A stretch of DNA of 64,000 bases, taken from positions 2,394,501 to 2,458,500 of the forward strand of contig CP030158.1 of assembly GCA_003285105.1 (NCBI GenBank), in the 5' to 3' direction. The notes beneath the pieces are model-generated. The model saw nothing but the letters and a program-made list of their open reading frames with translations, was not told the origin of the DNA and did no database searches. Positions 1 through 64,000 of this stretch are shown piece by piece. The stretch comes from Roseithermus sacchariphilus (GTDB lineage: Bacteria > Bacteroidota > Rhodothermia > Rhodothermales > MEBIC09517). Both the position numbers and the translations under genes were made by a program. How positions within the stretch are numbered: the first letter of the stretch is position 1; each line of letters starts with the position of its first letter.

Positions 1-1269
1 TTCGGCGACGATCGCTTCGGGAAGACGCTGCGCGAGAAGCGGCAGACCATCCTCCGCATGGTGGACGAAGCCGTGCGCTATGCCTGCACCTTCACCGACG
101 ACGTCGAGTTCAGCGCCGAAGACGCCGGCCGGACCGACCTGGGCTACCTCTGTGAAGTGGTGCAGGCCGCCGTCGCCGCCGGCGCGACGACCATCAACAT
201 CCCGGACACGACCGGGTATTGCATCCCGTCCGAGTACGCCGAGATGTTCACCACCGTGCGGGCGTGCCTGGCGGGGCGGGACGACGTCATCCTCTCGACG
301 CACTGCCACGACGACCTGGGGCTGGCCGTGGCCAACTCGCTGGCCGCCGTGCAGGCCGGAGCCCGGCAGGTCGAGTGTACGATCAACGGCATCGGAGAGC
401 GGGCCGGGAATGCGGCGCTCGAAGAGGTCGTCATGGCGCTCAAGGTGCGCGGATCGAAGTTCGGCGTCGACACCCGCATCGTGACGCGCGAGCTGGCGGC
501 GACGAGCAAGATGGTGTCCGTCGCCTGTGGCTTTCCCGTGCCGCCGAACAAGGCCATCGTGGGCCGCAACGCCTTCAGCCACGAGGCGGGCATCCACCAG
601 CACGGCGTGCTGCGCCGCCGGGACACCTACGAGATCATGCGGGCGGAGGACGTGGGGCAGGAGCCCGAGCAGATCCGCCTGGGGCGCCACTCCGGCCGTC
701 ACGGCTTCTTCAGCCGCCTCGAAAAGCTGGGCGCGCAGGTGGCCGAGGACCAGCGGGAAACCCTCTACCAGCAGTTCGTCGAGCTGGCCGACCGCAAGAA
801 GGAGATCTACGACGCCGACCTGCTGCACCTGGTCGACCAGCACCGGCTGCGGGTGACCGAGCCGCACTATCGCATCAATGCGATGAAGGTGTCGGTGGAC
901 ACCACCGGGCAGCCGCAGGCCGAGGTGCAGGTCTACCTGAGCCGGTCCGGCGTCATCCGCACCGTGCAGGCCGAGGGGGAAGGGCCGGTGGAGGCCATCT
1001 ACCGGGCCATCGACGAGGCCGTCGGCGACGCGCACGAGCTGATCAGCTACGACATCCATTCCGTGTCGCAGGGGTCCGACGCCCTCGGCGAGGTGACGGT
1101 CATGATCCGCTTCGCCGGCACCAGCTTCCGGGGCAGCGCCCGCAGCGTGGATGTGTTGAAAGCATCGGCCGACGCCTACATCGAAGCCATCAACAAAATG
1201 GAAATGCACCGCACCGAGGAGGAGAACGTCGCCTTCGTCGGACGCGGCATCATCGAGTCGTTTCAATAG
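1..1269 (+). CDS. leuA: 2-isopropylmalate synthase, 5' end missing
   Basis: The reading frame is open from the first base (FGDDRFGKTLREKRQ...), so the gene begins upstream of the window; the first in-frame ATG at 58 is internal. The enzyme condenses acetyl-CoA with 2-ketoisovalerate, the first committed step of leucine synthesis. The visible part has the metal-binding HCHDDLG motif, NGIGERAGN, the RLGRHSGRHG linker and a C-terminal LeuA allosteric (dimer) domain ending in GRGIIESFQ. That regulatory domain argues against homocitrate synthase, which normally lacks it. leuC follows after an 84 bp spacer, consistent with one leucine operon. The regulatory domain suggests leucine feedback control, a family property not testable here. 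Confidence 0.95.
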   Translation, partial: FGDDRFGKTLREKRQTILRMVDEAVRYACTFTDDVEFSAEDAGRTDLGYLCEVVQAAVAAGATTINIPDTTGYCIPSEYAEMFTTVRACLAGRDDVILSTHCHDDLGLAVANSLAAVQAGARQVECTINGIGERAGNAALEEVVMALKVRGSKFGVDTRIVTRELAATSKMVSVACGFPVPPNKAIVGRNAFSHEAGIHQHGVLRRRDTYEIMRAEDVGQEPEQIRLGRHSGRHGFFSRLEKLGAQVAEDQRETLYQQFVELADRKKEIYDADLLHLVDQHRLRVTEPHYRINAMKVSVDTTGQPQAEVQVYLSRSGVIRTVQAEGEGPVEAIYRAIDEAVGDAHELISYDIHSVSQGSDALGEVTVMIRFAGTSFRGSARSVDVLKASADAYIEAINKMEMHRTEEENVAFVGRGIIESFQ

Positions 1270-1350
1270 CAGCGGTCAGGTATCAGCGGTCAGCTTTCAG
1301 TGATCTACCTGACAGGCTGCCCGCTGAACGCTGACGCCTGAAAGCTACTT
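1270..1350. repeat. Degenerate gctgacg/gctgaaa spacer repeat
   Basis: The leuA-leuC spacer consists largely of short variants of cagcggtcag and agctttcag. An inverted pair agctttcag (1292-1300) and ctgaaagct (1338-1346) could form a weak hairpin. The same vocabulary recurs at 2650-2700 and 49190-49650, so it belongs to a family of intergenic repeats. No gene or clear promoter is visible. Confidence 0.55.
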
Positions 1351-1353
1351 CTT

Positions 1354-2646
1354 ATGACCATCACCGAGAAGATCATCGCACAGCATGCCGGCCGCGAGCG
1401 TGTGGTGCCGGGCGAGAATGTGTGGATCAGCGTCGACATCTTGATGACGCACGACGTCTGCGGACCGCCGGCCATCGACATCTTCAAGCGCGAGTTCGGC
1501 GAGAAGGCCCGGGTGTGGGACCGCAACAAGCTGGTCATCATGCCGGACCACTACATCTTCACGGCGGACGCCCACGCCAACCGTAACGTGCGCATCCTGC
1601 GCGAATTTGCCGCCGAGCAGGACCTGCCGCACTTCTTCGACGTCGGTACGGCGCGCTACAAGGGGGTCTGCCACGTGGGCCTGGCCGAGGAGGGCTTCAA
1701 CCGCCCCGGCACCGTGCTGATCGGGACGGACAGCCACACCTGTACCTCGGGCGCCTTCGGGCTGTTCTCGACGGGGGTGGGCAACACCGATGCGGCCTTC
1801 ATCATGGGCACCGGCAAGATCTGGGTGAAGGTCCCGGCGACCATGCGGTTCGTCTTCGAGGGCAGCCTGCCGCCCTACCTGATGGCCAAGGACCTCATCC
1901 TCCAGGTCATCGGCGACATCGGCTTCGACGGCGGGACGTACAAGGCGCTGGAGTTCGACGGCGAGGCGGTCTTCGACCTGTCGATGGAAGAGCGCATGAC
2001 GCTGTGCAACATGGCCATTGAGGCCGGCGGCAAGAACGGCATCATCGCGCCGGATCAGAAGACGTTCGACTACGTCCGCGCCCGCACCGATGCCGACTTC
2101 ACCCCCGTCTACGGCGATCCGGATGCCCGCTTCTTCCTGGAGAAGGTCTACGACGTCTCGCAGATGGAGCCGGTGGTGGCCAAGCCGCACCGCCCGGACA
2201 ACCGGGCGACGGTGAGCGAGGTCGCCGGCACGAAGATCGACCGGGCCTACGTCGGCTCGTGCACGGGCGGCAAGCTGGAAGACTTCCTCGCGGCGGCCCG
2301 CATCATCAAGGGACAGGAAGTGGTCGTGGACACGTTCATCGTCCCGGCCAGCACCGAGGTCGCCCGGCAGATGCACGAGACGACGATCGACGGGACGACG
2401 CTCTGGGACATCTTCGTGCAGGCGGGCTGCAAGATGGGCCATGCCAGCTGCGGGGCGTGCCTGGGCGGGCCGGTGGACACCTTCGGCCGGACGCACGGCA
2501 CGGAGGTCGTCATCTCCACGACCAACCGCAACTTCCCCGGTCGCATGGGCTCGAAGGAGGCCTCCGTCTACCTGGCCTCGCCGCTGACGGTGGCCGCCTC
2601 CGCCCTCACCGGTACCATCACCGACCCCCGCGAAGTTCTTGTGTAA
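1354..2646 (+). CDS. leuC: 3-isopropylmalate dehydratase large subunit
   Basis: This 430-residue protein is the catalytic half of the isopropylmalate isomerase, an aconitase-family 4Fe-4S enzyme. The three cluster cysteines are visible: C303 in GSCTGG and C366/C369 in SCGACLGG. Substrate-binding stretches such as GTDSHTCTSG are intact. The length is close to the archaeal/homoaconitase-type LeuC of about 420 residues rather than the longer enterobacterial form. The start is ATG at 1354. It lies between leuA and a frameshifted leuD, with cimA next, so the isomerase may also hydrate citramalate in the isoleucine pathway (inference). Confidence 0.94.
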   Translation: MTITEKIIAQHAGRERVVPGENVWISVDILMTHDVCGPPAIDIFKREFGEKARVWDRNKLVIMPDHYIFTADAHANRNVRILREFAAEQDLPHFFDVGTARYKGVCHVGLAEEGFNRPGTVLIGTDSHTCTSGAFGLFSTGVGNTDAAFIMGTGKIWVKVPATMRFVFEGSLPPYLMAKDLILQVIGDIGFDGGTYKALEFDGEAVFDLSMEERMTLCNMAIEAGGKNGIIAPDQKTFDYVRARTDADFTPVYGDPDARFFLEKVYDVSQMEPVVAKPHRPDNRATVSEVAGTKIDRAYVGSCTGGKLEDFLAAARIIKGQEVVVDTFIVPASTEVARQMHETTIDGTTLWDIFVQAGCKMGHASCGACLGGPVDTFGRTHGTEVVISTTNRNFPGRMGSKEASVYLASPLTVAASALTGTITDPREVLV

Positions 2647-2649
2647 TGC

Positions 2650-2705
2650 TGCTGGCTCTCAGCCGTCAGCCGTCAGCTATCAGCCAGTAGCCAGAAGCTT
2701 ACAGC
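2650..2705. repeat. Degenerate cagccgtcag spacer repeat
   Basis: The leuC-leuD spacer is built from cagccgtcag, cagctatcag and ccagtagcca variants. The core is the reverse complement of ctgacggctg, which is found several times at 49190-49650. It occupies nearly the whole gap between the two genes. Confidence 0.5.
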
Positions 2706-2709
2706 CCCT

Positions 2710-3281
2710 ATGAAACCCATCATCCGAGGAAAAGCCTACGTCGTGGGCGATTCGATCGACACCGATCAGATCATCCCGGCGCAGCATCTGGTCTACAGCC
2801 TGAGCAAGCCCGACGAGCGCCGCATGTACGGGCGGTATGCGCTCAGCGGCCTGCCGGAGGCGGAGCAGGGCCTGCCGGAGGGGGGCACCCCTTCACGCAG
2901 CCGGACGCCTACACGAGCATCTACACCATCGTCGTGGCCGGCAGCAACTTCGGCTGCGGCTCCTCCCGGGAGCACGCTCCGTTCGCCCTGCAGGAGGCCG
3001 GCTGCGAGGCCGTCATCGCCGAGAGCTTCGCGCGCATCTTCTACCGCAACGCGGTCGACGGCGGGTTCGTCGTGCCTTTCGAGACGCCGGAGAAGCTCAA
3101 CGACCGCATCCGCACGGGCGACGAGCTGGAGATCGACACCGCGCTGGGCAAGGTCACCAACCACACCACCGGCGAGGAATACCTCCTCAATCCCCTCGGC
3201 GACGTGGCCGACATCCTGCGTGCCGGGAACGTCTTCGAATACGCCCGGCAGGCCGGGCTCATCCCGGCTTCCCAGGACTAG
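2710..3281 (+). pseudogene. leuD: 3-isopropylmalate dehydratase small subunit, frameshifted
   Basis: The N-terminal half reads from ATG 2710 ([20 protein letters not shown]...) and contains the conserved [12 protein letters not shown]. The C-terminal half lies in another frame ([19 protein letters not shown], then [13 protein letters not shown]) and ends at TAG 3279-3281. The break falls in the run of five G at 2881-2885. Adding one G gives [11 protein letters not shown] and restores a continuous protein of about 190 residues, the normal family length. Both halves are well conserved on each side. A homopolymer sequencing error is therefore as likely as a real mutation or a translational slip. 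If intact, it pairs with LeuC. Confidence 0.85.
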
Positions 3282-3349
3282 CGCCCGGCGGCTCGCACAG
3301 CGGCCTGCACCGCGGCCTTCGCTGGTTTCACCCCTCAACCCCCACCGCC

Positions 3350-5014
3350 ATGACGTCCATCGAACTCTTCGACACCACGTTGCGAGACGGCACCCAGGGC
3401 GAGCACGTGACGCTCACCGCCCAGGACAAGCTGCGCATTGCCCGACGCCTGGATGCCTTCGGGATCGATGTGATCGAGGGCGGATGGCCCGGCTCGAACC
3501 CGAAGGACCGCGCCTTCTTCGAACTCGCCCGGGACGTCGAGTGGCGCCACGCGCAGATCTGCGCCTTCGGCTCGACCCGCCGCGTGCAGTTCGCCCCGGA
3601 GGATGATCCGAACCTGCAGGAACTGCTCCGCGCCGAGACGCCGGCCGTGTCGATCTTCGGCAAGAGCTGGACGCTGCACGCCACCGTGGCCCTCGGGGTG
3701 ACGCTGGAGGAGAACCTGGACCTGATCCGTTCCTCGGTGGCCTATCTCAAGGCGCACGGCAAGCGCGTCATCTACGACGCCGAGCACTTCTTCGACGGGT
3801 ACCGGGACGATGCCGCCTACGCGCTGGAAACCCTCCGCGCCGCCGCCGAGGCCGGCGCCGACGTGCTCGTGCTCTGCGACACCAACGGCGGCACCATGCC
3901 CGGCGAGCTGGCCCGGATCGTGGCGCACGTCTGTGAGCGGTTCGATCAGCCGATCGGCATCCATGCCCATAACGACAGCGGGTGTGCCGTGGCCAACACG
4001 CTCATGGCCGTCGAGGCCGGCGCCCGGCACGTGCAGGGCACCATCAACGGCATCGGCGAGCGGACGGGCAACGCGGACCTCTGCGCCGTCATCCCGGGCC
4101 TGCAACTCAAGCTCGGCTACGACTGCGTCGCGCCCGCCCGGCTCGCCACGCTCACGGACCTGTCGCACTTCGTCGACGAGGTGGCCAACCTGGACCCGGT
4201 GGACCGGGCGCCGTACGTCGGACGGAGCGCCTTCGCACACAAGGGCGGCATCCACGTCTCGGCCGTGATGAAGGAGCCCCGGGCCTACGAGCACCTGGAG
4301 CCCGAGGCCGTCGGTAACAAGCGCCGCGTGCTCGTCTCCGACCTCTCCGGGCGCAGCAACGTGCGCTACAAGGCCGACGAGCTGGGCATCGACCTGCAGG
4401 AGACGAGCCAGGCCCGCAAGGCCGTCGAGCGCATCAAGGAGCTCGAGCACCTCGGCTACGAGTTCGAGGGCGCGGAAGCCTCCTTCGAGCTGCTGCTGCG
4501 TGCCAGCCAGGGCGAGCAGGCGGAGTTCTTCCGCGTCGAACGCGCCCGCGTCCACAGCGAGAAGGGAGACGCCCACTTCGAGTGCTCGCAGGCGACCATC
4601 CTCATCGACGTCCAGGGCACCCGCACGCTCGTCGCGGCCGAGGGCGTCGGGCCGGTCGATGCCCTCTCGAAGGCGCTGCACCAGGGCCTCTCCGACTTCT
4701 ACCCCTGCCTCGACGACGTCCGCCTGGCCGACTACAAGGTGCGCGTGATCGACCCGCAGGACGGCACTGCCGCCCAGGTACGCGTCCTCGTCGAGCACCG
4801 GGACGACGTCCGCAGCTGGCACACCGTGGGCGTCTCGGCCAACATCCTGGAAGCCAGCTGGCAGGCCCTGGCGGACGGGCTCCGCTACTACCTCCTGCAC
4901 CACGCGACCACCGGCTCCGCCGAAGCGGCTCCCGGCGACGGAGCGGCCGGCGACGGAGCGGCCGGCGAGTCGCCTCCCGAGAACGAGATGGCGGCTCCGG
5001 CGGCGCCCCACTAG
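3350..5014 (+). CDS. cimA: (R)-citramalate synthase
   Basis: This 554-residue LeuA-family enzyme condenses pyruvate and acetyl-CoA to citramalate, a threonine-independent route to 2-ketobutyrate and isoleucine. The N-terminal TIM barrel carries [13 protein letters not shown], the metal site HAHNDSG and [20 protein letters not shown] is characteristic of the CimA branch rather than of LeuA. The C-terminal part (about residue 400 onward) is the regulatory domain, followed by an Ala/Gly/Pro tail. The ATG at 3350 gives the expected [14 protein letters not shown] start. It follows leuD by about 70 bp and precedes gltB. Homocitrate synthase is the alternative, less likely from the N-terminal motifs. 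Confidence 0.92.
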
Positions 5015-5191
5015 CCGGCGCGTCGCCGCTGCGGCCGGCGGGCTGGCCCCGCCCGGTCCGTCCCTGATCCCCCCACCCGGCCGGCGCATGGTGCCGTCGT
5101 CCCTGCGCCGCACGGCGTAGATCCGGCCTCGCACCGCCCCCACCGGCACCCGGCGCGGCTCCTACGCTCTGAGTCCCACCCCAAACGAGAA

Positions 5192-8100
5192 ATGCGCATG
5201 TCCCGCTCTTCAAGTAGCCTGTACGATCCAGCATTTGAACACGATGCCTGTGGCGTCGGCTTCGTCTGCCAGATGGACGGCACGAAATCCCACGACATCA
5301 TCCGCAAGGGCCTGGCTATTCTGGAAAACCTGGAGCATCGCGGCGCGTGTGGATGCGACGAGGCCACCGGCGACGGAGCGGGCATCCTGATGCAACTCCC
5401 GCACCGGTTCTTCCAGCACGTCTGTGCCGAGCTGGGCTTCACCCTGCCGGAGGAAGGCGCCTACGGCGTCGGCACGTTGTTCCTGCCGAAGGACGAGGCC
5501 CAGGCCGCCGCCCTCCGCGCCCGGTTCGAGGAACTGACCCGGGCCGAGGGCCTGCCGCTGCTCGGATGGCGCCGCGTGCCCGTCCGGAGCGAGCACGTCG
5601 GCCCGGCGGCCTCGCTGCGGGAGCCGTCCATGTGGCAGGTGTTCGTCGGGCGGACGGAGGCGCAGCCCGACCTCGCCGCCTTCGAGCGCAAGCTCTACGT
5701 CCTGCGCAAGGTCGCCGAGCACGCCATCGAGGGCAGCGACCTCCCCGGGCGGGATCAGTTCTACATCCCCACGCTCTCGGCGCGCACGCTCGTCTACAAA
5801 GGCATGCTGACCACCTTCCAGGTGGATCGCTACTTCCCGGACCTGTCCGACCCGCGCATGGAGAGCGCGCTGGCGATGGTCCACTCGCGCTTCAGCACGA
5901 ACACCTTCCCCCGGTGGCGGCTGGCCCAGCCCTTCCGCTTCCTCTGCCACAACGGCGAGATCAACACGCTGCGCGGCAACCGCAACTGGATGAACGCCCG
6001 CCAGGAGCTCTTCGAGTCCGACCTCTTCGGCGAGGACATGGAGAAGCTCTTCCCCATCCTCGAAGCCGACGTCAGCGATTCGGCCTCGCTCGACAACGCG
6101 GTGGAGCTGCTCTACCACACCGGCCGTGAGCTGCCCCACGTCATCATGATGCTCATCCCCGAGGCCTGGGAGCACCATCGCGAGATGAGCGACGAGAAGA
6201 AGGCGTTCTACGAATACCACGCCTGCCTCATGCAGCCCTGGGACGGCCCGGCCACGCTGCCCTTCACCGACGGCCGCTACATCGGCGCCGTGCTCGACCG
6301 CAACGGCCTGCGGCCCTCCCGCTACACCGTCACCCGGGACGGCCTCGTCGTGCTCGCCTCCGAGACGGGTGTGCTCGACATCGACCCGGCCACCGTCGTC
6401 GAGAAGGGGCGGCTGCAGCCCGGCCGCATGTTCCTCGTGGACCTGGAGGAAGGGCGGCTCATCCGGGACGAGGAGATCAAGCAGCGCATCAGCACGCGCC
6501 GGCCCTACCGGCAATGGCTCGATGAGAACCTGGTCGAGCTGAAGCACCTGCCCGCGCCGAAGCAGGTGGAGCACGTCCCGGCCGAGCGGGTGCCGACGAT
6601 GCAGCAGATGTTCGGCTATACGGTCGAGGACCTGCGCCTGCTGATCCGCCCGATGGCGCAGGACGGCAAGGAGGCGCTGGGCTCGATGGGCGACGACACG
6701 CCGCTGGCGGTGCTCTCGGAGCGGCCCCGGCTGCTCTACGACTACTTCAAACAGCTCTTCGCGCAGGTCACCAACCCGCCGCTCGATGCGATCCGGGAGG
6801 AGCTGGTGACGTCGCTCACCACGCACCTGGGCCGGGAGGAGGACCTCTTCGACGAGACGCCGCTGCATTGCCGCCAGCTCCGGCTGGAGCAGCCCATCCT
6901 GGCCGAGGTGGAAATGGCCCAGATGCGCGCGCTGGACCGGCCCGGCCTCCGCGCGGTGACGCTGCCGACCCTGTTTCCCGTGGCCGAGGGCGGTGCGGGG
7001 CTGGAGGCGGCCCTGACGCGCCTGTGCGAGCAGGCCACGGCCGCCGTGCAGGACGGCGCCTCGGTGCTGATCCTCTCCGACCGGGACGCCGACGCCGGGC
7101 AGGCGCCCATCCCGGCGCTCCTGGCCACCGGCGCGGTGCAGCACCATCTCATCCGCGAGGGGCTGCGCACGCAGTGCGGCCTCGTCGTCGAAAGCGGCGA
7201 GCCGCGGGAGGTGCATCACTTCTGCCTCCTGCTCGGCTACGGGGCCGACGCCGTCCATCCCTACCTCGCCATCGAAACCGTGCGGGGGCTCGTGGCCTCG
7301 GGCGACGTCGAGGGCATCAGCGCCTCGCAGGCCGTCTACCGCTACATCAAGGCCATCGGCAAGGGCATCCTGAAGGTCATGTCGAAGATGGGGATCTCGA
7401 CCCTGCAGAGCTACCAGGGGGCGCAGATCTTCGAGGCCGTCGGCATCAGCCAGCCGGTGATCGACGCCTACTTCACCGGCACGGTGAGCCGCCTCGGCGG
7501 GATCGGGCTGGACGTCATCGCCGAGGAGGTGCGCCTGCGGCACGAGCGGGCCTATCCGCCCGTGCCGTCCGGCGGCGACGGGGCCGCCGTGGAACTCGAC
7601 ATCGGCGGGCGCTACCAGTGGCGCCGGGGCGGGGAGTACCACCAGCTCAACCCCCTGACCATCGCCCGGCTGCAACAGGCCGTCCGCCACAAGGAAGCCG
7701 GCGCCTACGAGGAGTATGCCCGCCTGGTCAACGAGCAGAACCGCGTCTTCGGGACGCTCCGCGGGCTGCTGGACTTCGTCGAGGCCCCCGAGCCCGTGCC
7801 GCTCGATGAGGTCGAGCCCTGGACGGAGATCGTCAAGCGCTTCAAGACGGGCGCGATGTCCTACGGCTCCATCTCGAAGGAGACGCACGAGACGCTGGCG
7901 GTGGCCATGAACCGCCTCGGCGGCAAGAGCAACACGGGCGAGGGCGGGGAGGACCCCGAACGCTACCTCCGCGACAACCCCCGGCGCAGCCGCATCAAGC
8001 AGGTGGCCTCCGGGCGATTCGGGGTGACGATCGGCTACCTCGCCAGCGCCGACGAGATCCAGATCAAGATGGCGCAGGGCGCCAAGCCGGGCGAAGGCGG

Positions 8101-9745
8101 GCAGTTGCCCGGCCACAAGGTCTACCCGTGGATCGCCCGGACGCGGCACTCGACGCCGTGGGTCGGGCTGATCTCGCCGCCGCCGCACCACGACATCTAC
8201 TCGATCGAGGACCTGGCGCAGCTCATCCACGACCTGAAGAACGCCAACCCGAAGGCCCGCATCTCCGTCAAGCTCGTCTCCGAGGCCGGGGTCGGCACGG
8301 TGGCGGCGGGCGTGGCCAAGGGCAAGGCCGACGTGGTGCTCATCAGCGGCTACGACGGCGGTACCGGTGCCTCGCCGGTGACCTCCATCGCCCATGCCGG
8401 GCTGCCCTGGGAGCTGGGCCTGTCCGAGACGCACCAGACGCTCGTGCTCAACGGGCTGCGCAGCCGCATCACGGTCGAGTGCGACGGGCAGCTCAAGACC
8501 GGGCGGGACGTGGCCGTGGCGGCGCTCCTCGGGGCCGAGGAGTTCGGCTTCGCCACCGTGCCGCTCGTGGCGATGGGCTGCATCATGATGCGCAAGTGCC
8601 ACCTGAACACCTGCCCCGTCGGCATCGCCACGCAGGACCCGGAGCTGCGCAAGAAGTTCGTCGGGCAGCCCGAGCACGTCATCAACTACTTCTACTTCGT
8701 GGCCCAGGAGCTGCGCCAGATCATGGCCCGGCTCGGCTTCCGCACGGTCGACGAGATGGTGGGACGGACCGACCGCCTCACGCCGCGCACGGACATCACC
8801 CACTGGAAGGCGCGCTACCTCGACCTGTCGCCGCTGCTGGCCCGCCCCGAGGTGCCCGAGGTCTTCCGGCCCTTCGCACACCCGGAGCAGGACCACAGCC
8901 TCGACGACAAGCTGGACCACCGGCTCATCGCGAAGGTCCTGCCGGAGCTGGAGCAGGGCCGGCGCGTCACGCTGGACGTGCCCATCACCAACATCGACCG
9001 GACGATGGGGACGATGCTCAGCGGGGCGCTGACGCAGCGCTTCGGGGAAAACGGCCTGGAGGACGACAGCGTCGTGCTGCGGTGCCGCGGCTCGGCCGGG
9101 CAGAGCTTCGCCGCCTTCGGCATGAAGGGGCTGACATTCCACGTCGAAGGCGATGCCAACGACTACTTCGGTAAGGGGCTCTCCGGGGCGAAGCTCATCA
9201 TCCAGCCCCCGCCGACGGCCGCCTACCGGCCCGAGGAGAACATCATCGTCGGCAACGTGGCCTTCTACGGCGCCACGAGCGGGGAGGCCTACATCCGCGG
9301 CCAGGCCGGCGAGCGCTTCTGCGTCCGCAACAGCGGCGTGCACGCCGTCGTCGAGGGCGTCGGCGACCACGGCTGTGAGTACATGACGGGGGGCCGCGTG
9401 GTGGTCCTGGGCCGCACCGGGCGCAACTTTGCCGCCGGTATGAGCGGCGGCATCGCCTACGTGATCGACGGGACCCGGGAGTTCCGCCGTCTGCGCTGCA
9501 ACACCGAGATGGTCGACCTGGAGCCGGTCGTCGAGGAGGCAGACGTGCAGGAGCTGCGCACCATGATCGAGCGGCACCTGCACTACACCGGCAGCGAGAT
9601 GGCGGCCTGGGTGCTGGAACACTGGGAGCAGGCGCTCAGCGAGTTCGTGAAGGTGATGCCCATCGAGTACAAGAAGGCGCTGCAACGGCTGGCCGGCTCG
9701 GACGAGCAGGCGCCCGTGGCCGCCCCGGAATCCGTCGCGGCCTGA
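5192..9745 (+). CDS. gltB: Glutamate synthase large subunit
   Basis: This 1517-residue protein matches the usual length of the alpha subunit. It hydrolyses glutamine and passes ammonia to 2-oxoglutarate. The class II amidotransferase domain follows a short propeptide: Cys20 in [10 protein letters not shown] would become the N-terminal nucleophile after cleavage. The central and FMN domains carry the [11 protein letters not shown] region. The 3Fe-4S cysteines are C1130, C1136 and C1141 ([13 protein letters not shown]). The C-terminal glycine-rich domain ends near residue 1480. It sits 51 bp before gltD, its partner. A very long open frame on the opposite strand is a composition artefact. Confidence 0.97.
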
Positions 9746-9796
9746 GTTCTTCCCCGCGTTCCTCCCCCTTCTCCTTCAGACTTCGCACGATTGATT

Positions 9797-11266
9797 ATGG
9801 GTGCCATCCGAGGCTTCATGGAATACCCCCGCGAACTGCCCCGGCGCCGGCCGGTGGCGGAGCGGGTGAAGGATTATCACGAGATCTACGAGCGCTTCCC
9901 GATCGAGAAGCTCCAGCAGCAGGGCGCGCGCTGCATGGACTGCGGCGTGCCGTTCTGCCAGGCCGGCTGCCCCCTGGGCAACATCATCCCGGACTGGAAC
10001 GACCTCGTCTACAAAGGCCGCTGGCGCGAGGCCTACGAGCGGCTGAGCCTGACGAACAACTTCCCCGAGTTCACCGGCCGGATCTGCCCGGCGCCCTGCG
10101 AGTCCGCCTGCGTGCTGGGCCTCGTCGACGACCCGGTGACGATCGAGCGGATCGAGCAGGAGATCATCGAGCAGGCCTTTCGCCACGGCTGGGTGCAGCC
10201 GGAGCCCCCGGCGGTGCGCACCGGCAAGACGGTGGCCGTCATCGGCTCGGGGCCGGCCGGCCTGGCCTGCGCCGCCCAGCTCAACAGGGCCGGGCACACC
10301 GTCACCGTCTTCGAGCGGGACGACCGCCCCGGCGGTCTGCTGCGCTACGGCATCCCGGACTTCAAGCTGGAGAAGGCCGTCGTCGACCGGCGCATCCGGG
10401 TGATGGAGGCCGAGGGGGTGCGTTTCGAATGCAACGTGGAGGTGGGCAAGAACTACCCCGTCGAGCGGCTGGACGACTTCGACGCCGTAGTCCTCTGCAT
10501 CGGGGCCACGAAGCCGCGCGATCTGCCCATCCCCGGCCGCGAACTCGACGGCATCCACTTCGCCTGGGACTACCTCTGGCAGCAGAACAAGCGCGTCGCC
10601 GGAGACGACCTGGCGGCGGCCGGCATCCGGGAGATCCACGCCGCCGGCAAACACGTCATCGTCATCGGCGGCGGGGACACGGGCAGCGACTGTGTGGGGA
10701 CGGCCAACCGGCAGGGAGCCGCCTCGGTCACGCAGTTCGAGCTGCTCCCGATGCCGCCGCAGGAACGCCCGGCGCACCAGCCCTGGCCGTTCTACCCGAT
10801 GATCCTGCGGACGAGCACGTCGCACGAGGAGGGGGCGGAGCGCCACTGGAGCATCCTGACGAAGGCGTTTCTGGGTGAGGACCGCGTGGAGCAGTTGCGC
10901 ACGGTTCAGGTCGCGCTCGAGCGTGGCGACGACGGCCGTACCCGGATCGTCGAGCAGCCCGGTACGGAGCAGCTCTGGAAAGCCGACCTCGTGCTGCTGG
11001 CCATCGGATACCTCGGCCCGGAGCCGGGAGGAGTGGTCGAGGGCCTGGGGTTGGAACTGGACGCGCGCGGCAACGTGAAGTGCGGCGACGATTACCAGAC
11101 CAGCCGCCCCGGGGTCTTCGCCGCCGGGGATGCCCGGCGCGGCCAGTCGCTCGTCGTCTGGGCCATCTCCGAAGGCCGCGAGGCGGCCCGGTGTGTCGAT
11201 GAATACCTGGTCGGCGTGTCGACCCTTCGCAGCAAAGGCGTCGGGGATCTGCCGGTGGTGCGATAG
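9797..11266 (+). CDS. gltD: Glutamate synthase small subunit
   Basis: This 489-residue subunit supplies NADPH-derived electrons to GltB. The N-terminal domain has the cysteine motifs [14 protein letters not shown] and [12 protein letters not shown], which ligate 4Fe-4S clusters. It is followed by the FAD site [17 protein letters not shown] and the NADPH site [13 protein letters not shown]. The C-terminal [19 protein letters not shown] is typical of the family. The ATG at 9797 gives [13 protein letters not shown], which aligns with the normal start; the in-frame TTG at 9791 is less likely. It forms one unit with gltB. Confidence 0.96.
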
Positions 11267-11274
11267 CCCGCCGG

Positions 11275-11325
11275 TGGAGCGAGGCGCTCATCCCGTTCCG
11301 CTGGAGCGAGGCGCTCATTCCGTTC
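11275..11325. repeat. 24-bp direct repeat before thrB
   Basis: Two 24-bp copies at 11275-11298 and 11302-11325 share the core ggagcgaggcgctcat and ccgttc, with one mismatch and a 3-bp gap. They fill most of the gltD-thrB spacer, ending 23 bp before the thrB start. Role unknown; operator-like spacing is possible but unproven. Confidence 0.6.
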
Positions 11326-11348
11326 ATGGCTTAACCGCTCATCCACTC

Positions 11349-12347
11349 ATGCAAGGAAGCGAGGACGTGCTCTCGGAGTCCGCCGTGCCCCCCGGGGCGG
11401 CCGGCTCCGTGGACGTCACGGGCACGGTGCGGGTCTTTGGCCCGGCCTCCCTGTCGAACCTGGGCCCCGGCTTCGATGCCATCGGGCTCTGCATCACCGG
11501 GATCGGAGACGTCGTCGAAGCCCGGCTGGATGCGGCCCCCGGCGTACGCATCGAAGCCATCGAAGGCGACGGCGGGGTGTTGCCGACGGACCCGGCCTGC
11601 AACACGGCCGCCGTGGCGGCGCAGACCGTCCTCGACGCGCTGCGGGTGGAGCAGGGGCTGGTGCTACGGATCTGCAAGCAGATGCCCAACGGGTCCGGTA
11701 TCGGTAGCTCGGCGGCCAGCGCCGTGGCCGGGGCCTGGGCGGCCAACGTGGCGCTGGGCCGGCCGCTGGACAAGGAAGACCTGGTGCAGGCCGTGCTCTC
11801 GGGCGAGCAGATCGCCTCGGGAGCGCGCCACGGCGACAACGTCCTGCCGGCCCTCTTCGGCGGGCTGGTGCTGGTCTCGGCCAGCGACCCCTCCCGCTAC
11901 CGCCGCGTCCGCCTGCCGAAGGCCCTGCCCATCGCGCTCGTCCTGCCCGAGGTGCGCGTCTTCACGAAAGCCGCGCGGGACATGCTGCCGGCGCAGGTCC
12001 CGCTGCGCGATGCCGTGCACAACGCCGGCGAACTGGCCTTCCTGGTCGATGCCTTCCATTGCGGCGACTGGGAGACCGTCGGCCGCTGCATCATGCAGGA
12101 TCGCCTCGTCGAGCCCGTGCGGGCCACGCTGGTGCCGTGCTACGACGCCGTCCGCGCCGCGGCGATGGACGCCGGCGCCCTCGGCTGCGCCCTGACCGGC
12201 TCGGGGCCGGCCCTGTTCGCCCTGGCCGAAACCGCCGCCGCCGCCGAACAGATCGTCGAGGCCATGGTCGATGCGTGTGGCCGGACCGGCTTTGCCGCCC
12301 GGGGCATCGTGACGTCGGTGGACCCCGACGGCGTCCGGGTGGTGTGA
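11349..12347 (+). CDS. thrB: Homoserine kinase
   Basis: This 332-residue GHMP-family kinase phosphorylates homoserine in threonine synthesis. The family signature KQMPNGSGIGSSAASAVAG (ATP loop) lies near residues 115-133. The N-terminal VRVFGPASLSNLGPGFDAIG and the C-terminal GCALTGSGPALFAL are also typical. The start chosen is ATG 11349, which leaves a short unconserved leader (about 25 residues) before VRVFGPAS. The frame is open further upstream into gltD, but that extension is not conserved. thrC follows 77 bp later, so the two form a threonine unit. Confidence 0.93.
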   Translation: MQGSEDVLSESAVPPGAAGSVDVTGTVRVFGPASLSNLGPGFDAIGLCITGIGDVVEARLDAAPGVRIEAIEGDGGVLPTDPACNTAAVAAQTVLDALRVEQGLVLRICKQMPNGSGIGSSAASAVAGAWAANVALGRPLDKEDLVQAVLSGEQIASGARHGDNVLPALFGGLVLVSASDPSRYRRVRLPKALPIALVLPEVRVFTKAARDMLPAQVPLRDAVHNAGELAFLVDAFHCGDWETVGRCIMQDRLVEPVRATLVPCYDAVRAAAMDAGALGCALTGSGPALFALAETAAAAEQIVEAMVDACGRTGFAARGIVTSVDPDGVRVV

Positions 12348-12424
12348 GCCCGGGTCATGAGCCGACGGCCGTCCGCGATTCGCGCCGTCTTCGCACGCCC
12401 TTTCCAGATTCCTTGACCTCCTCC

Positions 12425-13729
12425 ATGTCGTCCCTCCGCTATCGCAGCACCCGTTCCGCCGAGCCGCTCGTCTCGTTTCGCGAGGCGTTGCTGGGCGGGT
12501 TGGCGCCGGACGGCGGCCTGTACGTGCCGGCGGCGATCCCGGCCGTGCCGGAGTCGGCCTGGCGCGAGGCGGCGAGCTTCCCCGACCTGGCCTTCAACGT
12601 GCTGCACCGCTGGCTCGCCGGCGAGGTGGACGCCGCCGCCCTCCGGGCCCTCGTGGCTGATGCCTTCTCGTTTCCCGTCCCCGTCGTGCCGCTGGAGGGA
12701 GCATGGGAGGGCGTCTACGTGCTGGAGCTGTTTCACGGGCCGACGCTCTCGTTCAAGGACTTCGGCGCGCGCACGATGGCTCGGCTGATGGGGCACTTCC
12801 TGCAGGCCGAGGACACGTCGCTGACCATCCTCGTGGCGACCTCCGGCGATACCGGCAGCGCCGTGGCCGACGGGTTCGCCGGGCAGGATCGCATTCAGGT
12901 CGTGCTGCTCTACCCGAAAGGACAGGTCAGCCCGGTTCAGGAGCGCCAGCTCATCGTCGAGCGCCCCGGCGTGCAGGCCCTCGCCGTCGAGGGCACGTTC
13001 GACGACTGCCAGCGCATGGTGAAAGCGGCTTTCGTGGACGAAGAACTGGCGGTGCTGAATCTGTCCTCGGCCAACTCCATCAACATCGGGCGGTTGCTGC
13101 CGCAGATGCTGTACTACCTCTGGGCGAGCCGGTCCGTCGACGCGCCGCCGGTCGTCTGCGTGCCCAGCGGCAACCTAGGGAACCTCACCGGCGGGGTGCT
13201 GGCGGTGCTGAGCGGGCTGCCCGTGCATCGCTTCCTGGCGGCCCACAACGCCAACGACTTCTTCCCGAAGTACCTGCGGGGCGAGGCCGATGCCTTTCAG
13301 CCCTCGGTGCGTACGCTGTCGAACGCCATGGACGTCGGGGCACCGAGCAACTTCGAGCGGCTGACCGTGCTGCTGGGCGAGGCCGGGATGCGGGACCGCA
13401 TCGAGGGCGAGCGCGTCACGGACGAGGAGACGCTGGACAGCATGCGGCGCGTCTACGAGGAGAGCGGCTACGTGGCCTGCCCGCACACGGCCGTCGGGCT
13501 GGAGGCGGCCCGGCGCTACCGTCAGCGGTGCGGGACGGCGCATCCCGTCCTGGTGTTGTCGACGGCGCACCCCGCCAAGTTTCCCGAGACCGTGGGGCGG
13601 GCGCTGGGGGCCGAGCCGGCCCTGCCCGAGCGCCTGAGCCGGCTCTGGCACCGGCCCACCCGCGTGGCGACGCTGCCTCCCACCGCCGAGGCGCTGCGCG
13701 AACGGCTGCTGGCCCATGCCGGCGTTTGA
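12425..13729 (+). CDS. thrC: Threonine synthase
   Basis: This 434-residue PLP enzyme converts O-phosphohomoserine to threonine. It has the N-terminal YRSTRSAEPLVSFREALLGGLAPDGGLYVP, the PLP lysine K111 in LSFKDFGARTM, and VATSGDTGSAVADGF for cofactor phosphate binding. The length and NPF-less C-terminus fit the bacterial short form. ATG 12425 is the first sensible start; the open frame upstream overlaps thrB. The last 14 bp overlap the next gene. Confidence 0.95.
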   Translation: MSSLRYRSTRSAEPLVSFREALLGGLAPDGGLYVPAAIPAVPESAWREAASFPDLAFNVLHRWLAGEVDAAALRALVADAFSFPVPVVPLEGAWEGVYVLELFHGPTLSFKDFGARTMARLMGHFLQAEDTSLTILVATSGDTGSAVADGFAGQDRIQVVLLYPKGQVSPVQERQLIVERPGVQALAVEGTFDDCQRMVKAAFVDEELAVLNLSSANSINIGRLLPQMLYYLWASRSVDAPPVVCVPSGNLGNLTGGVLAVLSGLPVHRFLAAHNANDFFPKYLRGEADAFQPSVRTLSNAMDVGAPSNFERLTVLLGEAGMRDRIEGERVTDEETLDSMRRVYEESGYVACPHTAVGLEAARRYRQRCGTAHPVLVLSTAHPAKFPETVGRALGAEPALPERLSRLWHRPTRVATLPPTAEALRERLLAHAGV

Positions 13730-14477
13730 GCCCCCGGCGGTCGATCCCACGGAGCGTCCGGCCGAGGACCTGACGCTGCCGGAGCGGCTCGACCTGACGT
13801 TCGAAGGGTTCGGCCCGGACGCCTTCGCCCTGCTCGAACGACTCCGGCGGCATCCGCACATCGAGCAGTACCGGACGGAGAAGCCCGGCATCGAGCGTGT
13901 CCTCAAGGCGCCTTTCCGTCGGTTTCGGGACGATCTGGTGGTGAACTGGGTGCTGCCCAACCGGCTGGCCTTCGAAACCGAGCGCAACGTCTTCAGCCGG
14001 CTGCTCAAGAACGACTTCGGCGCGGGAGGCTGCCATCATCACCTCTGGATGGCCTTCTATCGGCCCGGCTTCCGGCGCCTGACGGATCTGCAACTCTCCC
14101 ACGGGATCTCGCCCGACGGCTTCACCACCGGCCTGTTCGTGGGCGAGTACGGCCAGGCTCTGCTACGCCGGGCGCGGGCGCAGATCGAACAGGCCCCGGA
14201 CGTCTTCCTCCGCCTCGTCAACCCGCTCCTCGCGCAGCCGGGCTGGCGGTTCGCCTGGACGCACGGCCGCCGCACGAGCCGGGCGCAGCCGCTCGCCGAG
14301 GCCCCGCTGGACGACGTGTCCGAGGCCCTCGCCACGGCTCGCAGCCTCTGGGTGCGCCGTACATTCCCGCGCGAGGACGTGATCGCCTGGCAGAGCGGCC
14401 TCGTCCGGCAGGCGCTGGAGGCCGTGATGGCGCTCTGGCCGCTCTACCGGTTCCTGGCCGGCACCCGGCCTGCGTGA
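13716..14477 (+). CDS. Conserved hypothetical protein overlapping thrC
   Basis: I do not recognise this 253-residue protein. It starts at ATG 13716, 14 bp inside thrC, which suggests translational coupling. It has no signal peptide or membrane segment. The middle carries conserved-looking aromatic and histidine stretches (GGCHHHLWMAFYRPGFRRL; GLFVGEYGQALLRR) and the C-terminus ends in a hydrophobic helix ALWPLYRFLAG. The residue composition resembles soluble DUF2461-like proteins, but I cannot confirm membership. Codon use matches its neighbours, so it appears to be a resident gene. A role in threonine metabolism would be guilt by association only. Confidence 0.75.
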   Translation: MPAFEPPAVDPTERPAEDLTLPERLDLTFEGFGPDAFALLERLRRHPHIEQYRTEKPGIERVLKAPFRRFRDDLVVNWVLPNRLAFETERNVFSRLLKNDFGAGGCHHHLWMAFYRPGFRRLTDLQLSHGISPDGFTTGLFVGEYGQALLRRARAQIEQAPDVFLRLVNPLLAQPGWRFAWTHGRRTSRAQPLAEAPLDDVSEALATARSLWVRRTFPREDVIAWQSGLVRQALEAVMALWPLYRFLAGTRPA

Positions 14478-14496
14478 CGGCCGCCGGCGGAAACAC

Positions 14497-14527
14497 AAAA
14501 AAAGCCCGGCTCCACCGGGAGCCGGGC
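14497..14527 (-). terminator. Rho-independent terminator for the hotdog thioesterase gene
   Basis: A perfect 10-bp stem, gcccggctcc (14504-14513) paired with ggagccgggc (14518-14527), encloses a 4-nt loop. It is preceded on the plus strand by seven A (14497-14503), which become the U-tract for minus-strand transcription. It lies 23 bp after the stop of the minus-strand gene at 14551. Confidence 0.88.
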
Positions 14528-14550
14528 GGGTGGAAGAGGAGAAGAAGAGG

Positions 14551-15057
14551 TCAGTTCGGGAAGATCGGGCCGAAGGGCGTCATCCAGACGACCTGCGTGA
14601 TGGGCGAGCGATCTTCCGTAGAGAGGTCCTGCGTCAGATCCTCCAGGTCTTCCTCGTCGTGCAGACGGAAGACCCCGCGGGCCGTCGCCAGCGTGCGGCC
14701 GTGCTCGTCCGTCAGGCTGGCCGCCACGACGATGCGATCCCGCTTGAAGGTCGTCACCTGGGCGCGGGCCGTGAGCAGCTCGGCGGACAGGTCGTTCATC
14801 GGGGAGAGGACGAACTCGTCGGTCGTCAGCGTCAGGTCCTCGGTGAGCGAAGCCGCTGCCAGTTGCGCCGCGTCGTGCAGGGTATCGTAGACGGTGCCCT
14901 GCTTCAGCGCGCCGTCGGGGCGCCGGTCTTCGTCGCCCATCTTCACCGTCAGGCGGACCGAGCCGGCGCCGACGACGAGGGTGTCCACCCGGTCCGGGTG
15001 GGCGTGATCGGCCAGGTAGGCCTGCTCCAGGTTGTGCAGGTGGCGTTGATCTATCAT
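14551..15057 (-). CDS. PaaI-type hotdog-fold thioesterase family protein
   Basis: This 168-residue protein has the pattern of a PaaI/YiiD-like hotdog fold. A helix region KQGTVYDTLHDAAQLAAAS stands where the catalytic Asp/helix normally lies. The strand block LTARAQVTTFKRDRIVVAASL-TDEHGRTLATARGVFRL is the common C-terminal sheet. Such proteins hydrolyse acyl-CoA thioesters, but the substrate cannot be read from sequence. It is transcribed alone on the minus strand, with a strong terminator behind it and a divergent spacer to the HemN-like gene in front. Confidence 0.75.
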   Translation of the reverse strand: MIDQRHLHNLEQAYLADHAHPDRVDTLVVGAGSVRLTVKMGDEDRRPDGALKQGTVYDTLHDAAQLAAASLTEDLTLTTDEFVLSPMNDLSAELLTARAQVTTFKRDRIVVAASLTDEHGRTLATARGVFRLHDEEDLEDLTQDLSTEDRSPITQVVWMTPFGPIFPN

Positions 15058-15333
15058 GATGCATCGCGGTCTGTGAAACGGGTGGACCCGCCAGGGGGCA
15101 GGCCCGCCCCTCTAACGGAGAAGACCGTGCCAGGGGTTCATCTCTGCCATTAAGGCAGGATCGGGGCGCGGGGCGGGCGGGGTGCCTGACAGGGAACGCC
15201 CTACAGCGTGGATCGCCACGCGCCTACGACGACCGCCGGGGCGGCCTTGCGCCGGAGTGGGCGCGGAACGGCGTTCTTGGGACTTCCGATGTAGCTGCCA
15301 CGGAAGCCGGTGCCCCGCACCGTCCTCGTCTTC

Positions 15334-16770
15334 ATGCACGCGATCTCCCTTACGCCGGAATCCTTCACGCCGGAATCCTTCACGCCGGAATCCTTCACGC
15401 CGGAATGGGTGCAGCGGTATAACCGCCCGACGCCGCGTTACACGAGTTATCCCACGGCTCCCCATTTCTCGGACGCCTTCGGGCCGGAGGACTACGCCGC
15501 CGCCCTCGGCCGGGCGCGCGAGGCGATGCCCGGGCGCGATCTGTCCGTCTACGTGCACGTGCCCTTCTGCCGGCGACTCTGCTGGTACTGTGGGTGCCAC
15601 ACCGTCATCTCTCGCTCCGGCCACGTGCTGCCGCGGTATCTGGCTGCGCTGGATCGGGAGATGGGCCTCGTCGCCGGGCACCTCGGCTCCGGGCGCCGGG
15701 TGCGGCAGGTGCACTGGGGGGGCGGGACGCCCACCTATCTCGCCCCGGAGCAGATCACGGCGCTGGCCGACGGCATCCGACGGCACTTCGTGCTGGATGC
15801 CGGGGCCGACATGAGCCTGGAGGCCGACCCGCGGGGCCTGACGCGGGCGCACCTGGAGGCGGCGCGGGCGGCGGGGTTCCGGCGCATCAGCTTCGGCGTG
15901 CAGGATTTCGACCCGCGCGTGCAGGAGGCCATCAACCGGGTGCAGCCCGTGGAGCTGGTGGCACGCGTGACGGCCTGGGCCCGCGAGGTCGGGTTCGAGG
16001 GGGTCAACTACGACCTCGTCTATGGCCTGCCCTACCAGACGCCGGCGAGCTACGAACGCACGCTCGACCTCGTGCAGGAGCTCGGCCCGGATCGGCTCTC
16101 CGTCTTCAGCTACGCCCATGTGCCCTGGCTGAAACCCCACCAGCGCCTGATCGCCGACGAAGCCCTGCCGGATGGGGCGGCCAAGCTCGCGCTGTTCCTC
16201 CGCATCATCGAACGGCTCACCGCCGCCGGCTACCGGCACGTCGGGATGGACCACTTCGCCCGGCCCGAGGACCCGCTCTGCCAGGCTCAGGACGCCGGAC
16301 GGCTCCACCGCAACTTCCAGGGATACGACGTCCACGGTGACCTCGACGTGCTGGCCTTCGGGGCGTCCGGCATCGGGCAGGTCCACGACGTCTACGTGCA
16401 GAACCGCAAGGACCTGCCGGGCTACTACGAGGCCATCGAGGCCGGTCGCCTGCCCGTTCAGCGCGGCATTCGCCTGACGGAGGACGACCAGCGCCGCCGT
16501 CACGCCATCGTCCGCCTCATGTGCGACTTCCGGCTCGACTGGGCCCGGCTCGGTGCCGATCTGGGCCTCGACGACGCGCGGGCCTACTTTGCCGAGGCCG
16601 TGGCCCGGCTCGAAGTGCCGGCCCGGGACGGCCTGGTCGAGTTGCGCGAGGACGGCCTCGTCGTCACGGACGTCGGCCGGCTGTTCGTTCGCACCCTTGC
16701 GGCCGCCTTCGATGCCTATCTGACACCCGGAGCGGCGCCCCCGCAGCGCATGTACTCGAAGGCAGTTTGA
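15334..16770 (+). CDS. hemN: Oxygen-independent coproporphyrinogen III oxidase (HemN-type radical SAM)
   Basis: This protein of about 478 residues uses a radical SAM mechanism to decarboxylate coproporphyrinogen III for haem synthesis. The 4Fe-4S motif is CRRLCWYCGCH (15568 onward), preceded by VYVHVPFC. VHWGGGTPTY, SFGVQDFDPRVQEAINRVQ and NYDLVYGLPYQT are HemN signatures. The N-terminus YNRPTPRYTSYPTAPHF is typical of true HemN rather than HemW. Between the start and this motif lies an in-frame 15-bp repeat encoding TPESF three times. ATG 15334 is preferred, with GTG 15310 as the alternative. Confidence 0.93.
   Translation: MHAISLTPESFTPESFTPESFTPEWVQRYNRPTPRYTSYPTAPHFSDAFGPEDYAAALGRAREAMPGRDLSVYVHVPFCRRLCWYCGCHTVISRSGHVLPRYLAALDREMGLVAGHLGSGRRVRQVHWGGGTPTYLAPEQITALADGIRRHFVLDAGADMSLEADPRGLTRAHLEAARAAGFRRISFGVQDFDPRVQEAINRVQPVELVARVTAWAREVGFEGVNYDLVYGLPYQTPASYERTLDLVQELGPDRLSVFSYAHVPWLKPHQRLIADEALPDGAAKLALFLRIIERLTAAGYRHVGMDHFARPEDPLCQAQDAGRLHRNFQGYDVHGDLDVLAFGASGIGQVHDVYVQNRKDLPGYYEAIEAGRLPVQRGIRLTEDDQRRRHAIVRLMCDFRLDWARLGADLGLDDARAYFAEAVARLEVPARDGLVELREDGLVVTDVGRLFVRTLAAAFDAYLTPGAAPPQRMYSKAV
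15352..15407 (+). repeat. 15-bp in-frame tandem repeat at the start of hemN
   Basis: Three perfect copies of acgccggaatccttc (15352-15366, 15367-15381, 15382-15396) plus an 11-bp partial copy encode TPESF-TPESF-TPESF-TPEW. Because the unit is a multiple of three, gain or loss of copies would keep the frame. The peptide precedes the conserved start of the enzyme. Confidence 0.9.
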
Positions 16771-16803
16771 GGGCCCCGCTGCCGAGGCGGACGGTCCGGC
16801 CGA

Positions 16804-17496
16804 TCAGTCCGGCCGGGCGAGGGTGAAGTCGACCGGGCGGGAGCTCTGGATCTGGCGGCGCTGGGCGTTGACGGCGTCGACGCGGAGGGTGTAGCGCTGC
16901 CCGGCCGTCAGGCGCTCGCGCAGGGCGCGCATGAACGGGTCGTCGGCGTCGAGTTCCGTCTCGGCGGTTTCGTGTTCGGCCACGATGCGGACGCCCTCCG
17001 GGTCCCAGACGACGACGCGGTAGACCTCGGCGTTGGGCACGATATTCCACGAAAAGGCCAGCTCGGGCTGATCCACGTCGACCACGAGGCGGGTATCCTC
17101 CGAGAGGAGCGGCGTGCGGGTGCCGTCGATGGGCGGCGTGAGGAGGACCCCTATGCCGATGCCGGCCAGCACGAGGGCCAGCGAGAGGGTGAGGTAGCGT
17201 CCGCGGGAGCGCCGCCGTGCGGGGTGGTCGCGGCGGGCCGGTGTCGGGCGTGGCAGGGGCATGCGGTCGGCCCCGTCGCCGGCCCCGGCCTCGTCGCCGG
17301 GAGCGGGCACCGGCTCCGGCGGGGCGGCCGGCTCCGTCGCGGCGTCCATCGCCTCCACCGCCATGTGCAGCAGCGTGCGGGCCTCCGGGTGGTCGGCGAG
17401 GTAGGCGATCACCTCTCGGCGACGTTCCTCGCTCAGCGTTCCGGCAATGAACGCGGCCAGCGTGTACTCGTCAATCGGTTGCGTCGAGCGATTCAT
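16804..17496 (-). CDS. Single-pass membrane protein with anti-sigma-like N-terminus
   Basis: This 230-residue protein starts at ATG 17496 (a GTG one codon upstream is also possible). Residues 1-50 (DEYTLAAFIAGTLSEERRREVIAYLADHPEA) resemble the cytoplasmic helical domain of anti-sigma factors but lack zinc-binding Cys/His. A Pro/Ala-rich linker follows, then a basic stretch and one transmembrane helix (YLTLSLALVLAGIGIGVLL, about residues 100-120). The outer domain is beta-rich, with fibronectin-like wording (AFSWNIVPNAEVYRVVVWD). No sigma factor gene is adjacent. It converges with hemN and diverges from efp. Confidence 0.7.
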   Translation of the reverse strand: MNRSTQPIDEYTLAAFIAGTLSEERRREVIAYLADHPEARTLLHMAVEAMDAATEPAAPPEPVPAPGDEAGAGDGADRMPLPRPTPARRDHPARRRSRGRYLTLSLALVLAGIGIGVLLTPPIDGTRTPLLSEDTRLVVDVDQPELAFSWNIVPNAEVYRVVVWDPEGVRIVAEHETAETELDADDPFMRALRERLTAGQRYTLRVDAVNAQRRQIQSSRPVDFTLARPD

Positions 17497-17850
17497 CACA
17501 ACAGCGCGTCATGGCTCAGCAGTGAACGTTCAGGTTCGCATCTAATCTCCGCGCGCGTTCCGGCGCCGGCATGCATAGGTAACGAAGAAAAAGACGAAAG
17601 TCGGGAGGAGGCCCGGAAAAAAAGGGCCCGCAGGTTCGGCGTCGATGGCCTGAATCCGGCTTCATGCCCGGCCTGCCGGGCGGCCCGGCGGGTTCGGAGC
17701 CCGTCGTTTGAATTGTTGATGAGCCTGGAAGGCCACGGCGTTTGGCGCGTTCAGCAGCCGCCCGGGCCGGTCCGTCGCGTTGACACCGAAGCCGCCGGGA
17801 CGGTATATTGCGTTCTCTTTATTCGAGCTTTTTGCGTCAAAACCTGCAGC
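17497..17850. other. Divergent spacer between the membrane protein gene and efp
   Basis: This 354-bp spacer has no convincing open frame. Its right end carries the efp promoter. The left part has an A/T-richer stretch around 17580-17625 that may hold the promoter of the minus-strand gene, but I see no clear element there. Confidence 0.6.
17780..17809 (+). promoter_or_regulatory. Predicted efp promoter
   Basis: TTGACA (17780-17785) and TATATT (17804-17809) are separated by 18 bp. The downstream box reads gtatattg, close to the TAnnTTTG element of Bacteroidota-type promoters. Transcription would begin around 17816, about 35 bp before the efp ATG. Confidence 0.7.
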
Positions 17851-18420
17851 ATGGCAGACACCAGCGACTTTCGAAACGGCTTCACGATGGTCTGGAACGG
17901 CGACGTCTGGCAGATCATCGAGTTCATGCACGTGAAGCCGGGCAAGGGAGGGGCCTTCGTGCGGACGAAACTCAAGAACGTCCGCAACGGCAAGGTCGTC
18001 GACAACACGTTCCGGGCCGGGGAGAAGGTGGAAGAGGCCCGCGTGGAGCGCCGCCGCTTCCAGTTTCTCTATGAGGACGACCTGGGGCTGCACGTGATGG
18101 ACAAGGACACGTACGAGCAGACCGTCATCCCGCCCGACTTCGTGCCCGGGCGGCGTTTCCTCAAGGATGCCGGCGACCTCGACGTGCTCTACCATGCCGA
18201 GACGGACGAGCCGCTGGCGGCCGAGATCCCCACGAAGGTCGACCTGGTCGTCACGCAGACCGATCCCGGGGTGCGCGGCGATACGGCCACCGGCGCCACG
18301 AAGCCGGCCACGCTGGAGAGCGGTGCGGTCGTGCAGGTGCCGTTGTTCATCAACGAGGGCGACGTCATCCGCGTCAACACGGAAACCGGCGAATACGAAA
18401 CGCGGGTGGCGACGGCCTAG
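17851..18420 (+). CDS. efp: Translation elongation factor P
   Basis: This 189-residue protein has the full three-domain length of EF-P, which relieves ribosome stalling at proline runs. The KOW-like N-terminal domain carries the loop VKPGKGGAF; the modifiable lysine would be K32. The C-terminal OB domains end in GDVIRVNTETGEYETR, a family signature. No modification enzyme (EpmA/B or EarP) is in the window, so the type of modification is unknown. Several proline-rich proteins are encoded nearby (BCCP linker, kinase N-terminus at 45 kb), which would be plausible clients. A clear promoter lies upstream, and accB follows after about 100 bp. Confidence 0.97.
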   Translation: MADTSDFRNGFTMVWNGDVWQIIEFMHVKPGKGGAFVRTKLKNVRNGKVVDNTFRAGEKVEEARVERRRFQFLYEDDLGLHVMDKDTYEQTVIPPDFVPGRRFLKDAGDLDVLYHAETDEPLAAEIPTKVDLVVTQTDPGVRGDTATGATKPATLESGAVVQVPLFINEGDVIRVNTETGEYETRVATA

Positions 18421-18522
18421 CCGGCCTCCGGCCTGGCGGGCCGGGCGCAGGCCCGGTTGCCGGTCCGGTTGCCGACGGGGCGCCGCCGTATCGCATCCCA
18501 TTCACGCAAGGTGTCTGATCCC

Positions 18523-19086
18523 ATGGACCTGGCCCAGATCCGAGAGCTGCTCAAGGTCGTCGCGGAGAGCGAGGTGGCGGAGGTGGAAATCGAGCAGGAC
18601 GACTTCAAGCTGGTGGTGCGGAAGAACCCGCCGGTGGTGATGATGCAGCCTCCGGCGATGCCGGCCTACAACGTCGGGTATGCCCCTTTGCCGGCCTATC
18701 CGCCGATGCCGGCCTCGCCCCCGCCGCCGGCCTCGCCGCCGCCCAACGGCGCCGTGCCGCCCGCTGCGCCCGCTGCGGCGCCGGAGCCGGCTGCCTCCGC
18801 GCCCGCCCGGGAGGCGCCCGCAGAGGCCCCCGCACCGCCGGCGAACGAGCACGAGGTCAGGGCGCCCATCGTCGGCACCTTCTACCGCGCCCCCGCCCCG
18901 GATGCCGACCCGTTCGTGCAGGTCGGAGACCGGGTCAAGCCCGGCGACGTGCTCTGCATCATCGAGGCCATGAAGCTGATGAACGAGATCGAGTGTGAGG
19001 TCGCCGGGACCGTCACGCAGATCCTCGTCGAGAACGGCCAGCCGGTGGAGTACGACCAGCCCCTGTTCCGCATCAGACTCGACTGA
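18523..19086 (+). CDS. accB: Acetyl-CoA carboxylase biotin carboxyl carrier protein
   Basis: This 187-residue BCCP carries CO2 on biotin during malonyl-CoA synthesis. The N-terminal helical region ([25 protein letters not shown]) is followed by a long Pro/Ala linker (about residues 40-110) and the biotinyl domain. The biotin attachment lysine is K151 in [10 protein letters not shown]. The usual thumb region is present ([17 protein letters not shown]). The ATG at 18523 gives the conserved start, although the frame is open upstream. accC lies 218 bp downstream, the normal partner. Confidence 0.96.
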
Positions 19087-19304
19087 CGGATGCCGGACCG
19101 GGGCCAGCCGTTGCCTGTGGGTGTCGCGGCGTGGCCGGGTCGGCCGGCCCGCGCGGGCGCGGGGTGGAAGCCGGTCTGCGGTGCCGCGGCGTCATCGTCC
19201 GCATGGCTGCTTCCGGCACGGCTGCTTCCGGCACGGCCGTTTCCGGTGGCCTCCGGCATGAGGCCCGGCGCCTCGGTCACGGTCGTTTCAGCACCTACCC
19301 CGCC

Positions 19305-20660
19305 ATGAAAAAGATTCTGATCGCCAACCGGGGCGAGATCGCGCTTCGGATCATCCGCACGTGCCACGAGATGGGGCTGCGGACCGTCGCCGTCTGTTCC
19401 ACCGCCGACCGGGACGCGCTCCACGTGCGCTTCGCCGACGAGGCCGTCTGCATCGGGCCGCCGCCCTCCCGCGAAAGCTACCTGCGCGCCGACCGGCTGA
19501 TCGCGGCGGCCGAGGTCACCGGGGCCGACGCCATCCACCCGGGCTACGGCTTCCTCGCGGAGAATGCCGAGTTCAGCGCCATCTGCGCCGACCACGGGAT
19601 CAAGTTCATCGGCCCCTCGCCCGAGACCATCCGCCTCATGGGCGAGAAGAGCCTGGCGAAGGAAACCATGCGCAAGGCCGGCGTGCCGGTCGTGCCGGGG
19701 TCCGAGGGCATCGTCGAATCGGTCAAAGACGCGCTGCGCCTGGCCGCGGAGATCGGCTACCCGGTGATGGTGAAGGCCAGCGCCGGCGGCGGCGGGCGCG
19801 GCATGCGCATCATCTGGGAAGAGGAGATGCTGGCCAAGCAGTTCCGCGCGGCACAGGCCGAGGCCGAAGCCGCCTTCGGCAACCCGGATCTCTACCTGGA
19901 AAAGTTCGTCGTACAGCCCCGCCACATCGAGGTGCAGGTGCTGGGCGACGGACAGGGCACCGTGATCCACTTCGGCGAGCGCGAGTGTTCCATCCAGCGA
20001 CGGCACCAGAAGCTCGTCGAGGAGTCGCCCTCGCCCATCGTCGACGCGGAGCTGCGGGCGCGCCTCGGAGAGGCGGCCGTGCGCGGGGCCGAGACGGTGA
20101 ACTACGAAGGCGCCGGCACCGTGGAGTTCCTGATGGATGCGGACCGCAACTTCTACTTCATCGAGATGAACACGCGGATCCAGGTGGAGCACCCGGTGAC
20201 CGAGGAGGTCACCGACGTGGACCTGATCGAGTACCAGATCCGCGTGGCCATGGGCGAGAAGATCCAGCCGCGTGAGGTCCGGCTGGACGGCCATGCCATC
20301 GAGTGCCGCATCAACGCGGAGAACCCGTTCAAGAACTTCGCGCCCTCGCCCGGGCTGATCAAGACGTTCCACCCGCCGGGCGGGCACGGCGTCCGGGTGG
20401 ATACCCACGCCTACGCCGGCTACGTCATCCCCCCGCACTACGATTCGATGATCGCCAAGCTGATCGTGCGCGGCCGGACGCGCGAGCTGGCCATCCGCAA
20501 GATGCGGCGTGCCCTGAACGAATTCGTCATCGAGGGCGTGCACACCACGATTCCGTTCCACCAGCAACTGATGGACGACCCGCACTTCCAGGCCGGCACC
20601 TTCGACACGCGCTTCCTGGAGTCGTTCGCCCTGCAGGAGCCGGCCGAGGCCGACGCCTGA
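19305..20660 (+). CDS. accC: Acetyl-CoA carboxylase biotin carboxylase subunit
   Basis: This 451-residue ATP-grasp enzyme carboxylates the biotin on AccB. It shows the N-terminal [19 protein letters not shown], the glycine-rich ATP loop [12 protein letters not shown], the catalytic region [12 protein letters not shown] and [14 protein letters not shown]. The ATG at 19305 is the family start; the upstream open frame covers only spacer. The accB-accC spacer contains two copies of gctgcttccggcacg. No carboxyltransferase genes (accA/accD) are in the window. Confidence 0.97.
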
Positions 20661-20697
20661 CGCTATCCTTCGACCATCCCTAATCTTTTCGCCTCCT

Positions 20698-21081
20698 ATG
20701 AACGTTCCCAGCGAACTGCGCTATACCCGCGAACACGAATGGGTCCGCATCGAGGACGACGGCACCACCGCTACGATCGGAATCACCGACTTCGCCCAGC
20801 GTGAACTGGGCGACATCGTGTTCGTCGAACTGGAGCCGGAAGGGACGGCGCTCGGCAAGAACGACGTCTTCGGCACGGTCGAGGCGGTCAAGACCGTGTC
20901 GGAGCTGTACATGCCGCTCAGCGGCACCATCATCGCCCTGAACGAGGACCTGGAGGCCCGCCCGGAACTCGTCAACGAGGACCCCTACGGTGGCGGCTGG
21001 ATGATCCGGGTGCAGCTGAAGGCGCCTTCGGAGGTCGATACGCTGCTCTCGGCGGACGAGTACGCCGAGATGGTCGGCTGA
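20698..21081 (+). CDS. gcvH: Glycine cleavage system H protein
   Basis: This 127-residue lipoyl carrier shuttles the aminomethyl group between glycine cleavage enzymes. The lipoyl lysine is K65 in VEAVKTVSELYMPLSG. YTREHEWVRIEDD, GDIVFVELEPEGTAL and DPYGGGWMIRVQL are family signatures. It is the normal length. No gcvT, gcvP or lipoylation gene is adjacent; instead it follows accBC, another swinging-arm carrier system, by 37 bp. Confidence 0.95.
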   Translation: MNVPSELRYTREHEWVRIEDDGTTATIGITDFAQRELGDIVFVELEPEGTALGKNDVFGTVEAVKTVSELYMPLSGTIIALNEDLEARPELVNEDPYGGGWMIRVQLKAPSEVDTLLSADEYAEMVG

Positions 21082-21178
21082 TCCGGTGTTCGCATGACGA
21101 TGTGCGATGTGCGATGAGCCAGCGGTTCCAGCCGGCTCATCCCTCGACCCTCGGAGATCAGGAGGAGCCCATTCCAGG

Positions 21179-22747
21179 ATGCACGAACGAATCATCATTC
21201 TCGACTTCGGATCGCAGTACACGCAGCTGATTGCGCGGCGGGTGCGTGAGGCCGGGGTCTACTCCGAGATCCACCCCTGCACGATCTCCGTGGAGGAGGT
21301 CGCCGCGATGCAGCCGAAGGGGATCATCCTCTCGGGCGGCCCCTGCTCGGTCTACGACGAGGGCGCGCCGCAGCTCGATGCGGCGTGGCTGCGGCTGCGT
21401 CGCGCCGACGGCTCGCCGATGCCGGTGCTGGGCATCTGCTACGGCCTTCAGGCCATGGCGCACACGCTGGGCGGGAGCGTGGAGCGCGCCCCCCGCCGGG
21501 AGTTCGGCCGGGCCGCGCTCCGCGTGGATGACGCCTCCGACCTGTTCGCCGGCCTGCCCTCCGGCGGGACGGTCTGGATGAGCCACGGCGACCACCTGAC
21601 GCGCCTGCCGGAGGGCTACGAGGTCATCGCGCACACGGACAACGCCCCCATCGCCGCCGTGCGCGCCCGCAACGCCCCGCATTACGGCGTCCAGTTCCAC
21701 CCGGAGGTCGTCCACACCGAGTACGGCCGCCAGATCCTGGAGAACTTCGCCCTGCGCATCTGCGGCTGCTCCGGCGACTGGACGCCGGCCTCGTTCGTCG
21801 AGGAAAAGATCCGCGAGATCCGCGCGCAGGTGGGCGACCGCCACGTCATCCTGGGCCTCTCCGGCGGGGTGGACTCGTCCGTGGCGGCGGTGCTCTTGCA
21901 CGAGGCCATCGGCGATCAACTGACCTGCATCTTCGTCAACAACGGGCTGCTGCGGAAAGGGGAGTGGGAGCAGGTACAGACGACCTTCCGGGACCACTTC
22001 CACATGCGCCTGCAGGCCGTCGACGCCACGGACCGCTTCCTGGCCCGCCTGGAGGGCGTGGTGGATCCGGAGCGCAAGCGGGTCATCATCGGGCACACCT
22101 TCGTCGAGGTCTTCGAGGAGGCAACCGAGGCCATCACGCGCGAGCTCGGTCACCGGCCCGAGTTTCTGGCACAGGGCACGCTCTACCCGGACGTGATCGA
22201 GAGCGTGTCGTTCAAAGGCCCTTCGGCCACGATCAAGACGCACCACAACGTGGGCGGGCTGCCGGAGGAGATGGGCCTGGAGGTCATCGAGCCGTTCCGG
22301 GAGCTGTTCAAGGACGAGGTGCGCGCCATCGGCCGGCTGCTGAACGTCCCTGAGGCGATCATCGGGCGGCATCCGTTCCCGGGGCCGGGGCTGGCCATCC
22401 GCGTGATCGGGCCGGTGACGGCCCGCGCCCTGGCGCTGCTGCGCGAGGCCGACGCCATCTTCATCGAGGAGCTGAAGGCGTGGGACCTCTACGACGAGGT
22501 CTGGCAGGCCTTCGCCGTGCTCCTGCCGGTGCAGACCGTCGGGGTGATGGGCGACGAGCGCACGTACGAGAACGTCTGCGCCCTCCGTGCCGTCACGAGC
22601 GTCGACGGGATGACGGCGGACTGGGCGCACCTGCCCTACGACTTCCTCTCCCACGTCAGCAACCGCATCGTCAACGAGATCCGCGGCATCAACCGGACGG
22701 TGTACGACATCAGTTCGAAGCCGCCGGCCACCATCGAGTGGGAGTGA
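21179..22747 (+). CDS. guaA: GMP synthase (glutamine-hydrolysing)
   Basis: This 522-residue enzyme aminates XMP to GMP. The N-terminal class I amidotransferase has the nucleophile C87 in GICYGLQAM and the His-Glu pair in [10 protein letters not shown]. The ATP pyrophosphatase domain has the P-loop [11 protein letters not shown], and the C-terminal dimerisation domain ends in PPATIEWE. A strong Shine-Dalgarno sequence ggaggag (21161-21167) supports ATG 21179 and not the longer open frame from 21107. Confidence 0.97.
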
Positions 22748-22785
22748 GCCGGCCGGGGCCGCGCATCCACCATCCAGCACGCATC

Positions 22786-24327
22786 ATGTTCGCACGCGCC
22801 AATCGGCATCCTGGCATGGCTTCTTCCGGTTTCCGGCGAGGGCGGAAGGCTCCGTGGGAGGAGTCTGGCCGTCGGCTTGGCCGTCGGCTTGGCGTGCTGC
22901 TCGGCCTGCTGCTCATCTTCGGGCCGGGCGCGGGGCTGCGGGTGGAGCGGGCGGCGGCGCAGGAGGCACCCTCGCCCCTGCCGCGCATCGAGGCGGCCGA
23001 GACGATGTTCGACCAGGCCCTGCGCGCCTTCCGGCAGGAAGAGTACGGCATCGCCGCCCGCCGCTTCGAGGAGGTCTACACGCAGTTCGACTTCCACCGG
23101 AAGACGACGGCGGCCATGCTCATGGCCGGCAAGGCGCTCTACCGGAGCGGCCAGTATGAGGCGGCCATCCGGGTGCTCGACGACCTGATGCGCACCTACC
23201 CGACCAGCCGGTACGTCGACGAGGCGCGCCGGGTGGCCGGCTACGCCCGGCAGTACCTGGAGGGGCGCGGGGCCGTCGCGCAACCGCTGCAACTCGGCAT
23301 TGCGCTGCCGCTGACGGAGGACGACGTGGCGCTGTCGCAGGCGATGTTCAACGGCATCCGGCTGGCGGTGGAGGAATACAACGAGGATCCGGGCACCCGC
23401 CGTCCGATCCGGATGGTCTTCCGCGACACCGGGAACGACCCGGCGCGGGCGCGGGCGGCCGTGCAGGAACTGGCCGAGGCGAACGTGGACGTCGTCATCG
23501 GCCCGCTGTTCAGCGAGGAGGCCCGGGCGGCGGCGGCGGCGGCCGAGCGGGCGCGGGTGCCGCTCGTCGTGCCGCTGGATGCCAGCAACGGCGTGGCCGA
23601 GGGGCGGGACTACGTCTTCCAGGCCAACCCGACGCTGACGATGCGGGGGCGGCTCATGGCCCGCTTCGCCGTGCGGAACCTCCGCCTGCGCGACTTCGCC
23701 GTGGTGGCGGAGTTCGGGAATGCCGCCAGCGAGCGGATGGCCGAGGGCTTCCAGGATGAGGTGCTGCGCGAGGGGGCGGCGTTGCACTACTTCAAGCTGC
23801 TGCCGAGCGCGGCGGACTGGTACCGCCTGCCGGAAGAGGTGGGCCCGGATACCCTGGCGAACGTCGAGGCGCTCTACCTGCCCATCGCCGGCGCCCGGGC
23901 GACGACCTACGTGGGCGCGGCGCTGAGCGGGCTGGCCCGCATGGGGGTGTCGCTGCGGGTGCTGGGCAACAGCGCCTGGCACGACCTGCCGATGGCGCAG
24001 CAGGCCAGCGCCTTTTCTACCACCTATGCCAACATCTTCGAGGTGAACCCGGACGACCCGGCGGTGCGGGCGTTCGTCCAGCGGTTCCGCGCGCTGACCG
24101 GGCAGGCCCCCACCGAGCGGAACCAGCGTCTGGTCTACACCGGCTACGACGTGGCCCGCTACCTCACCCGCCACCTGGGCGCCGCGCCGCGGTCGCTGCC
24201 GGATGCGCTGCGTGCGGCCGAACCCTACGAAGGCCTGGCGCTGCGCCTCGACTTCCGGGAAGGCCCGGTCAACCAGGGCGTGTTTTTCCATCGCTACCGC
24301 CTGGGGCAGATCGACCGGCTCCGCTGA
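22786..24327 (+). CDS. Secreted TPR plus type I periplasmic-binding-fold protein (LpoA-like)
   Basis: This 513-residue protein has a twin-arginine-rich n-region and a hydrophobic core (LGVLLGLLLIFGPGAGL), then AAAQ as a likely cleavage site. Residues about 70-160 form TPR-like repeats (AFRQEEYGIAARRFEEVYTQF; ALYRSGQYEAAIRVLDDLM). The rest is a Leu/Ile/Val-binding-type fold (IALPLTEDDVALSQAMFNGIRLAVEEYN; DVVIGPLFSEEARAAA). The TPR plus periplasmic-binding layout is that of LpoA, an outer-membrane activator of peptidoglycan synthases, but no lipobox is seen. Its downstream neighbour bamD also points to the envelope. An amino-acid sensor or transporter component is the alternative. ATG 22816 is an alternative start. 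Confidence 0.78.
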   Translation: MFARANRHPGMASSGFRRGRKAPWEESGRRLGRRLGVLLGLLLIFGPGAGLRVERAAAQEAPSPLPRIEAAETMFDQALRAFRQEEYGIAARRFEEVYTQFDFHRKTTAAMLMAGKALYRSGQYEAAIRVLDDLMRTYPTSRYVDEARRVAGYARQYLEGRGAVAQPLQLGIALPLTEDDVALSQAMFNGIRLAVEEYNEDPGTRRPIRMVFRDTGNDPARARAAVQELAEANVDVVIGPLFSEEARAAAAAAERARVPLVVPLDASNGVAEGRDYVFQANPTLTMRGRLMARFAVRNLRLRDFAVVAEFGNAASERMAEGFQDEVLREGAALHYFKLLPSAADWYRLPEEVGPDTLANVEALYLPIAGARATTYVGAALSGLARMGVSLRVLGNSAWHDLPMAQQASAFSTTYANIFEVNPDDPAVRAFVQRFRALTGQAPTERNQRLVYTGYDVARYLTRHLGAAPRSLPDALRAAEPYEGLALRLDFREGPVNQGVFFHRYRLGQIDRLR

Positions 24328-24503
24328 GCGGGCGGAACAGCGCCCGAGCCCTCACGTTGCACCCGCCCGGCGCATACGAATCGGCCCCACGCCGGCGTTA
24401 AGACGCGGTACCGCATCGTCTCCGCCCCCGCCGGCGGCCCCGCCGGCCCCGCCGGCTCCGCCTGTCCTCGCCCTCCCCGATATCCACGATCGTCTTCCCC
24501 TCC

Positions 24504-25355
24504 ATGACCGTACGTGCGTACCTGATCCTGGCTCTGGTGCCGGCCGTGCTGCTGCTGTCCGGCTGCGGCGGCTCGGGCCGGTTGCGCTATGAAAGCCCGA
24601 GCGAGGCCTACGAGAAAGGCATGGCCTTCTACGAGCGCGGCAAGTATGACCGGGCCATCGAGTACCTCCGGGGCGTTTTCGACTTTGGCCGGACCAACGA
24701 GTGGGCGAGCGATGCGCAGTACTACCTCGCTCAGGCCTACTACCGCAACGGGGACTACATCATCGCCGCCAGCGAGTTCAGCCGCTTCGCGGAGATCTAC
24801 CGCAGCGACCCCCGCGCCCCCGAGGCCCATTACATGCAGGCGATGTCGTACTACCAGCTCTCCCCGCAGTTCGAGCTGGATCAGACCGAGACGCGGCGGG
24901 CGCTGAACGAGTTTCTGCTGTTCATCGAGCGCTATCCGAACAACCCCCTCGTCCCGGAGGCCAACGCCCGCATCCTGGAGCTGCGTAACAAGCTGGCGCA
25001 CAAGATGTACGCCTCGGCCGGTCTGTACGAGCGGCGGGAGTTGCACGAGGCCGCCGCGTTCTACTACGAGCGCGTCTTCGACCAGTACCCGGATACCCCG
25101 TGGGCGGACGATGCACTCGTCGGGGCCATGCGCAACTACATCGCCTTCGCCCGGCAGAGCGTGCAGCAGCGCCAGCCCGAACGCCTCCGCAAGGCCATCG
25201 ACAACTACGACCGGCTCATCCAGATCTTCCCGGACAGCCCGCTGCTCAAAACCGCCGAGCAACTCTACGAAGAGGCGGCCGCTCTGCTGCGTACGCTGGA
25301 GCCGCCCGCCGAGCCCTCGGCCGAGCCGACGGCCGATTCGTCGGTCGGTCGCTAG
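24504..25355 (+). CDS. bamD: Outer membrane protein assembly factor BamD
   Basis: This 283-residue lipoprotein has a signal peptide ending in the lipobox LLLSGC with Cys21 as lipid anchor. Five TPR-like repeats follow ([66 protein letters not shown]). This is the layout of BamD/YfiO, which helps insert beta-barrel proteins with BamA. The C-terminal tail is Pro/Glu/Ser-rich. nadD starts 3 bp after the stop, so the two are almost certainly cotranscribed. Confidence 0.93.
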
Positions 25356-25358
25356 CCG

Positions 25359-25961
25359 ATGGCGTCTGCGCCCATGCAGGTCGGCCTCTACGGCGGTTCG
25401 TTCAATCCGCCGCACCTCGCCCACCTCATCATTGCCGAACACGTCCGCGAACAGTTCGGGCTGGATGCCGTCTGGTGGGTGCCGAGCTTTCAGCCGCCGC
25501 ACAAGGAGCGCGGTGCGCTGGTGGCCCCCGTGCATCGCCTGGCGATGACGCGCCTGGCGACGGCGGGCCATCCGGCCTTCCGCGTGTCGGATCTGGAGAT
25601 CCGTCGCGGAGGCGTCTCCTACACCGTCGAGACGCTGCGCGTGCTGCAGGAGGCCCACCCGAACGTCGTCTTTTCGCTCGTGATCGGCGGGGATAGCCTG
25701 CGCGACTTCGGCACGTGGCACCGTCCCCGTGAGATCGCCGAGCGGGTACCGCTGCTCGTCTACCGGCGCCCCGGCGTCGAGACGGGGGCGCTCGACCCGG
25801 CCGTGGCCGCCCGCGTGCGGTTCACCGAGGCGCCGCTGATCGACATCTCCGGGACGGACATCCGCCGGCGCTGCCGGGAGGGTCGGTCGATCCGCTACCT
25901 CGTGCCCGAGCCGGTGCGGCACTACATCGAGGAGCACGGGCTGTACCGCCGGAGCGTGTGA
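25359..25961 (+). CDS. nadD: Nicotinate-nucleotide adenylyltransferase
   Basis: This 200-residue nucleotidyltransferase makes deamido-NAD from NaMN and ATP. The ATP-binding motif GLYGGSFNPPHLAHL (family (H/T)xGH type) lies near the N-terminus. WWVPSFQPPHKER binds substrate, and the C-terminal ISGTDIRRRCREG corresponds to the ISSTxxR motif. It starts 3 bp after bamD; ATG 25374 (MQVGLYGG) is a possible shorter start. A minisatellite begins 5 bp after its stop. Confidence 0.95.
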   Translation: MASAPMQVGLYGGSFNPPHLAHLIIAEHVREQFGLDAVWWVPSFQPPHKERGALVAPVHRLAMTRLATAGHPAFRVSDLEIRRGGVSYTVETLRVLQEAHPNVVFSLVIGGDSLRDFGTWHRPREIAERVPLLVYRRPGVETGALDPAVAARVRFTEAPLIDISGTDIRRRCREGRSIRYLVPEPVRHYIEEHGLYRRSV

Positions 25962-25966
25962 GCCGT

Positions 25967-26093
25967 CGGCGGACGCATCGGCGGACGCATCGGCGGACGC
26001 ATCGGCGGACGCATCGGCGGACGCATCGGCGGACGCATCGGCGGACGCATCGGCGGACGCATCGGCGGACGCATCGGCGGACGCATCGGCGGA
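25967..26093. repeat. 12-bp minisatellite, ten perfect copies
   Basis: The unit cggcggacgcat is repeated ten times without a mismatch (25967-26086), followed by a 7-bp partial copy. It fills the spacer between nadD and the GH3 gene. The unit is a multiple of three, so open frames run through it on both strands (MRPP and RRTH repeats), but these lack any other gene features. There are no spacers between copies, so it is not a CRISPR array. Perfect identity implies recent expansion. Confidence 0.95.
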
Positions 26094-26142
26094 CCGAGGG
26101 CGTCCGTGAGCGGGTGTTCATCTCTCATCCTTCCTTGATCGC

Positions 26143-27687
26143 ATGACCTTGCGTGAAAAAGCAGCCCAGGTCGTCTTCACCCGCCTCGGGTCGAACATGC
26201 CGCCTCCGGTGACGGTGGCCGAAGACCGGGATCGGGTGGCGGCGCTGCTGGACCGGTGCCCGCTGGGCGGGCTGGTGCTCTTCAACGGGGATCTGGCGAC
26301 GACGCCGGCGCACCTCGATGCCCTGCAGGCGCGGGTGGATGTGCCGCTGCTCGTTGCCGCGGACATCGAGCGCGGGGCCGGGCAACAGCTGCGGGGGGCG
26401 ACGGTGTTTCCGCACGCGCGGGCCTTCGGGGCGCTCGGCGAGGAGGCGGAGGCCGCCGTCGAAGCGGCAGCCCGCGCCACGGCCCGCGAGGCACGCGCCG
26501 CCGGGGTCCACATCACCTTCGGCCCCGTGGCCGACGTCAACCTCGACCCGCACAACCCCATCATTGCCATCCGTGCCTTCGGCGAAGAGCCCGGGGCGGT
26601 GGCCCGCCTCGTGCAGGCGTACGTCCGCGGCGCCCGGGCCGGAGGGCTGCTGACCGCGGCCAAGCACTTCCCGGGGCACGGCAACACCCGCCGCGACTCG
26701 CACGCCGAACTGCCGGTGGTGACGAGCGGCCGCGACGCCCTGCTGCGCACGGACCTCGTCCCGTTCCGAGCCGCCATCGAGGCAGGGGTGGACCTGATGA
26801 TGACGGCGCACGTCGCCTTTCCCGCCCTCGACCCCTCGGGCCGCCCGGCGACGGCCTCCCGGCCCATCCTGCACGACCTGCTGCGTGACGAACTGGGCTT
26901 CGACGGAGCGGTCATCACCGACAGCCTGCTCATGGGAGCCATCCGCGACGCCTACCCCGATGCCGGCGCGCAGGCCGTCGCCCTGGTGCAGGCCGGCGTC
27001 GACATCCTGCTCGACCAGCCGGACCCGGAGGGCGCCGTGGACGGGCTGGTGCGGGCGGTGGAGGAAGGCCGTCTGGCGGAAGCGCGTCTGGAGGAGGCCG
27101 TCGGGCGGGTGCAGCGGCTGCGGCAGCGAGCGTTCGGGGCGGGCGGGCCGGTGCCGGATCGGGCGGTGCCGGATCTGCCGGCGCACCAGGCCCTGGCGCG
27201 CCGCCTGGCACGTCGTGCCGTCGACGTGCGGGCCGCCGGCCCGGGGCTGCTGCCGCTCGACCCGGAGCGGGCTGCCCGCGAGGGGATGCTGGCCGTGCTC
27301 GTGCAGCCCCACCGGTCGCGGCTGGACCCGCCGGAGCAGCCGCTGGGGGCGGCCCTGCGTGCGGCGTTTCCCGGCGTGACGTACGCCGAGGTCGGCCCGG
27401 AGACGGAGGAGGCGCGCTACCGGGCGCTGGCACAGCAGGCCGGGTCCGCCGCGTACGTGCTGCTGGCGCTCGTCGTCAAGCCGGCGGCCTGGCACGCCTT
27501 CGGGCTGACGCCCCGGCAGCAGCGGTTCGTCGCCTCGCTGGCGGCGCGGCCGGGCGTCGTGCTGGCGGCGCTGGGCAGCCCCGTCGTGCTGGAGGCCTTC
27601 CCACAGGCCGCCGCGCGGCTCTGCACCTACAGCGACGTTCCGGTGTCCCAGGAAGCCCTCGTCGCGGTGCTGCGAGAGGGTCGCTGA
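26143..27687 (+). CDS. Glycoside hydrolase family 3, beta-N-acetylhexosaminidase (NagZ-like)
   Basis: This 514-residue protein has a GH3 TIM barrel (about residues 1-330) with the NagZ-specific loop AAKHFPGHGNTRRDSH, which supplies the His/Asp acid-base pair. The nucleophile Asp lies in GAVITDSLLMGAI. GVHITFGPVADVNLDP is also characteristic. NagZ trims muropeptides during wall recycling. The protein is longer than typical NagZ (about 340 residues) because of a C-terminal alpha/beta domain resembling GH3_C. I see no signal peptide, so cytoplasmic action is likely. The minisatellite lies 49 bp upstream. Confidence 0.9.
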   Translation: MTLREKAAQVVFTRLGSNMPPPVTVAEDRDRVAALLDRCPLGGLVLFNGDLATTPAHLDALQARVDVPLLVAADIERGAGQQLRGATVFPHARAFGALGEEAEAAVEAAARATAREARAAGVHITFGPVADVNLDPHNPIIAIRAFGEEPGAVARLVQAYVRGARAGGLLTAAKHFPGHGNTRRDSHAELPVVTSGRDALLRTDLVPFRAAIEAGVDLMMTAHVAFPALDPSGRPATASRPILHDLLRDELGFDGAVITDSLLMGAIRDAYPDAGAQAVALVQAGVDILLDQPDPEGAVDGLVRAVEEGRLAEARLEEAVGRVQRLRQRAFGAGGPVPDRAVPDLPAHQALARRLARRAVDVRAAGPGLLPLDPERAAREGMLAVLVQPHRSRLDPPEQPLGAALRAAFPGVTYAEVGPETEEARYRALAQQAGSAAYVLLALVVKPAAWHAFGLTPRQQRFVASLAARPGVVLAALGSPVVLEAFPQAAARLCTYSDVPVSQEALVAVLREGR

Positions 27688-27771
27688 CCGGCGAACAGGC
27701 CGCTGCCGTCGCGCGTTGAGAATCCCCACAGACTCCGTACTGCCGTTTCCGATAACCCATCTCGACCCGTC

Positions 27772-28359
27772 ATGGCCCTGACCTACTCCCGCATGGTCGA
27801 CCTGGCGATGCAGGCGCCTCCGTTCGACCTGCCCACGGCCAACCCTGCCATCGATGATCTGGACAAGCCCACCCGCAGCCTGGACGATTACGCCGGGGCG
27901 AAGGTGCTGGTCGTCGTCTTCACCTGCAACCATTGTCCCTACGCCCGGCACGTCGAAGACGCCCTGATCCGGTTCGCACGGGACTATGCCGGGCGCGGCG
28001 TGCAGGTCGTGGCGATCTGTTCAAACGACACGGAGGCGTATCCCGAGGATTCCTTCGAACGCATGGCGGCCCGTGCCGCGGCGAAGAGCTATCCGTTCCC
28101 GTATCTCCACGATGCGACCCAGTCGGTGGCGCGTGCCTATCAGGCCGTCTGCACGCCCGACGTCTTCGTCTTCGACGCCGGGCGGCGGCTGGCCTATCGC
28201 GGCCGTATCGACGAGACGCGCCCCGGCCAGGGCACGGCGACCGCCGCCGACCTGCGGCAGGCCGTCGACGAGCTGCTGGCGAGCGGGACGGTGACGATGG
28301 AGCAGGTCCCTTCGATGGGGTGCAACATCAAGTGGAAGCCGGGGAACGAACCGCAGTAG
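27772..28359 (+). CDS. Thioredoxin-fold (redoxin) protein
   Basis: This 195-residue protein has the redoxin core (SLDDYAGAKVLVVVFTCNHCPYARHVEDAL) with a CNHC active-site motif at about residues 50-53. The cis-Pro region is AVCTPDVFVFD. No signal peptide is seen. The family includes peroxiredoxin-like and thioredoxin-like proteins, and the exact redox partner is unknown. A hairpin follows the gene. Confidence 0.88.
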   Translation: MALTYSRMVDLAMQAPPFDLPTANPAIDDLDKPTRSLDDYAGAKVLVVVFTCNHCPYARHVEDALIRFARDYAGRGVQVVAICSNDTEAYPEDSFERMAARAAAKSYPFPYLHDATQSVARAYQAVCTPDVFVFDAGRRLAYRGRIDETRPGQGTATAADLRQAVDELLASGTVTMEQVPSMGCNIKWKPGNEPQ

Positions 28360-28406
28360 TGCGTTCCGCCGTAGCGCTTTTGGTCTGCGGATTCCCGATT
28401 TTTCGA

Positions 28407-28440
28407 GGCCCCGCCGCTCGCCGTGTCGTGTGGCGGGGCC
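28407..28440 (+). terminator. Hairpin after the redoxin gene, weak terminator
   Basis: A perfect 9-bp stem, ggccccgcc (28407-28415) with ggcggggcc (28432-28440), has a 16-nt loop. It is followed only by ttcgcg, so the U-tract is poor. It may attenuate readthrough from the redoxin gene into the antiporter gene. Confidence 0.45.
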
Positions 28441-28475
28441 TTCGCGTATCTCCCCATCGAACCGCCGCTCCTTGC

Positions 28476-29900
28476 ATGGACTGGATCGTCTTGCTGCCTC
28501 CGATCGTCGCCATCGTACTGGCGTTGTGGACCCGGCAGGTGTACCTGTCGCTGTTCGTCGGGCTCTGGCTGGGCACCACGATCCTGGTTGGAGGTCATCC
28601 GGTGCGGGGGCTCGTCGAGCTGGGAGATCAGCTCGTCGCCGTCTTCGCCGATGCCGGCAACACCCGCGTCGTGTTCTTCTGCGTGCTCGTCGGCGGTCTG
28701 ATCGCGCTCGTGCAGGCCTCGGGAGGGGTGAGCGGCTTCGTGGCATGGGCGCAGCGGCGCGGATGGGGGACGGACCGGCGCGGGGCCGAGCTGCTGAGCT
28801 GGTGCGTGGGGATGGCGATCTTCGTCGAGTCCAGCATCACGTCGCTCGCCGTCGGGGCGGTGAGCCGGCCGTTCTACGACCGGCTCCGGCTGCCGCGGGA
28901 GAAGCTGGCCTACTACTGCGACGCCACGAGCGCGCCGGTCTGTGTGATGCTGCCGCTCAACGGCTGGGGCGCCTACATCCTGGGGCTGCTGGCCGCGCAG
29001 GGCATCACCACCGGCGCCGTGGGGCTGCTGGCCGAGTCGCTGCTGTTCAACTTCTTCGCCCTCTTCGCCATCGTCTTTTCCCTGGTGCTGGCCCTCACCG
29101 GCTGGGGCTTCGGGCCGATGCGGCGGGCCGAGCGGCGCGCCGCCGAGCGCGGGGAGGTGATCCGCCCCGGCTCGTCGCCCCTCATCTCGGCCGAGGTGGC
29201 GGATCTGCCGCCCGTGGAGACGTCGCCCCGTCAGGCCCGCGACTTCATCGTGCCGATCCTGGTGATGGTGCTGATGATCTTCGTCGGCCTGTGGGTCACC
29301 GGCGAGGGCAACCTGATGCAGGGCAGCGGCTCCACGTCGGTGCTCTGGGCGGTGGGGGCGGCCATCGGGGTGGCGATGGGCATGTATGCCCTGCCCCGGC
29401 GCGGTCGCCCGCCCATCCTCAGCCTGGCCGCCTCGACGGACCTGGTGCTCAAGGGCTGCTCGGCGCTGTTGCCGGTGACGGTGCTGATCGTGTTCGCCTT
29501 TGCCCTCGGGCAGGTGTCGCGGGCGCTGGAGATGGGGCCGTACCTGGTCGGGCTGATCGGGGAGAACACGCCGGCGTGGTGGCTGCCGGCGCTGGTGTTC
29601 CTCATCGGCTGCTTCGTGTCCTTCACGCTGGGCTCGTCGTGGACGGCCTTCGCCATCCTGATGCCCATCGCCATCCCGCTGGCCGACGGGCTCGGCCTCT
29701 CGCCCGCGCTGATGCTGGGGGCGGTGCTCTCCGGCGGGGTCTATGGCGATCACGCCTCGCCGCTGTCGGATACGTCCATCATCTCCTCCATGGCTGCTGC
29801 GTGCGATCACGTGGATCACGTCACCACACAGCTGCCCTACACGCTGCTGCTGGCCGGGCTGGCGCTGGTGGCCTTCCTCGTGGCGGGGCTGATGGGCTGA
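28476..29900 (+). CDS. Na+/H+ antiporter, NhaC family
   Basis: This 474-residue integral membrane protein has about ten to eleven hydrophobic segments, starting MDWIVLLPPIVAIVLALWT. Typical family stretches are SSITSLAVGAVSRPFYDRLRLPREKLAYYCDATSAP and SSWTAFAILMPIAIPLADGLGLSP, then GGVYGDHASPLSDTSIISS near the C-terminus. NhaC-type proteins exchange Na+ for H+ or carry organic acids; substrate specificity is not evident. ATG 28476 is preferred because upstream in-frame sequence is spacer with the hairpin. Confidence 0.88.
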   Translation: MDWIVLLPPIVAIVLALWTRQVYLSLFVGLWLGTTILVGGHPVRGLVELGDQLVAVFADAGNTRVVFFCVLVGGLIALVQASGGVSGFVAWAQRRGWGTDRRGAELLSWCVGMAIFVESSITSLAVGAVSRPFYDRLRLPREKLAYYCDATSAPVCVMLPLNGWGAYILGLLAAQGITTGAVGLLAESLLFNFFALFAIVFSLVLALTGWGFGPMRRAERRAAERGEVIRPGSSPLISAEVADLPPVETSPRQARDFIVPILVMVLMIFVGLWVTGEGNLMQGSGSTSVLWAVGAAIGVAMGMYALPRRGRPPILSLAASTDLVLKGCSALLPVTVLIVFAFALGQVSRALEMGPYLVGLIGENTPAWWLPALVFLIGCFVSFTLGSSWTAFAILMPIAIPLADGLGLSPALMLGAVLSGGVYGDHASPLSDTSIISSMAAACDHVDHVTTQLPYTLLLAGLALVAFLVAGLMG

Positions 29901-30051
29901 GACGGCCCCCGGACGCAGGATGGGGAACGCAGGATGGAGGCCGCAGGAGGGAGGAACTGGATCTCCGGTCGGCGAATATACAGGGGCGTCCTCATACAGG
30001 GCGCACGGGCATCGTCCCGGCTCCCCGCGTTCACCCGATCGGGAGGCGGAT

Positions 30052-30273
30052 ATGTTCAATGAGCGAGCCTTCGGGACGTGGCCGCTGGTGCTGACCGGCG
30101 CCGCGCTGTTCGCGGCCCTGTTCATGCTCGTCGGGCTGATGGCCGAGGGGCTCTTCGACGGCGAACTGCGGTTCACCCGCACCATCGGCGGATTCGGGCT
30201 GGCGGCCTTCTCCGGCTACGTCTTCGTTGCGATGCGGCTTCGCCATGAGCAGACCCGGTCGCAGGACCCGTAA
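30052..30273 (+). CDS. Small two-helix membrane protein
   Basis: I do not recognise this 73-residue protein. It has two hydrophobic helices (WPLVLTGAALFAALFMLVGLM and FGLAAFSGYVFVAMRL) separated by an acidic loop, then a charged tail. A good Shine-Dalgarno sequence (gggaggcgga, 30041-30050) supports ATG 30052. It sits alone between the antiporter and phenylalanine hydroxylase genes. Confidence 0.65.
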   Translation: MFNERAFGTWPLVLTGAALFAALFMLVGLMAEGLFDGELRFTRTIGGFGLAAFSGYVFVAMRLRHEQTRSQDP

Positions 30274-30323
30274 GGTCCGCCCGGCGCCCCGGTCGTTACT
30301 TCTGGATCAACCCTCCTTTACCC

Positions 30324-31154
30324 ATGACCCCGTCCGCTGAACCCCGCCCGGATTCGGAAGCGCTTTCAGCCTATGAAAAGGCCGGCGCCGAAGCCATCGA
30401 TCCCCGCTGCATCCCGCAGTCGCTGGACAGCCCGCCGCCGGTGGGCGACGAGATCCCGTATCCTGCCTACACCGACGAAGACCACGCCAACTGGCGGTTC
30501 CTCTTCGAGCGGCAGATGACGCTGCTGCCCGGCCGGGCCGGCGAGGCGTTCCTCGACGGCGTCCGCCTCCTCGGCATGACCCCGGACCGCATTCCCGCTC
30601 TGAGCGACCTGAGCCGCCGGCTGGAGGAGGCCACCGGCTGGCAGGTGGCCCGGATCCCCGGGCTGCTGCACGAGAAGGACTTCTTCACGCTGCTGGCCAA
30701 CCGCCGCTTTCCCTCGACCGACTACATCCGGGGCCGCGACGAACTCGACTACACGCCGGCCCCGGACTGCTTCCACGACATGTTCGGCCACATGCCGATG
30801 CTCACCCAGCCGGACTTTGCCGATTTCTACCAGCTCTTCGGCCAGGCCGCCTTGAACGCGAAAGGCGCCGACCGGCCCCGGCTGGAACGGTTTCACTGGT
30901 TCACCGTCGAGTTCGGGCTCATCCGGCAGGACGAGGGCCTGCGCATCTTCGGAGCCGGCATCCTGTCCTCCAAAGAGGAAGTCGTCCACGCCCTGTCCGA
31001 CGCCGTAACGGTCCATCCCTTCGACCCGGAGCGCATCGTGGAGCAGGACTACGACGTGTGGCACCTGCAGGACGTGTTGTTCGTACTCGAGTCGTTCGAG
31101 CAACTCGTCGAGGGCTTCCGCGACTGGACGCGTCGCCGGGGCTTGCTGGACTGA
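30324..31154 (+). CDS. phhA: Phenylalanine 4-monooxygenase
   Basis: This 276-residue enzyme hydroxylates phenylalanine to tyrosine using Fe(II) and a pterin. The iron ligands are visible: H151 and H156 in CFHDMFGHMPML and E196 in HWFTVEFGLIR. The length equals that of the monomeric bacterial enzymes, without a regulatory ACT domain. No pterin dehydratase gene is adjacent. Acylphosphatase follows. Confidence 0.94.
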   Translation: MTPSAEPRPDSEALSAYEKAGAEAIDPRCIPQSLDSPPPVGDEIPYPAYTDEDHANWRFLFERQMTLLPGRAGEAFLDGVRLLGMTPDRIPALSDLSRRLEEATGWQVARIPGLLHEKDFFTLLANRRFPSTDYIRGRDELDYTPAPDCFHDMFGHMPMLTQPDFADFYQLFGQAALNAKGADRPRLERFHWFTVEFGLIRQDEGLRIFGAGILSSKEEVVHALSDAVTVHPFDPERIVEQDYDVWHLQDVLFVLESFEQLVEGFRDWTRRRGLLD

Positions 31155-31220
31155 CGGAATGCCACGGAATGCCATGCCGCCGAGTCGCTTCCACGAAGCC
31201 GGCACGCCTCTGAAGCGCGA

Positions 31221-31256
31221 ATGCCCATGAAGCACGTACGCCCATGAAGCACGTAC
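31221..31256 (+). promoter_or_regulatory. Duplicated leader and upstream mini-ORF before acylphosphatase
   Basis: A perfect 17-bp tandem duplication, gcccatgaagcacgtac (31223-31239 and 31240-31256), repeats the acylphosphatase start region. The first copy encodes a mini-ORF from ATG 31221 or 31227 (MPMKHVRP) whose TGA (31245-31247) overlaps the true ATG at 31244. That overlap could couple or throttle initiation. Confidence 0.6.
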
Positions 31257-31519
31257 ACCTCCGCGTCCACGGCCGGGTGCAGGGCGTCGGGTTCCGGGCC
31301 TACACGGCGCGGCAGGCCCGGGCGCTGGGCCTGACGGGCTGGGTGCGCAACGAGCACGACGGCACCGTGCAGGTCGTCGCCGAGGGCGACCCGTCGGTGC
31401 TGGCCGCCTTCGTGGAGGCCGTGCGATCCGGTCCGGGCACGGCGCGCGTCGACCGCGTGGAGGAATCGTGGTCCGAGGGCCGCGGAGGATACGACGGTTT
31501 TCAGGTGCGGTATGCCTAG
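31244..31519 (+). CDS. acyP: Acylphosphatase
   Basis: This 91-residue enzyme hydrolyses carboxyl-phosphate bonds in small acyl phosphates. Signature 1 is VHGRVQGVGFRAYT with the catalytic Arg, and signature 2 is GWVRNEHDGTVQVVAEG with the catalytic Asn. The start is in the second copy of a 17-bp duplication. The TAG stop is made of target-site TA plus the first base of an IS630-family element, and the original stop was also TAG, so the insertion leaves the protein unchanged. Confidence 0.93.
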   Translation: MKHVHLRVHGRVQGVGFRAYTARQARALGLTGWVRNEHDGTVQVVAEGDPSVLAAFVEAVRSGPGTARVDRVEESWSEGRGGYDGFQVRYA

Positions 31520-31531
31520 TGCTGCGTCAAG
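31519..31531. repeat. IS630 terminal inverted repeat, transposase 3' end
   Basis: GTGCTGCGTCAAG, directly after the TA target dinucleotide. Confidence 0.85.
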
Positions 31532-32219
31532 TTATAATCGACGGGTATAGCCGCTTCAACTTCACCCGCGCATCCGCCGTGGTGAACTGCCAGTCTACAC
31601 CCCGCTGCTTTGCGTTGCGCGCCTCGTACCAGGCGGCGATCTCGCCCTCTAACTGCGATGCATTGCCGATGCGGCGACAGAGACCCTGACGAACCAGCAC
31701 CGAAAGCTCGATCTCGGCCATGTTCAACCACGAACCATGCACCGGCGTCGGGACCACCTCCAACTTGCGCACGATGCGCCGGGCGCGCTCGGCGTCGAAG
31801 ACCTCGTAGAGCGCCGAGACGGTGTGCGCGGAGAGGTTGTCCTGAACCAGCGTGATCGTCTCGGCGTCTGGATAGAGGTCTTCAACGAGGTGGGCCACCA
31901 CACGAGCCCACGTCAAACGGTCCTGACGCTCCGTGACGAGCACCTTCCGGAAGCCGCCCAGCGGCTCGCAGAGCATATAGAGCGTGCGGGTCCCTTCGCG
32001 TTTGTACTCGTAATCCACGTGCCGCACCCCGTCGGCCCTCGTGAAGGGCTGCCGCACCTCGCTGATGAGTTGCTTGCGGGCTTCATCGAGGCACACAACC
32101 GGTCGGAGCGGGTCGTAGGGCCGGGCGTAGACATCGAGCACTTGCTCCATCTGGCAGACGAAGGCGGCATCGGCTTGAGGAATTACCCACGACTTAACGC
32201 GCCAGGGCTTGAGTTCGTT
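31527..32219 (-). CDS. IS630 transposase, catalytic part (orfB)
   Basis: This frame joins orfA by a -1 shift at an A7 run (plus-strand T7, 32218-32224). It then reads NELKPWRVKSWVIPQADAAF and runs 230 residues to the stop. The DDE catalytic triad is visible: VVCLDEARKQL, VQDNLSAHT and LNMAEIELSVL. An internal ATG at 32150 exists, but the conserved NELKPWRVKSW upstream shows that translation normally enters from orfA. The fused protein would be about 376 residues, a usual length for IS630 transposases. The last 9 bp overlap the terminal repeat. Confidence 0.9.
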   Translation of the reverse strand, partial: NELKPWRVKSWVIPQADAAFVCQMEQVLDVYARPYDPLRPVVCLDEARKQLISEVRQPFTRADGVRHVDYEYKREGTRTLYMLCEPLGGFRKVLVTERQDRLTWARVVAHLVEDLYPDAETITLVQDNLSAHTVSALYEVFDAERARRIVRKLEVVPTPVHGSWLNMAEIELSVLVRQGLCRRIGNASQLEGEIAAWYEARNAKQRGVDWQFTTADARVKLKRLYPSIIT

Positions 32220-32656
32220 TTTTTAAGCAACTGCCGCACGCTCTCATGCGAGATCGATTCGACGTAACCGAGTTCGATCATACGGTCAGCCAGAAGTCGA
32301 AGCGACCACCGGGCAAAGCCTTCCGGCGGCTCTGAACAGCGCAGGGCCACCAGATGGGCCTCGACCTGCCCGTCGAAGATCTTCTCTTTAACCGGTTCGC
32401 GTTTTTTGCCGTAGAGAGCCACCTCGAAGCCTTCTTCGATGAAGCGCCGGCGTAAGCGCTCGACGGTTCGGACACTGACGTTGTAGCTTTCGGCGATGCG
32501 TTCATCGGTCCAGGCCGGTGCGCCCTGGCTCTGATCTGCTTTGAGCAGCATGAAGGCTCGTTTGACGGGCGAGGCGCTTTTTGAACGCCGCTCAATGAGG
32601 CCATTGAGGTGCTGACGTTCGTTGTCATTGAGCGTGACGCAGTATTTTTTGGCCAT
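32183..32656 (-). CDS. IS630 transposase, DNA-binding part (orfA)
   Basis: This 157-residue frame starts at ATG 32656 (MAKKYCVTLNDNERQHLNGL). It contains a helix-turn-helix of the type seen in IS630 (WTDERIAESYNVSVRTVERLRRRF) and a linker. The frame passes the slippery AAAAAAA at LLKK and terminates shortly after with non-conserved residues. The family-conserved continuation lies in the -1 frame, so the short product probably acts as a DNA-binding or inhibitory form and the frameshifted fusion as transposase. Confidence 0.9.
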   Translation of the reverse strand: MAKKYCVTLNDNERQHLNGLIERRSKSASPVKRAFMLLKADQSQGAPAWTDERIAESYNVSVRTVERLRRRFIEEGFEVALYGKKREPVKEKIFDGQVEAHLVALRCSEPPEGFARWSLRLLADRMIELGYVESISHESVRQLLKKTNSSPGALSRG

Positions 32657-32719
32657 GGCAGGAAGTAGCTTCAGGAGTGAGCGATTGTTGAAGCTACCAT
32701 CCTACCCGGCAGATGATCC

Positions 32720-32732
32720 TTGACACGGCACT
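32720..32732. repeat. IS630 terminal inverted repeat, transposase 5' end
   Basis: Reads GTGCCGTGTCAAG on the minus strand, followed by the second copy of the TA duplication. Confidence 0.85.
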
Positions 32733-32756
32733 AGCCGGTTGCCGTATGTGCCACGA

Positions 32757-32790
32757 AAAAAGGGGACGAGCCGTGCGGGCCCGTCCCCTT
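32757..32790 (-). terminator. Rho-independent terminator of the phosphorylase gene
   Basis: Arms aaggggacg (32760-32768) and cgtcccctt (32782-32790) form a 9-bp stem with a GC-rich loop. On the minus strand the stem is followed by T5. It lies 33 bp after the stop of the phosphorylase gene, between it and the IS element. Confidence 0.8.
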
Positions 32791-32823
32791 GTTCCGTTTG
32801 CCGCGTCGGTCAGGCCGCGTCGG

Positions 32824-34878
32824 TCAGACCGTGCTGGGCGCGGCGGGCTGGTAGATGTGGGCGACGTAGTCGAGCAGCATCCGCTCGGCGCTGAAGGCCG
32901 GGGGGAGGGTCTGCATGGCGTTGCGCATGCGGGCGATCCACTGGCGGGGCAGCCCGTCGGCGTCGCGGTCGTAGAAGGCCGGGATGACCTCGTGCTCCAG
33001 CGTCTGGTAGAGGAACTCGGCGTCCTCGGGGTCCTGCACCGAGGCGTCGCGGATCTCGGCCGAGGCGTCGTGCCCGATGGCCCATCCGTTGTGGCCGTTG
33101 AAGCCCTCGGGCCACCAGCCGTCGAGGATGGACAGGTTGAGGCCGCCGTGGATGGGGACCTTCTGCCCGCTGGTGCCGCTGGCCTCCATCGGCCGGCGCG
33201 GGTTGTTGAGCCACACGTCCGACCCCGACACCAGCATCCGCCCGATCTCCATGTTGTAGTTTTCCAGGAAGATGACCTTGCCGCGGAAGGCGGGGTCCTG
33301 GCTGATCTCGTAGATCCGCTGAATCAGGCGTTTGCCGTCGTCGTTGTTCGGGTGGGCCTTGCCGGCGAAGAGGATCTGGACGGGGCGGCCGGGCTGGTTG
33401 AACAGCGCCGCGGCGCGGTCGCGGTCGCTGAAGAGCAGCGTGGCGCGTTTGTAGGGGGCAAAGCGGCGGGCGAAGCCGATGGTCAGCGCCTCCGGGTCCA
33501 GTTGCGGGTGCTGCGGCAGCGTCTGGCGGGCGGTGTGTGCGCGGGCGAAGGCGATGAGGGCGTGCCGGAGCTGCGTCCGGTAGGCCCAGAGGTCCTCGTC
33601 CGAGATGGCTTCGAGCCGTTCCTGCCAGAAGGCGGGGTCGCTGCGGTGCTGTTGCCAGCCGGGCAGGTGCGCGTCCAGGAAGGGCCGGGCCAGGGGGGAG
33701 GTCCACGTCGGCAGGTGGACGCCGTTGGTCACGTGGCCGATGGGCACCTCGCTGACGGGGCGGTCCGGGTAGAGGTGGTGCCACTGCCGGCGGGCGACCT
33801 CCCCGTGCAGCTTCGAGACGCCGTTGGCCGTGCGCGAGAGCTTGAGGGCCAGCACCGTCATCGTGAAGGCCTCGGTCATGTCGTGCGGGTTGACGCGGCC
33901 GTAGGCCAGCAGCTCCCCGTCGGACAGGCCGATCTCCTCGCGGAAGCCGGCCATCTGCCCGACGAACAGGCTGGGGTCGAAGCGGTCATGCCCGGCCATG
34001 ACGGGGGTGTGCGTGGTGAAGACGCAGCGCTCGCGGGTCCAGGCTTCGGCCTCCTCGCGCGAGGCGCCGGCAGCCAGGCGTTCCCGCATCAGCTCGAAGG
34101 TGAGGAAGGCGCAATGGCCCTCGTTCATGTGGTAGACGTCCGTCTCGATCGAGAGCGCCCGCAGCAGCCGCACGCCGCCGATGCCGAGGACGATCTCCTG
34201 CTGGATGCGGGTGTAGTCACCGCCCTGGTAGAGGCGGCAGGTCATCTCGCGCAGGTGCGGCGGGTTGGCCTCGAAGTCGGTGTCCAGCAGGTACATGGCG
34301 GTGCGGCCGAGGTCGATGCGCCAGGCCCGCACCTGGAGCGGCTCGTGGCCGACGCGCACGGAGACGGTGACGGGGCGGCCGTCGGGGTGGGTGACGAGCG
34401 TCAGCGGGTGCCGGGCCGGGTCGAGCGCCGGGTAGTCCGACTGCTGCCAGCCGCTCGGGTCGAAGTGCTGGCGGAAGTAGCCGTCGCGGAGGAACAGCCC
34501 GATGGCCGTGAAGGGGATGCCGAGGTCCGAGGCGGCCTTGGCGTGGTCGCCGGCCAGGATGCCGAGGCCGCCGGCATAGAGCGGGACGCTTTCATGGAGC
34601 CCGTACTCCATGCAGAAGTAGGTCGTCTTCGGTGCATCGCTGTACCGGGTGGGCGTTTCCAGGTACGCGCGAAACGCATCATAGACGGCATCGACCTCCT
34701 CGCGGAAGGCGGCATCGGCCAGCACGGCGGGGTCCGGCTGGCGCAGGGCGGCGTAGGGGTTGTTGTCGGCCGCCTGGAAGGCGTCGGGGTTCAGACGACG
34801 AAACAGATCCTGCGCTTCCGGGTGCCAGCTCCACCACATGTTGGCGGCGAGGGCGTCGAGCTTGTCGCGGGTCGTCAT
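32824..34878 (-). CDS. glgP: Alpha-glucan (glycogen) phosphorylase
   Basis: This 684-residue GT35 enzyme releases glucose 1-phosphate from alpha-1,4-glucans. It belongs to the short phosphorylase group (TIGR02094 type), shown by YFCMEYGLHESVPLYAGGLGILAGDH near the N-terminus and VIFLENYNMEIGRMLVSGSDVWLNNPRRPMEASGTSG before the PLP lysine (GTSGQK). The motif ends in GLNLSILDGWW-EGFNGHNGWAIG. ATG 34878 gives the expected MTTRDKLDALAANMWWSWHPEA start; the frame open upstream is spacer. No other glycogen gene is nearby. Confidence 0.94.
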   Translation of the reverse strand: MTTRDKLDALAANMWWSWHPEAQDLFRRLNPDAFQAADNNPYAALRQPDPAVLADAAFREEVDAVYDAFRAYLETPTRYSDAPKTTYFCMEYGLHESVPLYAGGLGILAGDHAKAASDLGIPFTAIGLFLRDGYFRQHFDPSGWQQSDYPALDPARHPLTLVTHPDGRPVTVSVRVGHEPLQVRAWRIDLGRTAMYLLDTDFEANPPHLREMTCRLYQGGDYTRIQQEIVLGIGGVRLLRALSIETDVYHMNEGHCAFLTFELMRERLAAGASREEAEAWTRERCVFTTHTPVMAGHDRFDPSLFVGQMAGFREEIGLSDGELLAYGRVNPHDMTEAFTMTVLALKLSRTANGVSKLHGEVARRQWHHLYPDRPVSEVPIGHVTNGVHLPTWTSPLARPFLDAHLPGWQQHRSDPAFWQERLEAISDEDLWAYRTQLRHALIAFARAHTARQTLPQHPQLDPEALTIGFARRFAPYKRATLLFSDRDRAAALFNQPGRPVQILFAGKAHPNNDDGKRLIQRIYEISQDPAFRGKVIFLENYNMEIGRMLVSGSDVWLNNPRRPMEASGTSGQKVPIHGGLNLSILDGWWPEGFNGHNGWAIGHDASAEIRDASVQDPEDAEFLYQTLEHEVIPAFYDRDADGLPRQWIARMRNAMQTLPPAFSAERMLLDYVAHIYQPAAPSTV

Positions 34879-35008
34879 ACGGAATACGGTCGGCTTGGTG
34901 AACGAAGATCGGGCGCGGCCGATGTGCAGGGCCGGGGCCCGGTCGGGTATCGGTGTCCCGGGGAGAACCTGTAGCAACCTGTAGCCACGCCCCTCCGGGC
35001 GAAACGCC

Positions 35009-35015
35009 CAAGATA
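35009..35015 (-). promoter_or_regulatory. Possible -10 element for glgP
   Basis: Minus strand reads cgtatcttggg, the same GTATCTTG box seen before the nitrilase-family gene and similar to the efp box. It lies about 130 bp before the glgP start, which is long; no clear upstream element is visible. Confidence 0.3.
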
Positions 35016-35272
35016 CGGCGGGTGAGGGGCGAGATGCAGGGTAAAAACGCGTTCTAACGCGGGGCGGAACCCGCTGATCCCGGAAGAGCGGGCAGGGGCT
35101 TCCCACGCGAGAACCCGGAGCCCGGCGCGGCGGTACACGGCGCGGGCATGGAGGGGGCGGGCGCCGCGAGGCAAGCCCGCCGGCGTCGGCGCCTCTTCAT
35201 CCCGTCACCGAATCGCAGGTTCCCGGCTTCCCGGCCGGCCCCGGTCCCATGCCCCGTTGCCGTTTCACGTCC

Positions 35273-35418
35273 GTTCGGGATAGAAAACGGCTACCACGCA
35301 CCCATGGCGCCCGGATGCGGTCATCCCGGGTGGCAGCGTGGAGGCCTTTTTCTGGATTCCCGCGTTCGCGGGAATGACGGTGAACGCACGGTGTACCGGA
35401 TCACAGAGACCTATTCCG
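35273..35418 (+). repeat. Dispersed palindrome-bearing repeat, copy 1
   Basis: The 146-bp element is nearly identical to the inverted copy at 52768-52936. It contains the palindrome ATTCCCGCGTTCGCGGGAAT (35356-35375), flanked by shared stretches such as ggcagcgtggaggcc and gatagaaaacggctacca. Its end lies 14 bp before the prmC start codon. The palindrome fits the ATTCCC-N8-GGGAAT pattern known from Neisseria dRS3 repeats; a relationship is not implied. Confidence 0.9.
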
Positions 35419-35432
35419 AACTCACGTTGTCC

Positions 35433-36326
35433 ATGTCTGCGAACGACCCGGAGGGGCGGCCCTGGACCCGCCGGCGGCTGCTGGAGGCGGGCACGGCCGC
35501 GTTGCAGCGGCGGCGGATCGAGCCGGCGCAGCGCCAGGCGGCGTGGATGCTGGCCGAGGTGCTGGGGTGCACCCACGCCCAGTTGCTGGCCTACGGCGAG
35601 CAGCCCGTCCCGGAGGCCGCCGTGGCCGTGTTCGAGGCGATGCTGGCCCGGCGGCTGCGCGGGGAGCCGCTCCAGTACATCCTGGGCCACACCGACTTCT
35701 TCGGCCTGCGGCTGCGGGTGACGCCGGCGGTGCTCATCCCGCGCCCGGAGACGGAGCAGGTCGTCGAGGCGGCGCTGGAGGCGGTGGAGGGCGTCGCCCG
35801 GCCGCGCATCCTGGACGTGGGCACGGGGAGCGGGTGCATCGCGCTGGCGCTGAAGCACGTGCGGCCCGAGGCGGCCGTCTGGGCGTGCGACGTCAGCCCG
35901 GAGGCGCTGGCGCTGGCGGCCGAGAACGCGGCGGCGCTGGGGCTGGAGGTGACCGTTCTGGCGGCAGACGTGCTGGCGCCCGACGTCGTCGACCGGGTGC
36001 CGGCCGACCTCGACCTGCTCATCTCCAACCCGCCCTACATCCCCGACGCCGAGGCGGCCACGCTGGAGCGGGAGGTGCGGGACTACGAGCCGGCCCTGGC
36101 CCTGTTCTCGGGCGATGACCCGCTCCGCTTCTACCGGCGGCTGGTGGCCGTGGCCCCCCGGCTGCTGCGCCCCGGCGGGTGGCTCGTGCTGGAGACGCAC
36201 GCCGACTTCGGCGAGGCCGTGGCGGCGCTGGCCCGGACGGCGCTGGACGAGGTGCAGGTGCGACGCGATCTGGCCGGACGGCACCGGATCGTCGTGGCCC
36301 GGCGGCCGGGCGGCGGAGGCGGCTAG
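35433..36326 (+). CDS. prmC: Peptide chain release factor N5-glutamine methyltransferase
   Basis: This 297-residue enzyme methylates the GGQ glutamine of release factors. The N-terminal helical domain (RRRLLEAGTAALQRRRIEPAQRQAAWMLAE) is followed by the signature EPLQYILGHTDFFGLRL and IPRPETEQVVE. The SAM-binding motif is ILDVGTGSGCIALAL and the catalytic motif is ISNPPYIP. ATG 35433 is chosen because upstream in-frame sequence is the dispersed repeat. The gene converges with, and overlaps by 4 bp, the amidohydrolase gene on the other strand. Confidence 0.94.
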   Translation: MSANDPEGRPWTRRRLLEAGTAALQRRRIEPAQRQAAWMLAEVLGCTHAQLLAYGEQPVPEAAVAVFEAMLARRLRGEPLQYILGHTDFFGLRLRVTPAVLIPRPETEQVVEAALEAVEGVARPRILDVGTGSGCIALALKHVRPEAAVWACDVSPEALALAAENAAALGLEVTVLAADVLAPDVVDRVPADLDLLISNPPYIPDAEAATLEREVRDYEPALALFSGDDPLRFYRRLVAVAPRLLRPGGWLVLETHADFGEAVAALARTALDEVQVRRDLAGRHRIVVARRPGGGGG

Positions 36327-37222
36327 CGAAACACCGCCGCCGCCGCGCGGTGGGCGATGGCGTGCAGGTCGGCCGTCTGCTCCGGGGTGGGCGCGTAGCC
36401 GCCGGAGAGGAGCAGCACCACCGGCAGGCCGCTCCGTGCGAGCGTCTCCAGCACGTAGCGGTCGCGTTCGTAGAGGCCGGCGCGGGTCAGCGCCAGCCGG
36501 CCGAAGCGGTCCCCCGCGAGCACGTCGATGCCGGCCAGGTAAAAGACCAGGTCGGCGCGGGCACGGGCGATGGCCTCGGGCAGGTGCCGGGCGAGCGCGT
36601 CGAGGTAGGCGTCGTCCGTCGTGCCGTCGGGCAGGCCGACGTCGAGGGAGGAGGGGGGCTTGTGGAACGGGTAGTTCTTCGCCCCGTGCATCGAGAAGGT
36701 GAAGGCCGCCTCGTCGTCGGCGAAGATGGCGGCGGTGCCGTTGCCCTGGTGCACGTCCAGGTCGACGACCAGCGCCCTTCGCAGCCAGCGGGCGCGTTCC
36801 AGCACCCGGATGGCCACGGCCACGTCGTTCAGCACACAGAAGCCCTCGCCGTGGCCGGGCATGGCGTGGTGGGTGCCGCCGGCCAGGTTGGCGGCCCGCC
36901 CGTCTTCCAGCGCCATCAGCGCGGCGTTGATCGTCCCCTGCACGGCCAGCCGCGAGCGCACGACGAGCCGCTCGGACCACGGCAGGCCCATGCGCCGCTC
37001 CTCCTGCCGGCTGAGCCGCCCGCCGGCCAGCTTCGAGAGGTACTCTGGAGTGTGGACGAGCAGCAGGTCGGCCCAGTCGGCCTCGCGCGGGGCCACGACG
37101 TCCCCGGGCCGGATCAGCCCTTCCTCCAGCAGCAAGCGGTGGAGGGCGGGGAACTTGCCCATCGGGAAGGGATGCCGCGGGGGCAGCGGCACGAAGTAGC
37201 CGTCGGTGTAGCTGACGCGCAT
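36323..37222 (-). CDS. Histone deacetylase / acetylpolyamine amidohydrolase family protein
   Basis: This 299-residue zinc hydrolase has the complete active site of the HDAC superfamily: the His pair in AGGTHHAMPGHGEGFCVLNDVA, zinc ligands in VVDLDVHQGNGTAAIF and the Asp of YLAGIDVLAGDRFG. The short class IV/AcuC-like length has no extra domains. Bacterial members deacetylate small amines such as acetylpolyamines or acetylated proteins; the substrate cannot be decided. It shares a 140-bp divergent spacer with a nitrilase-family amidase. Confidence 0.9.
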   Translation of the reverse strand: MRVSYTDGYFVPLPPRHPFPMGKFPALHRLLLEEGLIRPGDVVAPREADWADLLLVHTPEYLSKLAGGRLSRQEERRMGLPWSERLVVRSRLAVQGTINAALMALEDGRAANLAGGTHHAMPGHGEGFCVLNDVAVAIRVLERARWLRRALVVDLDVHQGNGTAAIFADDEAAFTFSMHGAKNYPFHKPPSSLDVGLPDGTTDDAYLDALARHLPEAIARARADLVFYLAGIDVLAGDRFGRLALTRAGLYERDRYVLETLARSGLPVVLLLSGGYAPTPEQTADLHAIAHRAAAAVFR

Positions 37223-37315
37223 GAGCCGGGGCCGGGCCAGGGGAGGAGGCGAACGGCGCCTTATAGTCCCGTCAGGGGAGGCAGGTTCGGGGGGCGCGAT
37301 CCGTTTTCGAAATGG

Positions 37316-37322
37316 TATCTTG
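37316..37322 (+). promoter_or_regulatory. Predicted -10 element for the nitrilase-family gene
   Basis: The sequence ggtatcttgcc matches the GTATnTTG box seen before efp. It would start transcription near 37329, 34 bp before ATG 37363. It overlaps the alternative ATG at 37312, which argues against that longer start. Confidence 0.5.
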
Positions 37323-37362
37323 CCGGACCTCGTATTTGTCTCATCGTCTCTCCCGACGCCGT

Positions 37363-38184
37363 ATGCGCATTGCCCTCGTCCAGCAGCAACCCACCGACGA
37401 CCGGGCCGCTTCCGTGGCTCGCGGCCTGCAGGCGCTCGACGCAGCGGCCGACGCCGGGGCGCGGCTCGTCGTCTTCCCCGAACTGGCGTTCACCCCGTTC
37501 TATCCGCAGCGTCGAGCCGGGCCGGGGGTGCTCGACCTCGCCGAACCCATCCCGGGGCCGACGACCGAGCGCTTCTGCGAAGCGGCGGCCCGGCGCGGCG
37601 TGGTCGTCGTGCTCAACCTCTACGAGCGCGACGGCGACCGGGCCTTCGACACGTCGCCCGTCATCGACGCCGACGGGACGCTGCTGGGCCGGACCCGGAT
37701 GGTGCACATCACCGACTACGACGGCTTCCACGAAAAGGGTTACTACAGCCCGGGAGACACCGGCGCGCCGGTCTACGACACCGCCGCCGGCCGCCTCGGC
37801 GTGGCGATCTGCTACGACCGGCATTACCCCGAATACCTGCGGGCGCTGGCGCTGGGCGGTGCCGATCTCGTCGTCGTGCCGCAGGCGGGTACGGTGGGCG
37901 AATGGCCGGAGGGGCTGTACGAGGCGGAACTGCGCGTGGCATCCTTCCAGAACGGTTTTTTCATGGCCCTCGCCAACCGCGTCGGGCGGGAGGACCGGCT
38001 GCACTTCGCCGGGGCCTCGTTCGTCACCGACCCGGACGGGTGCGTCGTCGCCCGCGCGCCCGAAGGCCGGGAGGCGATCCTCTATGCCGACCTCGATCTC
38101 GGTCGGTGTGCCACCTCCCACGCCCGCCGGCTGTTTCTGAGGGACCGGCGGCCGGCGCTGTACGGGCCGTGGCTGAGCCGGTGA
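37363..38184 (+). CDS. Carbon-nitrogen hydrolase (nitrilase superfamily)
   Basis: This 273-residue protein has the Glu-Lys-Cys triad of the superfamily: LVVFPELAFTPF (Glu about residue 40), the lysine in GFHEKGYY and the nucleophile Cys in GVAICYDRHYPEYLR. The HITDYDGFHEKGYYSPGD region is close to N-carbamoylputrescine amidase and beta-ureidopropionase types. ATG 37363 (MRIALVQQQP) is the family-like start. The neighbour on the other strand is an amine-deacetylase-like enzyme, so polyamine metabolism is a reasonable but unproven theme. Confidence 0.88.
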   Translation: MRIALVQQQPTDDRAASVARGLQALDAAADAGARLVVFPELAFTPFYPQRRAGPGVLDLAEPIPGPTTERFCEAAARRGVVVVLNLYERDGDRAFDTSPVIDADGTLLGRTRMVHITDYDGFHEKGYYSPGDTGAPVYDTAAGRLGVAICYDRHYPEYLRALALGGADLVVVPQAGTVGEWPEGLYEAELRVASFQNGFFMALANRVGREDRLHFAGASFVTDPDGCVVARAPEGREAILYADLDLGRCATSHARRLFLRDRRPALYGPWLSR

Positions 38185-38220
38185 CGGCCGATCCGGGGCA
38201 GAGGCCGCAGGAGTCCAGAG

Positions 38221-38251
38221 AAAAGGGCCGCGTCCCCGTGGGAGGCGGCCC
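38221..38251 (-). terminator. Probable terminator of the secreted thioredoxin gene
   Basis: Arms gggccgc (38225-38231) and gcggccc (38245-38251) form a stem followed by T4 on the minus strand, 29 bp after the stop of the gene at 38280. Confidence 0.5.
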
Positions 38252-38279
38252 CGCTCCGGATGATCGGAAGCGTTGGCGG

Positions 38280-38834
38280 TCAGTCGCCGCCGGTGCCGGC
38301 ACCGGCGTTGCCGTGGGCGTTCAGGTACTCCTCGAACGTCTGGTTCATGAAGGCGTCCGTGCCGATGTACCGCAGGATCTGGAGATACGCCTCGGCGTCG
38401 ACGAAGCCGGGCAGGCGGGTGATGTAATCCTGGTTGGGCATCAGGAAGACGGTGGTCGGGGTGCCCTGTGCGCCGAGCCCGCCGGCCAGCTCGGCCGAGG
38501 AGAGGGTGTATTCCTTGAAGGTGTACGTCGCCTCGCCGTCGTCGATGTCAAGGCGGGTGATGACGAAGTGCTCGTTGACGTAGTCCTGCACCGCCTCGTT
38601 GGAGTAGACCTCGTTCTGCAGCTTGGTGCACCATCCGCACCACGGGGCGTAGATGTCGATGATGAGCTTCTTGTCCTGCGCCTCGGCGGTCTCCAGCGCC
38701 TCCTGGAACGGTTGCCAGTTGATGCCGGGTGCCGGCTCGCCGCCGCCCAGCTTCGGGCGGGCGTCGTCGGACTGGGCCTGCACCAGGGCGGCCGGTAACA
38801 GGCCGAGGAGGAGCGTCAGGGCGAGACGTTTCAT
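38280..38834 (-). CDS. Secreted thioredoxin-like protein
   Basis: This 184-residue protein has a signal peptide (MKRLALTLLLGLLPAALVQAQ) and a thioredoxin fold with the active site YAPWCGWCTKLQNEV. The cis-Pro loop is GTPTTVFLMPN. It resembles Thioredoxin_7/DsbD gamma-like periplasmic reductases. Its start overlaps the stop of the glycosyltransferase gene by 4 bp, so the two are translationally coupled. The gene ends in a Gly/Ala-rich tail. Confidence 0.88.
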   Translation of the reverse strand: MKRLALTLLLGLLPAALVQAQSDDARPKLGGGEPAPGINWQPFQEALETAEAQDKKLIIDIYAPWCGWCTKLQNEVYSNEAVQDYVNEHFVITRLDIDDGEATYTFKEYTLSSAELAGGLGAQGTPTTVFLMPNQDYITRLPGFVDAEAYLQILRYIGTDAFMNQTFEEYLNAHGNAGAGTGGD

Positions 38835-39961
38835 GGGGGACCGCTCAGTAAGGACTGGTAGACCTGGATGAAGCGCTTCGATGTGCGTTCCCAGCCGAAC
38901 GTGTCGGCGGCCGCGGGGGCCCGTGCCGCCCAGCGGCGCCGGGCGTTCGCGTCATCGACCATGCGCTGAATCGTGTCTCTCAACGCCTGAGGATCCGCCG
39001 GGTTCACGACGCAGCCGACGTCGTGTTCGACGATGACGCGGCGGATCTCGGGCAGGTCGCTCCCGAGGACGGGCAGCCCGGCGGCCAGGTATTCGAAGAG
39101 CTTGTTGGGCAGGGCGAGGCGGTGGTTGAGGCAGGTGTCCTCCAGCAGCGTGATGCCGACGTCCGCCGAGGCGGTCACGGGCAGCAGGTCGTCGGGCGGG
39201 ACGGGGTCGATGAAGCGGACGGGGAGGGCTTCGGCGGCGGCCCGGGCCTCCAGCGCCGGGCGCAGCGGCCCGTCGCCGAGGAACACCAGCGTGGCGCCGC
39301 GGACGTGCCGCATCGCCTCGACGAGCCGCGTGCCGCCGCGGTCGGGGCGGATCTGCCCCTGGTGCAGCAAGAGGACGTGGCCTTCGGGCACGGCGGCCCG
39401 GCGCCGGAGGAGGTCGGACGGGGTGACGGGCCGGTGGGTGGGGGCGTTGAAGAGCACCACCGGCGGGGCGATGCCGTAGGTGGCGGCCATGTGGTCGGCG
39501 ATGCTCGGGCTGACGGTGAAGACCGCGTCGGCCCGGCGCACGTATCGTCCTTCGAGGAGTTGCCAGAAGGCCGACACCCAGGGGCGGCCGGCGGTGGCGC
39601 TGACGTGGGGGTAGAGCTCGCGGGCGTCGTAGACCAGCCGGCCACCGTGCCGCCGGGCCGCGGCCTGCAGGGCCGGCAGCGTGTAGAGGTCGCTGGCGTG
39701 GTAGACGCGCGCCGGGACGTCCCGTGCCGCCGCGAGCACCTGCCGGTGCATCCGCCCGAAGAAGCGCGGCCCCGCCCCGGGCGGCGCCGGCAACACCCGC
39801 AGGCGGAGGCCCGCCTCCCACACCGCATCGGCGGCCGGCGGCCCCAGCGTCAGCACCTCGACGCGAGCGCCCAGCGCCGCCAGCGCCCGGAGCTGTCGCA
39901 GCGCCCGCGAGTTGCGACGGACGTCGCCCACCAGCGCGAAAAGGACGTCGGGTGCGGACAT
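38831..39961 (-). CDS. Glycosyltransferase family 4-like protein
   Basis: This 376-residue GT-B fold protein has an N-terminal acceptor domain (VLFALVGDVRRNSRALRQLRALAALG) and a C-terminal donor-binding domain (LLHQGQIRPDRGGTRLVEAMRHV; KLFEYLAAGLPVLGSDLPEIRRVI). The E-x7-E-like region LPNKLFEYLAAG is typical of GT4. ATG 39961 (MSAPDVLFALVG) is chosen; the frame extends upstream to 40213 with non-conserved residues. Sugar and acceptor are unknown. It is cotranscribed with the secreted thioredoxin. Confidence 0.88.
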   Translation of the reverse strand: MSAPDVLFALVGDVRRNSRALRQLRALAALGARVEVLTLGPPAADAVWEAGLRLRVLPAPPGAGPRFFGRMHRQVLAAARDVPARVYHASDLYTLPALQAAARRHGGRLVYDARELYPHVSATAGRPWVSAFWQLLEGRYVRRADAVFTVSPSIADHMAATYGIAPPVVLFNAPTHRPVTPSDLLRRRAAVPEGHVLLLHQGQIRPDRGGTRLVEAMRHVRGATLVFLGDGPLRPALEARAAAEALPVRFIDPVPPDDLLPVTASADVGITLLEDTCLNHRLALPNKLFEYLAAGLPVLGSDLPEIRRVIVEHDVGCVVNPADPQALRDTIQRMVDDANARRRWAARAPAAADTFGWERTSKRFIQVYQSLLSGPP

Positions 39962-40194
39962 GGAAACGGACGGCGGAACGGGTCGATGCGGGGCGGGTCG
40001 ATCCGGTGCGGACGGCCGGGATGCCACCGCAGGGCGGCTCCCCGGCGGGAACGAGCGCATACCAACGTTCGAAAGGTCCGTGTTGCTCCAGACCGGACAC
40101 CGGGGCGGCGCGCCCGTTGTGCCGCACATCCTTCGAATGACGTTGCCGTTGCCTACATTGCCTGCACCGTTCCACACAGACCCGATGCCGAGGC

Positions 40195-41064
40195 ATGGCG
40201 ACCGATCTGGCAACCCTCCATCACCCGATCACCGACCTCTTCCCCCGCGCCGACGCGGTCGACCCCGAGGCGTACCGGCTCAGCGAGGCGCAGGTGGCCT
40301 TCTATCACGAGCACGGCTACGTGGCCGGCATCCGTGTGCTGACGGACGAGCAGGTGGACGTGCTCCGCGAGGAACTGGCCGGGCTGTTCGATCCGGAGCA
40401 CGACGGCCATGAGCTGTGGCACGAGTACCACACCAACGAGTCGGGCGATCCCGATGCCGTGCTGTTCCACGCCCTGGGGGCCTGGCGGATCAGGCCCGGC
40501 TTCCACGATGCGCTCTGGAACCCGGCTTTCACCATTCCGGCCGCCCAGTTGCTCGGCGGCGCCGTCCGGTTCTGGCACGACCAGCTCTTCTGCAAGCCCG
40601 CCCGGCACGGTGGCGTGGTGGCCTGGCATCAGGACTATTCCTACTGGACGCGCACGAAGCCGATGCGGCACCTGACCTGCTGGATCGGGCTGGACGATGC
40701 CACCGAGGCCAACGGCTGCCTTCACTACGTGCCCGGCAGCCACCACTGGGAGCTGCTGCCCGTCACCGGCCTCGCCGGCGACATGGACGCCATCCAGACG
40801 GTACTGACCGAGGCGCAGCGGGACCGCTTCAGGCCCGTCGCCGTGCCGCTCCGCAAGGGCGAGGCCAGCTTCCACCACCCGCACATCGTGCATGGCTCCT
40901 ACGGCAACCGCACCGACCGGCCCCGGCGGGCGCTGGTGCTCAACGTGGTGCGCGACGGCGTGTGCTCGGACTCGGACGAGCCGCTGCTCGACGGCGTGCC
41001 GGTGGTGCCCCGCGGCCGGCCGCTCGACGGCCCGTTTTTCCCCCTGCTCTACGAGCCGGCCTGA
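40195..41064 (+). CDS. Phytanoyl-CoA dioxygenase family protein
   Basis: This 289-residue Fe(II)/2-oxoglutarate dioxygenase has the metal motif HxD...H in [12 protein letters not shown] and [13 protein letters not shown]. The intervening [26 protein letters not shown] is a PhyH hallmark. Substrates in the family range from lipids to small metabolites (ectoine-type hydroxylation), so the substrate is open. It diverges from the glycosyltransferase over a 233-bp spacer, where the box tacattg (40154-40160) may be its -10. Confidence 0.9.
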
Positions 41065-41157
41065 CCGCCGCCTCCGCCCGGGGCCGCCGCCCCGTTGGCC
41101 CCATTCTTGATTCGGGCTCGTGCTCCGATTCCTCCGCGTGTGTCTCTCGATCCGGCG

Positions 41158-41970
41158 ATGTCCATGCTGCGCCGCGTTTCCCGCCTGATTCGGATGTTCT
41201 TCGTGACGCTGGTTTACACCGCCCGCCAGGCCTGGCGGCTGCGGCGCATGCCCGAGGCCGAGCGGGCGCGCTACCAGGCCCTCCGGCAGACGAACGGCTG
41301 CCGCAAGCTCTGCCGCATCCTGAACGTGCACGTCACCTGCACCGGCACGGTCCCCCGGGACGAAGCCATGCTGATCGTGTGCAACCACATCGGCATGCTC
41401 GACCCGTTCGCGCTGGCGACGCAGATGCCCGTGGCCTTCGTCGCCAAGGCCGAGATGGCCTCCTGGCCGTTCGCCGGCTGGGTGTGCCGCGTGATGGGCA
41501 TCCTCTTCGTCGATCGCAACCGGCGCACCCGGACGAACGACTTCGTCGCGCGCGTGCGCCGGCGGATGGCCGACGGGGTCCACGTGCTGGTGTTTCCCGA
41601 GGGCACGACGAACGGGGAGCCGGAGCTGCTCCCGTTCAAGACGGGCGCCTTCGAAGCCGTCGCCGGGCTCGACGAGGCCCACGTGCTGCCGTGCTACCTC
41701 CACGTGGTGGCCGTCAACGGCCGGCCGGCCGACGATCCGGCCGTGCGGAACCACGTCGTCTGGGCCGGGGGAAGCCAGCGCTTCGGCGAGCATGCCTGGC
41801 ACCTGCTCGGCCTGGAACGCGTCGACCTGGAGGTGCGGGTGGGCACGCCGGTGCCCGTGGCCGGGCGCAGCCGCAAGGAGCTGGCGCAGGACCTCCACGC
41901 CCGCGTCACCGCCCTGGCGTCGCCGCCGTCCGTCATCACGCCCTCCGCCGGCCGCGCCGACGCCTCGTAA
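41158..41970 (+). CDS. 1-acyl-sn-glycerol-3-phosphate acyltransferase (PlsC-like)
   Basis: This 270-residue protein has an N-terminal hydrophobic helix (LIRMFFVTLVYTARQAW) and the acyltransferase motifs CNHIGMLDPFA (H-x4-D catalytic dyad) and VLVFPEGTTNGEP (substrate phosphate site). The AKAEMASWPFAGWVCRVMG block is motif II-like. It probably acylates lysophosphatidate in the membrane, though other acceptors are possible. ATG 41158 is preferred over the in-frame extension from 41095. Confidence 0.9.
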   Translation: MSMLRRVSRLIRMFFVTLVYTARQAWRLRRMPEAERARYQALRQTNGCRKLCRILNVHVTCTGTVPRDEAMLIVCNHIGMLDPFALATQMPVAFVAKAEMASWPFAGWVCRVMGILFVDRNRRTRTNDFVARVRRRMADGVHVLVFPEGTTNGEPELLPFKTGAFEAVAGLDEAHVLPCYLHVVAVNGRPADDPAVRNHVVWAGGSQRFGEHAWHLLGLERVDLEVRVGTPVPVAGRSRKELAQDLHARVTALASPPSVITPSAGRADAS

Positions 41971-42069
41971 CCATGCAGACAGGACGAGGCCGCGCCGGAA
42001 ACAAACCCGCCCGTTCCGGGTGCCTCCTCCAGGTGCCGCCGTTCACACCTCCTTCACCGCCGTGACCCT

Positions 42070-43653
<1,584 letters not shown>

Positions 43654-43817
43654 CACCCGGCCGCGAGCGGGTCGCCTCGGGGCCGTCTCCGTCGCCGGGG
43701 TGTCGCCGCCGGGGCCGGACGCGTCAGGGCCGGATCCCGACCCGGGGCGAGGCGGTAGGACGCAGGCGGCCGGGCATCCCGGTCCGTGTGGTCCTTCCTC
43801 CCAATCCCCTCTGTTGC

Positions 43818-45017
43818 ATGATTCGTTACCTGACCGCCGGCGAGTCGCACGGCGAGGCGCTCGTCGGCATCGTCGAGGGCATGCCCGCCGGTGTGCCGCT
43901 GACGGCCGACGTGCTGAACGAGCACCTGGCCCGCCGCTGGCAGGGCTACGGCCGTGGCGGCCGCGCCAAGTTCGAGCGCGACCGCGTCCACATCTACTCC
44001 GGCGTGCGGTTCTCCGCCACCATGGGCAGCCCCATCGCCCTGCGCCTCGACAACGCGGCCTACACGAAGGACCGCTCCGGCTGGCCCGAGGTGATGGCCG
44101 TCGAGGGCACCGGCGAAGGCGTCGAAAAGGTGACGCTCCCCCGGCCCGGCCATGCCGACCTGGTCGGCCTGCAGAAGTACGGCTTCGACGACATCCGCCC
44201 GGTGATCGACCGCGCCAGCGCCCGCGAGACGGCCATGCGCGTGGCCTGCTGCACCGTGGCCCGGCAGTTCCTCCGCGAGGTCGGCATCGAGATCGGCAGC
44301 CACGTCGTCCGCATCGGGGCCGTCGGCTACGACGCGCCGGAGGACTGGGCCGACCGCGTCGCCGCGCTCATCGAAGACGGCGCCGAAGCCCTCTATCGCG
44401 CCGCCGACCGGAGCGAGGTCCGTATGCTCGACGAGACGCTGACCGCCCGGGCCATCGAGCACATCCAGGCGACGAAGCAGGAGGGCGATTCCCTCGGCGG
44501 CGTCTACGAGGTGGTCGTCACCGGCGTCCCCCCGGGGCTGGGCTCCTACGTGCACTGGGATCGCAAGCTCGACGGGCAGCTCGCCCAGGCGATCCTCTCG
44601 ATCCAGGCCCAGAAGGCCGTCGAGATCGGGGACGGGGTGCTGGGGGCCTACCGGCCGGGCTCGCGCGTGCACGACCCCATCACGCAGGTCGATGGCGTCT
44701 TCCGCCGCCGCTCGAACCATGCCGGCGGCATCGAGGGCGGGATGACCAACGGCATGCCCATCATCGTCCGCGGCTACATGAAGCCCATCCCGACCCTCAT
44801 CAAGCCGCTCGGCACGGTGGACGTCGCCACCGGCGAAGCCCGGCCGACGCGCTACGAGCGCAGCGACGTGACGAGCGTGCCGGCCGCCTCGACCGTGGCG
44901 GAGGCGACCGTGGCCTACGTCATCGCCAACGCCTTCCTGGAAAAGTACGGCGGGGACAGCCTGGACGAGATCCGCGCCCGCTACCATGCCGAGCGGTCCG
45001 CCCACCCGGCCGGATGA
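43818..45017 (+). CDS. aroC: Chorismate synthase
   Basis: This 399-residue enzyme converts EPSP to chorismate with reduced FMN as cofactor. Family signatures are the N-terminal YLTAGESHGEALVGIVEGMPAG, RASARETAMRVACCTVARQ, and the C-terminal SNHAGGIEGGMTNG and DVTSVPAASTVAEA. ATG 43818 (MIRYLTAGESHG) is the standard start. It stands 18 bp before the histidine kinase gene, though no functional link is evident. Confidence 0.97.
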   Translation: MIRYLTAGESHGEALVGIVEGMPAGVPLTADVLNEHLARRWQGYGRGGRAKFERDRVHIYSGVRFSATMGSPIALRLDNAAYTKDRSGWPEVMAVEGTGEGVEKVTLPRPGHADLVGLQKYGFDDIRPVIDRASARETAMRVACCTVARQFLREVGIEIGSHVVRIGAVGYDAPEDWADRVAALIEDGAEALYRAADRSEVRMLDETLTARAIEHIQATKQEGDSLGGVYEVVVTGVPPGLGSYVHWDRKLDGQLAQAILSIQAQKAVEIGDGVLGAYRPGSRVHDPITQVDGVFRRRSNHAGGIEGGMTNGMPIIVRGYMKPIPTLIKPLGTVDVATGEARPTRYERSDVTSVPAASTVAEATVAYVIANAFLEKYGGDSLDEIRARYHAERSAHPAG

Positions 45018-45035
45018 GCCGCCTCGCCGCTGCCC

Positions 45036-46666
<1,631 letters not shown>

Positions 46667-46670
<4 letters not shown>

Positions 46671-47122
46671 TGCCTGCCCATGCCGAACCCGTCGTCATCC
46701 TCCTGGCCGACGATGACCCGGACGACCTGCTGCTGACGACGCGGGCGCTCAAGAAGAACCGCCTGGTCAATGAGATCAAGACCGTCCAGGACGGCGAGGA
46801 GTTGATGGATTACCTCCTGCGCCGCGGCGCCTATGCCGCCCCCGGCGCGGCCCCGCGCCCCGGGGTGATCCTGCTCGACCTGAACATGCCGCGCAAGGAC
46901 GGCCGGGAGGCCCTGCAGGAGATCAAGTCCGACCCCGAGCTGCGCCGCATCCCGGTCGTGGTGCTGACGACCTCGCAGGCCGAGCGGGACATCATCCAGA
47001 GCTACGACCTCGGCGTCAACGCCTTCATCACCAAGCCCGTCACCTTCGAGGGCCTGGCCAACGCCATCAAGGTGCTGGGCGACTTCTGGTTCGAGATCGT
47101 CCGCCTCCCGCCCGTCGAGTGA
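46667..47122 (+). CDS. Single-domain response regulator (Rcp1-like)
   Basis: This 151-residue receiver has the acidic pocket DDDPDD, the phospho-acceptor Asp in VILLDLNMPRKDG, Thr in VVLTTSQ and Lys in FITKPVTFEG. The insertion after the first half and LDLNMPRKDGREAL resemble Rcp1, the phosphorelay partner of bacteriophytochrome-type kinases. It has no output domain, so it probably relays phosphate. It is coupled by ATGA to the upstream kinase and is followed directly by the hybrid kinase. Confidence 0.92.
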
Positions 47123-47182
47123 GTGCCGGTGCGGGCTTCGTCCCGCCCTCCGCCGCGCCCTCCCCGCCCACCGGATGACGTC

Positions 47183-49075
47183 ATGGTACAGGACCCCATT
47201 CGCATTCTGATCGTCGAGGACGACGAGGACGACTACTTCATCGCGCGGCGGTTGCTGAGCCAGGCGCGGGCCTTCGCCTGTGAGGTGACCTGGGCCGACG
47301 CGTTCGAGCGCGGCCTCGACGCCATCGCCTCCGGCGCCTTCGACGTCGCGCTGGTGGACTACCGCCTCGGGCCGCACGACGGCCTGGATCTGCTGCGGCA
47401 GGCCAAGCAGCGCGGGTGCATCACCCCCATCATCCTGCTCACCGGCCAGGGCGACCTGGACGTGGACCTGACGGCCATGGCGGCCGGTGCGGCCGACTAC
47501 CTGGTCAAGGGCGCCATCGACGCGCCCCTGCTCGAACGCTCCATCCGCTATGCCATCGAGCGCAAACGGGCCGAGGAGCGCATCCGGGAGCAGGCCGCGC
47601 TGCTGGACAAGGCGCGCGATGCCATCAGCGCCTACGACCTGGAGGGCCGCGTCACCTACTGGAACAAAAGCGCCGAGCGTCTGACCGGCTGGACTGCCGA
47701 CGAGGTGCTCGGCCAGCGCGTCGACGACCGGCTCCATGACGCCGACGACCCGGCCCTGGCCGCCGCCCACCGGCAGGTGCGCGAGGCGGGCGAGTGGGCC
47801 GGCGAGCTGCGCCAGCGCACCCGCGACGGCCAGGAGATCATCGTCGAAAGCCGCTGGACGCTCGTCCGTGACGCCGCCGGCCACCCGCGTACGATCCTCG
47901 TGATCAACACCGACGTCACCGAACGCAAGCGCCTGGAGGCTCGCTTCCTGCAGGCCCAGCGTCTGGAGAGCATCGGCCGGCTCGTCAGCGGCATCGCCCA
48001 CGACCTCGGCAACCTGCTCGTGCCCATCCAGCTCGGCGTGGAGGTGCTCCAGGCGCGCCTGGACGACCCCCGGGCCCTGCGCACCCTCGGCATGATCGGC
48101 AAGAGCGCCCGGCGCGGGGCGGACATGGTCAAGCAGGTCCTGGCCTTCGCCCGCGGCGTGCCGTCCGACCGCGTCGCCCTCGACGTCTCCGGCGTCATCG
48201 ACGAGGTGGTGAAGCTCGTCGGCGAGACGTTCCCCGCCTCGATCCGGGTCACGACGGCCCTGGCCGATGATCTGTGGCCGGCCCTGGCCGATGCCACGCA
48301 ACTCCAGCAGGTGCTCATGAACCTGTGCGTCAACGCGCGCGATGCCATGCCCGAGGGCGGACGCCTCAGCATCGAAGCCGCCAACGTCCGCATCGACGCG
48401 CAGCACGCGAAGCTGCATCTGGACGGCCGGCCCGGCCGCTACGTCAAGCTCTCCGTGACGGACACGGGCAACGGGATCCCGCAGGAGGTCATCGACAAGG
48501 TCTTCGAGCCGTTCTTCACGACGAAAGCGCCGGGCAAAGGCACCGGCCTCGGGCTCTCCACGGTCTACAGCATCATCAAGAGCCACGGCGGGTTCGTCGG
48601 CGTCTACAGCGAGCCCGGGAAGGGCACCACCTTCAACGTCTACCTGCCCGTGGCCGAGGACGGCACGGTGGCGGTGGACGAGGCGGCCGCCGGGACGGCG
48701 TGCCGCGGCCACGGCGAGCAGGTGCTCGTGGTGGACGATGAAGACCCCATCCGGGACGTCACGCGCGAGGTGCTGGAGGGGCACGGCTACCGGGTCGTCA
48801 CCGCCCGCGACGGCGTCGAGGCGCTGCGCCGGATCGAGGCACACCCGGACCTCGCCCTCGTCCTGACCGATCTGTCGATGCCGGAGATGGACGGGGTGAC
48901 GCTGATCCGCACCCTCCGGCAGCGCGGCGATGCCCGGCCCATCATCGCCTCCAGCGGCATCGGCGGGGACCGCCCGGACGAGGCGCTGGCCGCCGGTGCC
49001 GATGCCTTCCTCCCCAAACCCTACACCGCCGACCGGCTGTGCCTCGCCGTCCAGCGAGCGCTGAACGGGGAGTAG
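47183..49075 (+). CDS. Hybrid histidine kinase REC-PAS-HK-REC
   Basis: This 630-residue protein has an N-terminal receiver ([34 protein letters not shown]), a PAS domain ([20 protein letters not shown]), an H box [18 protein letters not shown], an ATPase domain ([34 protein letters not shown]) and a C-terminal receiver ([29 protein letters not shown]). ATG 47183 ([11 protein letters not shown]) is chosen; GTG 47123 adds a Pro-rich leader. It is cytoplasmic. With the two genes before it, it makes a compact phosphorelay; the final output is not encoded nearby. Confidence 0.93.
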
Positions 49076-49092
49076 TGCGGGCTTCTGGCTGT

Positions 49093-49187
49093 GGGCTACT
49101 GGCTGCGGGCTACTGGCTGCGGGCTACTGGCTGCGGGCTACTGGCTGCGGGCTACTGGCTGCGGGCTACTGGCTGCGGGCTACTGGC
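49093..49187. repeat. 14-bp tandem array
   Basis: The unit gggctactggctgc is repeated six times (49093-49176) with a partial seventh copy. It begins 17 bp after the hybrid kinase stop codon. The copies are identical, implying recent expansion. Confidence 0.92.
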
Positions 49188-49192
49188 TTCTG

Positions 49193-49380
49193 GCTGACGG
49201 CCGATCGCTGACGGCTGAAAGCTGACGGCATCGTGTCAGCACAAGTCCTTCCCCGTGGCCGCAGGCCGCACAGGGGGAAGTCCCCGCAGGGGGAAGGGGG
49301 TCAACACCCGCCGCACCGCTGCCATCGCCCGGGGGCTACCCCTCCGGCCCTGCGGGCCACCTCCCCTTCGCAAGGGGAGG
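49193..49380. repeat. Spacer block repeat, copy A
   Basis: This 188-bp block runs from gctgacggccgatcgctg to caaggggagg. It contains two nested hairpins: ggccctgcgggcc, and ctccccttcgcaaggggag. It is duplicated almost exactly at 49396-49582; the only differences are near tcaacacccg. Confidence 0.93.
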
Positions 49381-49395
49381 AGCTTCTAGCTGACG

Positions 49396-49582
49396 GCTGA
49401 CGGCCGATCGCTGACGGCTGAAAGCTGACGGCATCGTGTCAGCACAAGTCCTTCCCCGTGGCCGCAGGCCGCACAGGGGGAAGTCCCCGCAGGGGGAAGG
49501 GGGTCATGACCGCCGCACCGCTGCCATCGCCCGGGGGCTACCCCTCCGGCCCTGCGGGCCACCTCCCCTTCGCAAGGGGAGG
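49396..49582. repeat. Spacer block repeat, copy B
   Basis: This is a direct copy of 49193-49380, one base shorter, with tcatgacc in place of tcaacaccc. The two copies are separated by 15 bp. Near-identity suggests a recent tandem duplication or assembly of reiterated elements. Confidence 0.93.
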
Positions 49583-49747
49583 ATCTGGCTGCTCGCTGCG
49601 GGCTACGGGCTGCTGGCTTCTGGCTTCTGGCTGACGGCTGAAAGCTGACGGCACCGGATTGTTACGAATCCCGGGGTGGGCTGGGGGGTTGAGCAGGGAC
49701 ACGCGTCGGCGGATCGGCGCGCCTGTGCCATCAGCATCCTCTGCACC

Positions 49748-51343
49748 ATGTCCTGGATCGACGCCCTCGTACACCGGGCCGATGCCCGCCTCAACACCGG
49801 CACCCGGCCGGTCCCCGTCACCCCCGACGCCCCGCACGCCGTCGTCATCGGCGCCGGCTTCGGCGGGCTGGCGGCGGCGATCCGGCTGGCCGTCCGCGGC
49901 TTCCGCGTCACCGTCGTCGACCGCCTCGAACAGCCCGGCGGGCGGGCCCGCGTCTTCCGGCAGGACGGCTTCACCTTCGACGCCGGCCCGACGGTCATCA
50001 CCGCCCCGTTCCTCTTCGAGGAACTCTGGCGGCTCTGCGGCCGGACCCTGGCCGACGACGTCGAGATCGTGCCGGTGACGCCGTTCTACCGCATCCGCTT
50101 CGACGACGGCACGCACTTCGACTACACCGGGGACCCGGAGCAGATGAAACGCGAGATCGCCCGGTTCGCACCGGAGGACGTCGACGGCTACGTCCGGTTC
50201 TTCGAGAAGAGCCGAGAGATCTTCCGCGTCGGCTTCGAGGAGCTGGCGCACGTGCCGTTCAGCCGCGTCGGCGACATGGCGCGGATCGTCCCGGCGATGA
50301 TGAAGCTGGAGAGCCACCGCACGGTCTACGGGCTCGTCTCGAAGTACATCAAACACCCGAAGCTGCGGCAGGTCTTTTCCTTCCACCCGCTGCTGGTGGG
50401 GGGCAACCCGTTCAACGTGACCTCCATCTACACCCTCATCGCCTTCCTGGAGCGCAAGTGGGGCGTGTGGTACGCGATGGGCGGGACCGGCGCGCTCGTG
50501 CGGGGCCTCACCGGGCTGCTCGACGGCCTCGGGGCGACGATGCGGCTGGGCGAGGAGGTCCGGCAGATCACCCTGGAGGGCCGGCGAGCCACGGGCGTGC
50601 GCCTCGCCTCGGGCGAGGTCATCCCCGCCGACCTCGTCGTCTCGAACGCCGACGCCGCCTGGACCTACCGGCACCTGCTCCCGGAAGCCGCGCGGCGGAC
50701 GTGGACGAACCGCCGCGTCGAACGGTCGCGGTACTCGATGAGCCTGTTCGTCTGGTACTTCGGTACGAAACGCACGTACCCGGACGTCAAGCACCACACG
50801 ATCCTGCTGGGGCCGCGCTACAAGGCCCTGCTGGACGACATCTTCGAGAAGAAGGTGCTGGCCGACGACTTCAGCCTTTACCTGCACCGTCCCACGGCCA
50901 CCGACCCGTCGATGGCCCCCGAGGGGCACGATGCCTTCTACGTGCTCTCGCCCGTGCCGCACCTCGATAGCGGCGTCGACTGGGTGACGCGGGCGGAGAC
51001 GTATCGCCGCGCCATCTCGCAGTACCTCGGCGACACCGTCCTGCCCGATCTGGAGGCCCACCTCGTCACCTCGCGCGTGCTGACGCCGCAGGGCTTCCAC
51101 GACGATTACCTCGCCTTCAAGGGGGCGGCGTTCAGCCTGGAGCCGGTGCTGACGCAGAGCGCCTTCTTCCGGCCCCACAACGCGAGTGAGGACATCGAGC
51201 ACCTGTACCTCGTCGGCGCGGGCACGCACCCGGGGGCCGGGATGCCCGGGGTGCTCTCCTCGGCCCGCGTGCTCGACACCGTCGTGCCCGATCCGTCCGC
51301 GTTTGCTCCGCGCTCCCCGGCGCCGGCGGCGGTGACGGCGTGA
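49748..51343 (+). CDS. crtI: Phytoene desaturase family protein
   Basis: This 531-residue FAD enzyme introduces double bonds into phytoene for carotenoid synthesis. The Rossmann motif is VVIGAGFGGLAAAIRLAVRGFRVTVVD and PGGRARVF follows it. The CrtI C-terminal signature is YLVGAGTHPGAGMPGVLSSARV. FTFDAGPTVI and GGNPFNVTSIYTLIAFLERKWGVWYAMGGTGAL are family regions. No crtB or other pigment gene is adjacent, and the exact number of desaturation steps is unknown. ATG 49748 precedes about 30 unconserved residues. Confidence 0.93.
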   Translation: MSWIDALVHRADARLNTGTRPVPVTPDAPHAVVIGAGFGGLAAAIRLAVRGFRVTVVDRLEQPGGRARVFRQDGFTFDAGPTVITAPFLFEELWRLCGRTLADDVEIVPVTPFYRIRFDDGTHFDYTGDPEQMKREIARFAPEDVDGYVRFFEKSREIFRVGFEELAHVPFSRVGDMARIVPAMMKLESHRTVYGLVSKYIKHPKLRQVFSFHPLLVGGNPFNVTSIYTLIAFLERKWGVWYAMGGTGALVRGLTGLLDGLGATMRLGEEVRQITLEGRRATGVRLASGEVIPADLVVSNADAAWTYRHLLPEAARRTWTNRRVERSRYSMSLFVWYFGTKRTYPDVKHHTILLGPRYKALLDDIFEKKVLADDFSLYLHRPTATDPSMAPEGHDAFYVLSPVPHLDSGVDWVTRAETYRRAISQYLGDTVLPDLEAHLVTSRVLTPQGFHDDYLAFKGAAFSLEPVLTQSAFFRPHNASEDIEHLYLVGAGTHPGAGMPGVLSSARVLDTVVPDPSAFAPRSPAPAAVTA

Positions 51344-51467
51344 GGCGTCGGGTGGCGGCGTGAGCCGTCGGGAGAGAGGCATCACGCGAGGAGGCCGGCA
51401 GGGGGGGATCGTCCGGGAGGCGGCGGCGTCCAACAGGGAGAACCCGTCTCACCCACGCCGCCCGACC

Positions 51468-51929
51468 ATGGACGACCCGACGATGCCGACCGGGGCGCCG
51501 AAGGTCCCGGAGCCGACCAAGAAGGAGCAGATCCTGTCCCTCTACGCCGCCGGGGTACACGACGTCGAGGGCCTGGCCCAGCTCACCGACGCCCGCCCGG
51601 GCTACGTGGCCGAGGTGCTGCGCGAGGAAGGCATCGACGTCAACTACTACGACCTCTACACCTCCACGCAGCATCCGATGAACGCCTACTCCCGGTACTT
51701 CGCCGGGCGGCTGGGCTTCAAGGACGAGGCCACGGCGCGGCGCAGCGTCGCCTACATCGACCGGCTCCACCAGCAGTTCGCCCGCACCGGCGACCGCGCC
51801 GGGCAGCACCACGCGCAGGTGATGGCGCTGACCATGTTCAACCGTGCCCGCTGGACGGGCAAGCACCGCGAGGCCGAGGTCTTCCGGCAGTGGCTCCTCC
51901 ACCACCTCGCCGCACAGGAGGACGCCTGA
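51468..51929 (+). CDS. Small protein with helix-turn-helix-like N-terminus
   Basis: This 153-residue protein has no firm family. Residues about 18-55 (TKKEQILSLYAAGVHDVEGLAQLTDARPGYVAEVLREEGI) look like a helix-turn-helix of the kind in transposase or sigma-like proteins. The rest is helical, with DLYTSTQHPMNAYSRYFAGRLGFKDEATARRSVAYIDRLH. It has no signal peptide. The NTF2-like gene starts 3 bp after its stop, so they are cotranscribed and may work together. A transcriptional role is a guess. Confidence 0.72.
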   Translation: MDDPTMPTGAPKVPEPTKKEQILSLYAAGVHDVEGLAQLTDARPGYVAEVLREEGIDVNYYDLYTSTQHPMNAYSRYFAGRLGFKDEATARRSVAYIDRLHQQFARTGDRAGQHHAQVMALTMFNRARWTGKHREAEVFRQWLLHHLAAQEDA

Positions 51930-51932
51930 GCC

Positions 51933-52415
51933 ATGCCCACGCCTTCTCTGGATACCCCCGAACGCATTCCCGCCGTGTTCGTCGAGGCCTGGAACGCCCG
52001 CGATCCCGTGACGCTGGCCTCGGTCTTCGACGAGGACGCCGAGTTCGTCAACGTGACCGGGCTCTGGTGGCACGACCGCGCGGCGATCCAGCGGGCGCAC
52101 GCCTACGGCCTCAAACACATCTTCGGCGACTCCGAGCTGCGGATCGTGCGGAGGACGGTGAAGTGGCTCCGGGACGATGTGGCCGTCGTCCACGCGAAGA
52201 TGCGGCTGACGGGGCAGACCCCGGTGGCGGGTGTGGAGGCGCCCGGTCCACGGCAGACGATCTTCTTCTTCGTCGTCCACCGCACCCCCCGGGGCTGGCG
52301 CTGCGCGGCGGCCCACAACACCGACGTCGTCCCCGCCGCCGAGACGAACGTCCTCGACGACGAAGGCCGTCTCCGGCCGGTTTCCTACGGCACGTTCGGT
52401 ACCGAGGAGGAGTAG
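51933..52415 (+). CDS. SgcJ/EcaC-type NTF2-like protein
   Basis: This 160-residue protein has the cone-shaped NTF2-like pattern of the SgcJ/EcaC group (DUF4440-like). It shows IPAVFVEAWNARDPVTLASVFDEDAEFVNVTGLWWHDRAAIQRAH and a C-terminal IFFFVVHRTPRGWRCAAAHNTD. Members are small-molecule-binding or isomerase-like proteins with varied roles, so the biochemical function is unknown. It is coupled to the preceding gene. Confidence 0.82.
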   Translation: MPTPSLDTPERIPAVFVEAWNARDPVTLASVFDEDAEFVNVTGLWWHDRAAIQRAHAYGLKHIFGDSELRIVRRTVKWLRDDVAVVHAKMRLTGQTPVAGVEAPGPRQTIFFFVVHRTPRGWRCAAAHNTDVVPAAETNVLDDEGRLRPVSYGTFGTEEE

Positions 52416-52942
52416 CCGGTGCGCGGGGGGATCCGGCCGCCGTGGCGGACCGATGACGTCGGCCGAGGGAGGCGCGCACAGCCGAGCGCGAGCCGGAACG
52501 GGGGGAGCGAGAGCAGGGCGATGAGGCGGGAGGCGTGGAGGCGGGGCATCGTCGTAGACGAAAGAAGGAGAGCACGCGGGCGATGCCGTACCCTCCGGCT
52601 TCTGCCGATCCGCTGCAACGGGGCAGGGCCGGAGGCACGCACCGGATGCACGAATGGGATGACCGCAACCTTCTCCTGAACGCCCTGTGTCACTTCCGGG
52701 GGAAATGTATATTCCGAGCGCCGGCGCCGAGGCGGACAGGCGATTCTCGAACATGAACACATGAAATCGGGATAGGTCTTTGCGATCCGGCACACCGTGC
52801 GTTTACCGTCATTCCCGCGAACGCGGGAATCCAGGAAAAGGCCTCCACGCTGCCACCCGGGATGACATGAAGATCCAGTCCGGGATGACCGCATCAGGGC
52901 GCCATGGGTGCCTGGTAGCCGTTTTCTATTCCGAACCGACGT
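52416..52942. other. Spacer between the NTF2-like gene and the FGE-like gene
   Basis: This 527-bp spacer has no plausible gene. Around 52681-52713 the sequence is less G+C-rich and contains tatatt (52708-52713), with a weak ctgtgt 17 bp upstream, possibly a promoter. The right part is the second copy of the dispersed repeat. Confidence 0.65.
52768..52936 (-). repeat. Dispersed palindrome-bearing repeat, copy 2 (inverted)
   Basis: This 169-bp element is the inverted copy of 35273-35418, nearly identical but with about 23 extra bp duplicating a tcatcccgg stretch. The palindrome ATTCCCGCGAACGCGGGAAT (52811-52830) is conserved with perfect 9-bp arms. It ends 6 bp before the next start codon, again directly in front of a gene. 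Confidence 0.9.
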
Positions 52943-54400
52943 ATGAACAGCCCAACCGAACGTGACATGAACACGCCACAGCATTCGTATACCTGCCGTT
53001 TCATGCGCGGTGCGACGGCCCTCCTGCTGCTCGGCCTGGCATGGCTGCCTCGCGCGTCCACGGCGCAGACCTACGAGGTCGAGTTCACCGTCGTGCACGA
53101 CGGCGCGGCCGTCGAGGGGGCGAAGGTCGTCGCCCTCCATGCCGAAACGTACGCGCGGGTGGACTCGGCCTTCACGGATGCCTCCGGGAAGGCGGTGCTG
53201 GTGCTCGGCATCACCAACGTGGCGCGGGAAGAAGAGCCGGGCGTGCCGGATGGCGTCGAGATGTCGGTGTATCCGAACCCGGCGGCGGCGGGGCAGGCCC
53301 GGGCGCGGATCGTGGCGTCGGCGCCCCGGCAGGCCGATCTCGTCGTCTACGACGTGCTCGGGCGGGAGGTCGAGCGCACCCGGGCGTTCCTGCGTGCCGG
53401 CGTCAACGAGGTAGCGGTGCCGGGCACCGGCGGGCTGGCGGCCGGGACGTACTTCGTGCAGCTTCGCCTCGGCGGCACCGTTCGCACGCGGCCGCTGGTG
53501 GTCGTCGGAGGCAGGGGGCAAGCGGTGGGGGCGGCCTCGTCCGTCGTTGCCCGGGCCGATGCCTCACCCGCCACGCCGGCCGTGGCCGCCCGCGCGGAGT
53601 ACCGCTTCGAGGTCAGCGCCGAGGGCTTCGACCCCTATCTCTCCCTGCCGGTCGACGTGGCCCGGCTGGACCGGCGGCTGCTGACCGTCGAGGTGTTCGA
53701 GCCCTTCGTCAACAGCATCGGCATGGCGTTCGCCCGCATCCCCGCCGGCACCTTCCTCATGGGCGACATCCAGGGCGTCGGCTATGGCGATGAACTTCCG
53801 GTGCACGAGGTGACGCTGACGAAGGACTTCTACATCGGCAAGCACGAGGTGACGCAGGCGCAATGGCAGGCGGTGATGGGGAGCAACCCGAGCTGGTTCT
53901 CGTCGTGCGGCGGGGACTGCCCGGTGGAGTGGGTGTCCTGGGAAGAGGCGCAGGCGTTCATCGAGGCGCTGAATGCGTTGGAGGGGACGACGGCCTACCG
54001 CCTGCCCACGGAGGCGGAGTGGGAGTACGCCGCGCGGGCGGGGACGACGACGAGCTATGCCTTCGGCGACGATGAGAGCCTGCTCGATGACTACGCGTGG
54101 ACCCGAGACAACTCCGGCCGACGCACGCAGCCGGTGGGGCAGAAGAAGCCGAACCTGTGGGGGCTCTACGACATCCACGGAAACGTGTTCGAGTGGGTGC
54201 AGGACTGGTACAAGGGCGATTACTATCTCCACAGCCCCTCGGTGGACCCGCCGGGGCCGGACGTCGGCGCGGAACGGGCCATGCGGGGAGGCAGCTGGTT
54301 TTACAACGCCTACGATCTGCGCGTGGCGAACCGCGGCCGTGCCGCACCGGACTATCGGACCAACCACATCGGGCTCCGCCTGGTCAGAAGCGTGGAGTAG
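52943..54400 (+). CDS. Secreted formylglycine-generating-enzyme-like protein with internal sorting-like domain
   Basis: This 485-residue protein has a signal peptide (ATALLLLGLAWLPRASTAQ). Residues about 40-100 form a beta domain (VEFTVVHDGAAVEGAKVVAL). Residues about 105-190 read MSVYPNPAAAGQARARIVAS, LVVYDVLGREVERTRAFL and LAAGTYFVQLRLGG, the wording of a Type IX sorting domain, which is normally C-terminal but here is internal. The C-terminal FGE-sulfatase domain has FARIPAGTFLMGD, EVTQAQWQAVMGSNPSWFSSC, YRLPTEAEWEYAARAG and MRGGSWFYNAYDLRVANR. No cysteine stands in the RGGSW catalytic region, so true formylglycine synthesis is unlikely. ATG 52967 is an alternative start. Confidence 0.82.
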   Translation: MNSPTERDMNTPQHSYTCRFMRGATALLLLGLAWLPRASTAQTYEVEFTVVHDGAAVEGAKVVALHAETYARVDSAFTDASGKAVLVLGITNVAREEEPGVPDGVEMSVYPNPAAAGQARARIVASAPRQADLVVYDVLGREVERTRAFLRAGVNEVAVPGTGGLAAGTYFVQLRLGGTVRTRPLVVVGGRGQAVGAASSVVARADASPATPAVAARAEYRFEVSAEGFDPYLSLPVDVARLDRRLLTVEVFEPFVNSIGMAFARIPAGTFLMGDIQGVGYGDELPVHEVTLTKDFYIGKHEVTQAQWQAVMGSNPSWFSSCGGDCPVEWVSWEEAQAFIEALNALEGTTAYRLPTEAEWEYAARAGTTTSYAFGDDESLLDDYAWTRDNSGRRTQPVGQKKPNLWGLYDIHGNVFEWVQDWYKGDYYLHSPSVDPPGPDVGAERAMRGGSWFYNAYDLRVANRGRAAPDYRTNHIGLRLVRSVE

Positions 54401-54534
54401 CGCCGGGGGCATCGGGCGCGTCCGGCGGGCCGGGGCCGCGTGCCGCGTCGTCTGAAGTGGAACATGGCTCAGGGCCTCAAGTTGGCTCCTCCTCATGCCG
54501 CAACCACCCCCGATCAACCGGTTTCAGACGATAC

Positions 54535-57243
54535 ATGGCTACGGAGTCCTCGGCGACGCCGCCCGCGCAGGCGGCCAGGAGCACCGCATACGACCCCACC
54601 ACCATCGAACCCCGGTGGTACCGCTACTGGGAATCCAACGGCTTCTTCCGCGCCGAACGGCGGCCCGATAAAACGCCCCACGTCATCATGATGCCGCCCC
54701 CGAACGTGACCGGGCGGCTGCACATGGGGCATGCGCTCCAGGATACCATCCAGGACGCCCTGACGCGCCTGCGCCGGATGCAGGGCTACGAGGCCCTCTG
54801 GATGCCCGGCAAGGACCACGCCGGCATCGCCACGCAGAACGTCGTCGAGCGCACGCTCCGGGAGCAGGAAGGCCGCACCCGCCACGACCTCGGCCGCGAG
54901 GCCTTCGTCGAACGCGTCTGGCAGTGGGTCGACGAGTACGGCGACATCATCCTCCAGCAGAAACGGCGCCTCGGCGACTCGTGCGACTGGAGCCGCGAGC
55001 GCTTCACGCTGGACGCCCGCTACGAACGCGCCGTGCAGGACGTCTTCGTCCGCCTCTACGAAGAAGGCCTCATCTACCGGGGCGATTACCTGGTCAACTG
55101 GGACCCGGAGAACCGCACGGCCCTCTCGGACGAAGAGGTCGAGAACGTCGAGCGCGACGGCCACCTCTGGTACGTCCGTTACCCCATCGAGGGCGAAGAC
55201 GGCTTCATCACCATCGCCACGACGCGCCCCGAGACGATGCTCGGCGACACCGCCGTCGCCGTCCACCCGGAGGACGAGCGCTACCGCCACCTCGTCGGCA
55301 AGACCGTCCGCCTGCCGCTGCTGGGCCGCTCCATTCCGATCATCGCCGACGAGTACGTCAAGATGGAGTTCGGCGCCGGCGCGCTCAAGATCACCCCGGC
55401 TCATGACAAGAACGACTTCGAGATCGGCCGGCGGCACGGGCTCGACGTCATCAACATCATGAACCCGGACGCCACCATCAACGAGCGGGGCGGCCCCTAC
55501 GCCGGCCTCGACCGGTTCGAGGCCCGCGAGCGCATCGTGGCCGACCTGGAGGCGCAGGGGCTGCTGGTGAAGGTCGAGGACCACACGGTCAACGTGCCCA
55601 TCTCCAGCCGCTCCAAAGAGGTCATCGAGCCGCTGATCTCCCGGCAATGGTTCGTCCGCATGGAGCCGCTGGCGAAGCCGGCCATCGAGGCCGTGCGCGA
55701 CGGCCGCATCACGTTCTACCCCGAGCGCTGGGCCAACGAGTACTTCCGCTGGCTCGAAAACATCCGCGACTGGTGCATCAGCCGCCAGCTCTGGTGGGGG
55801 CACCGCATCCCGGTCTGGTACCATACCCGCCCCGACGGCACCATCGACGAGAGCCGCGGCTTCGTCGTCAGCATCGACCAGCCCGAGCCGGGCATGGTGC
55901 AGGACGAGGACGTGCTCGACACCTGGTTCTCCTCCTGGCTCTGGCCCTTCGCCACGCTCGGCTGGCCCGACGAGGACGAGCAGACGCGGCAGGACCTGGC
56001 CTACTTCTACCCGACCGACGTGCTCGTCTCGGGCTACGACATCCTGTTCTTCTGGATCGCCCGGATGATCATGGCCGGGCTCCACTTCACCGGCGAGGTG
56101 CCCTACCGCGACGTCTTCATCACCGGCATGATCAAGGACAAGTACGGCCGGTGGATGTCCAAGAGCCTCGGCAACGGCATCGACCCGCTCGAGATGATCG
56201 AGCAGTACGGCGCCGACGCCGTCCGCTTCAGCCTGACCATCCTCTGTGCCCAGGGGCAGGACATCAAGCTCGACCCCACGAAGTTCGAGATGGGGCGCAA
56301 CTTCGCCAACAAGATCTGGAACGCCTTCAACGTCTTCGGGCAGTTCATGGAGATCGGCGAGGACGGCCGCCCGCTCCGGGACTACCGCCGGCAACGGGCC
56401 TTCGGTGAACTGGAACTCGTCGAACGCTGGATGCTGACGCGGTTGAACCAGACCATCGCCGCCGTCGAGGAGGACATCGCCCGCTACCGGCTCAACGAGG
56501 CGCTGACGAAGATCTACCAGCTCTTCTGGGGGGATTACTGCGACTGGTATCTGGAGCTGATCAAGCCGCCGAAGGGGCAGGACATGGACGAGGACACCAT
56601 TGCCCTGGCGGTGGAGCTCTACGAGCGCATGATCCAGCTCCTGCATCCCTTCATGCCGTTCATCACCGAGGAGCTGTGGTGGCGGCTGCGCCCGCGCCGC
56701 GACGGGGAGGCCTGCATCGTCTCGGCCTGGCCCACGCGCAACGAGGCGGAGGAGGACCCCGAGGGCGCGGCCGTCTTCGGACTGATGCAGGAGATGATCT
56801 CCGGCATCCGCAACGTCAAGAGCCAGCACGGCGTCGCGCCGGGCAAGGAGATCACGGCCCTGGTCAACCTCCCGGCGGAGGCCGTCGGCTCCATCGAGGC
56901 GCTGCGCCGCCATGCCCGCTACTTCGACCGCCTGGCGCGGGTGACGGACCTGACCGTCGGCAGCGGGCTCGCCCGGCCCGCGGCGTGTGCGTCGGTCGTC
57001 GTCGGGCGCGCGGAGGTGTTCGTGCCGCTGGCAGGGATGATCGACCTGGACCAGGAGCGGGAGCGGCTGGCGCGGGAGATCGAGCAGAAAGAGCGGTTCC
57101 TGACGGGCGTGCAGAAGAAGCTGGCCAATCCGCAGTTCGTGACGAAGGCGCCGGCCGAGGTGGTCGAGCGGGAGCGCCAGAAGGAGCGCGACGCCACGGC
57201 CGAACTGAAGCGCCTCCGCGCCAGCCTGGCCGAGCTGGGCTGA
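54535..57243 (+). CDS. valS: Valyl-tRNA synthetase
   Basis: This 902-residue class I synthetase has PNVTGRLHMGHALQD (HIGH motif as HMGH) and the KMSKS-like loop GRWMSKSLGNGIDPLEM. The editing domain includes ATTRPETMLGDTAVAVHPED. The C-terminal anticodon-binding domain and the coiled-coil tail (LDQERERLAREIEQKERFLTGVQKKLANPQFV) distinguish it from LeuRS and IleRS. ATG 54535 is the sensible start. The next gene begins 48 bp later. Confidence 0.97.
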   Translation: MATESSATPPAQAARSTAYDPTTIEPRWYRYWESNGFFRAERRPDKTPHVIMMPPPNVTGRLHMGHALQDTIQDALTRLRRMQGYEALWMPGKDHAGIATQNVVERTLREQEGRTRHDLGREAFVERVWQWVDEYGDIILQQKRRLGDSCDWSRERFTLDARYERAVQDVFVRLYEEGLIYRGDYLVNWDPENRTALSDEEVENVERDGHLWYVRYPIEGEDGFITIATTRPETMLGDTAVAVHPEDERYRHLVGKTVRLPLLGRSIPIIADEYVKMEFGAGALKITPAHDKNDFEIGRRHGLDVINIMNPDATINERGGPYAGLDRFEARERIVADLEAQGLLVKVEDHTVNVPISSRSKEVIEPLISRQWFVRMEPLAKPAIEAVRDGRITFYPERWANEYFRWLENIRDWCISRQLWWGHRIPVWYHTRPDGTIDESRGFVVSIDQPEPGMVQDEDVLDTWFSSWLWPFATLGWPDEDEQTRQDLAYFYPTDVLVSGYDILFFWIARMIMAGLHFTGEVPYRDVFITGMIKDKYGRWMSKSLGNGIDPLEMIEQYGADAVRFSLTILCAQGQDIKLDPTKFEMGRNFANKIWNAFNVFGQFMEIGEDGRPLRDYRRQRAFGELELVERWMLTRLNQTIAAVEEDIARYRLNEALTKIYQLFWGDYCDWYLELIKPPKGQDMDEDTIALAVELYERMIQLLHPFMPFITEELWWRLRPRRDGEACIVSAWPTRNEAEEDPEGAAVFGLMQEMISGIRNVKSQHGVAPGKEITALVNLPAEAVGSIEALRRHARYFDRLARVTDLTVGSGLARPAACASVVVGRAEVFVPLAGMIDLDQERERLAREIEQKERFLTGVQKKLANPQFVTKAPAEVVERERQKERDATAELKRLRASLAELG

Positions 57244-57291
57244 CCCGCCGGGGCCGGGCGCGTGCCGGCTCCGGCCCGTGCTGCCATCGCC

Positions 57292-59094
57292 ATGACCATC
57301 CTCGGCATCTCGTGCTGGTACCACGACGCAGCGGCCTGCCTGGTGCGGGACGGCCGCATCGTGGCGGCTGCGCAGGAGGAACGCTTCTCACGCATCAAGC
57401 ACGACCCGTCGTTCCCCGCCCGGGCCATCGACTACTGCCTCCGCGAGGCCCGGGTGACGGTGGACGACCTGGATGCCGTGGCGTTCTATGACAAGCCGTT
57501 CCTGAAATTCGAGCGGCTGCTGGAGACGTACCTGGCCTACGCGCCGGCCGGCCTGCCGTCGTTCCTCAAGGCGATGCCGCTCTGGCTCAAGCAGAAGCTC
57601 TGGATCCCCGACCTCATCGCCCGGGAACTGGGCTTCGACGGGCCGATCCTCTTCCCCGAGCACCACGAGAGCCATGCCGCCAGCGCCTTCTACCCCTCGC
57701 CCTTCGAGGAGGCCGCCTTCCTGACGACCGACGGCGTGGGCGAATGGGCGACGACCTCGTACGGGGTGGGCCGCGGCCGCGAGCTGGCGATGCACGCGGA
57801 GATCCACTTCCCGCATTCGCTCGGGCTGCTCTACAGCGCCTTTACCTACTTCTGCGGCTTCAAGGTCAACTCCGGCGAGTACAAGCTGATGGGGCTGGCC
57901 CCCTACGGCGAGCCGCGTTACGTGCAGGCGATCCTGGACGAGCTGATCGACCTCCGGGCGGACGGCTCGTTCCGGCTGAACATGCGCTATTTCCCGTATC
58001 CGGCCGGGCTGCGGATGACGGGGCGGCGCTTCGCCGCCCGGTTCGGGGGGCCGCCGCGCGCGCCGGAGGGGCCGCTGACGCAGCGCGAGATGGACCTGGC
58101 CCGGTCCGTGCAGGCCGTCACCGAAGAGGTGGTCCTGCGCATGGCGCGGCACGTCCATGCCGAGACGGGCCTGCCGAACCTCTGCCTGGCCGGTGGCGTG
58201 GCGCTGAACTGCGTGGCCAACGGGCGCCTGCTGCGCGAGGGGCCGTTCGAGCGGCTCTGGATCCAGCCGGCGGCCGGCGATGCCGGGGGGGCGCTGGGGG
58301 CGGCGCTGATGGCCTGGCACGGCTGGGCGGCGCAGCCGCGCACGCCCCTCGCCCCGGATGCGATGCAGGGAGCCTACCTCGGCCCGGCCTTCCCGGAGGA
58401 CGCCATCGCGGCCTTCCTGACCGGAGCGGGGCTGCCCTTCGAGCACGTCGGCTATGCGGACCTGCCGGACCGGGTGGCCGCGCTGCTGGCCGAAGGGCAG
58501 GTCGTGGGATGGTTCCAGGGGCGGATGGAGTTCGGCCCCCGCGCCCTGGGCCACCGCTCGATCCTGGCCGACCCGCGGGGCCGCGACGTGCAGCGCACCG
58601 TCAACCTGAAGATCAAGTTCCGCGAGAGCTTCCGCCCCTTCGCGCCCAGCGTGACGGCGGAGCGCGCCGCAGACGTCTTCGACCTGGACGTGCCCAGCCC
58701 GTACATGCTGCTCGTGGCCGGCGTGCGCGGCGCCACCGTGGGCGGCGAGGGCCTCGACCGCCTCCGCCACGTCGACTCCCCCGTCCCCGCCGTGACGCAC
58801 GTGGACGGCTCGGCGCGGGTCCAGACGGTCGACGCGGCCACGAACCCGCTCTTCCACCGCCTCCTCCGTGCCTTCGAGGCCCGGACGGGCTGCCCCGTGC
58901 TGGTCAATACCAGCTTCAACGTGCGCGGCGAGCCGATCGTCTGCACCCCGGAGGACGCCTACCGGTGCTTCCGCCGCACGCACCTGGATGCGCTCGTGCT
59001 GGGGCCGTTCCTGCTGACGAAGGCGATGTTCCCCGATGCCGAGGCGGCCGTCCTCTCGGCCGAGGCGGTGGCGCAGACCTACGGGCTGGATTGA
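57292..59094 (+). CDS. Carbamoyltransferase, NodU/CmcH family
   Basis: This 600-residue enzyme has an N-terminal Kae1-like domain (GISCWYHDAAACLVRDGRIVAAAQEERFSRIKHD) with the metal site PEHHESHAASAFYPS, and a carbamoyl-accepting core (NSGEYKLMGLAPYGEPRY; CLAGGVALNCVANGRLL). The C-terminal domain has MEFGPRALGHRSILADPR and PVLVNTSFNVRGEPIV. The family transfers carbamoyl from carbamoyl phosphate to hydroxyls of sugars or antibiotics. No cognate sugar or natural-product cluster is seen. ATG 57292 (MTILGISC) is chosen over 57262. Confidence 0.92.
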   Translation: MTILGISCWYHDAAACLVRDGRIVAAAQEERFSRIKHDPSFPARAIDYCLREARVTVDDLDAVAFYDKPFLKFERLLETYLAYAPAGLPSFLKAMPLWLKQKLWIPDLIARELGFDGPILFPEHHESHAASAFYPSPFEEAAFLTTDGVGEWATTSYGVGRGRELAMHAEIHFPHSLGLLYSAFTYFCGFKVNSGEYKLMGLAPYGEPRYVQAILDELIDLRADGSFRLNMRYFPYPAGLRMTGRRFAARFGGPPRAPEGPLTQREMDLARSVQAVTEEVVLRMARHVHAETGLPNLCLAGGVALNCVANGRLLREGPFERLWIQPAAGDAGGALGAALMAWHGWAAQPRTPLAPDAMQGAYLGPAFPEDAIAAFLTGAGLPFEHVGYADLPDRVAALLAEGQVVGWFQGRMEFGPRALGHRSILADPRGRDVQRTVNLKIKFRESFRPFAPSVTAERAADVFDLDVPSPYMLLVAGVRGATVGGEGLDRLRHVDSPVPAVTHVDGSARVQTVDAATNPLFHRLLRAFEARTGCPVLVNTSFNVRGEPIVCTPEDAYRCFRRTHLDALVLGPFLLTKAMFPDAEAAVLSAEAVAQTYGLD

Positions 59095-59158
59095 GCGGAG
59101 GGATGCCCGCCCGGAGGGCGCCGGGGCAGAGCGACGCACCCGCAGCGCCCCTTCAGCG

Positions 59159-59506
59159 TCAGCGCACCGGCAGCCTGAGCGAGCCGGCCTCGTCGACGCC
59201 CTCGGCCCACCAAGTGATGCCGATGAACCGCGTCTCGGGGCCATAGCCGAGGACCTCATCCAGCGGAATCGTGATGGTCTGGTGAGGCTCCAGGATGGGG
59301 AGGTCCTCGAACGAGATGTCGACGCGGGCGAGGAAGTCGGGATCGCCGGCGAGGTAGCGGAGCCGGACGCTGGCCCGGTTCGTGAGGACGAGGTGGTTCG
59401 TGGAGAGCCGGGCGCGGAGGGCCTCCTCCGGGATCTCTATCGAGAGCGGGTCGCAGGCGGCCAGGGCCAGCGGGGCCAGCAGCAGGAGCGTCACGAAGCG
59501 GTGCAT
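59159..59506 (-). CDS. Small lipoprotein
   Basis: This 115-residue protein has a signal peptide with lipobox ALAAC (Cys18; MHRFVTLLLLAPLALAAC). The mature part is a short beta-rich domain (VLTNRASVRLRYLAG; ETRFIGITWWAEG). I do not recognise a family. It begins 6 bp after the DUF3160 gene, so the two are cotranscribed on the minus strand and probably act together at the envelope. Confidence 0.75.
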   Translation of the reverse strand: MHRFVTLLLLAPLALAACDPLSIEIPEEALRARLSTNHLVLTNRASVRLRYLAGDPDFLARVDISFEDLPILEPHQTITIPLDEVLGYGPETRFIGITWWAEGVDEAGSLRLPVR

Positions 59507-59512
59507 GGGGCG

Positions 59513-62083
59513 TCAGCGGATCAGGGTCATGCCGCGGCCGGTGTGCCGGTCGCCGACCTGAAGGCGGTAGAAGTACGTTCCGCTGGCGGCGCGGGCACCG
59601 CCGGCGAGCGTGCCGTCCCACGGAACGGCGTAATGCCCGCCGGGGAGCGTCTGGTCCACCAGCGTCTGCACCTGCCGTCCCTGCGCGTCGTAGATCGCCA
59701 GCATCACGCGCTGAGGCCCGGTGCCGTGTGGTACGGTGAAGCGGATCGTCGTGCGATCCTGGAAGGGGTTGGGGTAGTTCTGCGTCAGCAGCGGCGAAGC
59801 CGGGAGGGGGCGCGCCTCCGGGGCGGGCTCCAGGCCGGTGGCCAGCGACGGCGCGGCGCCCTCGCGGGGGCCGCCGTCGGTGCCGGCGAGGTAGAGGTTG
59901 ACGAAATCCGGCCGGGCGGACGGGGCCTGGGCGTAGGCCGTGGCCCAGACCTCGTCCGTCAGCCGCTCGAAGCCGGTGCTCAGGTGCTCGTAGTAGCTCA
60001 TGACCGGCCCGACGAAGGCCACCGGCCCGACCTCCGGCACCATTGCCGTGACGACGGCCATGTTCAGCGGACCCGTTCCCACGTGTTGCACCCAGCCGAC
60101 CATGTTGCCGGCGGCATCCGTCGGGGCCGTGTGGATGTCGGCCACGACGAGATCGGGTTCCTTCGCCTGGTCGCCTCCGCCGTAGTAGAGCTCGGTATAC
60201 CAGCCGTTGAGCTGTTCCCCGCAGATGTTCTCCACCCGCAGCATCTGCCGCAGGAACGTCGTCTCGTGCTCACTCAGCGGCCGGCCGTCGAGTTCTTTCC
60301 GGGCGATGGCGGCGAGCTGCGCGTTGATCTCCCCGAAGCGGCGGAAGTAGGCCACGATGCGCGTCGTCGTCCAGCCGTCGGTGCCGAGGTCCGTGAAGCG
60401 GTCGGCGGCGGTTTCACCCAGGCGGGCCATGGCCTCGAAGAAGGCCGGGATGGGCTCGACGTAGCTGTAGGGGAATTCGCAGGTGATTCCGCCGGTGTAT
60501 GACGGCTTGGCGTACAGCAGATTGTCGTGCCGGAGTTGGGCCCAGGCGGCGAGTTGCGTGTTCATCTTCTGCTGCCACCACGCGGCGGTCTGCATGAACG
60601 GCGGCAGCGCCGTCCGTTCCGTCGGCGGGTTCAGCGCGCGGATGCCGTTCAGCCAGCCGTTGTAGAGCGTGCCGTTCCAGAAGTCGTCGTCGTAGGCATC
60701 GATCAGGAAGCGGAGTGCGGCGAGTTCGGGGGCGTAGCCGTAGGTGTCCAGCTCGCCGGAGAGGAACGGCACGGCCGCGTCGTTGCCCAGGGCGAAGAGC
60801 ACATCCAGCGTCGAGGGCAGGATGCGGGGTGGGTGCGGCGGATCCGGGATGACGGCGTCGAAGACGACGCCGCCGGTCACGAAGGCATCGATCACGAAGC
60901 GCTGGCCGAGCAGGAGGAAGGCCGAGGCGGGCCGGAGGGCGTCGGGGTCGTAGATGGTGTCGGAGAACAGGATCTGCGAGAGGATGCGCTGGCCGGCGAA
61001 CGGCTGTTCGGCCAGGTAGTCCTGGAACGCCGCGAACCGCTCCGGGCGCGCCAGTTCGGCCACGTCCGCGATGCCCGCTCCGTCGAGCACGGCCCCGAGG
61101 TGATCCAGCGTCACGTTATCCGGCTCACCCACGAAGAAGCCGATCAGCGCGTCGATCTCGTCGATCAGCGGCCTCGTTTCGCTGCGCGCCACGGCCTCGT
61201 GGAGGAGGGCCGCCATGAGCGTCTGGCGGTGGACGTCCGCCTCGGTCGGGCGGCATACGTCCGTGTCGGGGCCGATCAGGTACAGCTCCGTCCGCCCGAG
61301 CCAGATCATCGCCCGGAAGTAGCGCGTCAGTTCCGGTTCGTCGGTGTAATGGCCGCGCGGGGTGAACTGGCTGAAGTCGATGTAGCGGCAGGTTTCCCCG
61401 AAGAGGGAGTACGGTGCCGGCTGTTCCGCCTCGATCAGCGCCAGCAACGCGTCGATCGTCGCCTGGTTGGTGGCGAAGACCGGCGCGACGGCGTCTTCGT
61501 GCAGCAATGTGGCCGCCAGGGTGAGGTAGACGTCCACGTCCCGGAGGGCCGTGGCAGCCGGCGGGATGGCGTCGTAGCGCTCGGCCAGCATCGGCAGCAC
61601 CCCGCGCAGCCCCTCCAGCAGGCTCGCCAGCCGGGGTATCAGAATCTCCTGCTCGGTGCGTTTCAGGATGAGGTCGTACGACATGTGCAGCGCGTGGAGG
61701 ACGGCATCCGTCGAGACGAAGACGGGCAGGTCGCGCCTGTAGATGTCCGTGAAGCCATCGCCGAAGGAATTCGGCTGAAGGCGCTCGGTGACCATGAAGC
61801 CATGCAGGTCCAGGAGCTGCTGCTCGTAGTCGGTCAGCGCGTAATGGTGGAGGAGGCTGTCGCGATAGAGGGCCGAGCGGGCCGGGGACGCCACCGCCCG
61901 GGCGAAGGGGCCGGCGTCGTGCAGGCGGCGCAGGTCGTCTGCGCCGAGAGAGGCGTGGGCGTCGAGGAACGCCCGGTAGGCGTCCAGGTCGAAGGCGGGT
62001 TGGGCGCGGGAGGTGGCCACGAGCGAGGCCGCGACGAGCAGGGCCGCCAGGAAGGCGGACGGGGGACGGCGTGTGCGGAGCAT
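59513..62083 (-). CDS. Secreted DUF3160 protein with Type IX C-terminal sorting domain
   Basis: This 856-residue protein has a signal peptide (FLAALLVAASLVATSRAQ). The DUF3160 body is recognisable from FVSTDAVLHALHMSYDLILKRTEQ, FRAMIWLGRTELYLIG, LRHDNLLYAKPSYTGG and VADIHTAPTDAAG. The C-terminal 80 residues form a Type IX secretion sorting domain (LTQNYPNPFQDRTTIRF; YDAQGRQVQTLVDQTLPGG; SGTYFYRLQVG), so it should be exported to the cell surface. The biochemical function of DUF3160 is unknown to me. The lipoprotein follows 6 bp later. Confidence 0.9.
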   Translation of the reverse strand: MLRTRRPPSAFLAALLVAASLVATSRAQPAFDLDAYRAFLDAHASLGADDLRRLHDAGPFARAVASPARSALYRDSLLHHYALTDYEQQLLDLHGFMVTERLQPNSFGDGFTDIYRRDLPVFVSTDAVLHALHMSYDLILKRTEQEILIPRLASLLEGLRGVLPMLAERYDAIPPAATALRDVDVYLTLAATLLHEDAVAPVFATNQATIDALLALIEAEQPAPYSLFGETCRYIDFSQFTPRGHYTDEPELTRYFRAMIWLGRTELYLIGPDTDVCRPTEADVHRQTLMAALLHEAVARSETRPLIDEIDALIGFFVGEPDNVTLDHLGAVLDGAGIADVAELARPERFAAFQDYLAEQPFAGQRILSQILFSDTIYDPDALRPASAFLLLGQRFVIDAFVTGGVVFDAVIPDPPHPPRILPSTLDVLFALGNDAAVPFLSGELDTYGYAPELAALRFLIDAYDDDFWNGTLYNGWLNGIRALNPPTERTALPPFMQTAAWWQQKMNTQLAAWAQLRHDNLLYAKPSYTGGITCEFPYSYVEPIPAFFEAMARLGETAADRFTDLGTDGWTTTRIVAYFRRFGEINAQLAAIARKELDGRPLSEHETTFLRQMLRVENICGEQLNGWYTELYYGGGDQAKEPDLVVADIHTAPTDAAGNMVGWVQHVGTGPLNMAVVTAMVPEVGPVAFVGPVMSYYEHLSTGFERLTDEVWATAYAQAPSARPDFVNLYLAGTDGGPREGAAPSLATGLEPAPEARPLPASPLLTQNYPNPFQDRTTIRFTVPHGTGPQRVMLAIYDAQGRQVQTLVDQTLPGGHYAVPWDGTLAGGARAASGTYFYRLQVGDRHTGRGMTLIR

Positions 62084-62161
62084 GGCGCAGGGGGCAGGAC
62101 GGGACAGGGCCTCGAAACCATGTCCTTTAGACCCCCTGCGACGGCAAACGATTCCCGCGGG

Positions 62162-63487
62162 TCAGGTCTCTGCGGACGGGTTGGCTGCCGGCGGGGCGGC
62201 CGCGTCGAGCGCCGGGAAGGTGCGGTGGATGAAGATGCCGTCGAGGATCGGGTCCTGCGCGTGGTGTTGCAGGAGCCGGGCGATGTGCTCCTGCTGCAAC
62301 GGTGTGCCGGCCTTGAGCAGCAGCACGTTCCGGGACGTGATCAGGTCGCGGGCGAGCACCATCCCCGGCTGCAGGTCGCGCAGGTGGATTTCGACCTCGC
62401 GCAGCCCCGGCAGATCGCCTTCGTTTTCCAGGACGATCTCGGTCAGGAGCCGGACGAGGTCGGGGTCCAGGCGCGAGCCGGCTTTCTCCTGGAGGGTGAG
62501 CAGGGCCTCCTCGGGCGAGGCGGACGTCGGGCTTTCCCGGGGGTGGAGGGCGTGGTCGTAGATGTTGGCGACGGCGATGATGCGGGCCCCCAGCGGGATG
62601 TCCTGACCCTGCAGCCGGTCCGGATAGCCGGTGCCGTCGATGCGCTCGTGATGGCTGCGGACGTAGCGGGCGGCCTCCTCCAGGTCCGGCAGCAACCGCA
62701 CGATGGCCTCGCCGTGGATCACGTGCATGCGCAGGATGATGCGCTCCCGCTTCGAGAGGGCCGCCGGCGGCTTCATCAGGATGGCCGGATCCGTGTGGGT
62801 CTTGCCGATGTCGTGCAGGGTAGCCGCTACCTCCACCTGCCAGACCTGCGACGGGGGCAGGTCCAGCCGTTCGGCCATGAGGCGGGCCCAGGTCGCCACG
62901 CGTTTGCTGTGGTTGCCCACCACATGGCTGTGCATTTCCTCGAGGCGGGCCATGGCCTGCACCGCAGCGAGGAAGCTCTGCTGGAGGCGGCGGTTGAGTT
63001 CCACGACCTCCCAGGTCCGCTCCATGACCTTCTTCTTCAGGCTGCGGTTCAGCGCCACCAGCGAGGCGCGCTCCGCATCCGGGAGGGCGTCCGGCGAGGC
63101 GTCGGCCCTGCACGGAGCCTCCTCTTCCAGCGCCTGCAGGACGGCCCCGGCCAGTTCGTCGGGCGTCCAGGGGGCGTTCAGCAGGCGGAAGACGCCGCCT
63201 TCGTTGACGGCCCGGAGGGCCAGGTCCGCGTCCAGCCGGTCGGTCAGGAGGATGCGCCGGCAGGAGGGGACGGTAGCCTGCGCGCGGGCCAGCAGCGCCG
63301 TGCCCTCCATCTGCGGGAGCGGCTGGTGCGCCAGGACGACGGCGTAGGACGTCGCCGCCAGCCGATCGAGGGCCTCGGCCGGTTCCGCGACCACGTCCAG
63401 GTCGGCCGGGACGGCTGCCAGGGCCTCGCGCAGGTCGGCGCGGACGCGGGGGTCGTGGGCCACGACCAGGATGAGGGGACGCTCCAC
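62162..63487 (-). CDS. Receiver plus HD-GYP domain protein
   Basis: This protein of about 441 residues has an N-terminal receiver-like domain (PLILVVAHDPRVRADLREAL) whose usual acidic pocket and phospho-acceptor are poorly kept (AHD, LAHQPLP). An HD-GYP phosphodiesterase domain follows: HSKRVATWARLMAERL, LHDIGKTHTDPAILMKP, HHERIDGTGYPDRLQG and ANIYDHALHPRESPT. Such proteins hydrolyse cyclic di-GMP. The normal GYP triplet is present. GTG 63487 (VERPLILVVAHD) fits the receiver start; GTG 63589 would add 34 low-complexity residues. Confidence 0.85.
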   Translation of the reverse strand: MERPLILVVAHDPRVRADLREALAAVPADLDVVAEPAEALDRLAATSYAVVLAHQPLPQMEGTALLARAQATVPSCRRILLTDRLDADLALRAVNEGGVFRLLNAPWTPDELAGAVLQALEEEAPCRADASPDALPDAERASLVALNRSLKKKVMERTWEVVELNRRLQQSFLAAVQAMARLEEMHSHVVGNHSKRVATWARLMAERLDLPPSQVWQVEVAATLHDIGKTHTDPAILMKPPAALSKRERIILRMHVIHGEAIVRLLPDLEEAARYVRSHHERIDGTGYPDRLQGQDIPLGARIIAVANIYDHALHPRESPTSASPEEALLTLQEKAGSRLDPDLVRLLTEIVLENEGDLPGLREVEIHLRDLQPGMVLARDLITSRNVLLLKAGTPLQQEHIARLLQHHAQDPILDGIFIHRTFPALDAAAPPAANPSAET

Positions 63488-63610
63488 GGCGGGTATCGTC
63501 TCGATGGATGGATGCAGGACCGGGCCGCGCGGAGCGGAGCCGGTCCTCCTCCGTATCGGCCGGCACCGGGTCAACTCAAACACCGGCACGCCCCGGCCCG
63601 AGCCGACCGT

Positions 63611-63660
63611 CGAGCAGCGAGAAGCCCGGAGCGAGAAGCCCGGAGCGAGAAGCGAGAAGC
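63611..63660. repeat. Short repeat cluster before nth
   Basis: Two perfect 14-bp copies gcccggagcgagaa (63624-63637 and 63638-63651) lie among further gcgagaa units. The style matches the degenerate spacer repeats elsewhere in the window. Confidence 0.7.
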
Positions 63661-63727
63661 AAGACTGCCGGAGAATGGCTAACTTCGGCCCGCCTGTGTC
63701 TCGAATTCACCTGCCGCCTCGATCATC

Positions 63728-64000
63728 GTGAACCGAACGGAACGGGCCCGCCGTGCGATGGAGGGATTGCGCCGGGCCATCCCGCAGCCGCAGACCGAAC
63801 TCCGGTACGACAACCCGTACCAGCTCCTCGTCGCCGTCATCCTCTCCGCGCAGTGCACCGACGCCCGGGTCAACCAGGTGACGCCGGCGTTGTTCGAGGC
63901 GTTTCCGGACATCGACGCGCTGGCCGAGGCGACGCCGGAGCAGGTCTATCCCCTCATCCGTTCGGTGTCGTATCCCAACAACAAAGCCCGGCACCTCGTC
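63728..64000 (+). CDS. nth: Endonuclease III, 3' end outside the window
   Basis: The first 91 residues of a DNA glycosylase/AP lyase are present, running off the right edge. YDNPYQLLVAVILSAQCTDARVNQVTPALFEAFPD is the diagnostic N-terminal region of Nth, which removes oxidised pyrimidines. The start is a GTG at 63728 (MNRTERARRAMEGL); no better ATG is visible. The catalytic helix-hairpin-helix and 4Fe-4S region lie beyond the window. Confidence 0.92.
   Translation, partial: MNRTERARRAMEGLRRAIPQPQTELRYDNPYQLLVAVILSAQCTDARVNQVTPALFEAFPDIDALAEATPEQVYPLIRSVSYPNNKARHLV

Follow-up and report, generated by a model that had tools for sequence, protein, structure and literature searches.

The window analysed here, a 64,000-nucleotide stretch of the Roseithermus sacchariphilus genome, contains two copies of a short repeated element, one upstream of prmC and the other beside an FGE-like gene (Table 1). 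Both neighbouring genes were confirmed by Pfam, as PrmC_N and FGE-sulfatase. The two copies are real, lie in mutually inverted orientation, and pair through arms that are 108 and 63 nt long and 92–94% complementary. They are two of the five long copies, here called family A, found in the one-contig, 4.81-Mb genome. The flanks are thus homologous beyond the two window copies, as the first-pass annotation had required of a true element. The five copies have ends and core in common, but they have diverged and some ends have been lost. The element is 161–184 bp in size and carries terminal inverted repeats (TIRs), ACGTSNGTTCGGGATAG...CTATTCCGAACTCACGT; both window copies are too short to encode a transposase.

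A first-pass annotation had located both sites correctly, but its edges (35273–35418 and 52768–52936) fell short of those set by the TIRs. Copy 1 ends 5 bp, and not 14 bp, before the prmC ATG at 35433. Similarly, the 6 bp previously left between copy 2 and the FGE-like gene disappear, because the element runs up to the base preceding the ATG at 52943, which itself lies within the target-site duplication. For this gene, the codon-usage model prefers 53003 over 52943, and by that model the start may be later than 52943.

Table 1. Coordinates of the two family-A copies in the window and of their parts
Feature	Position	Strand	Basis or remark
Family-A element copy 1, 161 bp, upstream of prmC	35267..35427	+	Five-copy alignment; edges from TIR position
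Copy 1, left TIR ACGTCCGTTCGGGATAG	35267..35283	+	
Copy 1, left-REP remnant GTCATCCCGG, apparently fused by deletion between direct repeats	35320..35329	+	
Copy 1, right CGTC-REP; minus strand reads GTCATTCCCGCGAACGCGGGAATCCA, preceded by C	35353..35378	-	Family definition of PMC3733652
Copy 1, right TIR (reverse complement ACGTGAGTTCGGAATAG)	35411..35427	+	1 mismatch to the IS982-type end ACGTNAGTTCGRNATAAG
Copy 2, left target-site duplication ATGAAC	52753..52758	+	
Family-A element copy 2, 184 bp	52759..52942	-	
Copy 2, right TIR, decayed: CTATCCCGATTTCATGT	52759..52775	-	
Copy 2, right CGTC-REP GTCATTCCCGCGAACGCGGGAATCCA, preceded by C	52808..52833	+	
Copy 2, left CGTC-REP remnant (GTCATCCCGGACTGGATCTTCAT and second GTCATCCCGG)	52857..52889	-	
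Copy 2, left TIR ACGTCGGTTCGGAATAG	52926..52942	-	
Copy 2, right target-site duplication ATGAAC	52943..52948	+	Holds the proposed start codon of the FGE-like gene

The palindrome and its REP dimer

The exact palindrome reported earlier for both window copies was borne out, at 35356–35375 in copy 1 and 52811–52830 in copy 2. Only 0.08 such matches were expected by chance in the window, at up to three mismatches. On its own strand, it reads CGTC-ATTCCCGC-GAAC-GCGGGAAT-CCA in both copies. CGTC-1 REPs are defined by a CGTC tag, an 8-bp stem starting with AT, a 4-bp loop and a CCA tail, and the CGTC-1 repeats of Neisseria have been equated with dRS3 (PMC3733652). The window palindromes have all of these features, and share the GAAC loop as well. 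Judged by its sequence, the palindrome is a CGTC-tagged REP, a member of the superfamily that includes Neisseria dRS3, and the dRS3 likeness first seen in the ATTCCC-N8-GGGAAT pattern is upheld. In the 244 genomes of the class, the REP core pattern was present in 30, and a reversed control pattern in none.

The palindrome forms the right-hand part of an REP dimer of the outward-facing (HH) kind, with the CGTC ends outside, an arrangement also known from CGTC-1. Traces of the pair are kept in copies 2–4, and the first (left) hairpin, GTCATCCCGGACTAGATCCGGGATCCATG, is best preserved in copy 3. In copy 1, the first REP is largely deleted. The 23 bp thought to be extra in copy 2 are no insertion, but a remnant of this left REP, which copies 1 and 5 apparently lost by deletion between the GTCATCCCGG direct repeats. 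Unlike CGTC-1, the REPs of the element are embedded between TIRs, occur in few copies, and in the window have mostly lost the left partner.

The palindrome is not conserved among the copies: it is perfect in the two window copies only, and degenerate in the other three. This gives no sign of a selective keeping of the palindrome. Copies 1 and 2 differ at ~8% of their sites, which for an unchanged 20-bp stretch gives 0.92^20, or ~0.19; its intactness in both window copies is therefore unsurprising.

At least two further repeat families of the genome, B and C, contain the same palindrome. Family B comprises nine copies of ~190 bp (L140–L148; near 1654718, 176764, 4357326 and elsewhere) with ends like TAGCTACCTGACACGTT. 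Its core is a CGTC-REP HH dimer, the linker of which, GCCTTTTTCTGGAT, resembles that of family A. One family-B copy (L145, 1214536–1214875) is interrupted by ~200 bp, which to the eye resemble an IS200/IS605 TnpB element at its right end. The window also holds other repeats: a near-perfect 12-bp tandem array (TCGGCGGACGCA) at 25954–26097, and 14-bp tandem repeats (GGCTACTGGCTGCG) beside two ~200-bp direct duplications at 49080–49670. A similar tandem repeat follows a family-B copy in L008 and suggests another dispersed repeat.

The REP core raises two other readings. In the first, the unit would be an independent REP dimer (REPIN) whose mover is a tyrosine transposase of the REP-associated type, with the outer inverted repeats being secondary. 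The core is indeed a CGTC-REP dimer, at least three repeat families of the genome have related cores with similar linkers, and genome G031 has a related core outside any recognised MITE. However, a search of this genome for the REP-associated transposase (Y1_Tnp, PF01797) found no such gene, and the survey that defined the family saw no transposase genes between CGTC repeats (PMC3733652). Furthermore, the homology between copies reaches the outer ends, and the target duplication stands exactly there. We consider this reading improbable. The second, a Neisseria-type dRS3 repeat used as an integration site by a phage or an IS110/Piv-type element, is hardly credible. The palindrome fits both the ATTCCC-N8-GGGAAT pattern and the CGTC-1 definition, REPs are known as IS targets (PMC1525189), and copy 3 itself has a REP next to its insertion site, but the palindrome is uninterrupted in both window copies, and 160–190 bp of flanking homology with inverted ends of its own is foreign to dRS3.

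IS982-type ends and target duplications

At the TIR edges of copy 2 stands an exact 6-bp duplication, ATGAAC, and a match of this length in one fixed frame has a chance of 1 in 4096. This is the one clean target duplication among the five family-A copies: copy 3 matches at four of six positions, copy 1 has no match, and copies 4 and 5 are without a determinable site. Copy 3 is nested in a family-C repeat, with its junctions at the TIR ends, whereas the other family-C copies are uninterrupted. Copy 3 also lies between 21-bp direct repeats, but these were rejected as a target duplication, as they are absent from every other copy.

The outer ends resemble those of IS982-type elements. The right end of copy 1 has one mismatch to the IS982-type consensus, and the other ends differ at 3–4 of 18 positions. 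A search for the outer end across the class returned paired inverted hits ~120–315 bp apart in several genomes, and in the same class an IS982 gene was found between the same ends (genome G177, locus L321). When the TIR pattern AACGTSAGTTCGRKATAAG was scanned in 84,980 species, it was found in at least 119 genome stretches; many of the matches listed come from Bacteroidota, and some from Cyanobacteria and other phyla. Among these listed matches, paired ends ~1 kb apart enclose transposase-like ORFs, while others bound many MITEs of 100–260 bp. The two enclosed transposases tested belong to the IS982 family (NCBIfam NF033520, 242 and 264 bits; cutoff 130). Exact target duplications, all of 6–8 bp, flank 27 of the 59 short pairs among the matches listed.

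Since TIRs of this kind, with 6–8 bp duplications, bound both IS982-family insertion sequences and short MITEs, a MITE of IS982 type, now decayed, is the best reading of the element. Overall, we regard it as very likely that family A is a decayed, non-autonomous MITE of this type which carries a CGTC-REP dimer, and that it came to lie beside prmC and the FGE-like gene by chance. The idea of a mobile non-coding element, already voiced in the first-pass annotation, agrees with the dispersed copies, the ends, the target duplication and the nested copy 3, with the mobility most likely in the past. Comparable elements are known from Bacteroidota: MITE239 of P. gingivalis, with ends ACGTGAGTTCGATATAAAGGAA (PMC4596501), and the IS982-derived MITECca01 of Cardinium (PMC9769881). 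Like these, family A is short, transposase-less and intergenic, and its ends are of the ACGTSAGTTCGRKATAAG kind seen in MITE239 and ISPg3 (PMC4596501). It differs in its drifted ends (ATAG for ATAAG; CCG or CGG at left-end positions 5–7), its decayed copies, its CGTC-REP dimer core, and in that the genome yielded no parent to match it.

Indeed, a search of the genome for a parent IS with family-A ends found none, and no TIR pair ~1 kb apart occurs among the listed sites. Three IS982-family genes are present (L347, L348 and L349; 2050521, 2080423 and 2124610). Two of them sit in identical 1,005-bp copies, which suggests that this IS982 type was probably active recently. However, the inverted repeats around the IS982-family genes are AATGCGAATTAAGRGTTGA-like or TAACCCGATGTGCGGGTTTTAA-like, unlike those of family A. 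Without a matching parent, and with other IS982-type ends in the same genome, family A looks orphaned. It also looks genome-specific, as an exact pattern of the left end and inner flank had no match in 84,980 genomes, a set outside which its own genome perhaps lies. Family A was not found in a DNA search of 98 relatives, where the REP core alone matched, and an Rfam scan of the window gave no match.

The following course of events best explains these results. The ends, ACGTSNGTTCGGGATAG, would have been recognised in trans by an IS982-family DDE transposase, which would have placed the element between genes and duplicated 6 bp of the target. At the centre of the element lies an outward-facing dimer of CGTC-REP hairpins, and its left hairpin is partly or wholly missing from copies 1 and 2. 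All five copies would now be fossils, in a genome where the IS982-type elements present have different ends.

Position relative to genes

Placement before start codons had been suggested for the repeat, but it finds no support as a rule. With genes called by a simple codon model, 16 insertions that belong to families A, B and C lie at a median of 41 bp from flanking stop codons versus 126 bp from flanking start codons. Thirteen of these sites lie between genes of the same direction, two between convergent genes, and one, the prmC copy, between divergent genes. A similar pattern of insertion sites has been reported for REPs generally (PMC3733652).

The supply of a promoter or leader, another role proposed at first, finds no support either: scans for sigma-70-like and TAnnTTTG promoters gave no motif in the elements, and the copies lie nearer to stop codons. 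No intrinsic terminators were detected in the elements. The Shine-Dalgarno comparison is uninformative, because most window genes lack such a motif (present in 5 of 44).

Relatives also keep glgP and prmC as a divergent pair. Its gap is ~554 bp here versus roughly 50–345 bp in the nine relatives with an adjacent pair, the start positions of which were extrapolated from alignments. As evidence of mobility, these are empty sites at the gene level and not at the base level.

The alternative of a cassette with a regulatory role, as promoter, leader or protein-binding palindrome, and selected for its place just before start codons, was weighed against these data. Both window copies do adjoin proposed start codons, the RNA fold of copy 1 is strong (z = -4.2), and copy 1 is partly in frame with prmC, with an internal GTG accepted by the codon model. 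On the other hand, stop codons are the closer neighbours of the copies, promoter motifs were not found in the elements, three of the five copies have a broken palindrome, copy 2 does not stand out in its fold (z = -1.3), and the prmC homology in relatives mostly starts downstream of the element. A selected cassette is thus quite improbable in our view. For a decayed MITE, the sole effect would likely be local: the original upstream DNA would be displaced, and, if transcribed, a hairpin would stand in the leader.

CGTC REPs between transposon ends

CGTC REPs have been described as being without a dedicated transposase, and some of their dimers lie within longer palindromes to which no IS family was linked (Di Nocera et al., PMC3733652). 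Examples of REP dimers placed in this way are the CGTC-1 repeats of H. neapolitanus, in 41-bp palindromes, and GTAG-15 of A. variabilis (PMC3733652). As in family A, a dimer lies within a longer inverted repeat. The outer palindromes in these two organisms were not linked to an IS family, whereas the outer ends of family A match IS982-type elements, which show target duplications elsewhere.

Similar arrangements occur elsewhere. CGTC-REP HH dimers stand between IS982-type ends in a Balneolaceae genome (L198), in a Prevotella MAG (L245, L259) and in relatives of the class (L104, L185), and in altered form in family A here. In the 0.81 Mb of end-pattern matches listed, all three strict-pattern dimers are inside paired IS982-type ends, two of them from one genome. 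In addition, families B and C and a CTAG-bounded MITE in G031 contain CGTC REPs within different outer repeats. The G031 MITE is ~240 bp long, holds an HH CGTC dimer (L122, L124, L127, L129–L132), and is often located at contig ends; apparently, it breaks the assembly.

Other, GTCA-headed inverted cores, for example GTCATnTTGAGC and GTCATTTCGACG, were observed in several IS982-type MITEs (L188, L189, L190, L230, L239). Such cores are present in 11 of the 59 IS982-type MITEs among the matches listed, versus 5.4 in shuffles with a largest value of 11, a weak enrichment.

We tentatively propose that in Bacteroidota, CGTC REPs might be spread as the cargo of TIR MITEs, both IS982-type and other, with the outward-facing dimer as a recurrent core that several unrelated MITE families have captured. 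Conversely, the dimers may enter MITEs through a mobility of their own. In the literature searched, no paper was found that ties CGTC-REP dimers in longer palindromes to an IS family, and CGTC-REP dimers as cargo of IS982-type MITEs are apparently unreported.

In the window itself, the finding is an ordinary one, fossil MITEs beside two genes. The possible transport of CGTC REPs as MITE cargo, in turn, offers a testable answer to the question of how these repeats move (PMC3733652). The family-A elements point to a possible carrier for a hairpin family that is reported to have no transposase of its own.
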